Shown here in pieces: positions 1 to 64,000 of a DNA stretch of 64,000 nucleotides. Both the position numbers and the translations under genes were made by a program. The notes beneath the pieces were generated by a model. That model saw only the letters and a program-made list of their open reading frames with translations, was not told the DNA's origin and made no database searches. Origin of the DNA: Streptomyces sclerotialus (GTDB lineage: Bacteria > Actinomycetota > Actinomycetes > Streptomycetales > Streptomycetaceae); contig NZ_JBFOHP010000002.1 in assembly GCF_040907265.1 (NCBI RefSeq), positions 2,938,501 through 3,002,500 of the forward strand. Reading direction: 5' to 3'. Numbering within the stretch: the first letter of the stretch is position 1; each line of letters starts with the position of its first letter.

Positions 1-1
1 A

Positions 2-25
2 CGGGTCGTCGGCTCGTACGACCCG
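2..25 (-). terminator. Possible terminator of the Gly/Asp-rich secreted protein gene
   Basis: Perfect 8-bp inverted repeat (arms 2-9 and 18-25, 8-nt loop), about 33 bp beyond the stop codon of the minus-strand gene ending at 58. There is no U-run, as is usual for Streptomyces terminators. Confidence 0.45.
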
Positions 26-57
26 CATCGTACCGATCAGGGACCGGCCGGCCGTCA

Positions 58-975
58 CTAGCGTGCCACCCAGGTGCCGGAACGGTCCTTCGAACCGTCG
101 CCCTGGTCGTCGTTGCCGCCGTTGTCGTCGTGGTTGTCGCTGCCGTCGTGGTCGTCGTTACCGCCGTTGTCCTTGTGGTCGCCACCGTCGCCGTGGTCGT
201 CGTGCCACTTGCCGTCGTCGTGGCCGTTGTCGTCGTGGCCGCCGTCGGGGCAGTCGTCGTGGCCGCCGTTCCAGTCCCCGTCGCCGTTGTCGCCGTTGCC
301 GTCGTCGCCGTTGCCGTCGTCGCCGTTCCCGCCGCCGTTGTCGTTGCCGTTCTCGTTGTCGCCGCCACCGCCGCCGCTGTTGCCGTCGTCGCTGCCGCCG
401 CCACCGCTGTTGTCGTTGTCGCCGCCGCCCCCGCCGCCGTTGTCGCCGCCGGGGTTGTCGCCGCCGCCCCCGCCGCTGTTGTCGCCGCCGGGGTTGTCGT
501 CACGGGCGGGGTTGGAGTCCGGGTTCGAGTTCGGCTGTTCCGTACCTCCGGCGGCCGGGGCGTTGCAGTTGCCGATGGTGTTCGTACGGAAGATCACCCG
601 GTCGCCGACCCGCGCGGTGAGGCCACTGCCCTCCACGCACCGGCCGTTGACCTCCCTGGTCACATTCCCTCGGATGGTGATCCGCTCGCCGCTGGCGCTC
701 TCGCCCTGGCAGTCGACCCTGGCGCTGCCGCCGCCCGCGCCGGGGGTGGCCTCCGGTGCGCCGCCGTTCGGCGCCGACGCCGTACAGCTGAGCCAGCGGA
801 CGTCGACGCTCTCCCACTCCAGTGCCCGCGTCCCCTGGCGGTCCGTCGTCACCGCTATCGCGGATGTGTTGGAGTAGCCGGACGGCTCACACGCCGCTGT
901 TCCGGCGGCCACCGCACCCGCGGCACCCGCCGCTGCCAACGCCCGTAACCAACGGCCCCGCACGCGTCCCTTCAT
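58..975 (-). CDS. Secreted or lipid-anchored protein with Gly/Asp/Asn/His-rich C-terminal half
   Basis: A 305-residue protein if it starts at the ATG at 975; an upstream in-frame extension to 1122 would run into the divergent osmC gene and is unlikely. Residues 1-30 form a Sec-type signal (basic start, Ala/Gly-rich core) ending in TAAC before EPSG, a poor lipobox, so lipoprotein status is uncertain. A compact domain with several Cys follows (about 30-150). The last roughly 150 residues are almost only G, D, N, H and S in short repeats, with His-Asp clusters that could bind divalent metal (inference). No family recognised. Codons in the tail are still G/C-ending, and the reverse strand shows long meaningless frames because of the GNC-type repeats. 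Confidence 0.75.
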   Translation of the reverse strand: MKGRVRGRWLRALAAAGAAGAVAAGTAACEPSGYSNTSAIAVTTDRQGTRALEWESVDVRWLSCTASAPNGGAPEATPGAGGGSARVDCQGESASGERITIRGNVTREVNGRCVEGSGLTARVGDRVIFRTNTIGNCNAPAAGGTEQPNSNPDSNPARDDNPGGDNSGGGGGDNPGGDNGGGGGGDNDNSGGGGSDDGNSGGGGGDNENGNDNGGGNGDDGNGDDGNGDNGDGDWNGGHDDCPDGGHDDNGHDDGKWHDDHGDGGDHKDNGGNDDHDGSDNHDDNGGNDDQGDGSKDRSGTWVAR

Positions 976-1115
976 GCCCCGCAGCGTGCCATCGCCGCCA
1001 CGCGGCCCGACAGGCCCGCTCCGGCCAACTCCGCGCGGCGCTCCCCCGGCCGGCCCGACCATCACTAACCTGGGCCGCGAAAAGTTGAGTTCCGCCACAT
1101 ACGGGAGCGACCCAC

Positions 1116-1544
1116 ATGGCAACGACGCGCACGGCCAAGACCCACTGGGAAGGCAACCTGCTGGAGGGCAAGGGCCAGGTGGCCCTGGACTCCTCCGGCA
1201 TCGGTACGTACGACGTGAACTGGCCGGCCCGCGCCGAGCAGCCGAACGGCACGACCAGCCCCGAGGAGCTGATCGCGGCGGCCCACTCCTCCTGCTACTC
1301 CATGGCGTTCTCGCACGGCCTGGCGGGCAAGGGCTACACCGTCGAGACGGTCGACACCCAGGCCGATGTCACCTTCCAGCCCGGCGAGGGCATCACCGGC
1401 ATCGTGCTGACCGTGAAGGCCAGTGTCCCCGGCCTGTCGGAGAACGACTTCCAGGCGGCGGCCGAGGACGCCAAGAAGAACTGCCCGGTCAGCCAGGCCC
1501 TGGCGGGCGTCAAGAACATCACGCTCAACGCCACGCTGATCTGA
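1116..1544 (+). CDS. osmC: OsmC/Ohr-family peroxiredoxin
   Basis: A 142-residue protein of normal OsmC length. The family reduces organic hydroperoxides and peroxides with two cysteines; both are present here, Cys60 (in SSCYSMA) and Cys123 (in KKNCPVSQA), in the usual places. ATG start with GGGAG-like Shine-Dalgarno about 8 nt upstream. It is divergent from the secreted protein gene and convergent with rsmE, so it is probably monocistronic. Cytoplasmic. The member type (OsmC versus Ohr) was not resolved further; the sequence looks more like the OsmC subgroup. Confidence 0.9.
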   Translation: MATTRTAKTHWEGNLLEGKGQVALDSSGIGTYDVNWPARAEQPNGTTSPEELIAAAHSSCYSMAFSHGLAGKGYTVETVDTQADVTFQPGEGITGIVLTVKASVPGLSENDFQAAAEDAKKNCPVSQALAGVKNITLNATLI

Positions 1545-1586
1545 CACCACCCGATCCGGCGCGCAAGGCCGTACGGCCCGCGGGGC

Positions 1587-2330
1587 TCAGTCCCAGCGGC
1601 CCGTGCGGCCCAGCAGCAGTGCCGTGGCGGCCGTGCCGGCCGTGGAGGTCCGCAGGACGCTCGCGCCCAGCCGGTACGGCTTCGCCCCGGCCGCCGCGAA
1701 CAGCTCCAGCTCCTCCGGCGAGACGCCGCCCTCGGGCCCGACGACGAGCACGATGCCGCCGTCGGCGGGGAGTTCGGCGCGGGCCAGCGGCTCGCTGCCC
1801 TCCTCGTGCAGTACGGCGGCGAAGGCCGCACCGGACAGCAGCTCCGCCACGCCCTTCGTCGACGCGGCCGCCGCGACCTCGGGGAACGTCAGCCTGCGTG
1901 CCTGCTTCCCGGCTTCCCGCGCCGTGTTGCGCCACTTCGTCAGCGACTTGGCGCCCCGCTCGCCCTTCCACTGCGTCACGCAGCGGGCCGCCTGCCACGG
2001 CACGATCGCGTCCACGCCGGTCTCGGTCATGGTCTCCACGGCCAGTTCGCCGCGGTCGCCCTTGGGCAGCGCCTGGACGACCGTGATGCGCGGCCGCGGC
2101 GGCTCCTCGGTCCGTACGTCCGTCACCGCGACGTCCAGCCGGTCCTTGCCCTCGACCGCGGCGACCGTCCCGTACGCGCCCGTGCCCGCGCCGTCCGTCA
2201 GCACGATCTCCTCACCGACGCGCAGCCGCCGAACGGACACCGCGTGCCGTCCCTCGGGGCCGTCCAGGGTGAGGGCCACGCCCGGCGCGGCGCCGGCCAG
2301 CGAGTCGACGAGGAAGACCGGGGCGGTCAC
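1587..2330 (-). CDS. rsmE: 16S rRNA m3U1498 methyltransferase RsmE
   Basis: 247 residues from the GTG at 2330. RsmE is a SPOUT methyltransferase that methylates U1498 of 16S rRNA using S-adenosylmethionine. The N-terminal PUA-like region (DGPEGRHAVSVRRLRVGEE) and the C-terminal trefoil-knot signature (VVGPEGGVSPEELELF, then LGASVLRTSTAGTAA) are clear. The GTG overlaps the stop of the upstream nitronate monooxygenase gene by 4 nt (GTGA), so the two are probably translationally coupled. A longer reading to 2471 would overlap that gene for no reason. Confidence 0.93.
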   Translation of the reverse strand: MTAPVFLVDSLAGAAPGVALTLDGPEGRHAVSVRRLRVGEEIVLTDGAGTGAYGTVAAVEGKDRLDVAVTDVRTEEPPRPRITVVQALPKGDRGELAVETMTETGVDAIVPWQAARCVTQWKGERGAKSLTKWRNTAREAGKQARRLTFPEVAAAASTKGVAELLSGAAFAAVLHEEGSEPLARAELPADGGIVLVVGPEGGVSPEELELFAAAGAKPYRLGASVLRTSTAGTAATALLLGRTGRWD

Positions 2331-3433
2331 GGGGCACTCCCAAGGGATCCGGGTCCGGCGGGGCCGGAGGGGTTCGACACGGCACGTGCCGCGGCCAGTT
2401 CGGCCACCAGCACCTCCATCAGGTCTGCCGCGGGCAGCCGCCGGGCCAGCCGGTGGCCCTGGCCCGCCCACAGGTTCATGGCCTGCGGGTCACCGGCCTG
2501 CGCCGCGGCCTTGCGGACCGGCGAGGTGAGGTGGTGGACGGCCGGATAGGCGGCCGGGGCGTACGGGCCGTGCTCGCGCAGGAAACGGTTCACCAACCCG
2601 CGGGCCGGGCGCCCGGAGAACGCCCGGGTCAGCTCCGTACGGGCGAACAGCGGGTCGGTCAGGGCCTGCTTGTGCAGCGGGTGGGCGCCGGATTCGGGGC
2701 AGGCCAGGAACGCCGTACCGAGCTGCGCCGACACCGCGCCCGCCGCCAGCACGGCGGCTATCTGCGCGCCGCGCATCAGCCCGCCCGCCGCGATCACCGG
2801 CAGCCGGACGGCCTCGCGGACCTCGGCGATCAGCGTCAGCAGGCCGACGCCCGCGCCGGTGCCGTCGCTCTGCGGGTCGTCGCGGTGGGTGCCCTGATGG
2901 CCGCCCGCCTCCGTGCCCTGAACGCACACGGCGTCGGCACCGGCCTCCTGCGCGGCCCGCGCCTCGGCGGCCGTGGTGACCGTCACGACGGTGTACGTGC
3001 CTACCCGGGCCAGGGATTCCACGGTCTCGGCTGTGGGGCAGCCGAAAGTGAAGGAGACGACCGGTACCGGGTCCTCACGCAGGATGGCGAGCTTGGCGTC
3101 GTAGTCGTCGTCGGTGGCGCCGTGGGCGTCACCGAGCGCGGTCCCGTACCAGGTCTCCTCGCCCGCGAGCTGCTCGCGGTAGACCTCGACGGCCGCGTCG
3201 TCCGCGAGCTCGGGCTGCGGCATGAAGAGGTTCACGCCGAAGGGGCGGCCGGTCAGCCCGCGCAGCCGCTCGATCTCCTGGTACATGCCGTCGGCCGTCT
3301 TGTATCCGGCGGCGAGGAAGCCCAGGCCGCCGGCGGCGCTGACGGCCGCGGCCAGCTCGGGACACGAGGCGCCGCCGGCCATGGGCGCCTGCACGATCGG
3401 GTGAGGGCTCAGCTCGGTCAGCGCGGTGGGCAT
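2327..3433 (-). CDS. Nitronate monooxygenase-like flavoprotein
   Basis: About 368 residues; starts possible at ATG 3433 or GTG 3439. The 2-nitropropane dioxygenase family uses FMN to oxidise nitronates. Seen here: N-terminal VQAPMAGGAS, the AGGLGFLAAGY segment, a phosphate-binding end (VIAAGGLMRG), and GTEAGGHQG, which carries the His regarded as catalytic in the family. It lies just upstream of, and overlaps, rsmE. The substrate cannot be told from sequence; the family also includes enoyl-ACP reductase-like members. Confidence 0.85.
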   Translation of the reverse strand: MPTALTELSPHPIVQAPMAGGASCPELAAAVSAAGGLGFLAAGYKTADGMYQEIERLRGLTGRPFGVNLFMPQPELADDAAVEVYREQLAGEETWYGTALGDAHGATDDDYDAKLAILREDPVPVVSFTFGCPTAETVESLARVGTYTVVTVTTAAEARAAQEAGADAVCVQGTEAGGHQGTHRDDPQSDGTGAGVGLLTLIAEVREAVRLPVIAAGGLMRGAQIAAVLAAGAVSAQLGTAFLACPESGAHPLHKQALTDPLFARTELTRAFSGRPARGLVNRFLREHGPYAPAAYPAVHHLTSPVRKAAAQAGDPQAMNLWAGQGHRLARRLPAADLMEVLVAELAAARAVSNPSGPAGPGSLGSAP

Positions 3434-3506
3434 GCCCACATCGTGTCACGCGTCACGGCCGCCCCCCGAATCGGGGAGCGACCGTGTACACAGCGTTCAG
3501 CGCCTC

Positions 3507-4640
3507 TCATCGTCCGTTGAAGGCATCTTTCAACCGCGAGAACAGCCCCTGCTGGCCCGGCTGGAACTGGCCCGTCGGGCGTTCCTCGCCGCGGAGCTTG
3601 GCGAGCCGGCGCAGCAGCTCCTCCTGCTCCGGGTCGAGCTTGCCCGGGGTCTGGACCTCGACGTGGACGACCAGGTCACCGCGGCCGCCACCGCGCAGGT
3701 GCGTGATGCCGCAGCCGTGCAGCGGGATGGACTGGCCGGACTGGGTGCCGGGCCGGATGTCGACGTCGCGTACCCCGTCCAGCGTCTCCAGCGGACACTT
3801 CGTGCCCAGCGCCGCCGCGGTCATCGGGATGGTGACCGTGCAGTGCAGGTCGTCGCCGCGCCGCTGGAAGACCGGGTGCGCGACCTCGTGGATCTCGACG
3901 TACAGGTCACCGGCCGGGCCGCCGCCGGGGCCGACCTCGCCCTCGCCCGCGAGCTGGATGCGGGTGCCGTTGTCCACACCGGCCGGGATCTTGACGGTGA
4001 GCGTACGGCGCGACCGGATGCGGCCGTCGCCCGCGCACTCGGGGCACGGGGTCGGCACGACCGTGCCGAAGCCCTGGCACTGCGGACAGGGCCGGGAGGT
4101 CATGACCTGGCCCAGGAAGGACCGGGTGACCTGCGAGACCTCACCGCGACCGCGGCACATGTCACAGGTCTGCGCGGAGGTGCCGGGCGCGGCGCCCTCG
4201 CCGGAGCAGGTCGTGCACACCACGGCGGTGTCGACCTGGATGTCCTTGGTCGTACCGAACGCGGCCTCGTTCAGCTCCACGTCCAGCCGGATCATGGCGT
4301 CCTGGCCGCGGCGGGTGCGCGAGCGCGGCCCGCGCTGCGACGCCGTGCCGAAGAACGCGTCCATGATGTCGGAGAAGTTGCCGAAGCCCGCGCCGAAGCC
4401 GCCGGCACCGGCGCCGCCGCCCTGGGAGTTCGGGTCCCCGCCGAGGTCGTAGACCTGCTTCTTCTGCGGGTCCGACAGCACCTCGTAAGCGGCGTTGATC
4501 TCCTTGAACCGCTCCTGGGTCTTGGGATCCGGGTTCACGTCCGGGTGCAGCTCGCGCGCCAGCCGCCGGAAAGCCTTCTTGATCTGGTCCTGCGAGGCGT
4601 CGCGGCTGACACCGAGGACCGCGTAGTAGTCCGTGGCCAC
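3507..4640 (-). CDS. dnaJ: Chaperone DnaJ (HrcA-linked copy)
   Basis: 377 residues. J domain at 1-70 with the HPD motif (ELHPDVNP), Gly/Phe-rich linker, four CxxCxGxG-type zinc motifs ([32 protein letters not shown]), then the C-terminal substrate-binding domains. It stimulates DnaK ATPase and binds unfolded protein. GTG start at 4640 directly abuts the hrcA stop (no spacer), so it is an hrcA-dnaJ operon under the CIRCE element. This is the dnaJ2-type locus of Streptomyces; the dnaK operon copy lies elsewhere. Confidence 0.96.
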
Positions 4641-5657
4641 TTACGACTCCGCCAGGATCTGTCCGACGTAACGTGCCACTGCGCGTACCGCTCCCATCGT
4701 TCCGGGGTAGTCCATGCGGGTCGGTCCGACCACGCCGAGTTTGGCGACTGCCTCGTCGCCCGAACCGTAGCCGACGGCGACGACCGATGTGGAAGTGAGG
4801 CCTTCGTGAGCGTTCTCGTGCCCGATGCGCACGGTCATGCTCGAATCCTTGGCTTCTCCCAGCAGCTTGAGCAGCACGACCTGCTCCTCAAGTGCCTCCA
4901 GCACCGGCCGGATCGTCAGCGGGAAATCATGTCCGAAGCGCGTGAGATTGGCGGTACCGCCGATCATCAGCCGCTCCTCGGTCTCCTCCACCAGAGTTTC
5001 CAGCAACACCGACAGCACTGTCGAGACCGTGCCCCGGTCCTCCGTCTCGAAGGACTCGGGAAGGTCCTGCACCAGCTGCGGCACGTCGGTGAACCGGCGT
5101 CCCACGACACGGCTGTTGAGCCGGGCCCGCAGGTCCGCCAGAGACGTTTCGCCGAACGGCGCGGGGCAGTCGATCATGCGCTGCTCGACCCGTCCGGTAT
5201 CGGTGATCAGGACGAGCATCAGCCGGGCCGGTGCCAGCGACAGCAGTTCCACGTGCCGGACGGTGGACCGGGTCAGCGAGGGGTACTGCACCACCGCGAC
5301 CTGCCGGGTCAGCTGCGCGAGCAGCCGCACCGTACGGGCCACGACGTCGTCGAGGTCCACCGCGCTGTCGAGGAAGCTGTGGATCGCCTTGCGCTCGGGA
5401 CCCGACAGCGGCTTGACCGCCGCCAGCTTGTCGACGAAGAGGCGGTAACCCTTGTCGGTGGGGATACGGCCGGCGCTGGTGTGGGGCTGCGCGATGTAGC
5501 CCTCGTCCTCCAGCGCGGCCATGTCGTTACGGACGGTGGCCGGTGAGACGCCGAGGTGGTGGCGCTCCGTGAGCGCCTTGGAGCCGACCGGCTCCTCGGT
5601 GCCGACGTAGTCCTGGACGATGGCACGCAGCACTTCGAGTCTGCGTTCGCTGAGCAT
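4641..5657 (-). CDS. hrcA: Heat-inducible transcription repressor HrcA
   Basis: 338 residues, the usual length. N-terminal winged helix ([32 protein letters not shown]) binds the CIRCE operator; the rest is the GAF-like dimerisation part. The ATG at 5657 is chosen because GGAGGTG lies 8 nt upstream; a longer reading to 5996 would run through the operator. HrcA represses chaperone genes and loses activity on heat shock. First gene of an hrcA-dnaJ operon, autoregulated through the CIRCE at 5745-5769. Confidence 0.96.
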
Positions 5658-5744
5658 CGCGCACACCTCCAGTCCCGCGCTTTTCCCAGGCCGTCTCCGG
5701 CCGCCTGACCGGGGCCGCAGGTCCGGCCGGGGTCCGACCGTCCC

Positions 5745-5769
5745 TGGCACTCGACCGGTCCGAGTGCCA
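5745..5769 (-). promoter_or_regulatory. CIRCE operator (HrcA binding site)
   Basis: Perfect inverted repeat TGGCACTC - 9 nt - GAGTGCCA, matching the CIRCE consensus (TTAGCACTC-N9-GAGTGCTAA) in its actinobacterial form. It lies about 88 bp upstream of the hrcA start, where HrcA would bind and repress hrcA-dnaJ. Confidence 0.93.
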
Positions 5770-5941
5770 AACCCCGGTCCAGTGTACGGCCGGGTAGCAC
5801 GGCCAGGGCAAGGCCGGGCGACACGGCTCGCGGCCCGGCGGGCCACCGTATCGCGCCGGGACCGGTCCATGCCCCCGGGATCCGCCCAGGTCAGCCGGGC
5901 GGCCGCGCGCGATTTCCCGGTATCCGGGCTAGCGTCGCGGT

Positions 5942-6676
5942 ATGGGCACGACTTGGGAAGAGGCAGGCTGGGAGCGGCTCGCGGACGGCGTCGCACGCCG
6001 TCGGCTGCCGGGCTGGGACGCCACCGTCGGGGTCGTGGCCGGCACCACCGGCGTCCTCATGATCGACACGGGGTCCGGGCTGCGCGAGGGCGCGGAGCTG
6101 CGCCGCCAGGTGCGCGAGGTGCTCGGCCGTGAGGTGACCCACATCGCCCTCACCCATCCGCACTTCGATCATGTGCTCGGCACGGCGGCGTTCGCGGGCG
6201 TGACCGTCTTCGGCGCGACCGGGCTCGCCGAGCTGCTGCGGCGCGAGCCGGAGGCGCTGCTCGGCGACGCGGTACGCAACGGGGCCGATCCCGGCGCGAC
6301 CGCCGAGGCCGTGGACATCGTGGTGGTCCCGGAGCACGCGGTGTGCGGCGAACGCACCCTGGAGCTCGGCGACCGCCGCGTCCTGCTGGCCAACGTCGGG
6401 CCCGGGCACACCGCGCACGACCTGGCGGTCTGCGTACGGTGCGGGCCCGGCGAGCCGGAGATCGTCTTCTGCGGCGACCTCGTCGAGGAGTCGGGCGAGC
6501 CGCAGGCCGGCCCCGACGCGCTGCCCGCGTGCTGGCCGGGGGCGCTGGACCGGCTGCTCTCCCTCGGGGGCGAGGACGCGCGGTACGTCCCCGGGCACGG
6601 CGCCGTCGTGGATGCCCGCTTCGTCCGTGCCCAGCGCGACGAGCTCGCCCGCCGCTTCGGCGTGTCGCCCGTCTAG
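5942..6676 (+). CDS. MBL-fold metallo-hydrolase
   Basis: 244 residues. Metallo-beta-lactamase fold with the metal-binding HPHFDH (His72, His74, Asp76, His77), a later GHTAHDL metal ligand site and GDLVEE carrying the bridging Asp. The closing PGHGAVVDA is typical of the fold. Likely a cytoplasmic hydrolase (thioesterase or glyoxalase II-like); the substrate is unknown. Divergent from hrcA and 39 bp upstream of the DUF3097 gene, in the same direction, so probably co-transcribed with it. Confidence 0.85.
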
Positions 6677-6715
6677 CCCACCCGAGGGGCGCCGTCCGCG
6701 CATATCGTCTGTCGA

Positions 6716-7552
6716 ATGCGCAGCAGACAGTACGGTCCCGACCTCACTCCCCCATGGAAGAAGCAGCGCCCCGCGCCCGAGGTGCCGGCCGAGCCCGATC
6801 TCGTCGTCGAAGAGGTCGCCACCGGCTTCTGCGGGGCCGTCATCCGCTGCGAGAAGACCGCCGAGGGACCGACGGTCACCCTGGAGGACCGCTTCGGCAA
6901 GCACCGGGTCTTCCCGATGACGCCCCGCGGCTTCCTCCTGGAGGGCAAGGTCGTCACCCTCGTTCGCCCCTCCGCCGCGTCCGCACGCCCCCAGGGACCG
7001 CAGCGCACCGCCTCGGGCTCCCTCGCCGTGCCCGGCGCCCGCGCCCGGGTCGCCCGCGCCGGCCGCATCTACGTCGAGGGCCGCCACGACGCGGAACTGG
7101 TCGAACGCGTCTGGGGTGACGACCTGCGCATCGAAGGCGTCGTGGTGGAGTACCTGGAGGGCGTCGACGCTCTTCCTTCGATCGTCCGCTCCTTCTCCCC
7201 CGGCCCGGACGCCCGCCTCGGCGTCCTCGTCGACCACCTGGTGCCCGGCTCCAAGGAGTCCCGCATCGCCGCGTCGGTCACGGACGCGAACGTCCTGATC
7301 GTCGGCCATCCGTACATCGACATCTGGGAGGCCGTGAAGCCGGCGTCCGTCGGCATCCCCGCCTGGCCGTCCGTCCCGCGCGGCCAGGACTGGAAGACGG
7401 GCGTCTGCCGGGCCCTCGGCTGGCCGGAGAACACGGGGGCCGCGTGGCAGCGGATCCTCGGCTCGGTGCGTACGTACAAAGACCTTGAGCCGGCGCTGCT
7501 GGGGCGGGTGGAGGAGCTGATCGACTTTGTTACGGCCGGCGATGGCGCCTGA
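6716..7552 (+). CDS. DUF3097 family protein
   Basis: 278 residues, full length for this actinobacterial family of unknown function. Recognisable features: N-terminal YGPDLTPPWKK, a small beta-barrel-like region with VTLEDRFGKHRVFPM, then a Toprim-like core (IYVEGRHDAELVERVWGDDL, VVVEYLEGVD, VLVDHLVPGSKE) in which Glu and Asp residues could bind Mg2+ (inference). The 3' end overlaps the convergent Uma2 gene by about 23 bp. Confidence 0.85.
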   Translation: MRSRQYGPDLTPPWKKQRPAPEVPAEPDLVVEEVATGFCGAVIRCEKTAEGPTVTLEDRFGKHRVFPMTPRGFLLEGKVVTLVRPSAASARPQGPQRTASGSLAVPGARARVARAGRIYVEGRHDAELVERVWGDDLRIEGVVVEYLEGVDALPSIVRSFSPGPDARLGVLVDHLVPGSKESRIAASVTDANVLIVGHPYIDIWEAVKPASVGIPAWPSVPRGQDWKTGVCRALGWPENTGAAWQRILGSVRTYKDLEPALLGRVEELIDFVTAGDGA

Positions 7553-8108
7553 CCTTCGGCAGTGTGCCGAAGCCGCTGGTGTCCAATTCGATGCCGAGCA
7601 TGTCAAGTGGCACCGGGGCGCCGAACTTGACCGTCCGCTCCACCTCATAGTCGGCTTGCTCGCCCTTGCCTGTCGGTTCGGTGAGCAGGAGGCACTCGGC
7701 CTCGAACGGATCGATGATCAGGTACGCGGGCACCGATCCAGCGGCGTAGATGGAACGCTTGACGCCATAGTCCGCGTCGCCGGTGCTCTTGGAGACGACC
7801 TCCACCAGCAACGTGACGGCCGGGGAGGGGATGAGGCGGCCCGGCCCCTCGACAGCCCCCTTCTCGAACACTACGAGATCCGGCTGCGGCTCACTGCTCT
7901 CGCCGGGGATGGCAATGTCTTGGGTCTGGAGACGGTGCCAACGCTCCCGTGGGATCTGGTCCTGAACATCCTGCACGATCCAGTTGTGGACCCGATCGGG
8001 CCCCGCCATCATCACGATGTTCCCCCGCAAGAGCTCGATCTTGTACCCCTCGAAGAGCTCGGGGTGCTCGTCGAATACAGCGATCATGCGCTCGTCCACA
8101 GCGGTCAT
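7530..8108 (-). CDS. Uma2 family (DUF820) restriction-endonuclease-fold protein
   Basis: 192 residues from the ATG at 8108, which has GGAGG 9 nt upstream; the ATG at 8126 has no such site. The Uma2 family has a PD-(D/E)xK fold: here QPDLVVFEK, then LLVEVVSKSTGDADYGVKR and YLIIDP supply the Asp, Glu-Val and Lys positions. Members are abundant in Streptomyces and cyanobacteria and their biological role is unsettled. No methylase or partner gene is adjacent. Confidence 0.82.
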   Translation of the reverse strand: MTAVDERMIAVFDEHPELFEGYKIELLRGNIVMMAGPDRVHNWIVQDVQDQIPRERWHRLQTQDIAIPGESSEPQPDLVVFEKGAVEGPGRLIPSPAVTLLVEVVSKSTGDADYGVKRSIYAAGSVPAYLIIDPFEAECLLLTEPTGKGEQADYEVERTVKFGAPVPLDMLGIELDTSGFGTLPKVRRHRRP

Positions 8109-8208
8109 CTCCGTGGTCCTCCACATTCGCCGCGTGCTGTCGGCGGCAGCCTAGGGACAGCGTAGGCAACGTCACTCGGAAACTGCAGCAGTTCACTCCC
8201 GCGAGTGA

Positions 8209-9441
8209 TCAGTCCACCAGATCCCGCACCACCGCGTCCGCGAGGAGGCGGCCGCGGAGGGTGAGGACGGCGCGGCCCTCCTCGTACGGGCCGGGCTCCA
8301 GGAGGCCGTCGGAGAGGGCCTCCTCCGCTGCCGCGAGACCCGCCGGGCGCAGCAGCTCCAACGGACACCCCGCCGCCAGCCGCAGCTCCAGCAGGATGCG
8401 CTCCACCCGGCGGTCCTCGTCCGCCAGGACTTCGCGGCCCGCGCCCGGCGACCGGCCCTCGCTCAGCGCCTGCGCGTACGCGCCCGGGTGCTTCACGTTC
8501 CACCAGCGGACGCCGCCGACGTGGCTGTGCGCGCCGGGGCCCGCGCCCCACCAGTCGGCGCCGGTCCAGTACAGCTCGTTGTGGCGGCAGCGGGCCGGCT
8601 CGGACGTGGCCCAGTTGGAGACCTCGTACCAGGTGAAGCCCGCGGCGGTCAGGGTCTCCTCGGCGATGAGGTAACGGTCGGCGTGCTCGTCGTCGTCCGT
8701 CATCGGGACCTCGCCGCGGCGGATGCGGCGGGCGAGCTGGGTGCCTTCCTCCACGATGAGCGCGTACGCGGAGACGTGGTCGGGGCCCGCGCCGACCGCC
8801 GCGTCCAGGGAGGCCCGCCAGTCGTCGTCGGACTCACCGGGCGTGCCGTAGATCAGGTCCAGGTTGACGTGGTCGAAGCCGGCCGCGCGGGCCTCGGCGA
8901 CGCAGGCCTCGGGGCGGCCCGGGGTGTGCGTACGGTCCAGGATCTTGAGGACGTGCTGCCGGGCGCTCTGCATGCCGAAGGAGACCCGGTTGAAGCCGCC
9001 CGCGCGGAGTTCCGCGAGGTAGCGCGGGTCGACGGACTCCGGGTTCGCCTCGGTGGTGATCTCCGCGTCCGGCGTGAAGCCGAATTCGTCGCGAATGGCG
9101 GCGAGCATGCGGGAGAGGTCGGCGGCCGGCAGCAGCGTGGGCGTACCGCCGCCGACGAAGACCGTCTCGACCTGGCGGGGGTCCGCGCCGAGGATCTTGC
9201 GGGCCTGCCGGATCTCCTCGATCAGGGTGTCGGCGTAGTTCTCGCGCGAGGCGAGCGCACCGCCGGAACCGCGCAGCTCGTTCGCGGTGTAGGTGTTGAA
9301 GTCGCAGTATCCGCAGCGGGTCGCGCAGTACGGCACGTGCAGATAGAACCCGAGCGGCCGCTCGCCCGCTCCGTCCAGGGCGGAGGCGGGCAGCGCCCCG
9401 TCCTCGGGCATGGGCTCGCCGTCGGGGAGTGCAGAAGGCAT
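8209..9441 (-). CDS. hemW: Radical SAM haem chaperone HemW
   Basis: 410 residues. Radical-SAM cluster motif CxxxCxxC at Cys39, Cys43, Cys46 (YCATRCGYCDF), then VFVGGGTPTLL, TEANPES, and RVSFGMQSA. The C-terminal HemW domain includes RCRHNELYWTGADWWGAGPG. HemN-like proteins that lack coproporphyrinogen oxidase activity and act in haem delivery carry this architecture; the four-Cys HemN pattern with an extra Cys after CxxxCxxC is absent here. Its place between hrcA-dnaJ and the downstream genes is the usual Streptomyces one. Confidence 0.92.
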   Translation of the reverse strand: MPSALPDGEPMPEDGALPASALDGAGERPLGFYLHVPYCATRCGYCDFNTYTANELRGSGGALASRENYADTLIEEIRQARKILGADPRQVETVFVGGGTPTLLPAADLSRMLAAIRDEFGFTPDAEITTEANPESVDPRYLAELRAGGFNRVSFGMQSARQHVLKILDRTHTPGRPEACVAEARAAGFDHVNLDLIYGTPGESDDDWRASLDAAVGAGPDHVSAYALIVEEGTQLARRIRRGEVPMTDDDEHADRYLIAEETLTAAGFTWYEVSNWATSEPARCRHNELYWTGADWWGAGPGAHSHVGGVRWWNVKHPGAYAQALSEGRSPGAGREVLADEDRRVERILLELRLAAGCPLELLRPAGLAAAEEALSDGLLEPGPYEEGRAVLTLRGRLLADAVVRDLVD

Positions 9442-9487
9442 ACGTCCATTGTCCGGTACTCGGCGAGTGCCCCCTTCCGCCGTCCCG

Positions 9488-11497
9488 CTACGGCCGCAGC
9501 GCCTGGAGGACCAGCAGCGCCAGGTCGTCGTCCGGCGGGGTCGGCCCGAAGGCGTGCACCCGGCTCCGGAGGTGTTCGGCGACGCCGTCGGCGCCCAGCC
9601 CCGCGCACTCCGCCAGGGCCTGCGCGAGCCCGTCCTCGTCGTCGAAGAGCCGCCCGCCCGAGCGCCGCTCGGTCACGCCGTCGGTGACGCACAGCAGCGT
9701 CTCCCCGGGCGCGAGGTCGAAGGACTCGCTCTCGTACGCCGTGTCCTCCAGGACGCCGAGCAGCATCTGCGGCCCGGCGACCGCCCGTACCGTGCCGTCC
9801 GTACCGAGGACCAGCGGCAGCGGGTGCCCCGCGCTGGCGATCGTGCAGCGCGCTCCCCCGGCCCCGCCCTCGTGCGGGACGATCTCGCCGTAGAGGAGGG
9901 AGAGGAAGCGTGCCTGCTCGCTCTCCTCGCGGTAGCCGGGCTGCAGCTCCGCCTCGGAACCGGCCTCGACCACCGCGGCGGCCACCGCCGCGACGGAGTC
10001 GGCGGCCTCCCGCGCGACCGTGCGGTTCAGCCGGTCCAGCACGTCGCCGACGCCGTACCCCTCGCGGGCCAGCAGCCGCAGCACCGGACGGGCCAGACCG
10101 GTGACGGCCGCCGCCTCCGGGCCGCTGCCGCAGACGTCGCCGAGCATGAAGCACCAGCGGCCCTCGCTCGCCTGGAAGAGGTCCCAGAAGTCGCCGCCGG
10201 CCCAGGCGCCCTCGCGCGGCTCGTACACCACGGCCGAGGCGACGCCCGGCACCTCGGCGCGCCGGCCCGGCAGCAGCCGGCGCTGCAGCACCCTGCTGAT
10301 GCGTTCCTGGCGGCTGTAGGCGTCGGCGGTGGCGATGGCCCGGGCCACCCGGCCCGCCAGGTCCTCGATGAGCGAGACCACTTCGTCGGGGAAGCGCAGC
10401 AGTCCTGCCCTGCCTATCAGCAGCGTGCCGTGCCGCCGTACGCCGGAGATCAGGGGGCAGGCCAGGGCCGCGCCGCCGGGGCCGAAGCCGCTGGGCTCGC
10501 CGGGCCAGGGCCAGGGCCCCGCGCCCGGGGTCTGGCCTTCGCCGCCCCGGCCGGTCAGCACCGGCGGGTCCTTCACCAGCAGCTCACGCAGCCCGTCGAT
10601 ACGGCTCTCCGTGGCGTGCCAGACGCGGGAGAGGCGGGGCGTGCCGAAGTCCCCTCCGTCGTCCAGCCACACCGCGCACCAGTCGGCCATCCGCGGCACG
10701 ATCAGCTGCGCGACCAGCGCGGCCACCTGGTCCGCGTCCAGCTGCCCGCTGAGCAGGTCGGACGCCTCGGCGAGGAAGGACAGCGCGCCGTGGTCGAGCC
10801 GCTCGACCTCGCAGCGCCGCAGCGCGGCCCGCTGCGGCGCGGGGGACATCAGCACGGTGGCCTGCGGCCCGCCTGTCACCGGGTGGTGCGCGTCGAACAC
10901 CTCGACGGGTGGTTCGTACCCCGCCTCCGGGCCGTCGGCCGTCACCCGGAACCACACGGTCTTCAGCGTGCGCCGGTACGTGATGCCCCAGGCGTCGGCC
11001 AGCGCGCCGACCAGCTGCAGCCCACGGCCTGCGCCCTCGGCCGTCACCGCGTCGTGGCGGCCGCGCACCGGGCGCGCCGGGTGGTGGTCGGAGACCTCGA
11101 CGATCACGGCGGTGCAGGGGCCGTCCTCGTCCAGCCGGCAGAGCAGCTCGACGGCGGTCCCGGCGTGCACGACGGCGTTGGTGACCAGCTCGCTGACGAG
11201 CAGCTCGGCCTCTTCGGCGAGGCGCTCCGTCAGATACTGCGCGCCGGGCAGCTCGCGGGTGGCCCAGTCGGCGACCGTCGTACGGACGAACTGCCGGGCG
11301 GCGCCGGCGGCGATGGGCGCCCCGGGGAGGCCGACGGCGCGGGAGCTCTCGCCTCCGTATGCACCGGCGGCGGGTTGCCGGCCACCGGCCGGGCAGCCCT
11401 CGGCGGACTCGTCTCTGCCGGCGCCGGGGGCGGCGTCGGGCCGGGCCACGGCCCGCCTGCGCACCACGTCGGATTCCGACGGAGTTGTCGTCCTCAT
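9488..11497 (-). CDS. OsaC-like SpoIIE-family phosphatase with anti-sigma kinase-like ATPase and GAF domains
   Basis: 669 residues. Order: a disordered N-terminus (1-60); a HATPase_c domain like RsbW (about 65-180, with ELLVSELVTNAVVHAG and GAGRGLQLVGALADAWG); a GAF domain (about 235-400); a PP2C/SpoIIE phosphatase (about 435-665, with AGGDFWDLF, LGDVCGSGPEAAA, CVTDGVTERR). Such proteins both inhibit sigma factors and dephosphorylate anti-anti-sigma factors. It is divergent from the hybrid kinase and resembles OsaC of S. coelicolor, which modulates SigB after osmotic stress, although no PAS domain was seen here. Orthology is not proven. Confidence 0.85.
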   Translation of the reverse strand: MRTTTPSESDVVRRRAVARPDAAPGAGRDESAEGCPAGGRQPAAGAYGGESSRAVGLPGAPIAAGAARQFVRTTVADWATRELPGAQYLTERLAEEAELLVSELVTNAVVHAGTAVELLCRLDEDGPCTAVIVEVSDHHPARPVRGRHDAVTAEGAGRGLQLVGALADAWGITYRRTLKTVWFRVTADGPEAGYEPPVEVFDAHHPVTGGPQATVLMSPAPQRAALRRCEVERLDHGALSFLAEASDLLSGQLDADQVAALVAQLIVPRMADWCAVWLDDGGDFGTPRLSRVWHATESRIDGLRELLVKDPPVLTGRGGEGQTPGAGPWPWPGEPSGFGPGGAALACPLISGVRRHGTLLIGRAGLLRFPDEVVSLIEDLAGRVARAIATADAYSRQERISRVLQRRLLPGRRAEVPGVASAVVYEPREGAWAGGDFWDLFQASEGRWCFMLGDVCGSGPEAAAVTGLARPVLRLLAREGYGVGDVLDRLNRTVAREAADSVAAVAAAVVEAGSEAELQPGYREESEQARFLSLLYGEIVPHEGGAGGARCTIASAGHPLPLVLGTDGTVRAVAGPQMLLGVLEDTAYESESFDLAPGETLLCVTDGVTERRSGGRLFDDEDGLAQALAECAGLGADGVAEHLRSRVHAFGPTPPDDDLALLVLQALRP

Positions 11498-11597
11498 TGA
11501 GCACTCCCGAGCAGTTCCGCAATAGCGCCGATTGCGCCACCTTCAGGGTGACAGACTGAGCCCACCCATTCGCACCGAGTTACTGAAGTGGGCCACT
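11498..11597. promoter_or_regulatory. Divergent regulatory gap between phosphatase and hybrid kinase genes
   Basis: One hundred bp separate the two divergent starts, so both promoters must lie here or inside the genes. No convincing -35/-10 pair or sigma-B-type box could be identified by eye. Confidence 0.35.
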
Positions 11598-15749
<4,152 letters not shown>

Positions 15750-15775
15750 GAGTACACCAGTTCAGAAGGCCAGTC

Positions 15776-16363
15776 ATGAACCACGTCACCAGCACCCTCA
15801 GCGACGACCGGGCGGGGATCCTCCTCGTCGACGACATGGAAGAGAACCTCGCCGCGCTGGAAGCTGTGCTGCGCTCACTCGGTGAACCGCTCGTTCGCGC
15901 GCGGTCCGGCGAGGAAGCGATGAAAGCGCTGCTCAGGCAGGATTTCGCGGTGGTACTACTGGACATCTTGATGCCCGGCATGGACGGCTTCGAGACCGCG
16001 ACCAACATCAAACGTCTCGACCAGGCCAAGCACATCCCGATCATCTTCCTGACCGGGACGGACGCCGACTCCGGCTACGCCTTCCGCGGCTACTCCACGG
16101 GAGCCGCCGACTACCTCACCAAACCCTTCGACCCCTGGGTGCTGCGTGCCAAGGTGAAGGTCTTCCTGGAGCTGCACCAGAAGAACCGCCAGCTGCGCCG
16201 GCTGCGGCAGCAGGACCGGGACCGCATCGAGGAGCTGGCGGACCGTATCGCCGCCATGGAGGAGACGCTGGCCGGCAGCGACCACCTCGAAGCGGGCGAG
16301 CTGCGCGCGAGGATGGCCGCCCTGGAGGAGACGGTACGGGCGCTGCGCCACGGCCGCCCGTGA
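15776..16363 (+). CDS. OsaB-like response regulator with C-terminal coiled coil
   Basis: 195 residues from the ATG at 15776 (AGAAGG about 7 nt upstream); the longer frame reaching back to 15074 lies inside the kinase gene and is a shadow. Receiver domain 10-130 with phospho-acceptor Asp63 (LLDILMPGMDGFE) and Lys116 (YLTKPFDP). The remaining 65 residues are a charged helix (coiled coil), with no DNA-binding domain. It is 26 bp downstream of the hybrid kinase and is its likely partner. Resembles OsaB, required for osmoadaptation in S. coelicolor (inference). Confidence 0.88.
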   Translation: MNHVTSTLSDDRAGILLVDDMEENLAALEAVLRSLGEPLVRARSGEEAMKALLRQDFAVVLLDILMPGMDGFETATNIKRLDQAKHIPIIFLTGTDADSGYAFRGYSTGAADYLTKPFDPWVLRAKVKVFLELHQKNRQLRRLRQQDRDRIEELADRIAAMEETLAGSDHLEAGELRARMAALEETVRALRHGRP

Positions 16364-16432
16364 CCCCTGCCGCGCCCGCCGGCCGACCGGTCGGGGCCCG
16401 CCCGTTCAGCTGCGGACCCCGGCGCGGCCGGG

Positions 16433-18322
<1,890 letters not shown>

Positions 18323-18350
18323 GTGTTCCTCCGGGGCCCGCTTCATTGCT

Positions 18351-18368
18351 GGTGACTCGCGAGTAACC
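18351..18368. promoter_or_regulatory. Palindromic operator candidate upstream of the acyl-CoA ligase
   Basis: GGTGACTCGCGAGTAACC is an 18-bp near-perfect palindrome (one mismatch), 29-46 nt upstream of the GTG start. TetR-family regulators of fatty-acid genes in actinobacteria bind sites of this shape; which regulator is unknown (inference). Confidence 0.5.
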
Positions 18369-18650
18369 TTCGAGCAGGATCAGACTAGAACGCGTCGCGC
18401 CCCCATGTAAGGGCCTGCGACACACTCGTTCACCTTGTGACCGATCGGTGTGCGCCGGGCCGGTGCGGCGGATCCGCGCGACGGTTCTCAGAGCCGTCTT
18501 CCCCCGCGTTCCGGCACCCGAACCGGCACCTTGCCACCCGAGGGTGAACACCCGGCGACTCACTGTAGGTGACCGGGCTCACACTCCTCGCGAAACGGAC
18601 CGGCGGGGGCGAGAACACGCCGCTGACATGCGGCGCCGCAGGAACGCGAA
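18369..18650. other. Non-coding gap between acyl-CoA ligase and lepA
   Basis: About 280 bp with no supportable ORF on either strand. Overlapping short frames have no start signals. It holds the upstream region of the acyl-CoA ligase and the end of the lepA transcript. No RNA gene was recognised. Confidence 0.5.
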
Positions 18651-18681
18651 GGGCGCCCGTCCCGGCTGGGAACGGACGCCC
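18651..18681 (-). terminator. lepA terminator
   Basis: Stem of GGGCG/CGCCC plus CCGT/ACGG with single-base internal bulges, about 50 bp past the lepA stop. No T-run. Confidence 0.55.
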
Positions 18682-18730
18682 GGCACCGCTCAGCGGTGCT
18701 CCGCCGATACGCGGCGGTCACCGTACGGCG

Positions 18731-20599
18731 TTACTTCTTGCCCTTGGAGTCACCGTCGGAGTCCGAGGACAGGACCGCGATGAAGGCCTCTTGCGGAACC
18801 TCCACACTTCCCACCATCTTCATCCGCTTCTTGCCTTCCTTCTGCTTCTCCAGCAGCTTCCGCTTACGGGAGATGTCACCGCCGTAGCACTTGGCGAGGA
18901 CGTCCTTGCGGATGGCGCGGATGGTCTCGCGGGCGATCACCCGGCTGCCGATGGCCGCCTGGACCGGCACCTCGAAGGCCTGCCGCGGGATCAGCTCACG
19001 CAGCTTGGAGACCAGCCGGACGCCGTACGCGTACGCCTTCTCCTTGTGGCAGATCGCGGAGAACGCGTCGACCTGGTCACCGTGCAGCAGGATGTCGACC
19101 TTGACCAGGTCGGCGACCTGCTCGCCGGTGGGCTCGTAGTCCAGCGAGGCGTAACCGCGGGTCTTGGACTTGAGCTGGTCGAAGAAGTCGAAGACGACCT
19201 CGGCGAGCGGCAGCGTGTACCGGATCTCCACCCGGTCCTCGGACAGGTAGTCCATACCGAGCAGATTGCCGCGGCGGTTCTGGCACAGCTCCATGACCGA
19301 GCCGATGAACTCGCTCGGGGTCAGGATCGTCGCCCGCACGATCGGCTCGCGCACCTCGGCGATCTTGCCGCTGGGGAACTCGGAGGGGTTGGTCACCTCG
19401 TGCTCGGTGCCGTCCTCCATCGTCACGCCGTAGATCACGTTCGGCGCGGTGGCGATCAGGTCGAGGCCGAACTCGCGCTCCAGCCGCTCCCGGATGACCT
19501 CCAGGTGCAGCAGGCCGAGGAAGCCCACGCGGAAACCGAAGCCCAGCGCGGCCGAGGTCTCCGGCTCGTACACCAGCGCCGCGTCGTTCAGCTGGAGCTT
19601 GTCCAGCGCCTCGCGCAGCTCGGGGTAGTCCGAGCCGTCCAGCGGATACAGACCCGAGAAGACCATCGGCTTGGGGTCCTTGTAGCCGCCGAGCGGCTCC
19701 TCGGCGCCCTTGGTGAGCTGGGTGATCGTGTCACCCACCTTGGACTGCCGGACGTCCTTCACGCCGGTGATCAGGTAACCCACCTCGCCGACGGACAGCC
19801 CGTCGGCGGCCTGCATCTCCGGCGAGTTCGTCCCGATCTCCAGCAGCTCGTGCGCGGCGCCGGTCGACATCATCTTGATGCGCTCGCGCTTGCTGAGCGT
19901 GCCGTCGACGACCTTCACGTACGTGACGACACCGCGGTACGCGTCGTACACCGAGTCGAAGATCATCGCGCGGGCCGGCGCGTCCTTCACGCCCACCGGC
20001 GCCGGCACGTCCCGCACGACCTTGTCCAGCAGCTCGTCCACGCCCACACCGGTCTTCGCGGAGACCTTCAGGACGTCCTCGGGCTCGCAGCCGACGAGGT
20101 TCGCGAGCTCGGCGGCGAACTTCTCCGGCTGGGCGGCCGGCAGGTCGATCTTGTTGAGCACCGGGATGATCTGGAGATCGTGCTCCATCGCCAGGTACAG
20201 GTTGGCGAGCGTCTGCGCCTCGATGCCCTGGGCGGCGTCGACGAGCAGGATGCACCCCTCGCACGCGGCGAGCGACCGCGAGACCTCATACGTGAAGTCG
20301 ACGTGCCCGGGGGTGTCGATCATGTTGAGGATGTGGGTCTGCCCGTTCTCCTCATCCGTACGGGCCCAGGGCAGCCGGACCGCCTGGGACTTGATCGTGA
20401 TGCCCCGCTCACGCTCGATGTCCATGCGGTCGAGGTACTGCGCGCGCATCTGCCTCTGCTCCACGACTCCCGTCAGCTGGAGCATCCGGTCGGCAAGCGT
20501 CGACTTGCCGTGGTCGATGTGCGCGATGATGCAAAAGTTACGGATGAGAGCCGGGTCGGTACGGCTCGGCTCCGGCACGTTCGTAGGGGTCGCGGGCAC
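18731..20599 (-). CDS. lepA: Elongation factor 4 (LepA)
   Basis: 622 residues if it starts at the GTG at 20599; ATG at 20611 gives four more residues. A GTPase of translation: G1 HIDHGKST, switch [17 protein letters not shown], then domains II, III and the LepA-specific C-terminal domain ([16 protein letters not shown]). EF4 back-translocates or remodels stalled ribosomes, especially under stress. It is divergent from rpsT as in other Streptomyces. Confidence 0.96.
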
Positions 20600-20766
20600 G
20601 CAGAGGTCCATTCAGAGAACGCGGGTCAGATAACGCGGTAGGCGGGACTCGGGCATTCAGTCCTCCCTATCGTCCCATGAGCCGCGGCCCCAAACTCCTC
20701 GGGAGGCGCGGGGACGCCGGGCCGCACCGGGGCCCGGCGCGGCCGTACAGCGGCCTCCGGTCCGGT

Positions 20767-20796
20767 TTGGGCGGCCGTTACCCCTGCTGGTAGCCT
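20767..20796 (+). promoter_or_regulatory. Candidate rpsT promoter
   Basis: TTGGGC (20767) and TAGCCT (20791) with an 18-bp spacer, about 110 bp upstream of the rpsT start. Sigma-70-like; spacing fits, matches are partial. Confidence 0.45.
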
Positions 20797-20905
20797 GGTC
20801 CACCGTGTTTCGTGCCCTCTCATGTACGCGACACGCAGAAAGCCCGGGAACGGACGAGCTGCCGCTCGGCCTCCCGGAACCCAACGAACCTGAAAAGGCT
20901 CTTTC

Positions 20906-21172
20906 GTGGCGAACATCAAGTCCCAGATGAAGCGGATCAAGACCAACGAGAAGGCTCGTCAGCGCAACAAGGCTGTCAAGTCGACTCTGAAGACCGCGAT
21001 CCGTCGCACCCGTGAGGCCGTGGAGGCCGGTGACCTGCAGAAGGCCACCACCGCCCAGGCCGAGGCCGCCAAGAAGCTCGACAAGGCCGTCAGCAAGGGT
21101 GTCATCCACAAGAACGCCGCCGCCAACAAGAAGTCGGCGCTGGCGAAGAAGGTCGCGTCCCTCAAGGCCTGA
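20906..21172 (+). CDS. rpsT: 30S ribosomal protein S20
   Basis: 88 residues, GTG start at 20906, Lys/Arg/Ala-rich helical protein beginning [20 protein letters not shown], typical S20. Binds 16S rRNA during small-subunit assembly. Monocistronic between divergent lepA and a GC-rich repeat region; a strong hairpin follows. The 294-bp space from lepA holds a candidate promoter and a GC-rich leader with no RNA element recognised. Confidence 0.97.
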
Positions 21173-21190
21173 CCTTCCGGTGCTTCACCT

Positions 21191-21210
21191 GAGGCCTCCC
21201 CGGAGGCCTC
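21191..21210 (+). terminator. rpsT terminator
   Basis: Perfect 9-bp inverted repeat (GAGGCCTCC / GGAGGCCTC, 2-nt centre) 18 bp after the rpsT stop. Confidence 0.7.
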
Positions 21211-21360
21211 GCGGTCGCCGTCACGGGTCCTGACCTGTACGGCAGCCACCACGCTTCACCGCCGGTGAGGGCCCAGCGGCCCCTCTCTCCGCTCCTCCCC
21301 GGCACCCCGCGCCGCACGCGGCCTGCGTTCGCCACGCGGGTGCGGCGCACCCGATACACA

Positions 21361-21407
21361 CCGAGGACCCCGTCCCGCCCTTCCCCAGGGCGAGGCGGGG
21401 TCCTCGG
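21361..21407. terminator. Second long hairpin downstream of rpsT
   Basis: Arms of about 20 bp; the outer 12 bp pair perfectly (CCGAGGACCCCG with CGGGGTCCTCGG), with one wobble and one mismatch inside. It can work in either direction and separates rpsT from the repeat region that follows. Confidence 0.6.
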
Positions 21408-21420
21408 CTTGCGGGCTTCT

Positions 21421-21900
21421 CCTTGCGGCGGAGGGGCCGGCGCCTTGCGGCGGTGAGCCCAGTGCCCCTGCGGCGGAGGGCCCGGTGCCCCTGCGGCGGT
21501 GGGCCCCGGCGCGAGGGCGGCGGCTGCCCCTGTGGCGGAGGGCCCGGCTTCCTTGCGGCGGTGAGCCCGGTGCCCCTGCGGCGGAAGGCCCCGGTCCCCC
21601 TGCGGCGGAAGGCCTCAGTCCCCTGAGGTGGGGGCCCGGCTTCCCTGCGGCGGTGGGCCCCGGCGCGAGGGCGGCGGCTCCCCTGCGGCGGAGGGCCCGG
21701 CTGCCCTGCGGCGGTGGGCCCCGGTGCGAGGGCGGCGGCTCCCCCTGTGGCGGAGGGCCGGCGCCTTGTGGCGGAAGGCCCAGGTCGCCCTGCGGCGGGA
21801 GGCCTCAGTCCCCTGCGGCGGTGGACCCGGCTCCCCTGCGGCGGAAGGCCCCGGTCCCCCTGCGGCGGTGGGCCCGGCTGCCCTCTGTGGGGCGAAAGGT
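21421..21900. repeat. Tandem repeat of about 23 bp (minisatellite), about 20 copies
   Basis: Degenerate repeats with core CTGCGGCGGAGGGCCCGG recur at steps of 21-25 bp (mostly 23) from 21424 to 21886. Three copies carry an extra 15-16 bp insert (GCGAGGGCGGCGGCT). The unit is not a multiple of 3, which is why several long frames stay open on both strands; none has a credible start or composition, so I do not call a gene. Each unit has G-rich and C-rich halves and could form hairpins or G-quadruplexes. Confidence 0.85.
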
Positions 21901-21953
21901 CCAGGCCATGGTGGGGCAGCGGTGGCTGATTCCTCTCGGATACGCTGCCGCCC

Positions 21954-22943
21954 ATGTCCAACTCGGGGGAACAGCCCAATCCGTACGCCCAGCAGCCGCC
22001 ACAGGCTCCCCAGGGCCCACCGCCTCCACCACCTCTGGCACCTCAGCAGCCGCAGACCGGACCGCAAGGCCGGCAGGGACCGCAGCCTCCTCAGCCGACG
22101 GGCCCGTACGGCCAGGTGCCGCAGCAGAACCCGTACGCCCAGCAGCCGGCCGGCTACGGCTACCCGGCGACCGGCCCCGGTGCCCACGGCGCCCCGACCA
22201 TGCCGGGCGGCGTACCCGTCGGCGCCCCCGGAGGCTACGGCAGTGGCCCGGGCGGAGCAGGCGGCAGCGGCAGCAGTGGCGGCAAGGGGCTGCCCTCCTG
22301 GCTGTGGGCCGTCGGCGGGGCCGTGGCCGCCTCGGCCGTCTGGGCGGGCGTGCTGTTCCCCACCGGCGGCCTCAGCGGCGAGCCCGACCCTGACCTGCGC
22401 GGCTACAGCTACCGGACCGATCTCTGCGGTGCCACCTCCTGGACCCCGTTCGAGGACGCGCGCTTCAGGATGGAGGACAGCAGCACCTCGTCCAGCGCGG
22501 CCGAGAACCCCGAGGCCAGCGGCGCTCAGGACGCCGCGCTGGACTCGATGTGGTGCAACGCGGACCTGGTGTCCGAGGACGCGGGCAGCGACGACTACTC
22601 CTCCACCTTCGTCTACACGAAGGCGTTCCTGCACAAGAAGACCGACCCGGCACCCGAATTCGCGGCGCAGTACCGGTCGTACGAGCAGCAGGGGTCGAAC
22701 GACTACAAGGTCACGCCCGTGCAGGGCATCGGCGACGAGGCGTACCTCGTGAGCCGCGACGAATCCCCTGACAGCAAGAGCACGTACGTCGTGCTCGGCG
22801 TGCGCGACGGCTGGCTGACGTACGAGACCACCTGGTCCAGCTACGCCGGCAGCAGCGACACCACCGACCACCCCACCTCCGACGAGGCCGCCGCCATGCT
22901 CCGCACAAGCGCCACCCAGACCCTGCAGAAGCTGAAGAACTGA
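21954..22943 (+). CDS. Proline/glutamine-rich single-pass membrane protein
   Basis: 329 residues. N-terminal 105 residues are Pro/Gln/Gly/Tyr-rich, with repeated NPYAQQP; one transmembrane segment follows at about 110-132 (SWLWAVGGAVAASAVWAGVLF); the extracellular C-terminal domain (about 200 residues) is acidic with two Cys (CGATSW, MWCN). Predicted type II orientation with the low-complexity part inside. Family unknown; similar proteins are frequent in Streptomyces. The gene sits between two different tandem repeats. Confidence 0.82.
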   Translation: MSNSGEQPNPYAQQPPQAPQGPPPPPPLAPQQPQTGPQGRQGPQPPQPTGPYGQVPQQNPYAQQPAGYGYPATGPGAHGAPTMPGGVPVGAPGGYGSGPGGAGGSGSSGGKGLPSWLWAVGGAVAASAVWAGVLFPTGGLSGEPDPDLRGYSYRTDLCGATSWTPFEDARFRMEDSSTSSSAAENPEASGAQDAALDSMWCNADLVSEDAGSDDYSSTFVYTKAFLHKKTDPAPEFAAQYRSYEQQGSNDYKVTPVQGIGDEAYLVSRDESPDSKSTYVVLGVRDGWLTYETTWSSYAGSSDTTDHPTSDEAAAMLRTSATQTLQKLKN

Positions 22944-22950
22944 GACCCGC

Positions 22951-23200
22951 CACGGGCCGGACCTGCCGGGACTGCCGGGCCTGGGCCGGGTAGGTCCGGC
23001 CCGGCCGAAGCGTCCCGGCGGGTCCGGCCCGGCTCAGGCCTGGCCCGGCGGGGTCCGGCCCGGCCGGGGCGTCCCGGCGGGATCCGATCCGGCCCAGGCC
23101 CGACCCGGCGGGATCCGGCCCGGCCCAGGTCCGGCCCGGCGGGGACCAACCCGGCGGGTCCGGCCCGGCGGGTCCGGCCCGGCGGGTCTGGCCCGGCGGT
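22951..23200. repeat. GC-rich tandem repeat of about 15 bp
   Basis: Repeats of the type GGTCCGGCCCGGCGG run from just after the membrane-protein stop to the holA stop. At the 3' end the step is exactly 15 bp (three near-perfect copies, about 23155-23200); further left the pattern is looser, in units of about 30 bp. It is over 80% G+C. Several copies can pair with each other (CCGGCCCGG-type half palindromes). No gene is supported within. Confidence 0.75.
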
Positions 23201-23225
23201 TGTCGGAGAACCGGCCCGTCAGGGC

Positions 23226-24212
23226 CTAGCGGCGGGAGCGGGCCGCGCGGGCGATCGTGACGACGGCTTTCTCCAGGGCGTACTCCGGATCGTCGCCGCC
23301 GCCCTTGACGCCCGCGTCGGCCTCGGCGACCGCGCGCAGGGCCACCGCCACGCCGTCCGCCGACCAGCCCCGCATCTGCTGCCGCACCCGGTCGATCTTC
23401 CACGGCGGCATGCCCAGCTCCCGGGCGAGATCCCCGGGGCGGGAGCCACGCGGCGCCGAGGCGAGCTTGCCGATGGCCCGGACGCCCTGCGCCAGCGCAC
23501 TGGTGATCATGACGGGCGCGACGCCGGTCGACACCGCCCAGCGCAGTGCCTCCAGGGCCTCGGCCGCGCGCCCCTCGACCGCCCGGTCGGCCACCGTGAA
23601 GCTGGAGGCCTCGGCCCGGCCGGTGTAGTACCGCGCGACCACCGCGTCGTCGATCGTCCCCTCGACATCCGCCGCGAGCTGCGCACACGCCGAGGCCAGC
23701 TCCCGCAGGTCACTGCCGATGGCGTCCACCAGCGCCTGGCAGGCCTCCGGCGTCGCGGACCGCCCCGCCGTACGGAACTCCCCCCGCACGAACGACAGCC
23801 GGTCGGCGGGCTTGGTCATCTTCGGGCAGGCCACCTCACGCGCCCCGGCCTTGCGCGCGGCGTCCAGCAGCCCCTTGCCCTTGGCGCCGCCCGCGTGCAG
23901 CAGCACCAGCGTGATCTCCTCGGCCGGCGTGCCGAGGTACGCCTTGACGTCCTTGATCGTGTCCGCGGACAGATCCTGCGCATTGCGCACGACCACGACC
24001 TTGCGCTCGGCGAAGAGCGACGGGCTGGTCAGCTCGGCCAGCGTGCCGGGCTGCAGCTGGTCGGGCGTGAGGTCGCGCACGTCGGTGTCCGCGTCGGCGG
24101 CCCGCGCTGCCGCCACCACCTGCTGGACCGCACGGTCGAGCAGCAGCTCTTCCTGCCCCACGGCGAGCGTGACGGAGGCGAGCGGATCGTCGTTTGCTGT
24201 CTTCCTGGCCAT
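23226..24212 (-). CDS. holA: DNA polymerase III delta subunit (HolA)
   Basis: 328 residues from the ATG at 24212 (MARKTANDDP). Clamp-loader delta subunit: N-terminal AAA-like fold with GQEELLLDRAV at the start of domain I, RKVVVVRNAQD, then a C-terminal collar region. It opens the beta clamp during replication. Longer readings to 24467 extend through the divergent promoter region. It lies between the small acidic protein and the GC repeat, in its usual place near comEC in Streptomyces. Confidence 0.94.
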   Translation of the reverse strand: MARKTANDDPLASVTLAVGQEELLLDRAVQQVVAAARAADADTDVRDLTPDQLQPGTLAELTSPSLFAERKVVVVRNAQDLSADTIKDVKAYLGTPAEEITLVLLHAGGAKGKGLLDAARKAGAREVACPKMTKPADRLSFVRGEFRTAGRSATPEACQALVDAIGSDLRELASACAQLAADVEGTIDDAVVARYYTGRAEASSFTVADRAVEGRAAEALEALRWAVSTGVAPVMITSALAQGVRAIGKLASAPRGSRPGDLARELGMPPWKIDRVRQQMRGWSADGVAVALRAVAEADAGVKGGGDDPEYALEKAVVTIARAARSRR

Positions 24213-24319
24213 CGCGGACCAGCATCCCACGCCCCACTGACACACCCGCCCGCGACCGCCGCCACGGTCCCCGCCCACCACCCCGGCCGGCACGCTCCCC
24301 GCTGTCGGAGAATGGCGGG

Positions 24320-24571
24320 GTGAGCGATGTTCGACATGTACTGGTGTTGCCCGACCGGGACGCCGCCGAGGAAGTGGCCGAGGTACTGACCGAGGAGTAC
24401 GGCGTGGCCCAGGAGCCGCAGCTCGTACGGGACGCCCTGGCCGGCGAGGACGACGCCGAGGACGCACAGTGGCTGGTCGTCCTCGAGGACCCCGAGGCCG
24501 CCTGCGACCCGGCCACGCTGGACACCCTGGCCGCGGAGTACGAAGGCTGGCTGGAGCCCGAGCGCCCCTAG
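24320..24571 (+). CDS. Small acidic conserved hypothetical protein
   Basis: 83 residues from the GTG at 24320 with GGAG 9 nt upstream. Very acidic (about one quarter D/E), with a Rossmann-like beginning VSDVRHVLVLPDRDAAEEVAEVL. No recognised motif; starts in the space divergent to holA. The longer frame back to 24194 overlaps holA and has no ribosome site. Confidence 0.68.
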   Translation: MSDVRHVLVLPDRDAAEEVAEVLTEEYGVAQEPQLVRDALAGEDDAEDAQWLVVLEDPEAACDPATLDTLAAEYEGWLEPERP

Positions 24572-24587
24572 CCGACCGACGGACCGG

Positions 24588-24636
24588 CCTCGCCGGCCTC
24601 GCCGATCTCGCCGGTCTCTCCGGTCTCGTCGACCTG
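24588..24636. repeat. Short 9-bp tandem repeat
   Basis: CTCGCCGGT/CTCGCCGAT-type 9-bp steps, about five degenerate copies, in the 91-bp space before the acetyltransferase gene end. Confidence 0.6.
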
Positions 24637-24662
24637 CCGAGCTAGCTGGTCGAGGCGTCCGA

Positions 24663-25658
24663 TCACCGGGGTGACGGGGTGACCGGTGTGCGGTCGAGGG
24701 ACATACCGAAGTGGGTGCGGTAGGCGGCGAGCAGCTCGTCCTCGGGTATCTCGCGCTCCGTCCGGCTGCCGTCGGGCGCGGTGCTCACGAACGTACGGCC
24801 GGAGAGCGTGATCCGGCCCCCGTCCTCGGTCAGCCGCGAGCAGACCAGTGACTGCGTGAAGTGCGACTTCGGGGAGGTGGTCTGCCACCAGCAGCCGGCC
24901 TCGAAGTCGCCGAGCACCCGGGGCCGCAGTTCGAGCCGGTACTGCGGTGCCCCGTCCCGCAGTACGTCGAGGTCGCCCTCGTCCGTGGCCACGAACCGGA
25001 AGACGCCACCCGGGTCGGCCTGCTCCTCGGCCGTGTCCAGCCGCAGCGGGAAGTGGCTGTGCCGCCCGAACCCGACGTCGGCCAGCAACGGTCCGTCGGC
25101 CGTGCGGACGCGCACGGCCGCGTGGTCGTACGGGATGCCCAGCCGCCCGTCCTCGCCGTAGACCCGGCCGGACAGCAGCTCGGCGTCGTATCCCAACGCG
25201 GTCAGCAGCATCGCGAACGCGCCGTTGAGTTCGTAGCAGAAGCCGCCGCGACGGTCCCGTACGACCTTGTCCAGCAGGGCCCGCTCCGTGAGGACGATCT
25301 CCTCGCCGAGGTGGATGGAGAGGTTCTCGAACGGCACCGTGCGCAGGTGCTGAAGGTGCAGCCGCCGCAGCGCCTCGGCATCAGGCACGACGGGCCGCTC
25401 CGCACCGATCCGCCGCAGATACGCCTCGATGTCCCCGCTCCCGGCGGAGGCCCCTATCCCGGCGGCGGCCCCGATCCCGGCCGAGGCCCCGGTCCCGGCG
25501 GCGGCCCCGATCCCGGCAGCGTCGGTGGGCTTCGCTCCATCGGTGTCCGTGGCCTTGGCCGCGTCGGTGGCCTTCGCTCCGTCGGTAGCCGTGGTCGTGG
25601 TCGTGGCCGCGTCGGTGGCTTTCGCCGCGTCAGCGGCTTTCGTGGGGTCGGATTCCAT
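24663..25658 (-). CDS. Arylamine N-acetyltransferase with low-complexity N-terminal extension
   Basis: 331 residues. The NAT catalytic triad is present: Cys141 (RGGFCYELN), His179 (IPYDHAAVRV) and Asp194 (LADVGFG). NATs transfer acetyl from acetyl-CoA to arylamines and hydrazines. About 75 extra residues precede the enzyme: Ala/Thr/Gly repeats such as KATDAAKATD and GIGAAAGTGAS, not found in standard 270-residue NATs. A start nearer residue 76 (before DIEAYLRR) cannot be excluded, but the ATG at 25658 overlaps the Rrf2 stop (TGATG), which favours the full frame. Confidence 0.85.
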   Translation of the reverse strand: MESDPTKAADAAKATDAATTTTTATDGAKATDAAKATDTDGAKPTDAAGIGAAAGTGASAGIGAAAGIGASAGSGDIEAYLRRIGAERPVVPDAEALRRLHLQHLRTVPFENLSIHLGEEIVLTERALLDKVVRDRRGGFCYELNGAFAMLLTALGYDAELLSGRVYGEDGRLGIPYDHAAVRVRTADGPLLADVGFGRHSHFPLRLDTAEEQADPGGVFRFVATDEGDLDVLRDGAPQYRLELRPRVLGDFEAGCWWQTTSPKSHFTQSLVCSRLTEDGGRITLSGRTFVSTAPDGSRTEREIPEDELLAAYRTHFGMSLDRTPVTPSPR

Positions 25659-26143
25659 CAGCTGCCCGTCCTTTCCGTCGCGAACCAGCGGCGGGTGCGG
25701 TCCGCCGCCGTGGCCGGGGCCGCGGCGAGGATGTCGGCGAGGGTCTGTGCCGCCAGCTCACGGCGCCAGGCCAGCTCGGCCCGGCGCATGGCCGTGGCGA
25801 TGCCGCAGGGCTGCCGGAAGTCGCGCCCCGCCACCTCGGCGCCCGCGCCCTGCTGCCGGATCTCCGTACAGCGGAACGCCTCGTCCGGCCCCTCGATCGC
25901 GGCCACCACGTCCATGAGTGTGATCGCCTCCGGTGGCCGGGCGAGCCGGAAGCCGCCCCGCGCGCCCGGCGTCGAGCTGAGGATCCCGGCCCGTACGAGC
26001 GCCTGAAGACGCTTGTTGAGGTACGCGGCCGGCAGGTCGAAGGAGGCGGCCAGCTTCGCCGTGGACACGGGCCGCTCGTCGCCGAGCCAGGCCAGCGTCA
26101 CGCAGCAGTGCAGCCCCCACTCGACGCCCTCACTCATCCTCAT
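25658..26143 (-). CDS. Rrf2 family transcriptional regulator
   Basis: 161 residues from the ATG at 26143 (second possibility 26137). Winged-helix Rrf2 fold: MSEGVEWGLHC start, helix-turn-helix DLPAAYLNKRLQALVRAGIL, STPGARGGFRLARP wing. One Cys near 115 (FRCTE) and one in RQPCGIA; the canonical three-Cys Fe-S set is not complete. Its stop overlaps the acetyltransferase start, so the pair is translationally coupled and the regulator may control its own operon (inference). The upstream region to 26378 holds its promoter and the pyrimidine tract. Confidence 0.88.
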   Translation of the reverse strand: MRMSEGVEWGLHCCVTLAWLGDERPVSTAKLAASFDLPAAYLNKRLQALVRAGILSSTPGARGGFRLARPPEAITLMDVVAAIEGPDEAFRCTEIRQQGAGAEVAGRDFRQPCGIATAMRRAELAWRRELAAQTLADILAAAPATAADRTRRWFATERTGS

Positions 26144-26264
26144 ATTCTGGAGTTTACAGGTCCGGGTTCCATCGGCTCCGACGGCCGGCGGCTGAACCTC
26201 TGGTGAAGGCTTGCCGAAGCGTGCTCCGCCGCGAAGACGCCTCCCTACAGTGCGGGCATCACCC

Positions 26265-26368
26265 CAGGCGTCCCCTTCTCCCCGCCCTTCTCCCCGCCCT
26301 TCTCCCCGCCCTTCTCCCCGCCCTTCTCCCCCCTTCCTCTGCTCTCTTCTCCTCCCTCTTCTCCTCTG
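26265..26368 (+). repeat. Polypyrimidine tract with 12-bp tandem repeats upstream of PstS-like gene
   Basis: About 100 bases with only a few purines on this strand, containing four to five copies of a CCCCGCCCTTCT unit (12 bp) followed by a CTCTTCTCCTCC stretch, ending 11 bp before the start codon of the PstS-like gene. Such homopurine-homopyrimidine runs can form triplex DNA or stall polymerase (established property; effect here is inference). Confidence 0.75.
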
Positions 26369-26378
26369 CGAGGTCGCT

Positions 26379-27902
26379 ATGGGCATGCCGGACACCGAGA
26401 CCATCCTGGCCCTGGCCGGCCTCGTGGTCACCGCCATGATCTGGGCCGTGGAACGCTTCCTGCCCGGACGCAAACGCATCGGCTACCGCGTCCAGATGGA
26501 CACGCCGATCGGCATGAACCCCCAGGACGCCCACAGTCTCGTGCAGTTGAGACTCCTGAGACAGGAACAGGAGATCACCGACGCCACGCTGGCGCTGCTG
26601 CGGATCGAGAACGACGGCAGCAAGGACATCGTGCGGCAGGACTACCAGGAACCGCTCACGGTGGAGTTCACCGGCCGCACGGTCATCGGCGTCGAGGTAC
26701 CGGACGCCAACCCCGCCGACCTCATCGGCATGCTGACCCGCTCCGGCGCCGGGCTCCGGTACAGCGGGAACCGGTTGCACATACCGAAGGTCCCGCTCAA
26801 CACCCGTAACCACTTCAAGCTGCTGGTGCTGCTCTCCGACGCGGACGAGGACACCACGGACGGCCGCCGGACGCACGCCCGGGGTGACGTGGTCGTCGGC
26901 GGCTTCCTCAGCGGCGGCCGGATCCGCCGCAACACTCAGCGCTGGGGACCGCGCAAGCCGAGCCTCGCCCTCGGCGGCCTCTTCATCGTCCTGGTCGGGC
27001 TGCTGGGCGGTCTGCTGCTCAGCACCCCGGCCGTGCCCGCCCGCGCCGAATGCGCGACCGGGCGGCTGACCATCGACGGCTCCACCGCGTTCGCTCCCCC
27101 GATGCAGGAGATCGCCCGGCAGTACCAGGCACGCTGTCCCGGCGCCAGGATCGAGGTGGCGAAGAGCGGCAGCCTCTCCGGTCTGGCCAACCTGAACCGC
27201 GCGGGGCGCGCCGCGCGCTCCGGCAGCCCGTCCTTCCTCGCCATGTCCGACGTGCCCGCCCCCTCGATCTACGGGCGGCTGCAGGGCGAGCGGGTGGGCG
27301 TCATCCTGCTGAGCCTGGTCGTCAACGAGCGCACCGGCGTGGACAACCTCACCCTCGACCAGGTGCGGAAGATCTACGACGGCACCTACACCAACTGGAA
27401 GGACGTGGGCGGCAAAGACCTCGCCATCCATCTCGTCGGCCGCGACGCGGACTCCGGTACCCGGCGGGCCTTCGAGACGACCGTGCTGCACCGTTCGGAG
27501 CCGGGCGTGGTGTCGTCGTACGACTGCACCGGCAAGGACCGGGACGAGCGGGCCCGGGTCACGCGCTGCGAGGTGAACAGCACGACGGGGCTGCTCGACA
27601 CGGTGGACCGGGTGGAAGGCGCGATCGGTTACGCCGAGACCTACGCGGCGGCCAAGCGGCCGCACGTCGTCGCCATCCGGCTGGACGGGCACGAGCCCGA
27701 CATCGAGTGGGGACAGCAGCATGAATACCCCTTCTGGACCGTTGAGTTCCTCTACACCTACGGACATCCGGCGGACGGCTCGCTCGCCGCGAAGTTCCTG
27801 ACCTACCTGAGCTCCGACACCGCGAAGAACGTCATGCGGATGTACAAGCACGTGCCCTGCGCCGACGACCGGAGCCTGTCGGCCTCGGTATGCCGTCCCT
27901 GA
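26379..27902 (+). CDS. Membrane-tethered PstS-like phosphate-binding protein
   Basis: 507 residues from the ATG at 26379 (GAGG 6 nt upstream). First transmembrane segment at 8-28, a cytoplasmic or linking domain (30-185), a second at about 190-212 (LALGGLFIVLVGLLGGLLLS), then a PBP-like domain (about 220-500): GSTAFAPPMQEIA, KSGSLSGL, SDVPAPSIYG, VVNERTG, GRDADSGTRRAFE, which match PstS-type phosphate-binding folds. The substrate is inferred. No pstCAB genes are nearby, so it is not part of an ABC operon here. The 3' end overlaps comEC by 71 bp. Confidence 0.8.
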   Translation: MGMPDTETILALAGLVVTAMIWAVERFLPGRKRIGYRVQMDTPIGMNPQDAHSLVQLRLLRQEQEITDATLALLRIENDGSKDIVRQDYQEPLTVEFTGRTVIGVEVPDANPADLIGMLTRSGAGLRYSGNRLHIPKVPLNTRNHFKLLVLLSDADEDTTDGRRTHARGDVVVGGFLSGGRIRRNTQRWGPRKPSLALGGLFIVLVGLLGGLLLSTPAVPARAECATGRLTIDGSTAFAPPMQEIARQYQARCPGARIEVAKSGSLSGLANLNRAGRAARSGSPSFLAMSDVPAPSIYGRLQGERVGVILLSLVVNERTGVDNLTLDQVRKIYDGTYTNWKDVGGKDLAIHLVGRDADSGTRRAFETTVLHRSEPGVVSSYDCTGKDRDERARVTRCEVNSTTGLLDTVDRVEGAIGYAETYAAAKRPHVVAIRLDGHEPDIEWGQQHEYPFWTVEFLYTYGHPADGSLAAKFLTYLSSDTAKNVMRMYKHVPCADDRSLSASVCRP

Positions 27903-30729
27903 CCGGTATGCCGTCCCTGACGGCCGACCGCCTGCGCGCAAAGCGCCCGGGTGATGCAGAAGGGGGCGTCGGGGGTCGGTGTGCCGGGGATCGGCGTGTC
28001 GGGGATCGGTGTGTCGGGGGTCGGCGTCGGCCGTTGCTGGTGACGGTCGCGAGGCCGGTGGTGGCACTGCCCGTTACGGCGATCGCGCCGTCGGTGTCCG
28101 TACGCAGCACCCTGGCGCCCTGTATGCGCAGCGCGGCGACGGTGCTGGGAGCGGGATGTCCGTACAGATTCTCCGCACCGCAGCTGATCACTGCGAGCCG
28201 GGGCGCCAGCGCATTCAGAAGTGCCGGGTCCTGATAGGCGGAGCCGTGGTGCGCCACCTTGAGCACATCGATCGCGCGCAGCCCGGGGTGCGCGGCCAGC
28301 AGCCCCTGCTGGGCGGGCGGTTCGAGGTCACCGAGCAGGAGAACGCTCAGCCCGGCAGTGCGTACGAGCAGCGTGACACTGGCGTTGTTCGGTCCCTCGG
28401 GCAGAAAGCCGGTGGGTGGGGGCCAGAGGACTTCCCAGGTCACCGGGCCGGTCCTGCGCCGCTCCCCCGGCATGGCCCGGACCACCGGTACGTCGTGCGC
28501 CGCGGCGGCCTTGCGTACGGACGCGGCCTGGTCCGGCGGGTCGTCCCGGACGGTGGTCTGCAGCGCGCCGACGCCGCGGCCGCGCAGTGCCCCGGTGAGG
28601 CCGTCCACATGGTCGGCATGGAAGTGGGTGAGGACGAGCAGCGGGATCCGACGGACGCCCAGTTCCTGCAGGCAGCGGTCCATGGCGCGGGGGTCGGGGC
28701 CGGTGTCCACGACCAGCGCGCTGCCCGGGCCGGTCGCGAGCACCAGACCGTCCCCCTGACCGACGTCGCACACCGCCAGCCGCCAGCCCGGAGGCGGCCA
28801 GCCGGTGACGATCCGGGTCAGCGGCACGGGGCGGACGACGAGGACGACCAGGAGCAGGGCGCAGACGACACACAACCGGCGGCGCCGCAGCAAGGCTCGT
28901 GCGACCGGTACCAGGGCGGCGATGGCCGCAGCCAGCAGGAGGCCCCCGGCCCAGCCGCCGGGCCAGCCGAACTCGGCGCCGGGCAGCGCGGCTCCCGTAC
29001 GGGCGATGGCCGCGATCCACTCCGTGGGCCACCCCGCGCACCAGGCGAGCGCGGCGGCGAGCGGCGGCAGGAGGGGCGCGGCGGCCAGCGCCGCGAACCC
29101 GAGCACGGTCGCGGGGGCGACGGCCAGCTCGGCGAGCAGATTGCAGGGTACGGCGACCAGTCCGACGCGGGCGGCGAGCACCGCGATCACCGGCGCGCAC
29201 ACGGCCTGCGCGGCGGCGGCCGCGGCGATCACCTCGGCGAGGCGGGGCGGCACGCGCCTGCGTTGCAGAGCGGCGCTCCAGCGCGGCGCGAGGGTGAGCA
29301 GCGCGCCGGTGGCCAGTACGGAGAGCAGGAAGCCGTAACTGCGGGCCAGCCAGGGGTCGTAGAGGACGAGCAGCAGGACGGCGGCGGCGAGCGCGGGCAG
29401 CAGCGTACGGCGGCGGCCGGAGCCGATGGCGAGCAGGGTGATCAGGCCGCATGCGGCGGCGCGCAGCACACTGGGGTCCGGGCGGCACACGACGACGAAG
29501 GCGAGGGCGACCGCGCCGCCGATCATCGCCGTGGTCCGCAGGGACAGGCCCAGCCGGGGCGCGATCCCACGGCGTTCGGCGCGCACGGCGAGGTGCGGCG
29601 GGCCGATGAGCAGGACGAGCACGATCGTGAGATTGCTGCCGGAGACGGCGAGCAGATGCGTCAGGTCCGTGGCCCGGAAGGCGCCGTCCAGCTCCGGGGT
29701 CACGCGGGAGGTGTCGCCCACGACGAGCCCCGGAAGCAGGGCGCGGGCATCGGGCCGCACATCCTCGGACGCCTCGCGCAGGCCTGCCCGAAGGGAGCCG
29801 GCGAGACGCTGGACGGGGGTGGGGCCGCTGATCCGCCGGGGCGGTGGCGCGTCGGCCGCCACCCGCACCACGGCGGCCGTGCGGCCGGCGGGCGGCAGCG
29901 GGGGCGCGAGCCGGGCCTCGACCCGGATGCGGGTCGACGGGAGAAGGGAACGCCAGGAGCCGGTGACAGCGGCACCTTGCGGGGCCGGTCGGGACTGCTG
30001 GGACCGTTCGGTCTGCTGCGACTTTTGGGTCTGCTGGGGCTGTTGGGGCTGTTGGGGCTGCTGAGGTACGACGACCAGCACCGGGGTACGGGTCGCGGTC
30101 ACCGCACCGTCCGGGGCGGTGACCCGTCGTACCTCGGCAGCGAACACGACAGCGGCGGGCATGTGTTGGGCGCCGCCTTCGCGCTGCCGGGCGAGGTGCG
30201 GGTCCTCGATCACCTCCAACTCGACGGTGGCCTGGGCGTACTGATGGGCGAGCCGGGGCACCGGGCCACGCCGCAGGTCGGCGCCTTGGAGCGCCGCCGA
30301 GGCCGCACCGGCCACCGCGCACAGCAGCACTGCGGCCACCGCGACCAGTGTTCCCGCCCGACGGCGCACGGCCCGGAGGAGCACGAGACCGGCGAGGGCC
30401 AGGGCGGCCGTGCCGATCAGGACGAGCGCGCTGACGGGCGCGTCCAGGGCCAGCGCGGCGGCTCCCCAGGCGGCCAGCGCGGGCGCGACCAGTCGCAGGT
30501 CCGCGGAGCCCGCGTCCGGTGGTTCCACCGGCCCCTGCGTCCGCGGACCGGCCGGCTCCCCCGTCGGACCGGCCGGCTCCCCCGTCGGACCGTCCACCCT
30601 CGGGCCGGGCTCCATCCTCGGGCCAGGCGGTGGCGCCTGCGGCGAGTCGGTCCCTTCCGGCCGGGTGTCGGCCGCGGGGTGCGGGTCGGCCGGGCCGTAC
30701 GTGGCGGCCGGCGAGGAGGGAATGGTCAT
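27832..30729 (-). CDS. comEC: ComEC/Rec2 competence-type membrane protein
   Basis: 965 residues. Pro/Gly-rich N-terminus, several transmembrane segments, the competence domain (LLAVSGSNLTI), and a C-terminal metallo-beta-lactamase domain with LTHFHADHVDGL and VLKVAHHGS. ComEC carries single-stranded DNA across the membrane in competent cells; its role in Streptomyces is uncertain. A Gln/Pro repeat (PQQPQQPQQPQQTQ) interrupts the region after the first OB-like segment, and the C-terminus ends in a basic Thr-Arg-Ser-Pro repeat. ATG at 30729 overlaps the comEA stop by 4 nt. Confidence 0.9.
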   Translation of the reverse strand: MTIPSSPAATYGPADPHPAADTRPEGTDSPQAPPPGPRMEPGPRVDGPTGEPAGPTGEPAGPRTQGPVEPPDAGSADLRLVAPALAAWGAAALALDAPVSALVLIGTAALALAGLVLLRAVRRRAGTLVAVAAVLLCAVAGAASAALQGADLRRGPVPRLAHQYAQATVELEVIEDPHLARQREGGAQHMPAAVVFAAEVRRVTAPDGAVTATRTPVLVVVPQQPQQPQQPQQTQKSQQTERSQQSRPAPQGAAVTGSWRSLLPSTRIRVEARLAPPLPPAGRTAAVVRVAADAPPPRRISGPTPVQRLAGSLRAGLREASEDVRPDARALLPGLVVGDTSRVTPELDGAFRATDLTHLLAVSGSNLTIVLVLLIGPPHLAVRAERRGIAPRLGLSLRTTAMIGGAVALAFVVVCRPDPSVLRAAACGLITLLAIGSGRRRTLLPALAAAVLLLVLYDPWLARSYGFLLSVLATGALLTLAPRWSAALQRRRVPPRLAEVIAAAAAAQAVCAPVIAVLAARVGLVAVPCNLLAELAVAPATVLGFAALAAAPLLPPLAAALAWCAGWPTEWIAAIARTGAALPGAEFGWPGGWAGGLLLAAAIAALVPVARALLRRRRLCVVCALLLVVLVVRPVPLTRIVTGWPPPGWRLAVCDVGQGDGLVLATGPGSALVVDTGPDPRAMDRCLQELGVRRIPLLVLTHFHADHVDGLTGALRGRGVGALQTTVRDDPPDQAASVRKAAAAHDVPVVRAMPGERRRTGPVTWEVLWPPPTGFLPEGPNNASVTLLVRTAGLSVLLLGDLEPPAQQGLLAAHPGLRAIDVLKVAHHGSAYQDPALLNALAPRLAVISCGAENLYGHPAPSTVAALRIQGARVLRTDTDGAIAVTGSATTGLATVTSNGRRRPPTHRSPTRRSPAHRPPTPPSASPGRFARRRSAVRDGIPVRDGIPRPTGSGRRRRARACTSA

Positions 30730-31643
30730 GGCTGCACCAGGGGGCGCAGGTCGGCGAAGCGGCGGTCACCGATGCCGTTGACCTCCTGCAGCTGGTCGAT
30801 CGAGGTGAAGCCGCCGTGCTGGGTGCGGAAATCGATGATGTGCTGGGCCAGTACGGGTCCGACGCCGGGGAGGGTGTCGAGCTGTGCGGCGGTCGCGGAG
30901 TTCAGACTGACCGGTCCGGCAGGGGTGGCGCCGACGCCCGAGGCGCCGCTCGAAGTGCTTGCGGCACCCGCGGCGCCCGGAGCGCCACCGGAAGCAGGCT
31001 GACCGCCCGCTCCTGGCGGGGCGGCGCCCGGCGCTCCGACGACGATCTGCTCGCCGTCCACCAGGAGCCGGGCACGGTTCAGCGTGCGGGTGTCGGTGCC
31101 CGGCCGCACGCCACCCGCGGCCCGCAGGGCGTCGGCGACACGGGCGCCCGAGGGGAGGCGGTGGAGCCCGGGGCGGCGCACCTTGCCCGCGATGTCCACG
31201 ACGACGCGGCGGTCCGGAGTACTGGACGGCACGCCTGCCGCGGCCGGGGTGCCGCCAGCGGCGGGCATCGAGGCGTGCTGGGTGGCCGGCGCCCGTACGG
31301 CCTGCGGGCGGGCGGACCAGAAGTGGTGGACGGCGAAGGCCACGGCGATCAGGAGCACGACGCCGAGGGCGACGAGCGCCTTCGGGTCCGTGCCGCAGCG
31401 CAGTTGGAGCCACAGCGGCAGGCGCTCCTGCAACGCGGTCCGCCAGCGGGACGGCGCCGGGATCGCGCGCACCGTCGGAGTCCGGGAAGAGAAGCCGGAC
31501 GGGGGCGGTGGATCCGGCGGGCGGCCCGGTGGACGGTCCGGTGGACGGCCCGGCCGCTCGGAGTCGGGGGCGGAGTCGGAGTCTGAGTCGGAGTCGGGGG
31601 CGGGGGCGGGAACACGGGCGGATGTGCGAGATCGCGAAGTCAT
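30726..31643 (-). CDS. comEA: ComEA-like helix-hairpin-helix DNA-binding protein
   Basis: 305 residues from the ATG at 31643. N-terminal disordered Pro/Ser/Asp segment (1-80) facing the cytoplasm, a transmembrane segment (about 90-112, ALVALGVVLLIAVAFAVHHF), an SLBB domain (about 145-200, VVVDIAGKVRRPGLHRLPSG), a Gly/Ala linker and a C-terminal helix-hairpin-helix pair (SLNSATAAQLDTLPGVGPVLA, split here as two hairpins near 245-300). ComEA binds double-stranded DNA outside the membrane. Operon with comEC (4-nt overlap). Confidence 0.9.
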   Translation of the reverse strand: MTSRSRTSARVPAPAPDSDSDSDSAPDSERPGRPPDRPPGRPPDPPPPSGFSSRTPTVRAIPAPSRWRTALQERLPLWLQLRCGTDPKALVALGVVLLIAVAFAVHHFWSARPQAVRAPATQHASMPAAGGTPAAAGVPSSTPDRRVVVDIAGKVRRPGLHRLPSGARVADALRAAGGVRPGTDTRTLNRARLLVDGEQIVVGAPGAAPPGAGGQPASGGAPGAAGAASTSSGASGVGATPAGPVSLNSATAAQLDTLPGVGPVLAQHIIDFRTQHGGFTSIDQLQEVNGIGDRRFADLRPLVQP

Positions 31644-31806
31644 GACGACGACGCTAGAGAGATTTCGCGCATCCCGTCGATCAACGTCGAATTCCGTGGA
31701 TAACCGGGGAGTTGTGGATAACCCGGTCACCCGGGCGATCGCTCGGGGGAGAAAAACACTTCGCCGATGAAGCCGTACGAGCCGGGAGGAAGAACCGGTG
31801 CCCCGT

Positions 31807-32652
31807 CTACCGCGGCGAGAGCACGACCCCGAGCAGTCCCGGGCCCGTGTGCGCGCCGATCACCCCGCCCACCTCGCTGACGTGCAGGTCCGCCAGTCCC
31901 GGTACGCGGGCGCGGAGGCGGTCGGCCAGTGCGTCGGCGCGTTCCGTCGCGGCGAGGTGATGGACCGCGACATCGACCGGATCCGTTCCCGCCCGGTCCG
32001 CGACGATCTCCTCCAGGCGTGCGATGGCCTTGGAAGCGGTGCGGACCTTCTCCAGCAGCTCGATACGCCCGTCGGCCAGCTGGAGCAGGGGCTTGACCGC
32101 GAGCGCTGAGCCCAGCAGGGCCTGGGCCGCACCGATGCGGCCGCCGCGCCGCAGGTACTCCAGGGTGTCGACGTAGAAGTAGGCGGAGGTCCCCTCGGCG
32201 CGCTTCTCGGCCGCGGCGACCGCCTCGTCGACGTCCCCACCGGCCTGCGCGACCTCCGCGGCCTCCAGGGCGCAGAAGCCCAGCGCCATGGCGACCATGC
32301 CGGTGTCCACCACGCGGACCGGGACCGGCGCCTCCTTGGCCGCCAGTACCGCCGCGTCGTACGTGCCGGAGAACTCCGAGGAGAGGTGGAGCGAGACGAT
32401 GCCGCTCGCGCCCGCCGCGGCGACCTCACGGTAGGTCTCGGCGAACGCCTCCGGAGCGGGGCGGGAGGTGGTGACGTACTTGCGTTTCTGCAGTGCCTGG
32501 GCAACCGACCTGGCCGAGATCTCCGTTCCCTCTTCCAGGGCCTCGTCGCCGAGGACGACGGTCAGCGGGACCGCCGTGATGCCGTGGCGCTCCAGCGCCG
32601 CCCGCGGCAGGTAGGCCGTTGAATCGGTGACGATCGCGACATGGCGGGACAT
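31807..32652 (-). CDS. DegV family fatty-acid-binding protein
   Basis: 281 residues from the ATG at 32652 (MSRHVAIVTDSTAYLP), normal for the family. EDD fold: TDSTAYLP at the start, TSRPAPEAF, LSSEFSGTY, VRVVDTGMVAMALG, the typical GRIGAAQALLGSALAVKPLLQ. Actinobacterial and firmicute DegV/FakB proteins bind fatty acids; in FakAB they present them to the kinase FakA. No fakA gene is nearby. No clear Shine-Dalgarno. Lies upstream of comEA by 163 bp, same strand. Confidence 0.9.
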   Translation of the reverse strand: MSRHVAIVTDSTAYLPRAALERHGITAVPLTVVLGDEALEEGTEISARSVAQALQKRKYVTTSRPAPEAFAETYREVAAAGASGIVSLHLSSEFSGTYDAAVLAAKEAPVPVRVVDTGMVAMALGFCALEAAEVAQAGGDVDEAVAAAEKRAEGTSAYFYVDTLEYLRRGGRIGAAQALLGSALAVKPLLQLADGRIELLEKVRTASKAIARLEEIVADRAGTDPVDVAVHHLAATERADALADRLRARVPGLADLHVSEVGGVIGAHTGPGLLGVVLSPR

Positions 32653-32844
32653 GACTGGGAGGTTATCCGGGGAACCCGGTGCCCGACAGTGCGGGCCCTC
32701 TTTCAAGATCTTCTCTGATCACGGAACGATGCGCCACAGCCAACTTCGCGCGATCGCGGATCATCCGTCGGCCGTCGGCAACACCGGCGAACGACGCCGC
32801 CGGCGAACGGCCCGTGACCGTACGGCCCCCAACCGTGACCGGCC

Positions 32845-33582
32845 TCAGCCCGAGTTCTCCGGGCGGGCCGTCTTCTGCCAGGGGTACGGGGCCTGTATGC
32901 GCGGGTCCGGGGCATTGATGGCCCGCGGGCCCTCCTGCGGCTGTGCGGTGTCCGGCTCCGCCGCCGGCGGCCATGCGGCGAGCGGGTCCGGTACGGCGCC
33001 CGCACCCGGACCGTGCGCCGTCTCGCGCTCACCCGCCGCCGGGGTCCAGTGCCGCAGCGCGCCGGCCTCCATGTCGATCTGCCCGGCGAGCGCCGACAGG
33101 TCGTCGGCGGCGAACTTGCGGGCCCGGTCCTGGGCCGCCCAGCGCAGCGAATCCGCGGCGTGCATGACCCGCTCCACGCGTTCGCGCAGCTCAGGGAGGC
33201 ACTGGGCGATGCGCTCCCGGTCCGGCTCGCGCTCCAGACGCTTCAGTTCGTCGTCCAGCTCATGGCCGTGCGCACTGAGCTGTCCGAAAAGGTTCAGCGC
33301 TTCGCGCAGCGACTGGTCCTCGGCGGATGCCGCACGCAGCGCCTCCTGGGTGGCACGCATCGACGTGCGCAGCGAGTGCCGCAGCTCGGCGAGGTGTCCG
33401 GCCGGGCCGGACTGGGTGTACCGACGGGCTCGCAGAGTGGTGTCCTCGACCGTGCGGCGGGCCTGGGCGACCGTACGGTCCACGCCGCGCTTGGCCGCCG
33501 AGACGGCCTTGACCGTCACGAAGACCCCTGCCGCGACGAACAGCACGAAGAGCAGGGCGAGGATCACGAGCACGGTGGTCAT
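32845..33582 (-). CDS. Membrane-anchored coiled-coil protein, function unknown
   Basis: 245 residues, start with GAGGGA 8 nt upstream. One N-terminal transmembrane helix (VLVILALLFVLFVAAGVFV, 4-23), then a charged helical region of about 150 residues with heptad-like patterns, then a Pro/Ala-rich tail. No family recognised; a conserved single-pass protein in this part of Streptomyces genomes. The 192 bp between it and the DegV gene show no gene. Confidence 0.78.
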   Translation of the reverse strand: MTTVLVILALLFVLFVAAGVFVTVKAVSAAKRGVDRTVAQARRTVEDTTLRARRYTQSGPAGHLAELRHSLRTSMRATQEALRAASAEDQSLREALNLFGQLSAHGHELDDELKRLEREPDRERIAQCLPELRERVERVMHAADSLRWAAQDRARKFAADDLSALAGQIDMEAGALRHWTPAAGERETAHGPGAGAVPDPLAAWPPAAEPDTAQPQEGPRAINAPDPRIQAPYPWQKTARPENSG

Positions 33583-33698
33583 GGGCTTCCCTCACGTGGG
33601 GCTCGGCCGCCGGGCGGACGGCTTCCTTCTCCCACCGTAAACGGGCCCGGCAGGTCAAGGGTTCCCCAAGAACCCCCAACCTCCCCCTAGGGAGCTTC

Positions 33699-33732
33699 CC
33701 CGGTGCGCGCCCGCGGACGGGCGCGCACCGGG
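33699..33732 (-). terminator. leuS terminator
   Basis: Perfect 14- to 15-bp inverted repeat (CCGGTGCGCGCCCG / CGGGCGCGCACCGG) with a 4-nt loop, starting 7 bp after the leuS stop. Confidence 0.75.
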
Positions 33733-33738
33733 ACCGGA

Positions 33739-36621
33739 TCAGGCCGGAACGATGTTGACCAGCTTCGGCGCCCGGACGATCACCTTGCGGATGCCGGCAC
33801 CGCCCAGTGCCGTCACGACCGCGGGCTCGGCCAGCGCCGCCGCCTCCAGGTCCGCGTCCGAGATGGACGGCGAGACCTCCAGACGGGCCTTGACCTTGCC
33901 CTTGATCTGCACGACGCAGGTCACGGTCTCGTCGACGACGTACGCCGGGTCGGCCTCCGGGAAGTCCGCGTACACCACGGTCTCGGTGTGGCCCAGCTTG
34001 CGCCACAGCTCCTCGCCGATGTGCGGAGCCAGCGGCGCGACCAGCAGCACCAGCTTCTCGGCGACGGAGCGCGGGACCCTGCCGCCGGACTTCGTCAGGT
34101 GGTTGTTCAGCTCCGTGATCTTGGCGATCGCGGTGTTGAAGCGCAGTCCGGCCATGTCCTGACGGACGCCGTCGATGGTCTTGTGCAGGACCCGCAGCGT
34201 GTCCTCGTCCGGCTCGGTGTCCACGACGGTGACCTCACCGGTGGCCTCGTCCACGACGTTGCGCCACAGGCGCTGCAGCAGACGGTACTGGCCGACGACG
34301 GCGCGGGTGTCCCAGGGACGCGAGACGTCCAGCGGGCCCATCGCCATCTCGTACAGCCGCAGCGTGTCGGCGCCGTACTCCTGGCAGATCTCGTCCGGGG
34401 TGACGGCGTTCTTCAGGGACTTGCCCATCTTGCCGAGGACGCGGCTGACCTTCTCGCCCTGGTAGTAGAACTTGCCGTCGCGCTCCTCGACCTCGGCCGC
34501 CGGGACCGCGATGCCACGCTTGTCCCGGTACACGAAGGCCTGGATCATGCCCTGGTTGTACAGCTTGTGGAACGGCTCGCGGGACGCGATGTGCCCCAGG
34601 TCGTGCAGCACCTTGGTCCAGAGGCGGGCGTACAGCAGGTGCAGCACGGCGTGCTCGGCGCCGCCCACGTACAGGTCGACACCGCCGTGCGGCTGGCCTT
34701 CGCGCAGGCCCATCCAGTACTGCTCGTTGGCCGGGTCGACCAGCTTCTCGGCGTTGTTCGGGTCCAGGTAGCGCAGCTCGTACCAGCAGGAGCCGGCCCA
34801 GTTGGGCATGGTGTTGGTCTCACGGCGGTAGCGCCGCACGCCCCGGCCGTCACCCAGGTCCAGGTCGACGTTGACCCACTCCTCGTTCCGGGACAGCGGG
34901 GTCTCCGGGGAGGTGTCGGCGTCGTCCGGGTCGAAGGTGCGCGGGGAGTAGTCCTCGACCTCGGGCAGCTCCAGCGGCAGCATCGACTCGGGCAGCGCGT
35001 GCGCCACGCCGTCCTCGTCGTACACGATCGGGAAGGGCTCGCCCCAGTAGCGCTGCCGGCTGAACAGCCAGTCGCGCAGCCGGAAGTTCACGGTGCCCTC
35101 GCCGATGCCCTGGACGCCCAGCCACTGGGTGATCCGGGTCTTGGCCTCGGCGACCGACAGGCCGTCCAGGGAGATCGCGTCGGAGGAGGAGTTGACGATC
35201 TTCGCGTCGTACGAGGAGAAGGCGTCGTCCCAGGTGGACGGGTCGGTGCCGCGGTCGTCCGAGGGCTCGACCACGCAGCGCATGGGCAGCTCGAAGGCGC
35301 GCGCGAAGGCGAAGTCACGGCTGTCGTGCGCCGGGACGGCCATGATCGCGCCGGTGCCGTAGCCCATCAGGACGTAGTCGGCGATGAAGACCGGGACCTG
35401 CTCGCCGCTGACCGGGTTGGTCGCGTACACGCCGGTGAAGACGCCGGTCTTGTCCTTGGCCTCGGCCTGGCGCTCGACGTCGGACTTCGAGGCGGCCTGC
35501 TTGCGGTACGCGGCGACGGCCTCGGCCGGGGTGGCGTATCCGCCGGTCCACACGTCGTGCGTGCCCTCGGGCCACGCGTCCGGAACGATCGAGTCCTCGC
35601 CGGAGACCAGGTCGTGCTCCGGGGCCAGCACCATGTAGGTCGCGCCGAACAGGGTGTCCTGGCGAGTGGTGAAGACGGTGATGTGCTGGCCGTCGCCCAC
35701 GGGGAAGTCGACCCGCGCGCCCTCGGAGCGGCCGATCCAGTTGCGCTGCTGCAGCTTGATCGCCTCGGGCCAGTCCAGCCCGTCCAGGTCCTCCAGCAGG
35801 CGGTCCGCATAGGCGGTGATGCGCATGTTCCACTGGCGCAGCTTGGACTTGAAGACCGGGAAGTTGCCGCGCTCGGAGCGGCCCTCGGCGGTGACCTCCT
35901 CGTTGGCCAGGACGGTGCCCAGGCCCGGGCACCAGTTGACCGGCGCGTCGGAGGCGTACGCCAGGCGGTACTCGCCCAGGACGTTGGCGCGCTCGAGGGC
36001 GCTCAGGTCGGCCCACGCGCGGCCGTCGGGGGTCTCCCGCTCGCCCGCCTCGAACTGGGCGACCAGCTCGTCGATCGGGCGTGCCTTCCTGGCCTCGGTG
36101 TCGTACCAGGAGTTGAAGATCTGCAGGAAGATCCACTGGGTCCACCTGTAGTACGCCGGGTCGATCGTCTCGACCGAACGGCGCTGGTCGTGGCCCAGGC
36201 CCAGGCGGCGCAGCTGCGCCTTCATGTTGACGATGTTGGCCTCGGTGGAGACCCGGGGGTGGGTGCCCGTCTGGACGGCGTACTGCTCGGCGGGCAGGCC
36301 GAAGGCGTCGAAGCCCAGGGTGTGCAGGACGTTGTGGCCCGTCATGCGCTGGAAGCGGGCGAAGACGTCGGTGGCGATGTAGCCCAGGGGGTGGCCGACG
36401 TGCAGACCCGCACCCGAGGGGTACGGGAACATGTCCATGACGAACTTCTTCGGCCTGTTCACCAGCTCCGGGTCGCCGGCCAGGTCACCGCTGGGGTTCG
36501 GCGCCTCGTAGGTGCCGTTCTCGTCCCAGAAGTCCTGCCAGCGTGCCTCGATGTCCGCGGCCAGCGCGGCCGTATAGCGGTGCGGGGCCGCCGCCTCGGC
36601 GGCCGTGGTCGTCTCGCTCAT
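33739..36621 (-). CDS. leuS: Leucyl-tRNA synthetase
   Basis: 960 residues from the ATG at 36621. Class I aminoacyl-tRNA synthetase: HVGH (residues 74-77) is the HIGH motif, the editing (CP1) domain lies in the middle ([14 protein letters not shown]), KMGKS at about 731 is the KMSKS loop, followed by the anticodon-binding and C-terminal domains. Charges tRNA-Leu. The transcript has a long 5' leader with a short ORF and a terminator (see below), so leucine-dependent attenuation is likely. A frame extending to 36720 is the terminator region, not coding. Confidence 0.97.
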
Positions 36622-36703
36622 CGTCCCAAAAGCTCCATCGATCGTCTCTGCCTGCGGAAACGCACCCCTTGCGGGCACCTTCTTGCCGGTCGGCGCCGGA
36701 AAC

Positions 36704-36728
36704 AAAAAGGCCCCTCGCACAGGAGGGG
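36704..36728 (-). terminator. Intrinsic terminator in the leuS leader
   Basis: In the RNA: CCCCUC / GAGGGG stem (6 bp, 6-nt loop), then GG(CC) and a run of five U. Sits between the leader ORF and leuS, 83 nt before the leuS start. This U-tract is rare in this genome, where other terminators lack one. Confidence 0.8.
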
Positions 36729-36749
36729 ACGCCGCGCCGATTCCGACTC

Positions 36750-36770
36750 GGACCTCGCAGTCTCCGGTCC
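36750..36770 (-). promoter_or_regulatory. Pause or anti-terminator hairpin in the leuS leader
   Basis: GGACC / GGTCC stem with an 11-nt loop, just after the leader ORF and before the terminator; it or a longer pairing partner could block the terminator when the ribosome stalls at the Leu codons (inference). Confidence 0.45.
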
Positions 36771-36782
36771 GGTCGGTACTGA

Positions 36783-36821
36783 TCAGCGCGGCCCGCTAAG
36801 CAGAAGGCGTACGGCACGCAT
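36783..36821 (-). CDS. leuS leader peptide (12 residues, three Leu codons)
   Basis: [12 protein letters not shown], then TGA. The Leu codons CTT-CTG-CTT are consecutive; the two CTT codons are rare in this high-GC genome. The ORF begins 200 nt before the leuS start and is followed by a pairable hairpin and a U-rich terminator, the classic arrangement of a transcription attenuator that reads charged tRNA-Leu. Low Leu-tRNA would stall the ribosome in the LLL stretch and let leuS be transcribed. No Shine-Dalgarno; the possible -10 (36828-36833) lies only 6 nt from the ATG, so leaderless translation is possible. Confidence 0.72.
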
Positions 36822-36827
36822 GGCGTC

Positions 36828-36833
36828 AGGGTA
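36828..36833 (-). promoter_or_regulatory. Candidate -10 box of the leuS transcript
   Basis: TACCCT, 6 nt before the leader-peptide ATG; no good -35 was found at 16-18 bp. Weak on its own. Confidence 0.35.
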
Positions 36834-37257
36834 CCGCAGCGCGCCAGGAGCCCGCGCCGAGGTTCCCCCGCGGGTGCTCCGTCCCACATGCCGGACAGGA
36901 CAGCGGCCCGGCGTACGGGGGTCTCAGCGCCGGGCAGAGCCCCCGTAGCCCCTGCCCGGCGTGTCGACGCCCGTGACGTCGTCGTGGCCGGCGACGGCGC
37001 GCAGCGAGCTGTCCTTGCCCAGGCTCTGCAGCGAGGCGGCAGCCCCTTGCCGACGTCGCCTCGGAGGGGGAGGCGCCGGGGAAGTCCTGCCGGCTGCCGC
37101 CGTAGGCCGCCGGGACACCGGTGGTCGTGCCGGAAAAGGAGCGGCCGAGCGGGTGTGCGGGGCGCGAACGGACCGACGTTAGCAGCGGGTCGCACCGTGC
37201 GGGCGGGATACGCCAAGCCGCCCGCCCGCCCGTGCGACGGCCCCTAGCTTGCCGGGC
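36834..37257. other. Intergenic region between leuS leader and haem membrane protein gene
   Basis: About 420 bp. A minus-strand frame (36924-37118, 64 codons, GTG start) ends in a plausible-looking stretch (GHDDVTGVDTPGRGYGG), so a small gene is possible but not supported well. Other frames are shadows. The divergent promoters must lie here. Confidence 0.35.
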
Positions 37258-38454
37258 ATGCAACTGCTACCGGGCCCGACGGCGCGCCGGGCGGCCCGCA
37301 CCCGCCGTCCCGGCCTCCCCCACCACTTACGCCTCCCCCAGCGCCTGCGGAGGCCCCGCCCCGCGCTCACCACCGGGGCCGGCGCCCTCCTGATCCTCCC
37401 CCTCGTCGCCGCGGCACCCGTCTTCCGCGCGTTCTTCGACCACACCGCCGGGGTGCTCACGCTCGTCTCGCTCACCGCCGCCGTGGTCTGGGGCCTGCTC
37501 GCGGCCGGCCGTACGGTCCTGGCGCCGCGCAGCAGGCTCCTCGCCCAGGGCATCCACCGGGCGCTGGCCACCGCCTCGCTCGGCTTCCTGGTGCTGCACA
37601 TCGCCGTCAAGGTGGCCGAGGAGCACGCCCGCTTCCTGGACGCGTTCCTGCCGTTCGCGTCCGTGGTGCTCTCCGGACCCGTCGCACCCGGCACCGCACC
37701 GCTCATCGGGTTCGGCACGCTGGCCGGACTGCTGATGGTCCTGGCTGCCGCGACCGGCGCGCTGCGCAGCGCGTTCGCCGGGCGCGGGCGGGTCTCGGGG
37801 CGCTGGCGCGCCCTGCACACCAGCGCGTACGCCGCGTGGTGCCTGGCCCTCCTGCACGGCCTCAAGTCCGGCCGCGCGCCCTCGGGGTGGGTCACCACGG
37901 GGTACGTGCTGTGCCTCGTGGCGGTCATGGGCGCCCTGCTGGCCCGCCTGCTCTTCACCCCGTGTGCGGAGTTCCCGTACTTCATGCCGCGCCGGGAACT
38001 GCCGTTCTCGTTGCCGCTGCGCCTACGGAAGCCGGCCCGGCGCCGGGCCGGGCGCCGGGCAGCGGGGCCTCCGGGTACGCGCTCCGCCCCGGAAGCGCCC
38101 GCGGACGCTCCTGAGGCGGCCACCGCGAGCGCACCCGTAGTGGCGACGGCGAGCACTCCCGTAGGAGACGCGCAGAGCGTCCCTTCATGGGTACCGGCCG
38201 ACGCGCCCACTGAGACGCTGCCGTACGTCTCCGCGGCGTACGCCCCGTACGCGCCGTCCGGAGACGGCTACGTGACGGGCGACGGCCGGGCACCGGACGA
38301 AGTGCCCGCCGAGCACCTCCCGTACGCCGGCCTCGGTGCCGCGCCGTACGCCCCCGAGTGGACCGGCCCGCCCACCCTGGTGCAGCCCACGATCTCCGGC
38401 GGCCGTGCCGAGGGCGCGCCCCTCCCCCACGACCCGGACGGCCGTACCCCATGA
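37258..38454 (+). CDS. Multi-pass membrane protein with ferric-reductase-like haem helices
   Basis: 398 residues from the ATG at 37258. About six transmembrane helices in the first 240 residues; His pairs in HRALATASLGFLVLHIAVK and LHTSAYAAWCLALLHGL lie in helices about 14 residues apart, as in ferric-reductase-like or cytochrome-b haem sites. The C-terminal 150 residues are a Pro/Ala/Tyr-rich cytoplasmic tail without haem motifs. TGA overlaps the next ATG by 4 nt, so it is coupled to the NuoF-like gene; together they look like an electron-transfer module. Confidence 0.82.
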   Translation: MQLLPGPTARRAARTRRPGLPHHLRLPQRLRRPRPALTTGAGALLILPLVAAAPVFRAFFDHTAGVLTLVSLTAAVVWGLLAAGRTVLAPRSRLLAQGIHRALATASLGFLVLHIAVKVAEEHARFLDAFLPFASVVLSGPVAPGTAPLIGFGTLAGLLMVLAAATGALRSAFAGRGRVSGRWRALHTSAYAAWCLALLHGLKSGRAPSGWVTTGYVLCLVAVMGALLARLLFTPCAEFPYFMPRRELPFSLPLRLRKPARRRAGRRAAGPPGTRSAPEAPADAPEAATASAPVVATASTPVGDAQSVPSWVPADAPTETLPYVSAAYAPYAPSGDGYVTGDGRAPDEVPAEHLPYAGLGAAPYAPEWTGPPTLVQPTISGGRAEGAPLPHDPDGRTP

Positions 38455-40022
38455 CCGTCGCCACGCTGGTCCCGTACGCGGCCGGCGGGCCGCTGCCCGA
38501 CGTGCCCGGCGTACGGGTGCTCGGACTGCCGCGACTGTGCGCCGGGTTCGACGAGGCGGAACGGCTGGACCGCAAGCGGCATCTGCTCCTCCACGGGTCG
38601 CTGCCGGCGCTCTCCGGGGAACAGCTGGCCGCCGTCGCCGACTCCGTGGCGCTGCGCGGCCGGGGCGGCGCCGGTTTCCCGTTCGCCCGGAAGCTGACGG
38701 CGGTCGCCGGGGCCGCGGCCCGCCGCGGGGTACGCCCCGTCGTCGTGGTGAACGGCTGCGAGGGCGAGCCCGCCTGCCGCAAGGACACCGTGCTGCTGTG
38801 CCGCGCGCCACACCTCGTCCTGGACGGCGCGCTGCTGGCCGCCACAGCCCTCGGCGCACACCTGCTGGTCATCGGCGTGACGAAGGCCACGGCCGACAAC
38901 TCCGTACGGGAAGCCCTCGCGGAACGGGGGCTGGGGCGCAAACGGCGCGGGCGTGCGCTGCACGCGCAGGTCGTACGCTCGCCCGAACGCCTGGTCTCCG
39001 GCGAGGCGTCCGCGCTGATCCGGGCCGCCGAGGGCGGGCCACCGGTGCCGCCGGGCCGCCGGGCACGGGCCGCCGAGTCCGGGCTGGGCGGCGCCCCCAC
39101 GCTGCTGTCCAACGCCGAGACCTTCGCCCAACTCGCGGTCGCCGCCCGCCTCGGCCCCGACCTCTACTCCAGTACCGGCCTGCCCGGCGAACCGGGCACG
39201 ATCCTGCTGACGGTCTCCGGCGCGGTCCCCGCACCCGCGGTCGTCGAGGCGCCCAGCGGGGTGCCGCTGCCGTACGTCCTGCAGTCCTGCGGTGCCGAGC
39301 CCGCACCGCCCGGCGTCCTGATCGGCGGCTACCACGGCGCCTGGCTGGACCCCGCCACCGCGTACGGGACGCCGCTCTCCCGGGAGGCGCTGGCGGCACG
39401 CGGTGGGGCGCTGGGCGCGGGCGCCGTGCTGCCGCTGACCGCGGCGACGTGTCCGCTGGGCGAGGCGCTGCGCATCGCGCGGTGGCTGGCGGCGGAGTCG
39501 GCGGGGCAGTGCGGACCGTGCCGACTGGGTCTGCCGTCGCTGGCCGGGTTGCTCGCCGAGGCGCTGGGCGGCGGCGGGCAGCCCGCCCTGGAGGCGGTAC
39601 GGGAGGCGGCGCGCGGCGTACGGGGGCGGGGGGCCTGCAAACACCCCGACGGCTCGGCCCGGTTCGTGCTGTCGGCGCTCGCCGCCTTCCCCGACGACCT
39701 GGCCGCGCACGTCCTGGCCGGCGGCTGCGGGCGGCCCACCGCCGGGCTGCTGCCGCTGCCGCCCGAAGAGGCCGCTGGGACGGCGGGCGGCGCGGTGGAG
39801 GGGGCCGGGGCCCCGGAGGCCGCCGGGGAGCGGCTGGCGGTGGACTGGACGCTGTGCGAGGGGCACGGGCTGTGCGCCGGGCTGCTGCCGGAGGCCGTGG
39901 GACTCGACCGGGACGGTTTCCCCGTGCTGTCCGAGGACGTGCTCCCGGGAGCGCTGCGGGCCCGCGCCCAGCGCGCCGTACGCCGCTGCCCGGCCCTGGC
40001 CCTCCGGCTGGAGAAACCGTGA
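38451..40022 (+). CDS. NuoF-like flavoprotein fused to a ferredoxin domain
   Basis: 523 residues. NuoF-type core: FMN site RGRGGAGFPFARKL, VVVNGCEGEPACRKD, GAPTLLSNAETFAQL, SLBB region, then CGPCRLG with further Cys (ACKHPDG) for a 4Fe-4S cluster. A linker, then a C-terminal domain of about 65 residues like 3Fe-4S ferredoxins (CEGHGLCAG, then RRCPALAL). NAD(H) partner binding is plausible but unproven, and the usual NuoF phrasing is replaced (NGCEGEPAC), so it need not be complex I. Overlaps the upstream membrane-protein gene by 4 nt; probable direct partner. Confidence 0.85.
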   Translation: MTVATLVPYAAGGPLPDVPGVRVLGLPRLCAGFDEAERLDRKRHLLLHGSLPALSGEQLAAVADSVALRGRGGAGFPFARKLTAVAGAAARRGVRPVVVVNGCEGEPACRKDTVLLCRAPHLVLDGALLAATALGAHLLVIGVTKATADNSVREALAERGLGRKRRGRALHAQVVRSPERLVSGEASALIRAAEGGPPVPPGRRARAAESGLGGAPTLLSNAETFAQLAVAARLGPDLYSSTGLPGEPGTILLTVSGAVPAPAVVEAPSGVPLPYVLQSCGAEPAPPGVLIGGYHGAWLDPATAYGTPLSREALAARGGALGAGAVLPLTAATCPLGEALRIARWLAAESAGQCGPCRLGLPSLAGLLAEALGGGGQPALEAVREAARGVRGRGACKHPDGSARFVLSALAAFPDDLAAHVLAGGCGRPTAGLLPLPPEEAAGTAGGAVEGAGAPEAAGERLAVDWTLCEGHGLCAGLLPEAVGLDRDGFPVLSEDVLPGALRARAQRAVRRCPALALRLEKP

Positions 40023-40101
40023 CCGCCCGGAGCGGCCCGGCGCTGTGACGTCCCGCACGGAAGCCAGCGGGCACGGGCGGGACGGAATCCGCGTGCACGA
40101 C

Positions 40102-40134
40102 AGAGCGGGCCGTCCTTCTCGGACGGCCCGCTCT
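40102..40134. terminator. Bidirectional terminator between NuoF-like gene and tRNA-Ala
   Basis: Perfect 14-bp inverted repeat AGAGCGGGCCGTCC / GGACGGCCCGCTCT with a 5-nt loop, between two convergent genes. Confidence 0.8.
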
Positions 40135-40142
40135 GATCACTG

Positions 40143-40215
40143 TGGAGCTAAGGAGAATTGAACTCCTGACCTCCTGCATGCCATGCAGGCGCTCTACCAA
40201 CTGAGCTATAGCCCC
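40143..40215 (-). tRNA. tRNA-Ala (GGC), copy 1
   Basis: 73 nt. Acceptor 5' GGGGCTA pairs with TAGCTCC, discriminator A; D stem GCTC/GAGC; anticodon stem CCTGC/GCAGG with loop ATGGCAT, anticodon GGC; T arm GGAGTTCAATTCTCC. CCA is not encoded. Identical to the copy at 44559. Candidate promoter upstream at 40264-40294. Confidence 0.97.
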
Positions 40216-40263
40216 GTGTTCTGTTGTGGTCTTCGCGGGGTTTCCCTCGCGGCGACATCGACT

Positions 40264-40294
40264 ACATTACACGGCTGCCCCCGGCCTTTGCCAA
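40264..40294 (-). promoter_or_regulatory. Candidate promoter of tRNA-Ala copy 1
   Basis: -35 TTGGCA (40289-40294) and -10 TAATGT (40264-40269), spacer 19 bp, about 50 bp before the tRNA 5' end. Confidence 0.5.
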
Positions 40295-40435
40295 ATCGCT
40301 TTCCCGGCTCCCTCCGGCGGCAGCCCGCCGAGCCCCCTGAAGGTCGACGGCACACCAGCACGGCACCCGGCCAGGCGGTCGGCGGCCGGAGTACTGTCGA
40401 CAATCCGTGCTCGAACAAAACCGGGGGCCTGGAAC

Positions 40436-41891
40436 GTGACCGCGCCGAAGCTCGACCAGTCCGTCGGACGCCGCGGCTCGCTCCCTCTCGAGGGCGTCCG
40501 TCGCCGCCTCCTGACGGCCGCACTGGTCTGTGCGCTCTCCTTCACGGTCTTCTGGATCGTCCAGCGGCTGGCCGGCGTGACCATGCTGGACCTGATGGTC
40601 TACCGCGCCGAGGGCTGGACCGCCCGCACCGGCGGCGACCTCTACGACATGCTCGCCACCTCCGCGCAGCTGCCCAACACCTATCCGCCCTTCGCCTCCC
40701 TGCTCTTCGTGCCGCTGACCCTCCTCGGCGTCCCGGAGATGCGCACGCTCGCCACCCTCGGCAACCTCCTGCTCCTGGTCGCCGTGGTGCACCTCACGCT
40801 CCGCCTGACCGGCCTGCCCTCGACCGCCCCCCGGAACGCGCGCCCCGCGCGCCCGGCAGGCCACCGCGACGCTCGCCCTCTCCGCACTGCTCGTCTGGTG
40901 CGAGCCCGTGTGGACGACGCTGCGCTACGGGCAGATCAACCTCCTCCTCGCCGTGCTCGTGCTCTGGGACGTCACCCGCCGGGACACCGACCGCCGGGCC
41001 GGCATCGGCATCGGCATCGCCGCCGGGATCAAGCTCACCCCCGCCCTCTTCGCCGTGTGGCTCGCGCTCGCGGGACTGCTGCGCGCCCGTCAGCTGCGGC
41101 AGCCGGGGCAGGGACTGCGCGGTACCTGGAACCCCTGGCTGCGTCAGGCCTGCGTCGCGGTCCTCGCTTTTCTCGGCACCGTCCTCCTCTCCGCCCTGGC
41201 CCTGCCCCGCGACTCGGCCCGCTTCTGGACCGAGATCGTCTTCGCCTCCGACCGGCCGGGCGATGTGGAGATCACCGCCAACCAGTCACTGCGCGGCGTC
41301 CTCGCCCGACTGCTGCACACGCCCGACACCGGCCTGTGGTGGCCGGCCGCCGCTGCCGTGGCCGCGGTCGCGGGGCTGGCGCTCGCCACCACCGCACTGC
41401 TCCGCGGCCAGCGCGCCTGGGCGGCCGTCGCCTGCGCCACCACCGCGCTGCTGATCAGCCCGATCTCCTGGTCGCACCACTGGGTGTGGGCCGTACCGGC
41501 ACTGATCCTGCTGGGCACGGAGGCCGTACGCCGCGGCGGACGGGCCACCCGGACGGGCCGCCGGCTCTGGGCGGCCACCGGAGGGCTCGGGCTGCTCTTC
41601 GCCTCCTTCGCGCTGTGGTGGGTGCCGCACCGCCCGCACAGCCACGCGGAACTGCACCAGAACGGCGGCCAGATGCTCCTCTCCGGCAGCTACCCGATCG
41701 CCGGGGTCGCGCTCCTGCTGCTGACCGCCGTCCTCCTGCGCCGGACCGGCGGGCCCCGGGTCAGTGCTCCCCGTGGTCGTGGCCACCGCCCGGGGTGTGG
41801 TGATGGAACACCAGCACCTCCGGAGGCATCACCACGAACGGACGCATCATCCCCATGTCCTCGTGTTCCAGCAGATGGCAGTGGTACATGA
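40436..41891 (+). pseudogene. GT87-type mannosyltransferase-like membrane protein, frameshifted
   Basis: Start GTG at 40436. The first part (frame of 40436) reads LYDMLATSAQLPNTYPPFASLL, typical of GT87/DUF2029 membrane mannosyltransferases that use polyprenyl-phosphate mannose, with transmembrane helices. After about 40820-40850 the reading continues only in the frame +1 relative to it (QATATLALSALLVW, EPVWTTLRYGQINLLL) and runs to the TGA at 41891. A C6 run at 40827-40832 is the obvious place for an extra base. Either a sequencing error, a slippage/phase-variable tract or a pseudogene. The 3' end overlaps the multicopper oxidase gene by 131 bp. Downstream frame is otherwise intact to GT87 length. 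Confidence 0.8.
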
Positions 41892-43590
41892 AGCGGCCCT
41901 TGGCGCCGTGGAACCTGCCGATCACGTTGACCATCTGCCCCGGCGGCACCTGTATGACGTCCTTCCAGCCCTGGTCACCCGGGGCTATGGGCAGCCGGCC
42001 CCCGTACTCCAGCGGACTGCGGGTACCTCCCAGCGCGTTGTCGTACGGGCTGTCCGGCACCGCCGGATAACGGTCGCGGCTGAGCACCTGGAAGTCGATC
42101 AGGTGGAGGTGCATCGGATGCGTGCCGGCGCCGCCGAGGTTCAGGAAGCTCCACTGCTCCCAGTCGTCGTACCGGACCATGAAGCCGAGGGTGTCGTCGA
42201 ACATCCGGGCACCGCGCCGGTACGTACGCGTCCTGGCGTCGGCCCCCTTGATCTGGATGATCCCCTCGGACGGGACGGTGACGTGGTCCGGGTCGACCTC
42301 GTGCATCTCCCACATCTCCGGGTGGCCGTTGCCGATCGGGCCCGGCGGGGTGAGGGCTATCAGGCGGTGTTCGTGCTTCGGCGCCGTCTCATGGGTGATC
42401 CGCTCGAACGTCGGCGAGATCACCGGGGGCAGCACGAAGGAATCGGACACCTTCTTCGAACCGACCCGGATCTGCATCACCTGCGGATACGCCACCCCCG
42501 GCGCGGCGTTGACCAGCCGCAGCCGCCGGCCGCACAGCCGGCCGAAGTCGACCAGCAGGTCCATCCGCTCGGCGGAGGCCACCGACAGGGTCCCGTCCAC
42601 CGGCAGCGGACGCGGCAGCAGCCCGCCGTCGGAACCGATCTGGTGCACCGCTCCGGTGACCGGACGGCCCGTCTCCTCGTCGATCAGCTGGAGGGCGTAC
42701 GTCCGGGCGTTGGAGGCGTTGAGCAGCCGGAAGCGGTACCAGCGCGCGTCGACGTCCAGGTGCGGCCAGATCGTGCCGTTCACCAGCGTGTAGGGGCCGG
42801 AGAACGGGATGGTGATGTTCTTGCCCTGGTTGTCCTTGCCGACGATCAGGGTCTTGTGGAGCAGCCGACCGGTCAGCCGGCCTTCTTCGTCCGTGTCGAG
42901 GTTGCGGTCCTGGATGACGAGCGGGATCTCGCGCTCTCCCGAGGGAAGGTGCAGCGCCTCCTCCTCGTCGTCCCGCAGCAGATACATGCCGGCCAGGCCC
43001 GAGAAGACATTCCAGCGGGTGATGTCCATGGCGTGGTCGTGGTACCACCACGTCGTCGCGCGGTGGTCGTTCGGATACTCCGAGAGCTGGGCGTCGCCGG
43101 GCGAGACGGCGTTCTCCGACCAGCCGTCGTTGCCGCCGCCGGTCACCGCGCCGTGCAGGTGCGTGACGACCCAGGGCGGGAGCGCGGCCACGCCCGCGAT
43201 GGGCTCGGCACCGCCGCGGCCCGGCTCGTTCAGCGGCGCGGGCACCTCCGGTGTCGCCGCCACCTCCACCGCGGTCACCGGGAAGGCGCCCGTGAGGCGG
43301 TTCGTCCAGGACACCCGGAGCCTGCGGCCGCGGCGCACTTCGATGGTGGGGCCCGGGTAATGCCCCTCGTACGCCCACACCTTGGTGGGCGGCAGCTGGG
43401 AGTGCAGCCGCACCCAGCTGGTTCGCTGCTCGATCGTGATGCCGCGCAGGGCTTCCGCGCGGCCCGGCTTGATGAGGGGCGGCACGCGCAACGCGTCGAT
43501 GAACGGCGTGAGTCCGGCCGCCGTCGCCTGTCCGTCCCGCTCCGCGATGGTCTCTGTGTGCGGTGCGTCCCCCACAACTGTGTCTGTCAC
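41761..43590 (-). CDS. Multicopper oxidase, phenoxazinone-synthase/CotA-like
   Basis: 609 residues, GTG start. Copper ligands present: HLHG (type 2/3), [19 protein letters not shown] and [14 protein letters not shown], which includes His-Cys-His of the type 1 site with a Met axial ligand. Three cupredoxin domains are implied. The [10 protein letters not shown] and [12 protein letters not shown] segments place it near phenoxazinone synthase and bilirubin/CotA-type oxidases rather than CueO-type. No signal peptide, so it is probably cytoplasmic. The C-terminus ends in His-rich HDHGEH. Substrate unknown; may oxidise o-aminophenols. Confidence 0.9.
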
Positions 43591-43906
43591 TTGCGGCCCC
43601 CGTCGCTTCCCCCTTGCCGCCGGCCGTTTCGCGGCGGCAGCTCTGAGCTGTACAACGCCTCACGGTACGGCCGGAGTTCCCCCCTCAACGGGGTGATTCC
43701 GGCCAATCATCCACAGGTCACGCATAGAGGAGTGGACCGATCCGGTCCGGGGCGTTGGAACAGAAAGTAGCTCAGGGAGCGTGTTATGCGCCGAAGTTGT
43801 GGAGAAACGGTCATGCACGGCCGGCGGATGCTCTCCGGGCGCGGTGGTGCGCCGCCTGAGAGGGCTGGTGACGGGCCGTCAGTATCCGCCCCCGCGCGGG
43901 TGGTGC
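43591..43906. other. Upstream region of the multicopper oxidase gene
   Basis: About 315 bp with no supported gene. Contains the likely promoter of the oxidase and a perfect inverted repeat GGACCG-ATC-CGGTCC at 43734-43748, which could be a regulator site. Plus-strand frames here lack start signals and are shadows. Confidence 0.5.
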
Positions 43907-44140
43907 TCAGGCCGTGGCGAAAGAATAAAAACGCTTCAGCGTGCAGTGCTCGTCGAGCAGGCGGCCGTAGATGGGCTCGCCGTCCAGCTCACGGTAGGTC
44001 TCGATGGGATCGCCTTTTATGATCAGCGCCCGGGCACATTCCTCGCACCAGTACTGGAAGTCGGAGTTCGGCGGCTCCATGTCGCGCACGATGGGCGTAC
44101 CGCTGCCGCACCAGTCGCACTTCCGGCTGTGTGCCCCCAT
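43907..44140 (-). CDS. Small zinc-ribbon protein (77 residues)
   Basis: Two CxxC pairs, CDWC and CEEC, suggest one zinc-ribbon fold. Basic start MGAHSRK. Function unknown. It starts 3 bp after the stop of the upstream zinc-ribbon gene, so the two form a short operon. Conserved-looking codon use and close spacing support a real gene. Confidence 0.8.
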   Translation of the reverse strand: MGAHSRKCDWCGSGTPIVRDMEPPNSDFQYWCEECARALIIKGDPIETYRELDGEPIYGRLLDEHCTLKRFYSFATA

Positions 44141-44143
44141 CAG

Positions 44144-44302
44144 TCAGCTCCAGCTGTGGCCGCAGGCCGTACAGACGAATGAGATCCCGCCGTTGTCGCC
44201 CAGCATCTGCGCCACGTGCGGCGAGCCGCAGGAAGGGCACTGCAGCGCGGAGGCGGCAACGCCGAGCAGGTCACGGACCTCCTCGATGATGCTCGTAGGC
44301 AT
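44144..44302 (-). CDS. Small zinc-ribbon protein (52 residues)
   Basis: ATG at 44302 (GGAGAGGA 4-8 nt upstream) gives MPTSIIEEVRDLLGV..., with CPSC and CTAC zinc ligand pairs. Longer reading to 44344 lacks a ribosome site. Function unknown; partner to the gene that follows by 3 bp. Confidence 0.8.
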   Translation of the reverse strand: MPTSIIEEVRDLLGVAASALQCPSCGSPHVAQMLGDNGGISFVCTACGHSWS

Positions 44303-44490
44303 CGCGTCCTCTCCTCCCCTGCCGGCGCCGTCCGATTCTGCCACGGACCGCCGACCAGGTCAGGCCCACAGCCTGACCAGCACGGACGGGTGGTCCGCCG
44401 TCGCCGCGCAGACGCGCACAAGCCGTTGCGCGGGCGCTCGCCCCGGCGCGCACAACAACGAACGCGCCCCAGGTGCCCGGAAACAACAGT

Positions 44491-44548
44491 GATCCCGCCT
44501 CCTGGCGAGGCGGAGAATCGCTCTCCGTCTCCGCCAGAGGGCGGGATC
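44491..44548 (-). terminator. Terminator of tRNA-Ala copy 2
   Basis: Long imperfect inverted repeat with outer 17-bp arms (GATCCCGCC... / ...GGCGGGATC, 15 of 17 pairs) and a further inner stem, immediately 3' of the tRNA. Confidence 0.65.
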
Positions 44549-44558
44549 ATCCGGGTTG

Positions 44559-44631
44559 TGGAGCTAAGGAGAATTGAACTCCTGACCTCCTGCATGCCAT
44601 GCAGGCGCTCTACCAACTGAGCTATAGCCCC
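44559..44631 (-). tRNA. tRNA-Ala (GGC), copy 2
   Basis: 73 nt, same sequence as the copy at 40143 including anticodon loop ATGGCAT (GGC). The upstream flanks differ, so this is not a recent whole-region duplication. Confidence 0.97.
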
Positions 44632-44685
44632 GGGTCTTGTTCCGCTCCTCCGGGGTTTTCCCCAGCGGCGCCGCGAACAAGAAGA

Positions 44686-44715
44686 ACTTTAGCCTGCGAC
44701 CTGCCCAGATGTGAA
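44686..44715 (-). promoter_or_regulatory. Candidate promoter of tRNA-Ala copy 2
   Basis: -35 TTCACA (44710-44715) and -10 TAAAGT (44686-44691), spacer 18 bp, about 55 bp before the tRNA 5' end. Confidence 0.55.
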
Positions 44716-44776
44716 ATCCGGGTCCGGCCGGCCGTCGGCGGGCCCCCGGAGAGCCGCCGCCGACCGGGCCGCCGGG

Positions 44777-45430
44777 TCAGTCGTCGTCGCCCAGCACCGG
44801 CTCGGGAAGCGTGCCGGCGTTGTGCTCCAGCAGGCGCCAGCCACGGGCGCCCTCGCCCAGGACGGACCAGCAGCAGTTCGACAGGCCGCCCAAACCCTCC
44901 CAGTGGTGCGGCTCCAGGCCCAGCAGCCGGCCGATCGTCGTACGGATCGTGCCGCCGTGGCTCACCACGACCAGGGTGCCGCCGTCGGGCAGCTTGTCGG
45001 CCGCCAGCCGCACGACCGGCGCCGCGCGGTCCGCGACCTCGGTCTCCAGCTCGCCGCCGCCCCGGCGCACCGGCTCGCCGCGCTTCCAGGCGGCGTACTG
45101 CTCGCCGTACTGCGCCACGATCTCCTCGTGCGTCAGCCCCTGCCAGGCACCCGCGTACGTCTCCCGCAGCGCTTCGTCGTGCGTCACGTCCAGGTGAGTG
45201 ATCGCCGACAGCTCACCGGCCGTGCGGGCCGCACGCTTGAGGTCCGAAGCGATGATCGCGTCCGGCTTCAGCGCCGCGAGCAGCCGTGCGGCACGCCGCG
45301 CCTGCCCGACGCCCACCTCGGTCAGCTCGATGTCCGTGGTGCCCTGGAAGCGGCGCTCCAGATTCCACGCCGTCTGGCCGTGCCGCCACAGGACGATCTT
45401 GCGGCCGCGGCCCGCCTTCGTGCCGTTCAG
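44777..45430 (-). CDS. Histidine phosphatase (phosphoglycerate mutase-like)
   Basis: 217 residues. RHG catalytic motif (LWRHGQTAWN), Arg in ASDLKRAARTA, His in VVSHGGTIRTT: the histidine-phosphatase superfamily. The role is probably a phosphatase of unknown substrate. No ATG or GTG lies near; the start is taken as CTG at 45430, with GGAG 7 nt upstream, overlapping the rsfS stop (CTGA). The only alternative is GTG 45538, which would overlap rsfS by 112 bp. Coupled to rsfS. Confidence 0.85.
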   Translation of the reverse strand: MNGTKAGRGRKIVLWRHGQTAWNLERRFQGTTDIELTEVGVGQARRAARLLAALKPDAIIASDLKRAARTAGELSAITHLDVTHDEALRETYAGAWQGLTHEEIVAQYGEQYAAWKRGEPVRRGGGELETEVADRAAPVVRLAADKLPDGGTLVVVSHGGTIRTTIGRLLGLEPHHWEGLGGLSNCCWSVLGEGARGWRLLEHNAGTLPEPVLGDDD

Positions 45431-45861
45431 CGCAGCTCTCCGTCCTGCTCGGCGGCCGTCTCCTCGGCGTGCGCCGCCGCCCGGCCGCGGGTCGCCTTGG
45501 CGTCCTCGGGCAGCTCCAGCTCCGGGCAGTCCTTCCACAGGCGCTCCAGGGCGTAGAACACGCGCTCCTCGCTGTGCTGGACGTGAACGACGATGTCGAC
45601 GTAGTCCAGGAGCACCCAGCGGGCCTCACGGTCGCCCTCGCGGCGGACCGGCTTCGCGCCCAGGTCCTTGTTCAGCCGCTCCTCGATCTCGTCGACGATC
45701 GACTTGACCTGGCGGTCGTTGGGCGCCGACGCCAGCAGGAAGGCGTCGGTGATCGAGAGGACGTCGCTGACGTCGTACGCGATGATGTCGTGCGCGAGCT
45801 TGTCGGCGGCCGCCTGCGCGGCGGCGTTGATGAGCTCGATGGAGCGGTCCGTGGCGGTCAC
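45427..45861 (-). CDS. rsfS: Ribosomal silencing factor RsfS
   Basis: 144 residues, GTG start with GGAAG 8 nt upstream. Iojap family: binds ribosomal protein L14 and blocks subunit joining. DIIAYDVSD, SAPNDRQVKSIVDEI and WVLLDYVDIVVHVQHSE are characteristic. The C-terminal 25 residues are an acidic, disordered tail beyond the core. Followed by the phosphatase gene with overlapping codons; usual Streptomyces order with nadD and the LCP gene upstream. Confidence 0.95.
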   Translation of the reverse strand: MTATDRSIELINAAAQAAADKLAHDIIAYDVSDVLSITDAFLLASAPNDRQVKSIVDEIEERLNKDLGAKPVRREGDREARWVLLDYVDIVVHVQHSEERVFYALERLWKDCPELELPEDAKATRGRAAAHAEETAAEQDGELR

Positions 45862-46082
45862 AAGCCAAACTTCCGGGTCGATGGCGGTGCTGCCCGGCGC
45901 GTCCGCGGGAAGGCCCGCCGACCGCGGCCGAGTCAGCGGTCAAGTACCCCTCAAGGGTCTCACGGACCGCTGACACCCCGGTGGGCTTGTGGACAAGCAG
46001 GAATCGGCGCTGGTCAGCGCAGGAACGGGAGAGGAGCGGCGGGGGCGGGAACACCGGCCGGGCCGGGCCCGCCCCGCGCCCG

Positions 46083-47876
46083 TCACCCCTTGTAGTCGCT
46101 GCCCAGCAGCACCGTGATGTCGGCGTTGGAAGCGACCTTGCCCTTCTTCACCGAGCTCGCCGGCAGGCCCAGGGTCTTCGCGACCTCCTCGGCGCGCGGC
46201 TTGTGCGCCTCGTCCCCGTACGTCACCCGGGACGCCGACAGGGAGCCCGCGGCGGTGCCGCCGTCCACGAACGAGTAGCCGCCGTTGACCAGCGCGGCCT
46301 GTGCCTGTCCGACCGCCTTCTGGCTGCCGGAGGCGTTCCGGACGCTGACCCGGGCGGTCGCGCTCGGATCCGTCTTCCTGACCTTGCCGCCCAGGATGTC
46401 CTTGACCACGTCGGAGGCGGTCCGGGCACTGAGCGTGCCGTCCTGCTGCACGGGCAGCACGGTCGTACGGTACGCGCCGGTCTTGGCGAGCTCGGCGCGC
46501 TGCGCGAGGGAGCTGCCCAGCTGGCCCACCGTGAGCGGCGGGTCCAGGACCTGCATCAGGGACTTCACGGTCGCGGTCGCGCCGTCCGCGTCGCTGGACA
46601 TCCGCTTCAGCGTGGCCTGCATCACCTGCCCGAAGCGCGCCAGCTGCTTCGTCTGCAGCTCGCCCGGGCCCCGGTAGGTGGCGTACGCGACGGCCGCCTG
46701 GCCGTTCAGTACGCGCCCCCTGCCCGCCTTGACCAGCGGGTCGTCGCCCTTCTTGGCGCCCGGCACGGTGGTGTCGGCGTCCACGGTGATGCCGCCGACC
46801 GTCTCGACGAGGTTCTCCAGGTACGGCGTGTCCAGCCGCCAGCTCGCCTTCAGGTCCGCGCCGAGGAGCGTGTTGAGGGAGTCGCGCGTGGGTTCGGCGC
46901 CGGCGTCCTTCACGGACTTGCCCAGGGTCGTGGCCTGGCCGTCGTCCCCGGTGATCGCGAGATTGTTGGGGAGGAGGACGGTGGTGCCCTTGTGGGTGGT
47001 CTCGTTCTCCACGAGCAGCGCCGTCGAGCTCTCGTCGCTGCCGGTCTCACGGAGGTGGACCACCAGTACGTCGCGCTTCTGGCCCGCGGCGGCGGCCGCG
47101 TCCCCGGCGGCGTTCCCGCCCAGGCCGGGCAGCTTGCCGGCCCACCACAGGTAGCCGACGCCGCCCACGGCCAGCAGGGCGAGGACGACGGACAGCGCGA
47201 TGATGCGGCTGCGGCCGCGGCGCTTGGCCTCTTCGCGCCGCTCGGTGCGGCTCTCGGTGAACTTCAGCCAGTCGATGACGTCTTCGGAGTCCTCGTTCTG
47301 CTCCTCGATGAACGAGAACTGTTCGGTGCGGTACTCCTCGCCGGAGGGGCGGTCCGTGGTGTCGGTGCGGCCACCGGTACCGGCCGGCCGGGCCTGCCCC
47401 GTGCCCGAAGAGGCCTCCTCCCGCGAGGACCCGCCACCGGACGGGGCCTGCGACTCGTACGGAGACTGCGGCTCGTACGAGGGCTGCGCTTCGTAGGGCT
47501 GCGGCTGGACATACTCCTGTTGCCCGTACTGCGGCTGCTGCGGCACCCAGGTCTGCTGCTGGGTCTGCTGGGCCTGCTGCGCGGGCTGCTGGTAGCCGCC
47601 GTACGGGTCGTAGCCCTGGCCGTGGCCCTGCTCGTAACCGCCCTGGCCGTACCCCTGGGCCTGGCCGTACGACGGGTCGTAGCCCTGGGCCTGCGGGTGG
47701 CCGTACTGCGTGCCGTACGGGTCGTACTGCTGACGCGGCGTCTCCTGGTACACCGGCTGCCCGTAGGCGTCGTAGACGTACCCCGGCCCGTCCTGCTGCC
47801 CCTGGCCCCGCTCGTACTCGTAGGGGTCCTGGGCGTACGGGTCCCGTGGCGCGTACGGATCCTGTCGGTCGTTCAC
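46083..47876 (-). CDS. LCP-like membrane protein with LytR C-terminal domain (degenerate)
   Basis: 597 residues, GTG start. The first 225 residues are Tyr/Gln/Gly/Pro-rich and cytoplasmic; a transmembrane segment at about 228-250; then an LCP-type domain (about 265-450) and a LytR_C domain (about 460-597, RVSVRNASG, GYSFVDGG). The LCP core lacks the usual SIPRD and R-x-D-x-x... residues that bind phosphorylated glycan carrier (LLPNNLAI stands in the SIPRD place), so ligase activity is doubtful. Sits between rsfS and nadD, as in S. coelicolor. Confidence 0.85.
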   Translation of the reverse strand: MNDRQDPYAPRDPYAQDPYEYERGQGQQDGPGYVYDAYGQPVYQETPRQQYDPYGTQYGHPQAQGYDPSYGQAQGYGQGGYEQGHGQGYDPYGGYQQPAQQAQQTQQQTWVPQQPQYGQQEYVQPQPYEAQPSYEPQSPYESQAPSGGGSSREEASSGTGQARPAGTGGRTDTTDRPSGEEYRTEQFSFIEEQNEDSEDVIDWLKFTESRTERREEAKRRGRSRIIALSVVLALLAVGGVGYLWWAGKLPGLGGNAAGDAAAAAGQKRDVLVVHLRETGSDESSTALLVENETTHKGTTVLLPNNLAITGDDGQATTLGKSVKDAGAEPTRDSLNTLLGADLKASWRLDTPYLENLVETVGGITVDADTTVPGAKKGDDPLVKAGRGRVLNGQAAVAYATYRGPGELQTKQLARFGQVMQATLKRMSSDADGATATVKSLMQVLDPPLTVGQLGSSLAQRAELAKTGAYRTTVLPVQQDGTLSARTASDVVKDILGGKVRKTDPSATARVSVRNASGSQKAVGQAQAALVNGGYSFVDGGTAAGSLSASRVTYGDEAHKPRAEEVAKTLGLPASSVKKGKVASNADITVLLGSDYKG

Positions 47877-47916
47877 CGGTGCCCTCTCTCCGTCTCGGCC
47901 CCGTCGGCGGTCGTCG

Positions 47917-48555
47917 TCAGCGGTCGTCGTCGTGGTCGTGGGGGCGCCGGTCGTCCCGGTAGAGGCGGCGCTTGTCGATGTAGCGCACCACTCCGTCGGG
48001 CACCAGGTACCAGACCGGCTCTCCCTGCGCGACGCGCGACCGGCAGTCGGTCGAGGAGATGGCCAGGGCCGGCACCTCGACCAGGGAGACCCCGCCCTCG
48101 GGCAGTCCGGGGTCGGCGAGCACGTGGCCGGGCCTGGTGCACCCGATGAAGTGGGCGAGCGAGAACAGTTCCTCGGCGTCCCGCCAGGTCAGGATCTGGC
48201 CGAGCGCGTCGGCGCCGGTGATGAAGAAGAGATCCGCGTCGGAGTGCTCGGCGCGCAGATCCCGGAGGGTGTCGATGGTGTACGTCTTGCCGCCGCGGTC
48301 GATGTCGATGCGGCTGACGGAGAACTGGGGGTTGGACGCGGTCGCGATGACCGTCATCAGATACCGGTCCTCGGCCGGGGACACCGCCTTGTGGCTCTTC
48401 TGCCACGGCTGCCCCGTCGGTACGAAGATGACCTCGTCGAGGTGGAACTGGCTGGCCACCTCGCTGGCGGCGACCAGGTGTCCGTTGTGGATCGGGTCGA
48501 ACGTCCCGCCCATCACTCCGAGCCGCCGCTTCACGGGCCCTGTCTGCTCTCCCAT
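47917..48555 (-). CDS. nadD: Nicotinate-nucleotide adenylyltransferase (NadD)
   Basis: 212 residues from the ATG at 48555. Nucleotidyltransferase motif [12 protein letters not shown] (T/HxGH) and ISSTDCRSR near the C-terminus. Transfers AMP to nicotinate mononucleotide in NAD synthesis. Ends with an acidic/basic tail ([13 protein letters not shown]). A later GTG ([10 protein letters not shown]) could also start it. Forms part of a minus-strand gene run with the LCP gene, 40 bp ahead. Confidence 0.94.
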
Positions 48556-48605
48556 GCGTGCAGACCCTACTGGGCGCCGCGCGCCGAGGGATACGGGTCC
48601 CTGCC

Positions 48606-48770
48606 TCAGCGGTCCCGGTTGAAGCGCGTGGTGATCCACAGCAGGAGCAGCAGCACGACGAGGGCGCCGCCGCCGGTGACGGCGGGGTTGAGGCTGTCGT
48701 GGTTGCCACCGTGCTCGCCGCCCTCGGCGAGGGTGACCAGGACGGAGTGTGCGGTGGTGTGCAGGCTCAT
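48606..48770 (-). CDS. Small single-pass membrane protein (54 residues)
   Basis: [22 protein letters not shown]..., one C-terminal transmembrane segment ([13 protein letters not shown]). Function unknown. A conserved tiny gene next to nadD in Streptomyces as far as I recall; the start is the ATG at 48770, without a good ribosome site. Confidence 0.65.
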
Positions 48771-48991
48771 CGTCAGCAGAACCAATCCGGGCTGATGCGG
48801 GCAGGGACTTGTCCACATCGTAAGCGCGGGCCTGTCCGGACCTCACGCCGACTCCGCCGGAACGGCCCACGAGGGGACGTTTCCGGTGGATTCCGCCCTT
48901 GTCCGGGGCCCGGCGCGCGGCCTCCGGGGCGGTACTCGCACAAGGCGTCACCGACTACGCGGGCGCGCGGGCCCGCGTGGGTGAGCGCGCC

Positions 48992-49141
48992 TCAGTCCTG
49001 GTCGCCGCCGTAGCCGCGCAGCAGGAACCACGCCATGAAGATCGCGCCGAGCACGCCGACGATGATCACGGAGCGCAGGATCCAGCCCGGTCCGTCGGCG
49101 TTGGAGGTCTGTGCGGCGAGCAGCACGCTCGGGTCCACCAT
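48992..49141 (-). CDS. Small single-pass membrane protein (49 residues)
   Basis: MVDPSVLLAAQ... with one transmembrane helix (SVIIVGVLGAIFMAWFLL) and a short GYGGDQD tail; AAGGAG about 11 nt upstream. No known motif. Divergent from the M48 peptidase gene, whose substrates or partners could include such small membrane proteins (inference). Confidence 0.7.
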   Translation of the reverse strand: MVDPSVLLAAQTSNADGPGWILRSVIIVGVLGAIFMAWFLLRGYGGDQD

Positions 49142-49387
49142 GAGGGGTCGCGCTCCTTTGTGCGGGTTCTGTGCGGGCCCGTGCGCACCACGCTCCACGG
49201 GCCTCGGTGCCGGCCGGGCCGGCCACCGCCGCGCGCACGGGACCGCCCCGGCATGCGCTGCGCGGGGACGCTCCTTGCGGGCATCTGCGGCGATTCGTTC
49301 CTCCGCCAGCGTACGCCGGGCATCCAAAGCGCTGTCAGCGGCGTCCTCTACTCTGAATCTACGCAGTCGAATGAGGGGGAGGCACCG

Positions 49388-50476
49388 ATGACGGATGGCC
49401 CGAACGGCAGCGAGCGCGTACCGAGCAGGGACCGCAGGCGGTTCCCGGGGATCTCTTCCCGGGCGTACGAGCACCCCGCGGACCGGTCCGCTCTGGTGGC
49501 CCTGCGCAAGCTGAGCGGGTTCGACACCGTCTTCAAGGCACTGAGCGGCCTGCTGCCCGAGCGCAGCCTGCGGCTGCTGTACCTCTCGGATTCGGTGCGG
49601 GTCAGCGACCAGCAGTTCGCCCACCTCAACGCCATGCTGCGGGACGCCTGTCACATCCTGGACCTGGAGAAGGTCCCGCCGATGTACGTCAATCAGGACC
49701 CGCAGCCCAACGCCATGTGCATCGGCCTGGACGAGCCGGTGATCGTGCTGACCACGGGGCTCGTCGAGCTGCTCGACGAGGAGGAGATGCGCGCGGTCAT
49801 CGGCCACGAGGTCGGCCACGCGCTGTCCGGGCACGCGGTGTACCGGACCATACTGCTGTTCCTGACGAATCTGGCGCTCAAGGTCGCCTGGATCCCGCTG
49901 GGCAATGTAGCGATCATGGCGATAGTCACCGGGCTGCGCGAGTGGTTCCGCAAGTCCGAGCTGTCGGCGGACCGGGCGGGGCTGCTGGTCGGCCAGGACC
50001 TCCAGGCTTCCATGCGCGGCCTGATGAAGCTCGCGGGCGGCAACCACCTCCACGAGATGAACGTCGACTCCTTCCTGGCCCAGGCGGAGGAGTACGAGCG
50101 CGGCGGCGACCTGCGCGACTCCGTCCTGAAGATCCTCAACGTGCTGCCGCGCAGCCACCCGTTCACGACGGTGCGCGCCGCCGAGCTGAAGAAGTGGGCC
50201 GCTTCGCGGGACCACCAGCGCATCATGGAGGGGCACTACCCGCGCCGCGACGAGGACAGGGACACCTCGGTGTCCGACTCCTTCAAGGAGTCGGCGACGC
50301 ACTACGCCGACTCGGTGCGCAACAGCAAGGACCCGCTGATGGGCCTGGTGCGGGACATCGCGGGCGGCGCCGGGGACCTGGGCGGCAAGCTGCGTGACAC
50401 GGTGTTCGGCAGTGGGCGGAGCGGCGGCTCGGGCCGCGCGCGGTCGGACGGCCCGGACGCGGCGCCCGGCCAGTAG
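49388..50476 (+). CDS. M48 family membrane-type zinc metallopeptidase
   Basis: 362 residues from the ATG at 49388, with GGGGGAGG 5-6 nt upstream. Zinc motif His140-Glu-Val-Gly-His144 and a third ligand Glu in ELSADRAG (about 191-198), as in Ste24/HtpX-like peptidases. Hydrophobic stretch at 155-180 (ILLFLTNLALKVAWIP) is probably one or two membrane helices. A C-terminal 80-residue Gly/Asp/Ser-rich tail is disordered. Likely works on membrane or misfolded proteins. Convergent with the membrane protein gene that follows. Confidence 0.88.
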   Translation: MTDGPNGSERVPSRDRRRFPGISSRAYEHPADRSALVALRKLSGFDTVFKALSGLLPERSLRLLYLSDSVRVSDQQFAHLNAMLRDACHILDLEKVPPMYVNQDPQPNAMCIGLDEPVIVLTTGLVELLDEEEMRAVIGHEVGHALSGHAVYRTILLFLTNLALKVAWIPLGNVAIMAIVTGLREWFRKSELSADRAGLLVGQDLQASMRGLMKLAGGNHLHEMNVDSFLAQAEEYERGGDLRDSVLKILNVLPRSHPFTTVRAAELKKWAASRDHQRIMEGHYPRRDEDRDTSVSDSFKESATHYADSVRNSKDPLMGLVRDIAGGAGDLGGKLRDTVFGSGRSGGSGRARSDGPDAAPGQ

Positions 50477-50482
50477 CCACCG

Positions 50483-50503
50483 GGAGCCGGCCCGCCGGGC
50501 TCC
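50483..50503. terminator. Possible terminator between two convergent genes
   Basis: GGAGCC / GGCTCC stem with a 9-nt loop, 7 bp after the M48 stop and 27 bp before the end of the convergent gene. Confidence 0.5.
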
Positions 50504-50529
50504 ATGCACCGGCCCCCGGCCCGCCGGGC

Positions 50530-51765
50530 TCAGTTCACCGGGCTCGGTTCCGCCGACGGTGCCATGACGCCGCAGAGCGAGGCGTTGGTGCTGCCGTGGG
50601 CGTACGGGTCGGTGCCCTGGGGGCGGCCGTTCCCGGCCCGTTCACCCGCGAGCAGCGGCCGCAGGGCGCTCTCCGGGCCGGAGTTGCAGGACATCGGTCC
50701 CGCTTGGAGGTAGCTCGACTGGACCTCCAGGCGGCGGTCGCGCAGGTCGTCGCGGTCGAAGCGGAAGTGCAGCTCCCGGCGGACGGTGAAGAGTGACGCA
50801 CCGTCGGCCCGCTGCCGCGCCGCGGCGCGTGCCTTGCCGTCGTCCGCCGGGCCCGTCGCGCTCGTGGCCGTCGCGGTCGTCACGCTTCCGGAAGCGCTCC
50901 CCGATGCCACCGGCGCCGCCTCCCCCGAAGCCGCCGGTGCCGTGTTCCCCGGGCCCCCGGCGGAGGTCCGGCCGTCGGGCGGCCGTACCGCGTACACGAA
51001 GGTGTAGTCCGCGGTGACCTCCAGGGCGTTACCGCCCGCCGCGGGCTCCACCGCGAGGGTGCCGTCGACCCGTACGCGCGGGTCGGCGAGCCGGGACTGC
51101 GAGGGGTCGAACCGCACCAGCCAGCCGGTCGCGGCGTGCCGCCCGTCGTCGGACGGCCGCTTCAGACTCCGGTCGAACTGGTCGAGCTGCGAGGTGTCCA
51201 GCAGCAGCCGCACGCCCCGCGCGGGCCCGCCGGCCAGCGTGTCCGGGTCCAGCGAGGACCGTACGACGTACTCCTTCGCCGTGGTCAGCGCGGTCATGAC
51301 CTGACTGTCGGAGAACTGTCCGGTGCGCCGTACGACGGGGAGGTTGACGCCCGCAGCGCCGGTGCGGAAGCCGGCCGCCGGGCTGTGGTCGTACAGGTCA
51401 CCGGGCTGTCCGCCGGGCACCGTGCCCACCGGCGCGAGCGGAATGACCGTACTGCGCAGCGGCGGTGCGGGGGTGGGGTCCGGAGCCCGGTACGGATGAC
51501 GGACGCCCATGTAGATCGCGGTACCGAAAGCCAGCGCTATCAGCAGGACGAGGATCAGCGCCTGCCGGGAGCCGCCGAAGCGCGACCACGCGTGGCGGCT
51601 GCGCACCGCGGGCGCGTGGTCCCCCATCCGCTCCTGCGCGGAGAACTCCTGCAATCGCGCAGCGCGTACGAACGATTCGTCGAACACGACGGATCGGTAC
51701 TCGTCCTCCCCTCCGCCCGGGGCTCCCGCGGGGGTCCCTTCGGGAGGGTCACCTGGCCCGGTCAT
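50530..51765 (-). CDS. Membrane protein with conserved VVFDESFVR N-terminal motif
   Basis: 411 residues. Residues 20-47 read EYRSVVFDESFVRAARL then ERM; the same pattern is in the next gene. One transmembrane segment at about 70-90 (ALILVLLIALAFGTAIYMGV); the extracellular part has DLYDHSPAAGFRTGAAGV, WLVRFDPSQSRLADPRV and C-terminal Cys pairs (SCNSGP, LCGVM), suggesting one disulphide. Function unknown. Similar genes sit next to proA in other Streptomyces; I recall no assigned role. Confidence 0.82.
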   Translation of the reverse strand: MTGPGDPPEGTPAGAPGGGEDEYRSVVFDESFVRAARLQEFSAQERMGDHAPAVRSRHAWSRFGGSRQALILVLLIALAFGTAIYMGVRHPYRAPDPTPAPPLRSTVIPLAPVGTVPGGQPGDLYDHSPAAGFRTGAAGVNLPVVRRTGQFSDSQVMTALTTAKEYVVRSSLDPDTLAGGPARGVRLLLDTSQLDQFDRSLKRPSDDGRHAATGWLVRFDPSQSRLADPRVRVDGTLAVEPAAGGNALEVTADYTFVYAVRPPDGRTSAGGPGNTAPAASGEAAPVASGSASGSVTTATATSATGPADDGKARAAARQRADGASLFTVRRELHFRFDRDDLRDRRLEVQSSYLQAGPMSCNSGPESALRPLLAGERAGNGRPQGTDPYAHGSTNASLCGVMAPSAEPSPVN

Positions 51766-51872
51766 ACAACAAGAGTAGGTCGGGGACGGCCGAGGTAAAC
51801 GCCCAGGTGCGCGCCAACTTCCCGGTGCAGGTCAGGCACGGCGCGCGCACGGCGTAAAGGGGCGTGGGCCGG

Positions 51873-52550
51873 TCAGGGCTCGCGCGGTACGGCGGACGCC
51901 GACGGCGGGCCGGAGTCGGCGGAGGCCGAAGGCAGTACGACGGGCGGGGCCGGGCCGCCGCGTTCGGCGCTGGAGGCGGGGGCCTGGCCGATGCTCGCGG
52001 TGGGCGGTCTGCCGTCGACGCCGGTGGTGGCGGGCGGCGGGGCCGGGGTCTGCGTGCGGCCCGAAGCGCCTCGGTAGACGGCCGTGAAGGCGAGCACGAC
52101 CATGCCGATGCCCATCAGGACGGCCAGCACCCAGGCGATGGGGCGGTGCCAGCGGGCCGTACCGCGATAGGGGCGCAGAGCGCCGCCGTACGGGCCGTAC
52201 GGGCTGTAGGGGAGGAACTCACCGGCCGGCCGGCCGTCCGGCGCTCCTGCGGCCTCCACAGCCCCTTCTGCGCCCTCCTGGCCGCCGTCCGGGTCACCGG
52301 CCGGCAGCGGGCGGCCCCGGCCGGCCTCCGTCTCGGCGCGGGCCTGCGCCGCGGCGACCATCCGCTCGACGGCGGTCGGCTCGTGGATGAGGGCCGACCG
52401 GACGAATTCCTCGTCGAAGACCACGGCGGCGAACTCGTCACCCCCGCCCCCGCGGGGCGAGTGCGCGTCCGCCTCTCCGTGGTTCCCGTGGTGGTGCTCG
52501 TCGGGCTCACTGCCGTCCGGGAACGGCCCGGCCCCCACGTCGTCCGGCAC
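51873..52550 (-). CDS. Small membrane protein with the same FDEEFVR motif
   Basis: 225 residues. N-terminal acidic/His segment, then EFAAVVFDEEFVRSALIHE with ERM, matching the motif of the 411-residue neighbour; a linker rich in Pro/Tyr; one transmembrane segment at about 140-160 (WVLAVLMGIGMVVLAFTAVY); short Pro/Ser-rich outside tail. Probably an ancient duplicate of the N-terminal half of the neighbour, since both are minus strand and 107 bp apart. Confidence 0.8.
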   Translation of the reverse strand: MPDDVGAGPFPDGSEPDEHHHGNHGEADAHSPRGGGGDEFAAVVFDEEFVRSALIHEPTAVERMVAAAQARAETEAGRGRPLPAGDPDGGQEGAEGAVEAAGAPDGRPAGEFLPYSPYGPYGGALRPYRGTARWHRPIAWVLAVLMGIGMVVLAFTAVYRGASGRTQTPAPPPATTGVDGRPPTASIGQAPASSAERGGPAPPVVLPSASADSGPPSASAVPREP

Positions 52551-52638
52551 CCGTCCAGATTAGCCGCGGACGGTCAATTCGGACAGAGAGCGCGGGAATT
52601 CACCTCGGTCGGGACAATCGCCCCGGAGGACAGGAATT

Positions 52639-52665
52639 CGCCCGCGGCATTCCGCGCCGCGGGCG
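52639..52665 (-). terminator. Possible proA terminator
   Basis: 9-bp inverted repeat CGCCCGCGG / CCGCGGGCG, 62 bp beyond the proA stop. Confidence 0.55.
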
Positions 52666-52726
52666 CTCCCGCCTGCGTCCCCGCCTCCGCTCCCGAGGGA
52701 GCGTCAGCTTCGCGTCCGCCCCGGCG

Positions 52727-54004
52727 TCAGTCCCGTACGTGTCCGTCGCCCGTGACGATGTACTTGGTCGAGGTCAGCTCCGGCAGGCCCATCGGGCCGC
52801 GGGCGTGCAGCTTCTGCGTGGAGATGCCGATCTCGGCGCCGAAGCCGAACTGGCTGCCGTCGGTGAAGCGGGTGGAGGCATTGACCGCGACGGTCGTCGC
52901 GTCCACCAGCTGGGTGAAGCGGCGCGCCGCGGCCTGCGAGGTGGTGACGATGGCCTCGGTGTGGCCGGAGGACCAGTTCCGGATGTGCGCGACGGCGGCG
53001 TCCAGGTCGGGCACCACGGCGGCGGCGATGTCGTACGAGAGGTACTCCGTGGCCCAGTCCTCGTCCGTGGCGGGCGCGACCATGCCGGGCCCGGCCTTCT
53101 GCCAGGTCTCGTCGCCGTGCACCATCACGCCCGCCTCCGTGAGCGCGGCCAGCGCGCGCGGCAGGAAGGCGTCCGCGATGCCGGCGTGCACGAGGACGGT
53201 CTCGGCGGCGTTGCAGACACTCGGGCGCTGCGCCTTGCTGTTGACGAGGATCTTGAGCGCCGTCTCGATGTCGGCGTCCTTGTCGACGTACACGTGGCAG
53301 TTGCCGGTGCCGGTCTCGATGACCGGGACGGTGGACTCCTCCACGACCGTACGGATCAGGGAGGCGCCGCCGCGCGGGATCAGCACGTCGACCAGGCCGC
53401 GGGCGCGCATCAGCTCCTTCACCGACTCCCGGCTCTGGCCCGGTACCAGCTGGACGGCGTCGGCGGGCAGCCCGGCAGCGGCGACGGCGTCGCGCAGGAC
53501 GGCGACCAGGGCGGTGTTCGAGGCGTACGCGGAGGACGAGCCGCGCAGCAGGACGGCGTTGCCGGACTTCAGGCAGAGGGCCGCGGCGTCGACCGTGACG
53601 TTCGGGCGGGCCTCGTAGATGATCCCGACGACGCCCAGCGGAACGCGGACCTGGCGCAGGTCCAGGCCGTTCGGGAGGGTCGAGCCGCGGACGACCTCGC
53701 CGACCGGGTCGGGCAGCGCGACGACGTGCCGGACGTCGGCGGCGATGGCGGCGATCCGCTCGGGGGTGAGGGTGAGCCGGTCCACGATGGCGTCGCTGGT
53801 GCCGGCCGCGCGGGCCTTGGCGACGTCCTCCGCGTTGGCGGCGACGATCTCCTCGGTCCTGGCCACCAGCGCGTCGGCGACGGCCAGCAGGGCGCCGTCC
53901 CGTGCCGTGCGCGGCAGCGGGGCGAGCACGGCGGCCGCCTCCCTGGCGCGGCGGGCGGTGTCGAGGACGGGCGAGGGCTGGGCGGCGTCGGATGCGCTGG
54001 TCAT
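52727..54004 (-). CDS. proA: Gamma-glutamyl phosphate reductase
   Basis: 425 residues from the ATG at 54004. Second step of proline synthesis: NADPH-dependent reduction of glutamyl phosphate. Characteristic [18 protein letters not shown] near residue 120 and the catalytic Cys in [12 protein letters not shown]. Aldehyde-dehydrogenase fold. It lies near, but not in one operon with, proB (54972-56111): a hypothetical gene separates them, as in other Streptomyces. Confidence 0.96.
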
Positions 54005-54217
54005 GGCCCGCAGCCTAACGGGGGCGCGGGCCCCGGCCATGCCGTATTTCATACTGCGGGACGCCCCGGTCAGGACTCCGGGACGCCCCGCAGGGCCCAC
54101 GCCGCCCTCGAGGACGCGGCGTACACGCCTCCTTGAGTACAGCCGGCGCCGCCTCTGTGAGCGCGGCCACAGCCTCCGTAGGCGCGGCGTACGCACTCAC
54201 CTACGTACGCGACCGCG

Positions 54218-54727
54218 TCAGTACGGATGCACCCCCACCGGCGACGCCGGCGGTGGGCCGTAGCCCTCGGCGATGCGCTGGTGGTAGGTCTCCCGGTCGA
54301 TGACCTCCAGCCCGACGATCTCCCAGGGCGGCAGCTTGGCCGAGGAGCGGTGCTCGCCCCACAGCCGCAGGGCGACCGCCGCGGCGTCGTGCAGGTCCCG
54401 GGCCTCCTCCCAGTAGCGGATCTCCGCGTGATCGTTGGCGTATCTGCTGGTCAGCAGGAAGGGGTGGTCGTGGGCCAGCTGCTCCAGGGCCCGCCGGACC
54501 TCCTTCAGCGGTGCTTCCTCACCGGAGACGCTGAGGGTGACGTGCCAGAGTCTGGAGGCCTCCCGCTCCCGTGGGAGCGGTGCCTCCTTGAGCCTTCCGC
54601 CCGGCTGCACACGTTCGTCACGCTCCGTCCCGATGGTCTCGTCACCGGGACGGGTGCTGGTCCCCACGCTGGTCAGCGTCCGCTCCGCCGTCCCTCGGGG
54701 CAGCGCCCCTGGGCGCCCTCGTCTCAC
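54218..54727 (-). CDS. Conserved hypothetical protein between proA and proB
   Basis: 169 residues, GTG start at 54727. First 55 residues are disordered; the rest looks like a folded domain: LWHVTLSVSGEEAPLKEVRRAL, HPFLLTSRYANDHAEIRYWEEARDL, WEIVGLEVIDRETYHQRIAEG. Similar small proteins accompany proA/proB in Streptomyces; function not known. The 244 bp upstream hold no gene. Confidence 0.78.
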   Translation of the reverse strand: MRRGRPGALPRGTAERTLTSVGTSTRPGDETIGTERDERVQPGGRLKEAPLPREREASRLWHVTLSVSGEEAPLKEVRRALEQLAHDHPFLLTSRYANDHAEIRYWEEARDLHDAAAVALRLWGEHRSSAKLPPWEIVGLEVIDRETYHQRIAEGYGPPPASPVGVHPY

Positions 54728-54971
54728 CGGCGGCCTCCTGTTATGCGTATCGCTCCGCTCGCGCGTGCGGAGCCGATCGGTGCTGTCTCACATCGGCGTA
54801 GCGCGCTGGTACTGCGCCGGAAGCGCCGCTCCCCTTCGGCGTCCCCGCAACAAAGTTGACCAGCCCGCGGCCCGTCGCGGGGGCGTTTTCGAGAAGCTCT
54901 CCGTTGAAAGGCTGGTCTTTCGGCCGCCCGGACGACCCCTCCTCAGTGCTGTTTCCCCCTCGTGACGGCCG

Positions 54972-56111
54972 TCAGTGGTGCAGTACGACCAAGTCGTCAC
55001 GGTGCACGACCTCGCGCTCGTACGCGGGGCCCAGCTCACGTGCGAGGTCGTGGGTGGACCTGCCGATCAGACGGGGGATCTCACGGGCGTCGAAATTGAC
55101 GAGACCGCGTGCGACGGGCTCCCCTGCGGTGTTCCGCAGTTCGACGGGCTCGCCCGCGCTGAAGCTGCCCTCGACCGCCGCGATGCCGGCCGGCAGCAGC
55201 GAGGAGTGCCGTTCGACGATCGCCGCCACGGCCCCGTCGTCCAAGGTCAGCGCGCCACGCGGGGTCGAGGCGTGGGCGAGCCACAGCAGCCGGTCGGCGG
55301 AGCGGCGGCCGGTGCGCAGGAAGTGGGTGCCGGTCGGGCCGCCGGCCAGCGCCTCGGAGGCGTGCACGGCGGAGGTGAGGACGACCGGGACGCCGGCGGC
55401 CGCGGCGATCCGGGCCGCCTCGACCTTGGTGACCATGCCGCCGGTGCCGACGCCCGCCTTGCCGGCGCTGCCGATGGAGATGCCTTCGAGGTCCTCGGGC
55501 CCGCTGACCTGCGCTATCCGTGACGTACCGGGGGTGGAGGGGTCGCCGTCGTACAGGCCGTCGACGTCGGAGAGGAGGACGAGCAGGTCGGCGCGGACCA
55601 GGTGGGCGACGAGGGCCGCGAGCCGGTCGTTGTCGCCGAAGCGGATCTCGTCGGTGGCGACCGTGTCGTTCTCGTTGACGATCGGTACGGCGCCCATGGC
55701 CAGCAGCTGGTCCAGGGTGCGGTAGGCGTTGCGGTAGTGGGTGCGGCGGCTGGTGTCGTCGGAGGTCAGCAGGACCTGCCCGACGCGGCGGCCGTAGCGC
55801 GCGAAGGAGGCGGTGTACCGGGCGACCAGCAGGCCCTGGCCGACGCTGGCGGCGGCCTGCTGCCGGGCCAGGTCGCGGGGCCGCTTCTCCAGGCCGAGCG
55901 GCGCGAGGCCGGCCGCGATGGCGCCGGAGGAGACCAGCACTATCTCCTTGTCCTGGTGCTTGGCCAGCACGTCGACGAGCGCGTCCACCCGGTCGGCGTC
56001 CAGTCCGCCGGCCGCGGTGGTCAGCGAGGACGAGCCGACCTTCACCACGATCCGCCGGGCCTCCGTCACGTCCTGCCGTGCGCCTGCCGCCTGCCCTGCG
56101 CCTGTCACCAT
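54972..56111 (-). CDS. proB: Glutamate 5-kinase
   Basis: 379 residues from ATG 56111 (GTG 56108 is an alternative nearer the GGGG site). Amino-acid kinase domain: RIVVKVGSSSLT, VSSGAIAAG, FGDNDRLAALVA, GTGGMVTKVEAA; C-terminal PUA domain after about 285. First step of proline synthesis, normally feedback-inhibited by proline. Divergent from the TagB/TagF-like gene; the 417-bp divergent region carries inverted repeats. Confidence 0.96.
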   Translation of the reverse strand: MVTGAGQAAGARQDVTEARRIVVKVGSSSLTTAAGGLDADRVDALVDVLAKHQDKEIVLVSSGAIAAGLAPLGLEKRPRDLARQQAAASVGQGLLVARYTASFARYGRRVGQVLLTSDDTSRRTHYRNAYRTLDQLLAMGAVPIVNENDTVATDEIRFGDNDRLAALVAHLVRADLLVLLSDVDGLYDGDPSTPGTSRIAQVSGPEDLEGISIGSAGKAGVGTGGMVTKVEAARIAAAAGVPVVLTSAVHASEALAGGPTGTHFLRTGRRSADRLLWLAHASTPRGALTLDDGAVAAIVERHSSLLPAGIAAVEGSFSAGEPVELRNTAGEPVARGLVNFDAREIPRLIGRSTHDLARELGPAYEREVVHRDDLVVLHH

Positions 56112-56528
56112 TACCCCTGTACTCGCCGTGTCCGTGCCGTTCGGCCCTGTGCATGCTGCCGTACGGCCTACGGATATGGATGCCGTATGGCGTACGGACA
56201 TGAACGCCCGTACGGGCGAAATCTACGGCAGACGGACCGGCGGCCGCCTGTCCATATCGTCTGCCGGACGGCGCGTGACTACGCAGCGGACGCCTGCGAT
56301 CATGCGTACGGGCAACCTACGCAAGACGGAAAAGGGCGCCACTTGGTTCCGAGCGAATCGTCCTGATTCGCGGTGATGCGAGCCACAGCAGATTGTCTTC
56401 CGGGCACGCAAAGTCATACGGTCGGTTGTCGACCTGTCCCGTGCGCCGCCCCCACGGCGCCTCATCGCCGGGACTCGGCCGCCCCACCGGCCCCCCACCT
56501 GACCGACTTGCCGCCAGGAGCCCCGCCC
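56112..56528. promoter_or_regulatory. Divergent regulatory region between proB and TagF-like gene
   Basis: About 415 bp without a supported gene. Repeated GTACGG motifs (CCGTACGG, CCCGTACGGG), an inverted repeat with 9-bp arms CGGCAGACG (56226-56234) and CGTCTGCCG (56258-56266), and a 7-bp hairpin GCGAATC / GATTCGC (56353-56371). Both promoters are expected here. Confidence 0.45.
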
Positions 56529-58724
56529 GTGCCTTCCGCCGGATTCGCCAACCGACGAGCCCTCAAGCTCGTGGCCCTGTTCGCGATGCTCATCGCGTTC
56601 GTGGCCCAGCTCGTCGGTGCCCTGCTGCCCGTCGTGCCGTTGTTCATCGCCGCGTCCGTGGTGAACCTCGGCCTCGACCTCTATCTGCAGCACAAGCAGC
56701 CCGGGCTGCTCTCCCTGCTGGGAAAGATCCGGCTGGACATCACCGTCCGCCAGCTCATCCGCGACATGCTGATCCTGGTCGGGCTGCTGCACATCGAAGG
56801 CATCAATCCGCTCAAGGAGCAGGCTCCCCTCACGATCGGCCTGCTCGTCTTCTACGTGGCGCACTTCGCGTGCCAGGCGGCCGCCGTCATGGTCCGCCGC
56901 ACCCGCACGCTGCCGTTCCTCACCCGTAACGTCGACGCCTCCGCGCTGCGCCTGACCAAGGCCCCGCCGCGGCTCCTCGCCCGCCAGACCGGCCGCCGCC
57001 TGCTGCGTTTCTCCGTGCCGACCACGCTCGGCATGATGGCCACCGCGATCACCCGGGACGCCCTGTGGGGCGGCGTCGGCGTGATCGTCTCCCTGGTCCT
57101 CGCCGTCGGCGGCACCGTCTACCTCGCGACCTGGCTGCTCCCGAAGAAGCGCGCCGTGAACGAGCAGCGCGCCCTGGAGTGGCTGGACAACTGGCTCGCC
57201 GAGTACCAGCCCACCGTCGGCATGTACTTCTCCGGCGGCACCACCTCCGCGTACCAGGCCAACATGTGGCTGAGCACCCTCGCCGAGCTGGAGGGCAAGC
57301 CGATCATCGTGCTCCGCGAGCGCTTCATGGTGCAGAAGATCGACGCGACCGACATCCCGATCGTCTGCATCCCCAAGGTCGCCAACCTGATGCGCCTGGA
57401 GCACTCGGCCCTGAAGGTGCTGCTGCACCCGGCGAACTCCGGCAAGACCTCGCAGATCCTGCGCATCCCCTCCATCAAGCACGCCTTCATCAACCACGGC
57501 GAGAGCGACAAGCTCTCCTCCTGCAACCCCTACGCCAAGGCGTACGACGAGGTGTGGGTGGCCGGTCCCGCCGCGCGCGACCGCTACCAGCTCGCCGACA
57601 TCGGCGTGGAGGACAAGGACGTCGTCGAGGTCGGCCGCCCGCAGCTGGCGCCCATCAAGGCGTACGAGGGCGCGCCCAAGGGCGAGTACACCACCGTGCT
57701 GTACGCCCCCACCTGGGAGGGCTGGGACGGCAACCCCGGCAACACCTCGGTGATCCTGGCCGGCGAGAACATCGTCCGTGAGCTGCTCGCCGACCCCAAG
57801 GTGCGCCTGCTCTACAAGCCGCACCCGATGACTGGCTCGGTCGACCCGCGCGCGGGCGCCGCCAACAGCCGCATCCAGGCGATGATCGCCGAGGCCAACG
57901 CCAAGCGTTCGGGCGCCCGCCCCGGCCCGGAGGCCGCCGCCGCGCTGGAGGCCCGCGCCGCCGACCTGGCCGCGCTGACCACCTCCGGCTTCCGCCGCAG
58001 CGCCGACGAGATGGAGCGCATGCTCGTCCAGGGCGCCCCCGAGGAGGGCCGCGCCGCCGCCGTGGCGGCCGCGACCGCCGCCTGGGAGGAGGCCTACTGG
58101 GCGTCCTTCCCGGAGTGGGAGCACCTGATCATCACCACCTCCCGTCCGGCGATCTTCGCCTGCTTCAACCAGGCCGACGTCCTCATCAGCGACGTCTCCA
58201 GCGTCGTCTCGGACTACCTCAGCAGCGAGAAGCCGTACGCGGTCGCCAACACCTCCGGCATGACCGAGGACGAGTTCCGGACGAACTTCCCGACGGTGCG
58301 CGCCGCGACGATCCTCACGCCCGAGGCGGACGGCGTCGCCGGCCTGCTGGAGACCGTGCGCAACCCGGAGCGGGACACGCTCGTACAGGCCCGCAGGGAG
58401 CTCAAGGAGCACCTGCTCGGCCCGTCGGACCCGCCGTCCCTGGCCCGCTTCGACGCCGCGGCGCTCGCCCTGCGCGCCGAGGCCGAGGAGCGCCGGATCC
58501 GGATGGAGGCCCGGCTCGCGGGCGTCCCCGGCCAGCGCGAGGAGGGCACGGAGGCCAACGAGGCGCAGGAGGCCGCCGAGGAGATGGAGCTGGACCCGGC
58601 CGAGTCCGCCGACCCGGTCGAGCCCGCCACCGAGCCCGCGGAGGCCGCCGAGGCCGCGGACGCGGCGGAGACCGGCGAGCCGCCGGTCGCGGCCGACGGC
58701 TCGGAGGCGCGCGCCAGGGTCTGA
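56529..58724 (+). CDS. CDP-glycerol glycerophosphotransferase-like protein (TagB/TagF family) with membrane N-terminus
   Basis: 731 residues from GTG 56529, with AGGAG 8 nt upstream; a longer reading to 56373 has no ribosome site. N-terminal 240 residues have about four membrane helices; then the Glyphos_transf domain: HAFINHGESDK, YAPTWEGW, YKPHPMTG, LISDVSSVVSDYL. Such enzymes polymerise or prime glycerol-phosphate teichoic acid-like chains. The C-terminal 120 residues are Glu/Ala-rich and disordered. Probably makes cell-wall anionic polymer; donor not proven. Confidence 0.88.
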   Translation: MPSAGFANRRALKLVALFAMLIAFVAQLVGALLPVVPLFIAASVVNLGLDLYLQHKQPGLLSLLGKIRLDITVRQLIRDMLILVGLLHIEGINPLKEQAPLTIGLLVFYVAHFACQAAAVMVRRTRTLPFLTRNVDASALRLTKAPPRLLARQTGRRLLRFSVPTTLGMMATAITRDALWGGVGVIVSLVLAVGGTVYLATWLLPKKRAVNEQRALEWLDNWLAEYQPTVGMYFSGGTTSAYQANMWLSTLAELEGKPIIVLRERFMVQKIDATDIPIVCIPKVANLMRLEHSALKVLLHPANSGKTSQILRIPSIKHAFINHGESDKLSSCNPYAKAYDEVWVAGPAARDRYQLADIGVEDKDVVEVGRPQLAPIKAYEGAPKGEYTTVLYAPTWEGWDGNPGNTSVILAGENIVRELLADPKVRLLYKPHPMTGSVDPRAGAANSRIQAMIAEANAKRSGARPGPEAAAALEARAADLAALTTSGFRRSADEMERMLVQGAPEEGRAAAVAAATAAWEEAYWASFPEWEHLIITTSRPAIFACFNQADVLISDVSSVVSDYLSSEKPYAVANTSGMTEDEFRTNFPTVRAATILTPEADGVAGLLETVRNPERDTLVQARRELKEHLLGPSDPPSLARFDAAALALRAEAEERRIRMEARLAGVPGQREEGTEANEAQEAAEEMELDPAESADPVEPATEPAEAAEAADAAETGEPPVAADGSEARARV

Positions 58725-58744
58725 CGGCGGCGCCGTACGCACGA

Positions 58745-58792
58745 CACGGGAAGGCCCCGCGAGGTGACAAGCCTCGCGGGGCCTTTCCCGTG
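58745..58792. terminator. Bidirectional terminator between TagF-like and nSTAND genes
   Basis: Arms of about 20 bp (CACGGGAAGGCCCCGCGAGG paired to its near-complement) around an 8-nt loop; stem runs right up to the stop of both convergent genes. Confidence 0.85.
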
Positions 58793-58796
58793 CGCG

Positions 58797-61700
58797 CTAA
58801 CCGCCGCAGACCTGCGGCGGCGGGCCGCCCGTCATGCCGTCCCGCTCCGCCGCCGTGAAAGTGCGCCGGCCCAGCACCCGGCACAGCTCCCGGCGCCAGT
58901 CCTCCGGGGCGAGCCGTACCAGGTCGACGCCGTCGGACGAGTTGTCCTGCCGGAGCAGCGCCTTCCCGTCGTCGGTCGCCGTCAGGAAGTGCTGCGGCCT
59001 CCCGAAGTCAAAGGTTTCCTCGTACGCGCCGTCCGCCGTGTAGATGCGCGCCGAGGAGCCCTCCGCGAGGAACAGCCGCGGGCTGTCGCCGACGAAGAAC
59101 GCGTCGAAGCCGCCGGTGCCCTGCTCGCTCACCGGGCCGATCGGGCCCATGATCCGCTTCGGGGGGCCGCCGGACACGGCCCACAGCTCGATCAGCGATC
59201 CCTGGGTGAGGACGCCGGCGCGCGTACCGGCGTCGTCCAGGAAGACGGCGTTGGCGTCCCTGCCCAGGCCGATCTTCTTCACCGCCCGGCCACGGCGCAG
59301 GTCGACCACGTGGAAGGCGCCCTCGTCGGCGACCTTGACCAGCACCTGACCGGCCTCCGGCGGGTAGCGGCCGATGTCGAAGCCCGCGCTGGGCGGCGAG
59401 CTCTGCGAGTCGAAGGGCGGCGGGCCGTCCTTGGTCAGCTTCAATTCGCGCAGGTCCAGCCGTGACAGCCGCCGCCCGGTCCTGGCGTCCCAGCGCATCA
59501 CCACCGTGTCGGTGCGGGTCACCAGCTCGTCCGCGCCGAGGAAGAAGACCTGCGGCATCTCCCGCTCGTCCCAGTCGTTGGGGCGCGACAGCGGCAGCTT
59601 GATCCGGGCCACCGGGCGCAGCGACGGCAGCGCGTGGACCAGCACGGTGTCGTACGCCGCCACGTCCGCGACCAGGGTCTCGCCGCCGTTGACCGACGGT
59701 GCCAGGAGGTATCTGCTGTCCTCGGCGGCCAGTGGCTCGGCGACCCCGCGCTTCTCGTACGGCGGGCTCTGCGCGAGGATCTTCCGGCTGTCCACCGTTC
59801 CCAGGACCCGGAGCCGGCGCTCGGCACCCTTCCCCGACCTGATGATCATGCGGGTGCCGTCCCCGAGGAGCCGCGGGTCCTCGGCGCGCTCCTGCCGCCG
59901 GGTGTTCAGCACCGTCGCGGTGATGCTCCTGCCGTCCGCCACGGCGACGACCGGCGCGTCGGCGCCGCCGAGCAGCCGGCGGCCGATCAGCGCGGCGTAC
60001 TGCCCGCTCGAGGTGGTCCCGAGCACCTTGCGGCGCGTCCGGTCGTACACGGTCCACTCGCCCGTCGCGGCCGTGGCCAGCCGGCCGCCGGTCCGGTCCA
60101 CGGCGAAGTCGTCACAGCCCGCGCCGTTCTCGGGGACGTAACGGCCCAGCTCCCGGCCGTCGGCGACCCGTACGAACCGGTACCGGAGCTTGGTGATGTT
60201 CGCACCCTCCGAGCAGACCACGGCGGTTCCGCCGTCGCCCGAGACGGTCGCGTCGGCCACGTCCTCCGCGAGCTTCCGGGACGTGCCCGTACGGGTGTCC
60301 ACGGCCACCAGCCGCAGGTCGGAGTCGAGCCCCAGTCCCTGCTCCTTCCCGGCCGTGGCCACGACCGTGCGGTCGTCGGGGCCGAACCACACATGGCTCA
60401 GGTCGTCCGGGGCCGTGGCGGGCAGCCGGCGGCGCTCGCCGGCCGCCAGGTCCCACAGCGTCACGCGGCCGTGTGCCACGGTCACGGCGCGGCGCCCGTC
60501 CGGCGAGAGGTCGCCGATGCCCTTCGGATTCGTCGTCGTGCCCTTGACGTCCGGGTCGTCCTCGTCGCCGCGCAGCGTGTGGGCCGGGCCGATCAGGCCG
60601 TCGGTGTGCGGCCGTACGTCGTGCCAGACCAGTGAGCCGCCGCGGATCAGGTAGGCGATGCGCTTCCCGTCCGCGCTGACCATCGGGTAGATGATGTTCC
60701 TGGTGACGGGGAGGTGGACGCGCCGGGTCCGTTCGCCGCCGCCCCGGAGGAAGAGCGTCGCCCGCCCCAGCTCGGTGGTCACCAGGACCACTCCGCCGTC
60801 CGCGCTGAGCGCCAGCGCGTCGATGCTCCCCTGCGTGCCGGACAGCTGCCAGGTGATGCCGTGCATCTCGTCGTACCGGCGCATCAGTTCGTTGCGGGCC
60901 TCGCGCGTCGGCGACGTCCGGTACGCGGCCATCGCCACCATGGCAGCCAGCCCCGGGTCCTGTTCGCGCAGCTCCACCGAGAGGCCCGCCAGCTCCCGGG
61001 ACCGGGACTGCCGGTCCGCCTCGGCCTTCAAGTCCGACTGCACGACGAGGAACGTGCCCAGCGTCACGATCAGCGCGAGCACCAGTCCCCCGGCGATCCA
61101 GGCAGTACGTCTTCGCAGCTTGCGGGCGCGCCGGTGGCGCAGCCCGCGCTCCAGGTAGTCCAGCTCCGCCGCGCTCAGCTCGGCGCGGCGGTCCGTCAGC
61201 CACGGCTGCGCCGCCCGCAGTTCGTCCGCGCCCGGCAGCCGGTCGGCCGGCTCCCCCGCCGCCTGCCAGCGCTCCAGGTCCCGGCGGAGCCCCGTGCGCC
61301 AGAGCAGGAAAGCGCCGTCCGCCCGTACCCGCTCCGCCAGCCGCGGCCAGGCACCGATCAGCGCCTCGTGCGCGAGCTCGACGGTCTCCCGGCGTTCGCT
61401 GTCGGTCCCGAGGACGAGCAGCCGCCGCGCCGCGAGCGCGCGGGCGATCCGCCACCGCTCCTCGCCCGCCTCCGCCCGCGTCAGGACGTTGCGCAGCGGA
61501 CCGCCCTCACCGCCGGGCCGCACCCGCACCAGCCCGGTCAGCAGCCGGAGCGCCACGTCCTCGTCCGCCTCCGGCACGCACTCCCGCCAGATGCCCTCGG
61601 CCTGCTGCCCCAGCGCGCCCTGCACGCCGCCGAGCGCGCGGTACGCGTCGAAGCGCAGCTGCCCGCGTTCCTGCGCGCGCCAGAGCCGGTCCAGGACGAA

Positions 61701-63086
61701 GCCCAGCAGCGGGAGCGCGCCCGGCTCGCCGCCCGCGTCGTCCAGCATGGTGTCGACGAGCCCCGGGTCGTAGGCCATCCCCGCGACGGTCTCGACCGGC
61801 CGCACGATCACCGCGCGGAGCTGCTCACGGGTCATCGGCGCGAGCGCGTGGACCGTACGGCTCAGCGCGGGCCCGGTACCCGGATGGGCGAGCGCCGCCT
61901 CCAGGTAGTCGGCCCGCAGGGTGACCAGGACGCGTAACTCCTCCGGAGGGTCGGCGGGGAAGAGGACGGGGGCCGCGGTGTCCGCCTCCCGGTCCCCGGC
62001 GCCCGCGAACAGCTCCTCGCCCTGGTCCACCACGATCAGCAGCCGCCGCGCGCCGGTCTCCGCCAGCACCAGCCGGACGGTCTCCGGCAGCCCGCCGTCG
62101 GCCAGCAGCGGCGCGAGCGCGCGGGCCTGGGCGACGCGTTCGGCACCGCGCAGCTCCGGCCGCAGCAGGGCGGCCAGCTCAGAGGCGAGCGTGGTGAGCA
62201 GGGACCGCCCGGCGGCCGGCCGCACCACCACGACGGCGAAGCCCTCCGCGCGCAGCCGCGGTACGACACCGGCCAGCGCGAGCGAGGACTTGCCGCAGCC
62301 GGACGGCCCCACCATGGTCACGCACGGGTGGGCCCCGACCAGCTCCGCGACCCGGTCCGCCTCCTCGTCGCGCCCGAAGAACACCTCCGCGTCCGCCTCC
62401 TGGAAGGCCGCGAGCCCCCGGAACGGGGACGCGGGCCGCAAGACGGGAGCGAGCGCGGGTACGGCGTCCACGAGCGACCGGGTGGGGATGAGGAAGCTCT
62501 GCCGCGGCCCGGAGAGCTGCGACCGCGCCACCATGCCGACGACGGCACCCAGCTCCTCGTCCCATACGGGCGCGCCGCTGAAGCCCCGCTCCACCGGGGT
62601 GCCGTGGGCGTCCCCCTGCGAGAACTGCACCCACCCCTCGGCGGTACCGGCCCGCAGCCGCCCCACGTGCCAGACCCCTCCGGGGCTGGCGGCGGGGAAA
62701 CCGGCGACGCGCACGGCGTGCTCCCACACGCTCGCGGCCTCCGCCATGCGCAGCGGGCGGGCGCCCGCGATCGGGGTGCGCATCTTGAGCACGGCGATGT
62801 CGCCGCTCCCGTCGTCCCCGTACGGCAGCCAGTGCGCGACGTCCGCGACCGCGCTGCCGCCGCCGTTCAGCGGCAGGTCGACACGTACGTGTGCACCCGC
62901 GGGCAACGGCTCGCGGTGTGCGGTGCCCAGCGCGTCGGAGACGACGTGCGCGCAGGTCACGGCCAGGTCGGGCGCGATGAGGAACCCCGCCCCCGCGATG
63001 TCCCCGTCCGGCCCCGGCGCCCTGACGCGCAGCAGCGCGGCCCCCAGCACGTCCTCCGCACTCCGCAGCCCCGCCAACCCCACCAC
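58797..63086 (-). CDS. Trypsin-like protease fused to nSTAND NTPase and beta-propeller
   Basis: 1429 residues, GTG start at 63086. Residues 1-215: trypsin-like protease with His47 (TCAHVV), Asp96 (GDIAVLKM), Ser170 (RGFSGAPV). Then STAND NTPase: FFGRDEEADRVAELV, Walker A GPSGCGKS (260-267), Walker B LLIVVDQGEE (349-358), winged-helix region to about 650. Transmembrane helix 661-683. Last 700 residues: WD40-like beta-propeller repeats, closing in a conserved W..ELC..LGRRTFT cap with PPPQVCGG. Architecture: NTPase on the inside, propeller outside or vice versa, protease at the other end. Such multi-domain proteins are viewed as signal-triggered conflict switches. Confidence 0.85.
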   Translation of the reverse strand: MVGLAGLRSAEDVLGAALLRVRAPGPDGDIAGAGFLIAPDLAVTCAHVVSDALGTAHREPLPAGAHVRVDLPLNGGGSAVADVAHWLPYGDDGSGDIAVLKMRTPIAGARPLRMAEAASVWEHAVRVAGFPAASPGGVWHVGRLRAGTAEGWVQFSQGDAHGTPVERGFSGAPVWDEELGAVVGMVARSQLSGPRQSFLIPTRSLVDAVPALAPVLRPASPFRGLAAFQEADAEVFFGRDEEADRVAELVGAHPCVTMVGPSGCGKSSLALAGVVPRLRAEGFAVVVVRPAAGRSLLTTLASELAALLRPELRGAERVAQARALAPLLADGGLPETVRLVLAETGARRLLIVVDQGEELFAGAGDREADTAAPVLFPADPPEELRVLVTLRADYLEAALAHPGTGPALSRTVHALAPMTREQLRAVIVRPVETVAGMAYDPGLVDTMLDDAGGEPGALPLLGFVLDRLWRAQERGQLRFDAYRALGGVQGALGQQAEGIWRECVPEADEDVALRLLTGLVRVRPGGEGGPLRNVLTRAEAGEERWRIARALAARRLLVLGTDSERRETVELAHEALIGAWPRLAERVRADGAFLLWRTGLRRDLERWQAAGEPADRLPGADELRAAQPWLTDRRAELSAAELDYLERGLRHRRARKLRRRTAWIAGGLVLALIVTLGTFLVVQSDLKAEADRQSRSRELAGLSVELREQDPGLAAMVAMAAYRTSPTREARNELMRRYDEMHGITWQLSGTQGSIDALALSADGGVVLVTTELGRATLFLRGGGERTRRVHLPVTRNIIYPMVSADGKRIAYLIRGGSLVWHDVRPHTDGLIGPAHTLRGDEDDPDVKGTTTNPKGIGDLSPDGRRAVTVAHGRVTLWDLAAGERRRLPATAPDDLSHVWFGPDDRTVVATAGKEQGLGLDSDLRLVAVDTRTGTSRKLAEDVADATVSGDGGTAVVCSEGANITKLRYRFVRVADGRELGRYVPENGAGCDDFAVDRTGGRLATAATGEWTVYDRTRRKVLGTTSSGQYAALIGRRLLGGADAPVVAVADGRSITATVLNTRRQERAEDPRLLGDGTRMIIRSGKGAERRLRVLGTVDSRKILAQSPPYEKRGVAEPLAAEDSRYLLAPSVNGGETLVADVAAYDTVLVHALPSLRPVARIKLPLSRPNDWDEREMPQVFFLGADELVTRTDTVVMRWDARTGRRLSRLDLRELKLTKDGPPPFDSQSSPPSAGFDIGRYPPEAGQVLVKVADEGAFHVVDLRRGRAVKKIGLGRDANAVFLDDAGTRAGVLTQGSLIELWAVSGGPPKRIMGPIGPVSEQGTGGFDAFFVGDSPRLFLAEGSSARIYTADGAYEETFDFGRPQHFLTATDDGKALLRQDNSSDGVDLVRLAPEDWRRELCRVLGRRTFTAAERDGMTGGPPPQVCGG

Positions 63087-63147
63087 CCCCGTGAGTCAAC
63101 CCCACGAGGAGTATGGCCAGTTGGCGGCCTGAGCGGTATCCCCTACG

Positions 63148-63339
63148 TCATCGGACGTAGGCGAGGAAGTCGGCGAACGCGCCGGGCGACACGGTGACCG
63201 CGGGGCGGTCGGGGTCCTTGGAGTCCCGGATGGCGACGAGGGCGGGGAGCTCAGCGATCTCGACGCAATCGCCGCCGTCGTCTCCGCTGTAGCTCGACTT
63301 ACGCCATCGGGCCTCGGCGAGGATCAGGGACGTGCTCAT
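63148..63339 (-). CDS. DUF397 domain protein
   Basis: 63 residues, typical DUF397: WRKSSYSGDDGGDCVEIA, VAIRDSKDPDRPAVTVSPGAFADFLAYV. Small partner of XRE-DUF5753 proteins in Streptomyces (whiJ/abaA-type loci), where it influences development and secondary metabolism. Its ATG (63339) lies inside the end of the regulator gene (overlap 41 bp), so they are co-transcribed and coupled. Confidence 0.93.
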   Translation of the reverse strand: MSTSLILAEARWRKSSYSGDDGGDCVEIAELPALVAIRDSKDPDRPAVTVSPGAFADFLAYVR

Positions 63340-64000
63340 AGCGCTCCTCCATCACTCGGGCGATCAGCTCCGCTGAGTCCATCGGGGACAGCGCGGATGC
63401 CCTCAAGCGATCGTAACGACGTGAACGCTCCTTGACGTCCTTGCGGTTGACCGTTGCCCACGCCTCCTCGTAGCCCTCCATGTACGCCACGTCCGACTGG
63501 TCGTCGAAGGAGTAGAGGATGAACGACCCCTTCATCCCCGCATGCGCCCCGGCCCTGAAGGGGAGCACCTGGATGTCCACATTGGACGTGCCCTGGAAGT
63601 CCAACAAATGGGCCAGTTGACCTGCCATGACCTGCGGGCCACCGACCTCCCGGTAGAGGGCGGCCTCGTCCAGCACCACCCACAGGAACGGGGGCTCGTC
63701 GCGCCACAGGATGCACTGCCGATCCATACGGGCCTCCACGGCGGCGTCGAGGTCGTCGTGCGCGCTCACACGGAGTACGGCACGCGCGTAGTGCGGCGTC
63801 TGCAGCAGGCCGTGCACCAACTGGGCCTGGAACACCCGGATCTCCGAGGCCGTCGCCTCCAGATGCGCAATGCGCTGGTACCACGACGGCAGACGCTGCC
63901 GCTTCGCCATCTCCCACAGGCGGACCAGCGCGCCGTCCGCGCCCAGCGCGGTGTCAATGCGCGGAATGTGTTCGTCCTTCGGGGTCTTCGCCGCCGTTTC
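63299..64000 (-). CDS. XRE family regulator with DUF5753 domain, 5' end outside the window (WhiJ-like)
   Basis: The visible C-terminal part of 233 residues is a DUF5753 domain: IRVFQAQLVHGLLQTPHYARAVL, WVVLDEAALYREVGG, HLLDFQGTSNVDIQVLPF, GSFILYSFDD. The helix-turn-helix part lies beyond 64000, since the frame stays open to the end without a start. In such proteins an N-terminal XRE domain binds DNA and DUF5753 senses or binds a ligand or partner. Paired with the DUF397 gene that it overlaps by 41 bp, and next to the trypsin-nSTAND gene, divergent none. Confidence 0.88.
   Translation of the reverse strand, partial: ETAAKTPKDEHIPRIDTALGADGALVRLWEMAKRQRLPSWYQRIAHLEATASEIRVFQAQLVHGLLQTPHYARAVLRVSAHDDLDAAVEARMDRQCILWRDEPPFLWVVLDEAALYREVGGPQVMAGQLAHLLDFQGTSNVDIQVLPFRAGAHAGMKGSFILYSFDDQSDVAYMEGYEEAWATVNRKDVKERSRRYDRLRASALSPMDSAELIARVMEERYEHVPDPRRGPMA

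Follow-up and report, generated by a model that had tools for sequence, protein, structure and literature searches.

In the 64,000-nt stretch of Streptomyces sclerotialus DNA analysed here (the window), we read the region upstream of leuS as a leucine leader-peptide attenuator orthologous to LeuL2 of Streptomyces lividans, with a steric step as the favoured mode of action, and assign this reading a probability of roughly 0.6. The leuS attenuator itself is correctly identified and, for Streptomyces, already known. A 2005 study predicted classical candidate attenuators (leader ORF, antiterminator and terminator) in front of leuS for both S. avermitilis and S. coelicolor (PMC1262725), and an RNA-seq study of S. 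lividans from 2021 described LeuL2 as a leaderless leader peptide followed by a hairpin and uridines (PMC8079986); the view of the initial annotation that no such leader had been assigned to leuS is thereby superseded. LeuL2 precedes the same gene at the same position as the leader in the window, and the two peptides differ at one residue. As far as the accessible text of the two reports goes, they cover three species and a classical attenuator or a hairpin with uridines (PMC1262725, PMC8079986). The present analysis adds a structural variant, in which a non-overlapping stem (P1) stands at a fixed spacing, and a much wider spread. Among the matches listed in our literature search, there was no report of a leuS leader outside Streptomyces. 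A comparative study from 2010 with overlapping authorship (Lopatovskaya et al.) may list further leuS cases. That study is cited in PMC4833913.

Table 1 Features of the leuS leader region, in window positions
Feature	Position	Strand	Evidence and remarks
leuS, leucyl-tRNA synthetase, predicted regulated gene	33739..36621	-	NCBIfam TIGR00396 leuS_bact, 888.8 bits, E 3.6e-267
Leader peptide ORF	36783..36821	-	12 codons plus stop; seen in 30/30 Streptomyces-genus loci read
Three putative regulatory Leu codons, CTT CTG CTT	36798..36806	-	Third codon is CTT in 78/84 leaders
Predicted -10 element, TACCCT	36828..36833	-	Position relative to leader ATG; TANNNT count in 95 leaders
P1 stem, 5' arm, GCCGCGCTGAT	36782..36792	-	Folding, covariation; overlaps stop codon, begins 5 nt past third Leu codon
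P1 stem, 3' arm, ATCGGCGCGGC	36731..36741	-	Folding, covariation
P2, variable apical hairpin within P1	36743..36776	-	Folding; includes the hairpin of the initial annotation
Terminator hairpin, CCCCTC-CTGTGC-GAGGGG	36711..36728	-	2 nt past P1; stem CCCCTC/GAGGGG
U-rich terminator tail, CCTTTTTGTTT	36700..36710	-	Follows terminator stem

The leader ORF lies approximately 200 bases 5' of the leuS start on the same minus strand and reads, from 36821 to 36783, ATG CGT GCC GTA CGC CTT CTG CTT AGC GGG CCG CGC TGA. The initial annotation had given the correct coordinates for this ORF with its CTT CTG CTT run and for the terminator stem with its U tail, and its remark on rare Leu codons also holds, as the window leuS uses CTG 75 times, CTC three times and CTT not once. 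Among 84 aligned leaders, the third Leu codon was CTT in 78, CTC in five and CTG in one. As in LeuL2-type leaders, the ORF has 12 codons, its peptide ends in (E/G)PR and it stands directly 5' of leuS. The hallmarks of a ribosome-mediated attenuator, namely a run of cognate codons in a short ORF and an intrinsic terminator between this ORF and the gene, are both present; the E. coli thr, leu, trp and his leaders likewise place regulatory codons, a stop codon and an intrinsic terminator before the first gene.

The promoter context is that expected of a leaderless transcript. A TANNNT motif begins 12-13 nt 5' of the start codon in 87/95 leaders and was found in 0/95 further upstream, in a control interval of 25-33 nt from that codon (95 of 104 leaders were counted, the other nine having neither ATG nor GTG at the matched start). 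With TACCCT well placed just 5' of the ATG in the window, the predicted transcription start coincides with or adjoins the leader ATG and is thus expected at the ORF, rather than downstream of it; the start itself has been mapped in S. lividans only. Conservation of the ORF and its Leu codons in relatives, a check proposed in the initial annotation, was borne out in the 84 aligned leaders and in 30/30 Streptomyces-genus loci, read from among 36 genomes of the genus that had a leuS match. There, an ORF with three consecutive Leu codons was followed by a terminator and the positions of ORF, P1 and terminator were mostly invariant.

The conserved structural core is P1, whose 11 pairs (36792-36782 with 36741-36731) join the end of the ORF, including its stop codon, to the sequence just before the terminator. 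Folding of 36704-36800 was better than that of 200/200 shuffles (z -3.54), and that of the whole leader (36700-36821) had a z of -2.46, with 3/200 shuffles equally good. Two segments that lack the P1 5' arm, 36700-36785 and 36700-36772, folded no better than shuffles. The hairpin that the initial annotation had proposed at 36750-36770 exists and forms merely the tip of P2; the P1 base below it had been overlooked. P2 is variable in sequence. Six of its pairs change on both sides among the 30 Streptomyces leaders, so that pairing is kept by double changes, with some pairs broken in some of these rows; in many leaders outside Streptomyces P2 is reduced to a short loop. We therefore rejected the 36750-36770 hairpin as the regulatory stem, since it belongs to this variable part. 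Attenuation of leuS by a leader peptide, as initially claimed, is well supported by conservation; the idea was not new and the structure given for it was incomplete, so that the claim stands in part. Neither the window leader nor any of 14 related loci matched an Rfam family at gathering score. A T-box riboswitch was rejected, there being no Rfam T-box match and only one chance match (E 7.9) in a permissive search.

Covariation supported P1 and the terminator across the 84 aligned leaders. This alignment (A2) drew three leaders from the 30 of Streptomyces and 81 from a set of 95 references; the 14 references outside it were mostly close relatives of kept rows and included L088 as well as L159 and L161, in which the parser saw no terminator and no P1, respectively. 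Both partners change in 12 of the 18 P1 and terminator pairs, pairing holds in 94.5% of cells, and 0/500 shuffles reached any of five covariation measures. When the partner was slid by 1-3 columns, pairing fell to at most 55.2%. Pairing was weakest at the outermost pair of the terminator and the innermost pairs of P1, with 22, 20 and 16 of 84 rows unpaired. Most A2 sequences had been picked by a structure-based search, which favours pairing, and 60 matches to a sequence-only pattern (Leu codons and P1 5' arm, without the P1 3' arm or terminator), searched in named genome contigs, served as an independent check. The P1 3' arm adjoined a C-rich terminator arm in 60/60 of these matches, and both variable pairs were kept in 56/60, compared to a shuffled mean of 39.6 and a maximum of 47 in 2000 shuffles. 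In Nocardioides and others the ORF ends earlier, at TAG, yet P1 is present and reads GCCGCGTCG/CGACGCGGC; P1 is therefore not a by-product of coding.

The geometry of the leader was close to fixed. The gap between the third Leu-position codon and P1 was 5 nt in 84/84 aligned leaders, while the two residues after this codon occurred in 29 combinations, and the linker from P1 to the terminator core was 0-4 nt in 84/84. Between the two strands of the eight outer P1 pairs lay 12 to 56 nt. A free search parsed 127 leaders and counted 124, including the cimA leader L144 (L144 and the leuC leader L146 stand outside the 95 references); L146 and L159 were dropped for want of a parsed terminator and L161 for want of P1. 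The Leu-P1 gap was then 5 nt in 97 leaders, 4 in 19 (equivalent to one additional pair at the stem base), 3 in three and 1 in one, with no Leu run found in four. The P1-terminator linker was 0 nt in 63, 1 in 29, 2 in 27 and 3 in three, and slightly negative, i.e. overlapping, in just two. The leuS leader L283, with a gap of 2 nt, was an exception, and L250 gave no geometry.

We investigated the occurrence of the leader at increasing taxonomic breadth using covariance model R1. Leaders were detected in 392/394 genomes of the family, representing all 17 genera, in 119/119 genomes of an order sample (including 15 that belong to other families) and in 73/197 genomes of a class sample (16 of them same-genus). 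The two same-genus genomes G406 and G413 had no leader in the fetched loci (L239, L240, L248, L249) at E up to 0.1. Their best leuS-probe match, which may not be a true leuS, was only ~45% identical; this low identity suggests that leuS was replaced along with its leader. When 76 divergent R1 matches were fetched, leuS was next downstream in 73; the remaining three preceded cimA, leuC and, in one case, a contig end after 39 nt. The 60 matches to the sequence-only pattern fell in 59 stretches, and 57 of them preceded leuS, the other three having <350 nt of DNA remaining downstream. These matches included Nocardioides, Jiangella, Actinopolymorpha, Amycolatopsis, Streptoalloteichus, Actinokineospora, Luteimicrobium and several Streptosporangiaceae assemblies. 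The broader model R2 matched 113/197 genomes and 62/90 genera of the class sample and 27/396 genomes of a phylum sample, counts that include ilvB, cimA and leuA leaders and hence do not describe leuS alone. The leader is not universal, as R2 found nothing in 84/197 class genomes. A genus outside the class yielded R2 matches in four genomes, and 4/4 of these preceded leuS (L270-L273). Two Actinopolymorpha species carried two leader copies each, every copy being followed by a leuS match (L207; L179 and L215); in L207 the copies lie at 564 and 3377, 2.8 kb apart. A contig filed under a Chloroflexi assembly (L175) bears an actinobacterial-type leader and leuS, probably through a binning error.

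Related leaders were found in front of other branched-chain amino acid genes. Among 42 loci checked, with representatives named using NCBIfam, leaders preceded ilvB in 16, cimA in 11, leuA in four and leuC in one. None of the five query genes was matched at L265, L277 or L279; on inspection by eye L265, which adjoins a tRNA, seems to be a chance hit. The ilvB and cimA leaders have the same layout as the leuS leaders. The P1-terminator linker was 0 nt in 10/11 cimA leaders and 1 nt in the other, and -1 to 2 nt in 15 ilvB leaders; the gap past the branched-chain codon run was 5-6 nt in 10/11 cimA leaders and 1-7 nt in ilvB leaders, depending on which codon is counted last. The cimA (citramalate synthase) leaders carry Ile-rich runs, such as MFYGLLIIGRRAG and MTIHRIIIARRVG, followed by stem and terminator as in leuS (L251, L256, L257, L258, L261, L267, L268, L281, L286, L288 and L144), and among the matches listed in the literature search there was no report of cimA leaders. 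L146 has a Leu-rich leader, MRTVLLLLSGRDETSF, before leuC (3-isopropylmalate dehydratase), in which the parser found no terminator. The published LEU element of leuA resembles the leuS leader in having a leader peptide with a Leu run and then a stem, and differs from it in having no obvious terminator in the account available (PMC1262725).

From this layout we infer how the leader would respond to leucine. RNA polymerase would start at the leader ATG and a ribosome would load on the leaderless mRNA. With ample charged Leu-tRNA, the ribosome would reach the stop codon and cover the P1 5' arm, and the terminator would fold alone and end transcription early. With charged Leu-tRNA in short supply, it would stall at the Leu codons, P1 would fold and RNA polymerase would read into leuS. 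Leucine shortage would thus be predicted to raise leuS, because P1 forms on an early stall and not at the stop codon, provided that P1 opposes termination. In the steric step, folded P1 would leave a path of just 11-15 nt between the stalled codon and the terminator, a length on the margin of what closure of the hairpin requires. We favour this step because P1 does not compete with the terminator for bases; as almost no leaders share bases between the two, P1 should not act through the strand exchange seen in E. coli trp.

Ensemble folding was calculated for a ribosome on Leu1, Leu2, Leu3 or the stop codon or absent. For the footprint, a front edge at 15 nt, counted from the first nucleotide of the codon in the P site, was used. 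A ribosome stalled with Leu1 in the A site would accordingly have its front edge ~1 nt before P1, and with the stop codon in the A site 6 nt or more of the P1 5' arm lie under it in 84/84 leaders. The mean probability of P1 in the 84 leaders was 0.99 with Leu1, 0.65 with Leu2 and 0.09 with Leu3 in the A site, and inner P1 pairs exceeded 0.5 in 80, 80 and 43 of 84 leaders, respectively. P1 therefore folds fully only with a stall on Leu1, yet among the rare codons the third, CTT, is the most constant, which counts against the model. The path from the Leu1 codon to the terminator via folded P1 was 11-15 nt in 84/84 leaders, and that from the stop codon with P1 open was 20-64 nt (median 30). Published work indicates that ~10-15 nt free between A site and hairpin permit full folding and that termination efficiency is maximal beyond ~27-30 nt from the stop codon (PMC4824070). 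By these figures, and with E. coli ribosome and polymerase sizes, the 11-15 nt path appears compatible with a steric block although borderline, lying inside the 10-15 nt band rather than clearly below it. Regulation by the S. coelicolor ilvB leader was unaffected when its regulatory codons were changed, as cited in PMC1262725, and this result also counts against the mechanism because ilvB leaders share the layout of the leuS leaders.

We determined whether the terminator arms pair with the upstream leader better than with shuffled leaders, at a cut-off of z < -2 and with shuffles that keep base composition only. For the terminator 5' arm, the mean z in the 84 leuS leaders was +1.19 and 0/84 had a significant upstream partner; in a repeat run the minimum was -1.44, with 5/84 below 0 and 1/84 at or below -1.14. 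The 3' arm had a mean z of +0.42 and fell below -2 in 2, 1 or 0 of 84 leaders, depending on the run and arm definition. The 5' arms of 15 ilvB leaders (mean z +1.18; one 3' arm -2.91) and 11 cimA leaders (+0.56) behaved like those of leuS. In contrast to the leuS average, the E. coli controls were all negative (thr -5.50, trp -2.08, leu -1.98, his -1.14), and since only 2/4 of them pass -2, the test can miss a real antiterminator. By a test that is not fully sensitive, then, no base-paired antiterminator using a terminator arm, as in E. coli trp, was detected. The classical attenuator layout seen in the initial annotation is thus present in part: the terminator 5' arm lacks a significant upstream partner in the 84 leaders and the hairpin that had been named is not the conserved part.

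Classical attenuation, in which, as in E. coli trp, one arm of the terminator is taken up by an alternative antiterminator of which P1 forms just a part, is accordingly judged quite improbable here. The 2005 paper does state that antiterminator and terminator hairpins lie upstream of leuS (PMC1262725), and the his control at just -1.14 shows how our arm-pairing test could overlook one. A survey of every helix that pairs in 90% or more of the 30 Streptomyces leaders, made to find strand-exchange candidates, gave GCGCGG/CUGUGC, UUAGCG/CGCUGA and GUGCCGU/GCGGCGU as conserved alternatives that compete on paper with P1 or the terminator. In a transcript ending short of the full terminator, GCGCGG/CUGUGC reached a probability of 0.54 for a ribosome on Leu3 and 0.17 for one on the stop codon. 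In the full transcript it and UUAGCG/CGCUGA had probabilities near zero, and both were rejected as strand-exchange antiterminators; GCGCGG/CUGUGC is also lost, by eye, in leaders with the loop CUGAGC. The terminator stayed folded in every ribosome state, with a mean of 0.99 in the 30 Streptomyces leaders and 0.83-0.88 in the 84 leaders (<0.5 in 9 to 12 of 84, which is probably explained by a shift of the terminator columns that some rows carry here and in the arm-pairing test), and base pairing therefore does not predict antitermination.

Two further explanations leave base exchange aside. P1 itself could be the antiterminator, stacked on the terminator base so that the last pairs cannot close in the RNA exit channel, with or without a ribosome nearby, the ribosome merely deciding whether P1 forms. 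The prevalence of linkers of 0, 1 or 2 nt fits this idea, as does the C. glutamicum ilvBNC leader, in which mutations support a competition between the neighbouring antiterminator and terminator hairpins at the foot of their stems (PMC11857589). A GCC trinucleotide is common to these two C. glutamicum hairpins, however, whereas overlap was almost absent from our leaders, and equilibrium folding lets P1 and the terminator coexist; we regard this explanation as unlikely. The terminator may alternatively sense general translation or start-codon loading, i.e. growth rate or ribosome supply, with the Leu codons conserved for some other reason. The leaderless layout of nearly all leaders would suit such a sensor, and so would the S. 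coelicolor ilvB leader, whose codons could be changed without regulatory effect (PMC1262725). Against it, the codon run suits the gene, being Leu before leuS, leuA and leuC, an Ile-Leu-Val mixture before ilvB and Ile-rich before cimA, and the third Leu codon is so consistently the rare CTT, which makes this explanation as improbable as classical attenuation.

Compared with published systems, the leuS leader is closest, among the arrangements found, to C. glutamicum ilvBNC (PMC11857589). Both the ilvBNC leader and the Corynebacterium ilvB-II motif also have a short ORF with branched-chain codons in or before the first stem and an adjacent terminator (PMC11857589, PMC10272879). According to the accessible text of these sources, the Corynebacterium antiterminators share a trinucleotide with the terminator or use its right shoulder, whereas leuS P1 abuts the terminator and shares bases with it in 2/124 leaders. 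Shared boundary bases, which mark the 'fast' attenuator of C. glutamicum, are accordingly not a feature of the leuS leaders, whose linker is 0-3 nt in 122/124. E. coli pyrBI responds to UTP through polymerase speed and is not known to have a stem that brings a far-upstream stalled ribosome next to the terminator. The physical effect is the same as in the favoured steric step, since at pyrBI a ribosome close behind RNA polymerase stops the terminator from folding (PMC4824070).

An RNA leader of rigid geometry that has no Rfam entry thus precedes leuS in many actinobacterial genera, beyond Streptomyces. If no strand exchange takes place, attenuation can act by positioning a stalled ribosome, and such a mechanism could bear on why the S. 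coelicolor ilvB codon changes lacked effect. As a tentative and somewhat unlikely generalisation, the leuS, ilvB and cimA leaders may represent a widespread actinobacterial design without strand exchange, in which the stem serves as a ruler that sets the stalled ribosome against RNA polymerase. The stem, 5 nt past the codons and against the terminator, would let a stalled ribosome block closure, and a moving ribosome would break it, leaving the terminator to function.

Directly before leuS in the window (36638-36618) lies a largely conserved block, GGCAGAGACGATCGATGGAGCTT, which holds a mini-ORF beginning ATG GAG CTT. This mini-ORF encodes MEL followed by a stop codon in 19/30 Streptomyces-genus loci; in the window it encodes MELLGR and overlaps the leuS start.
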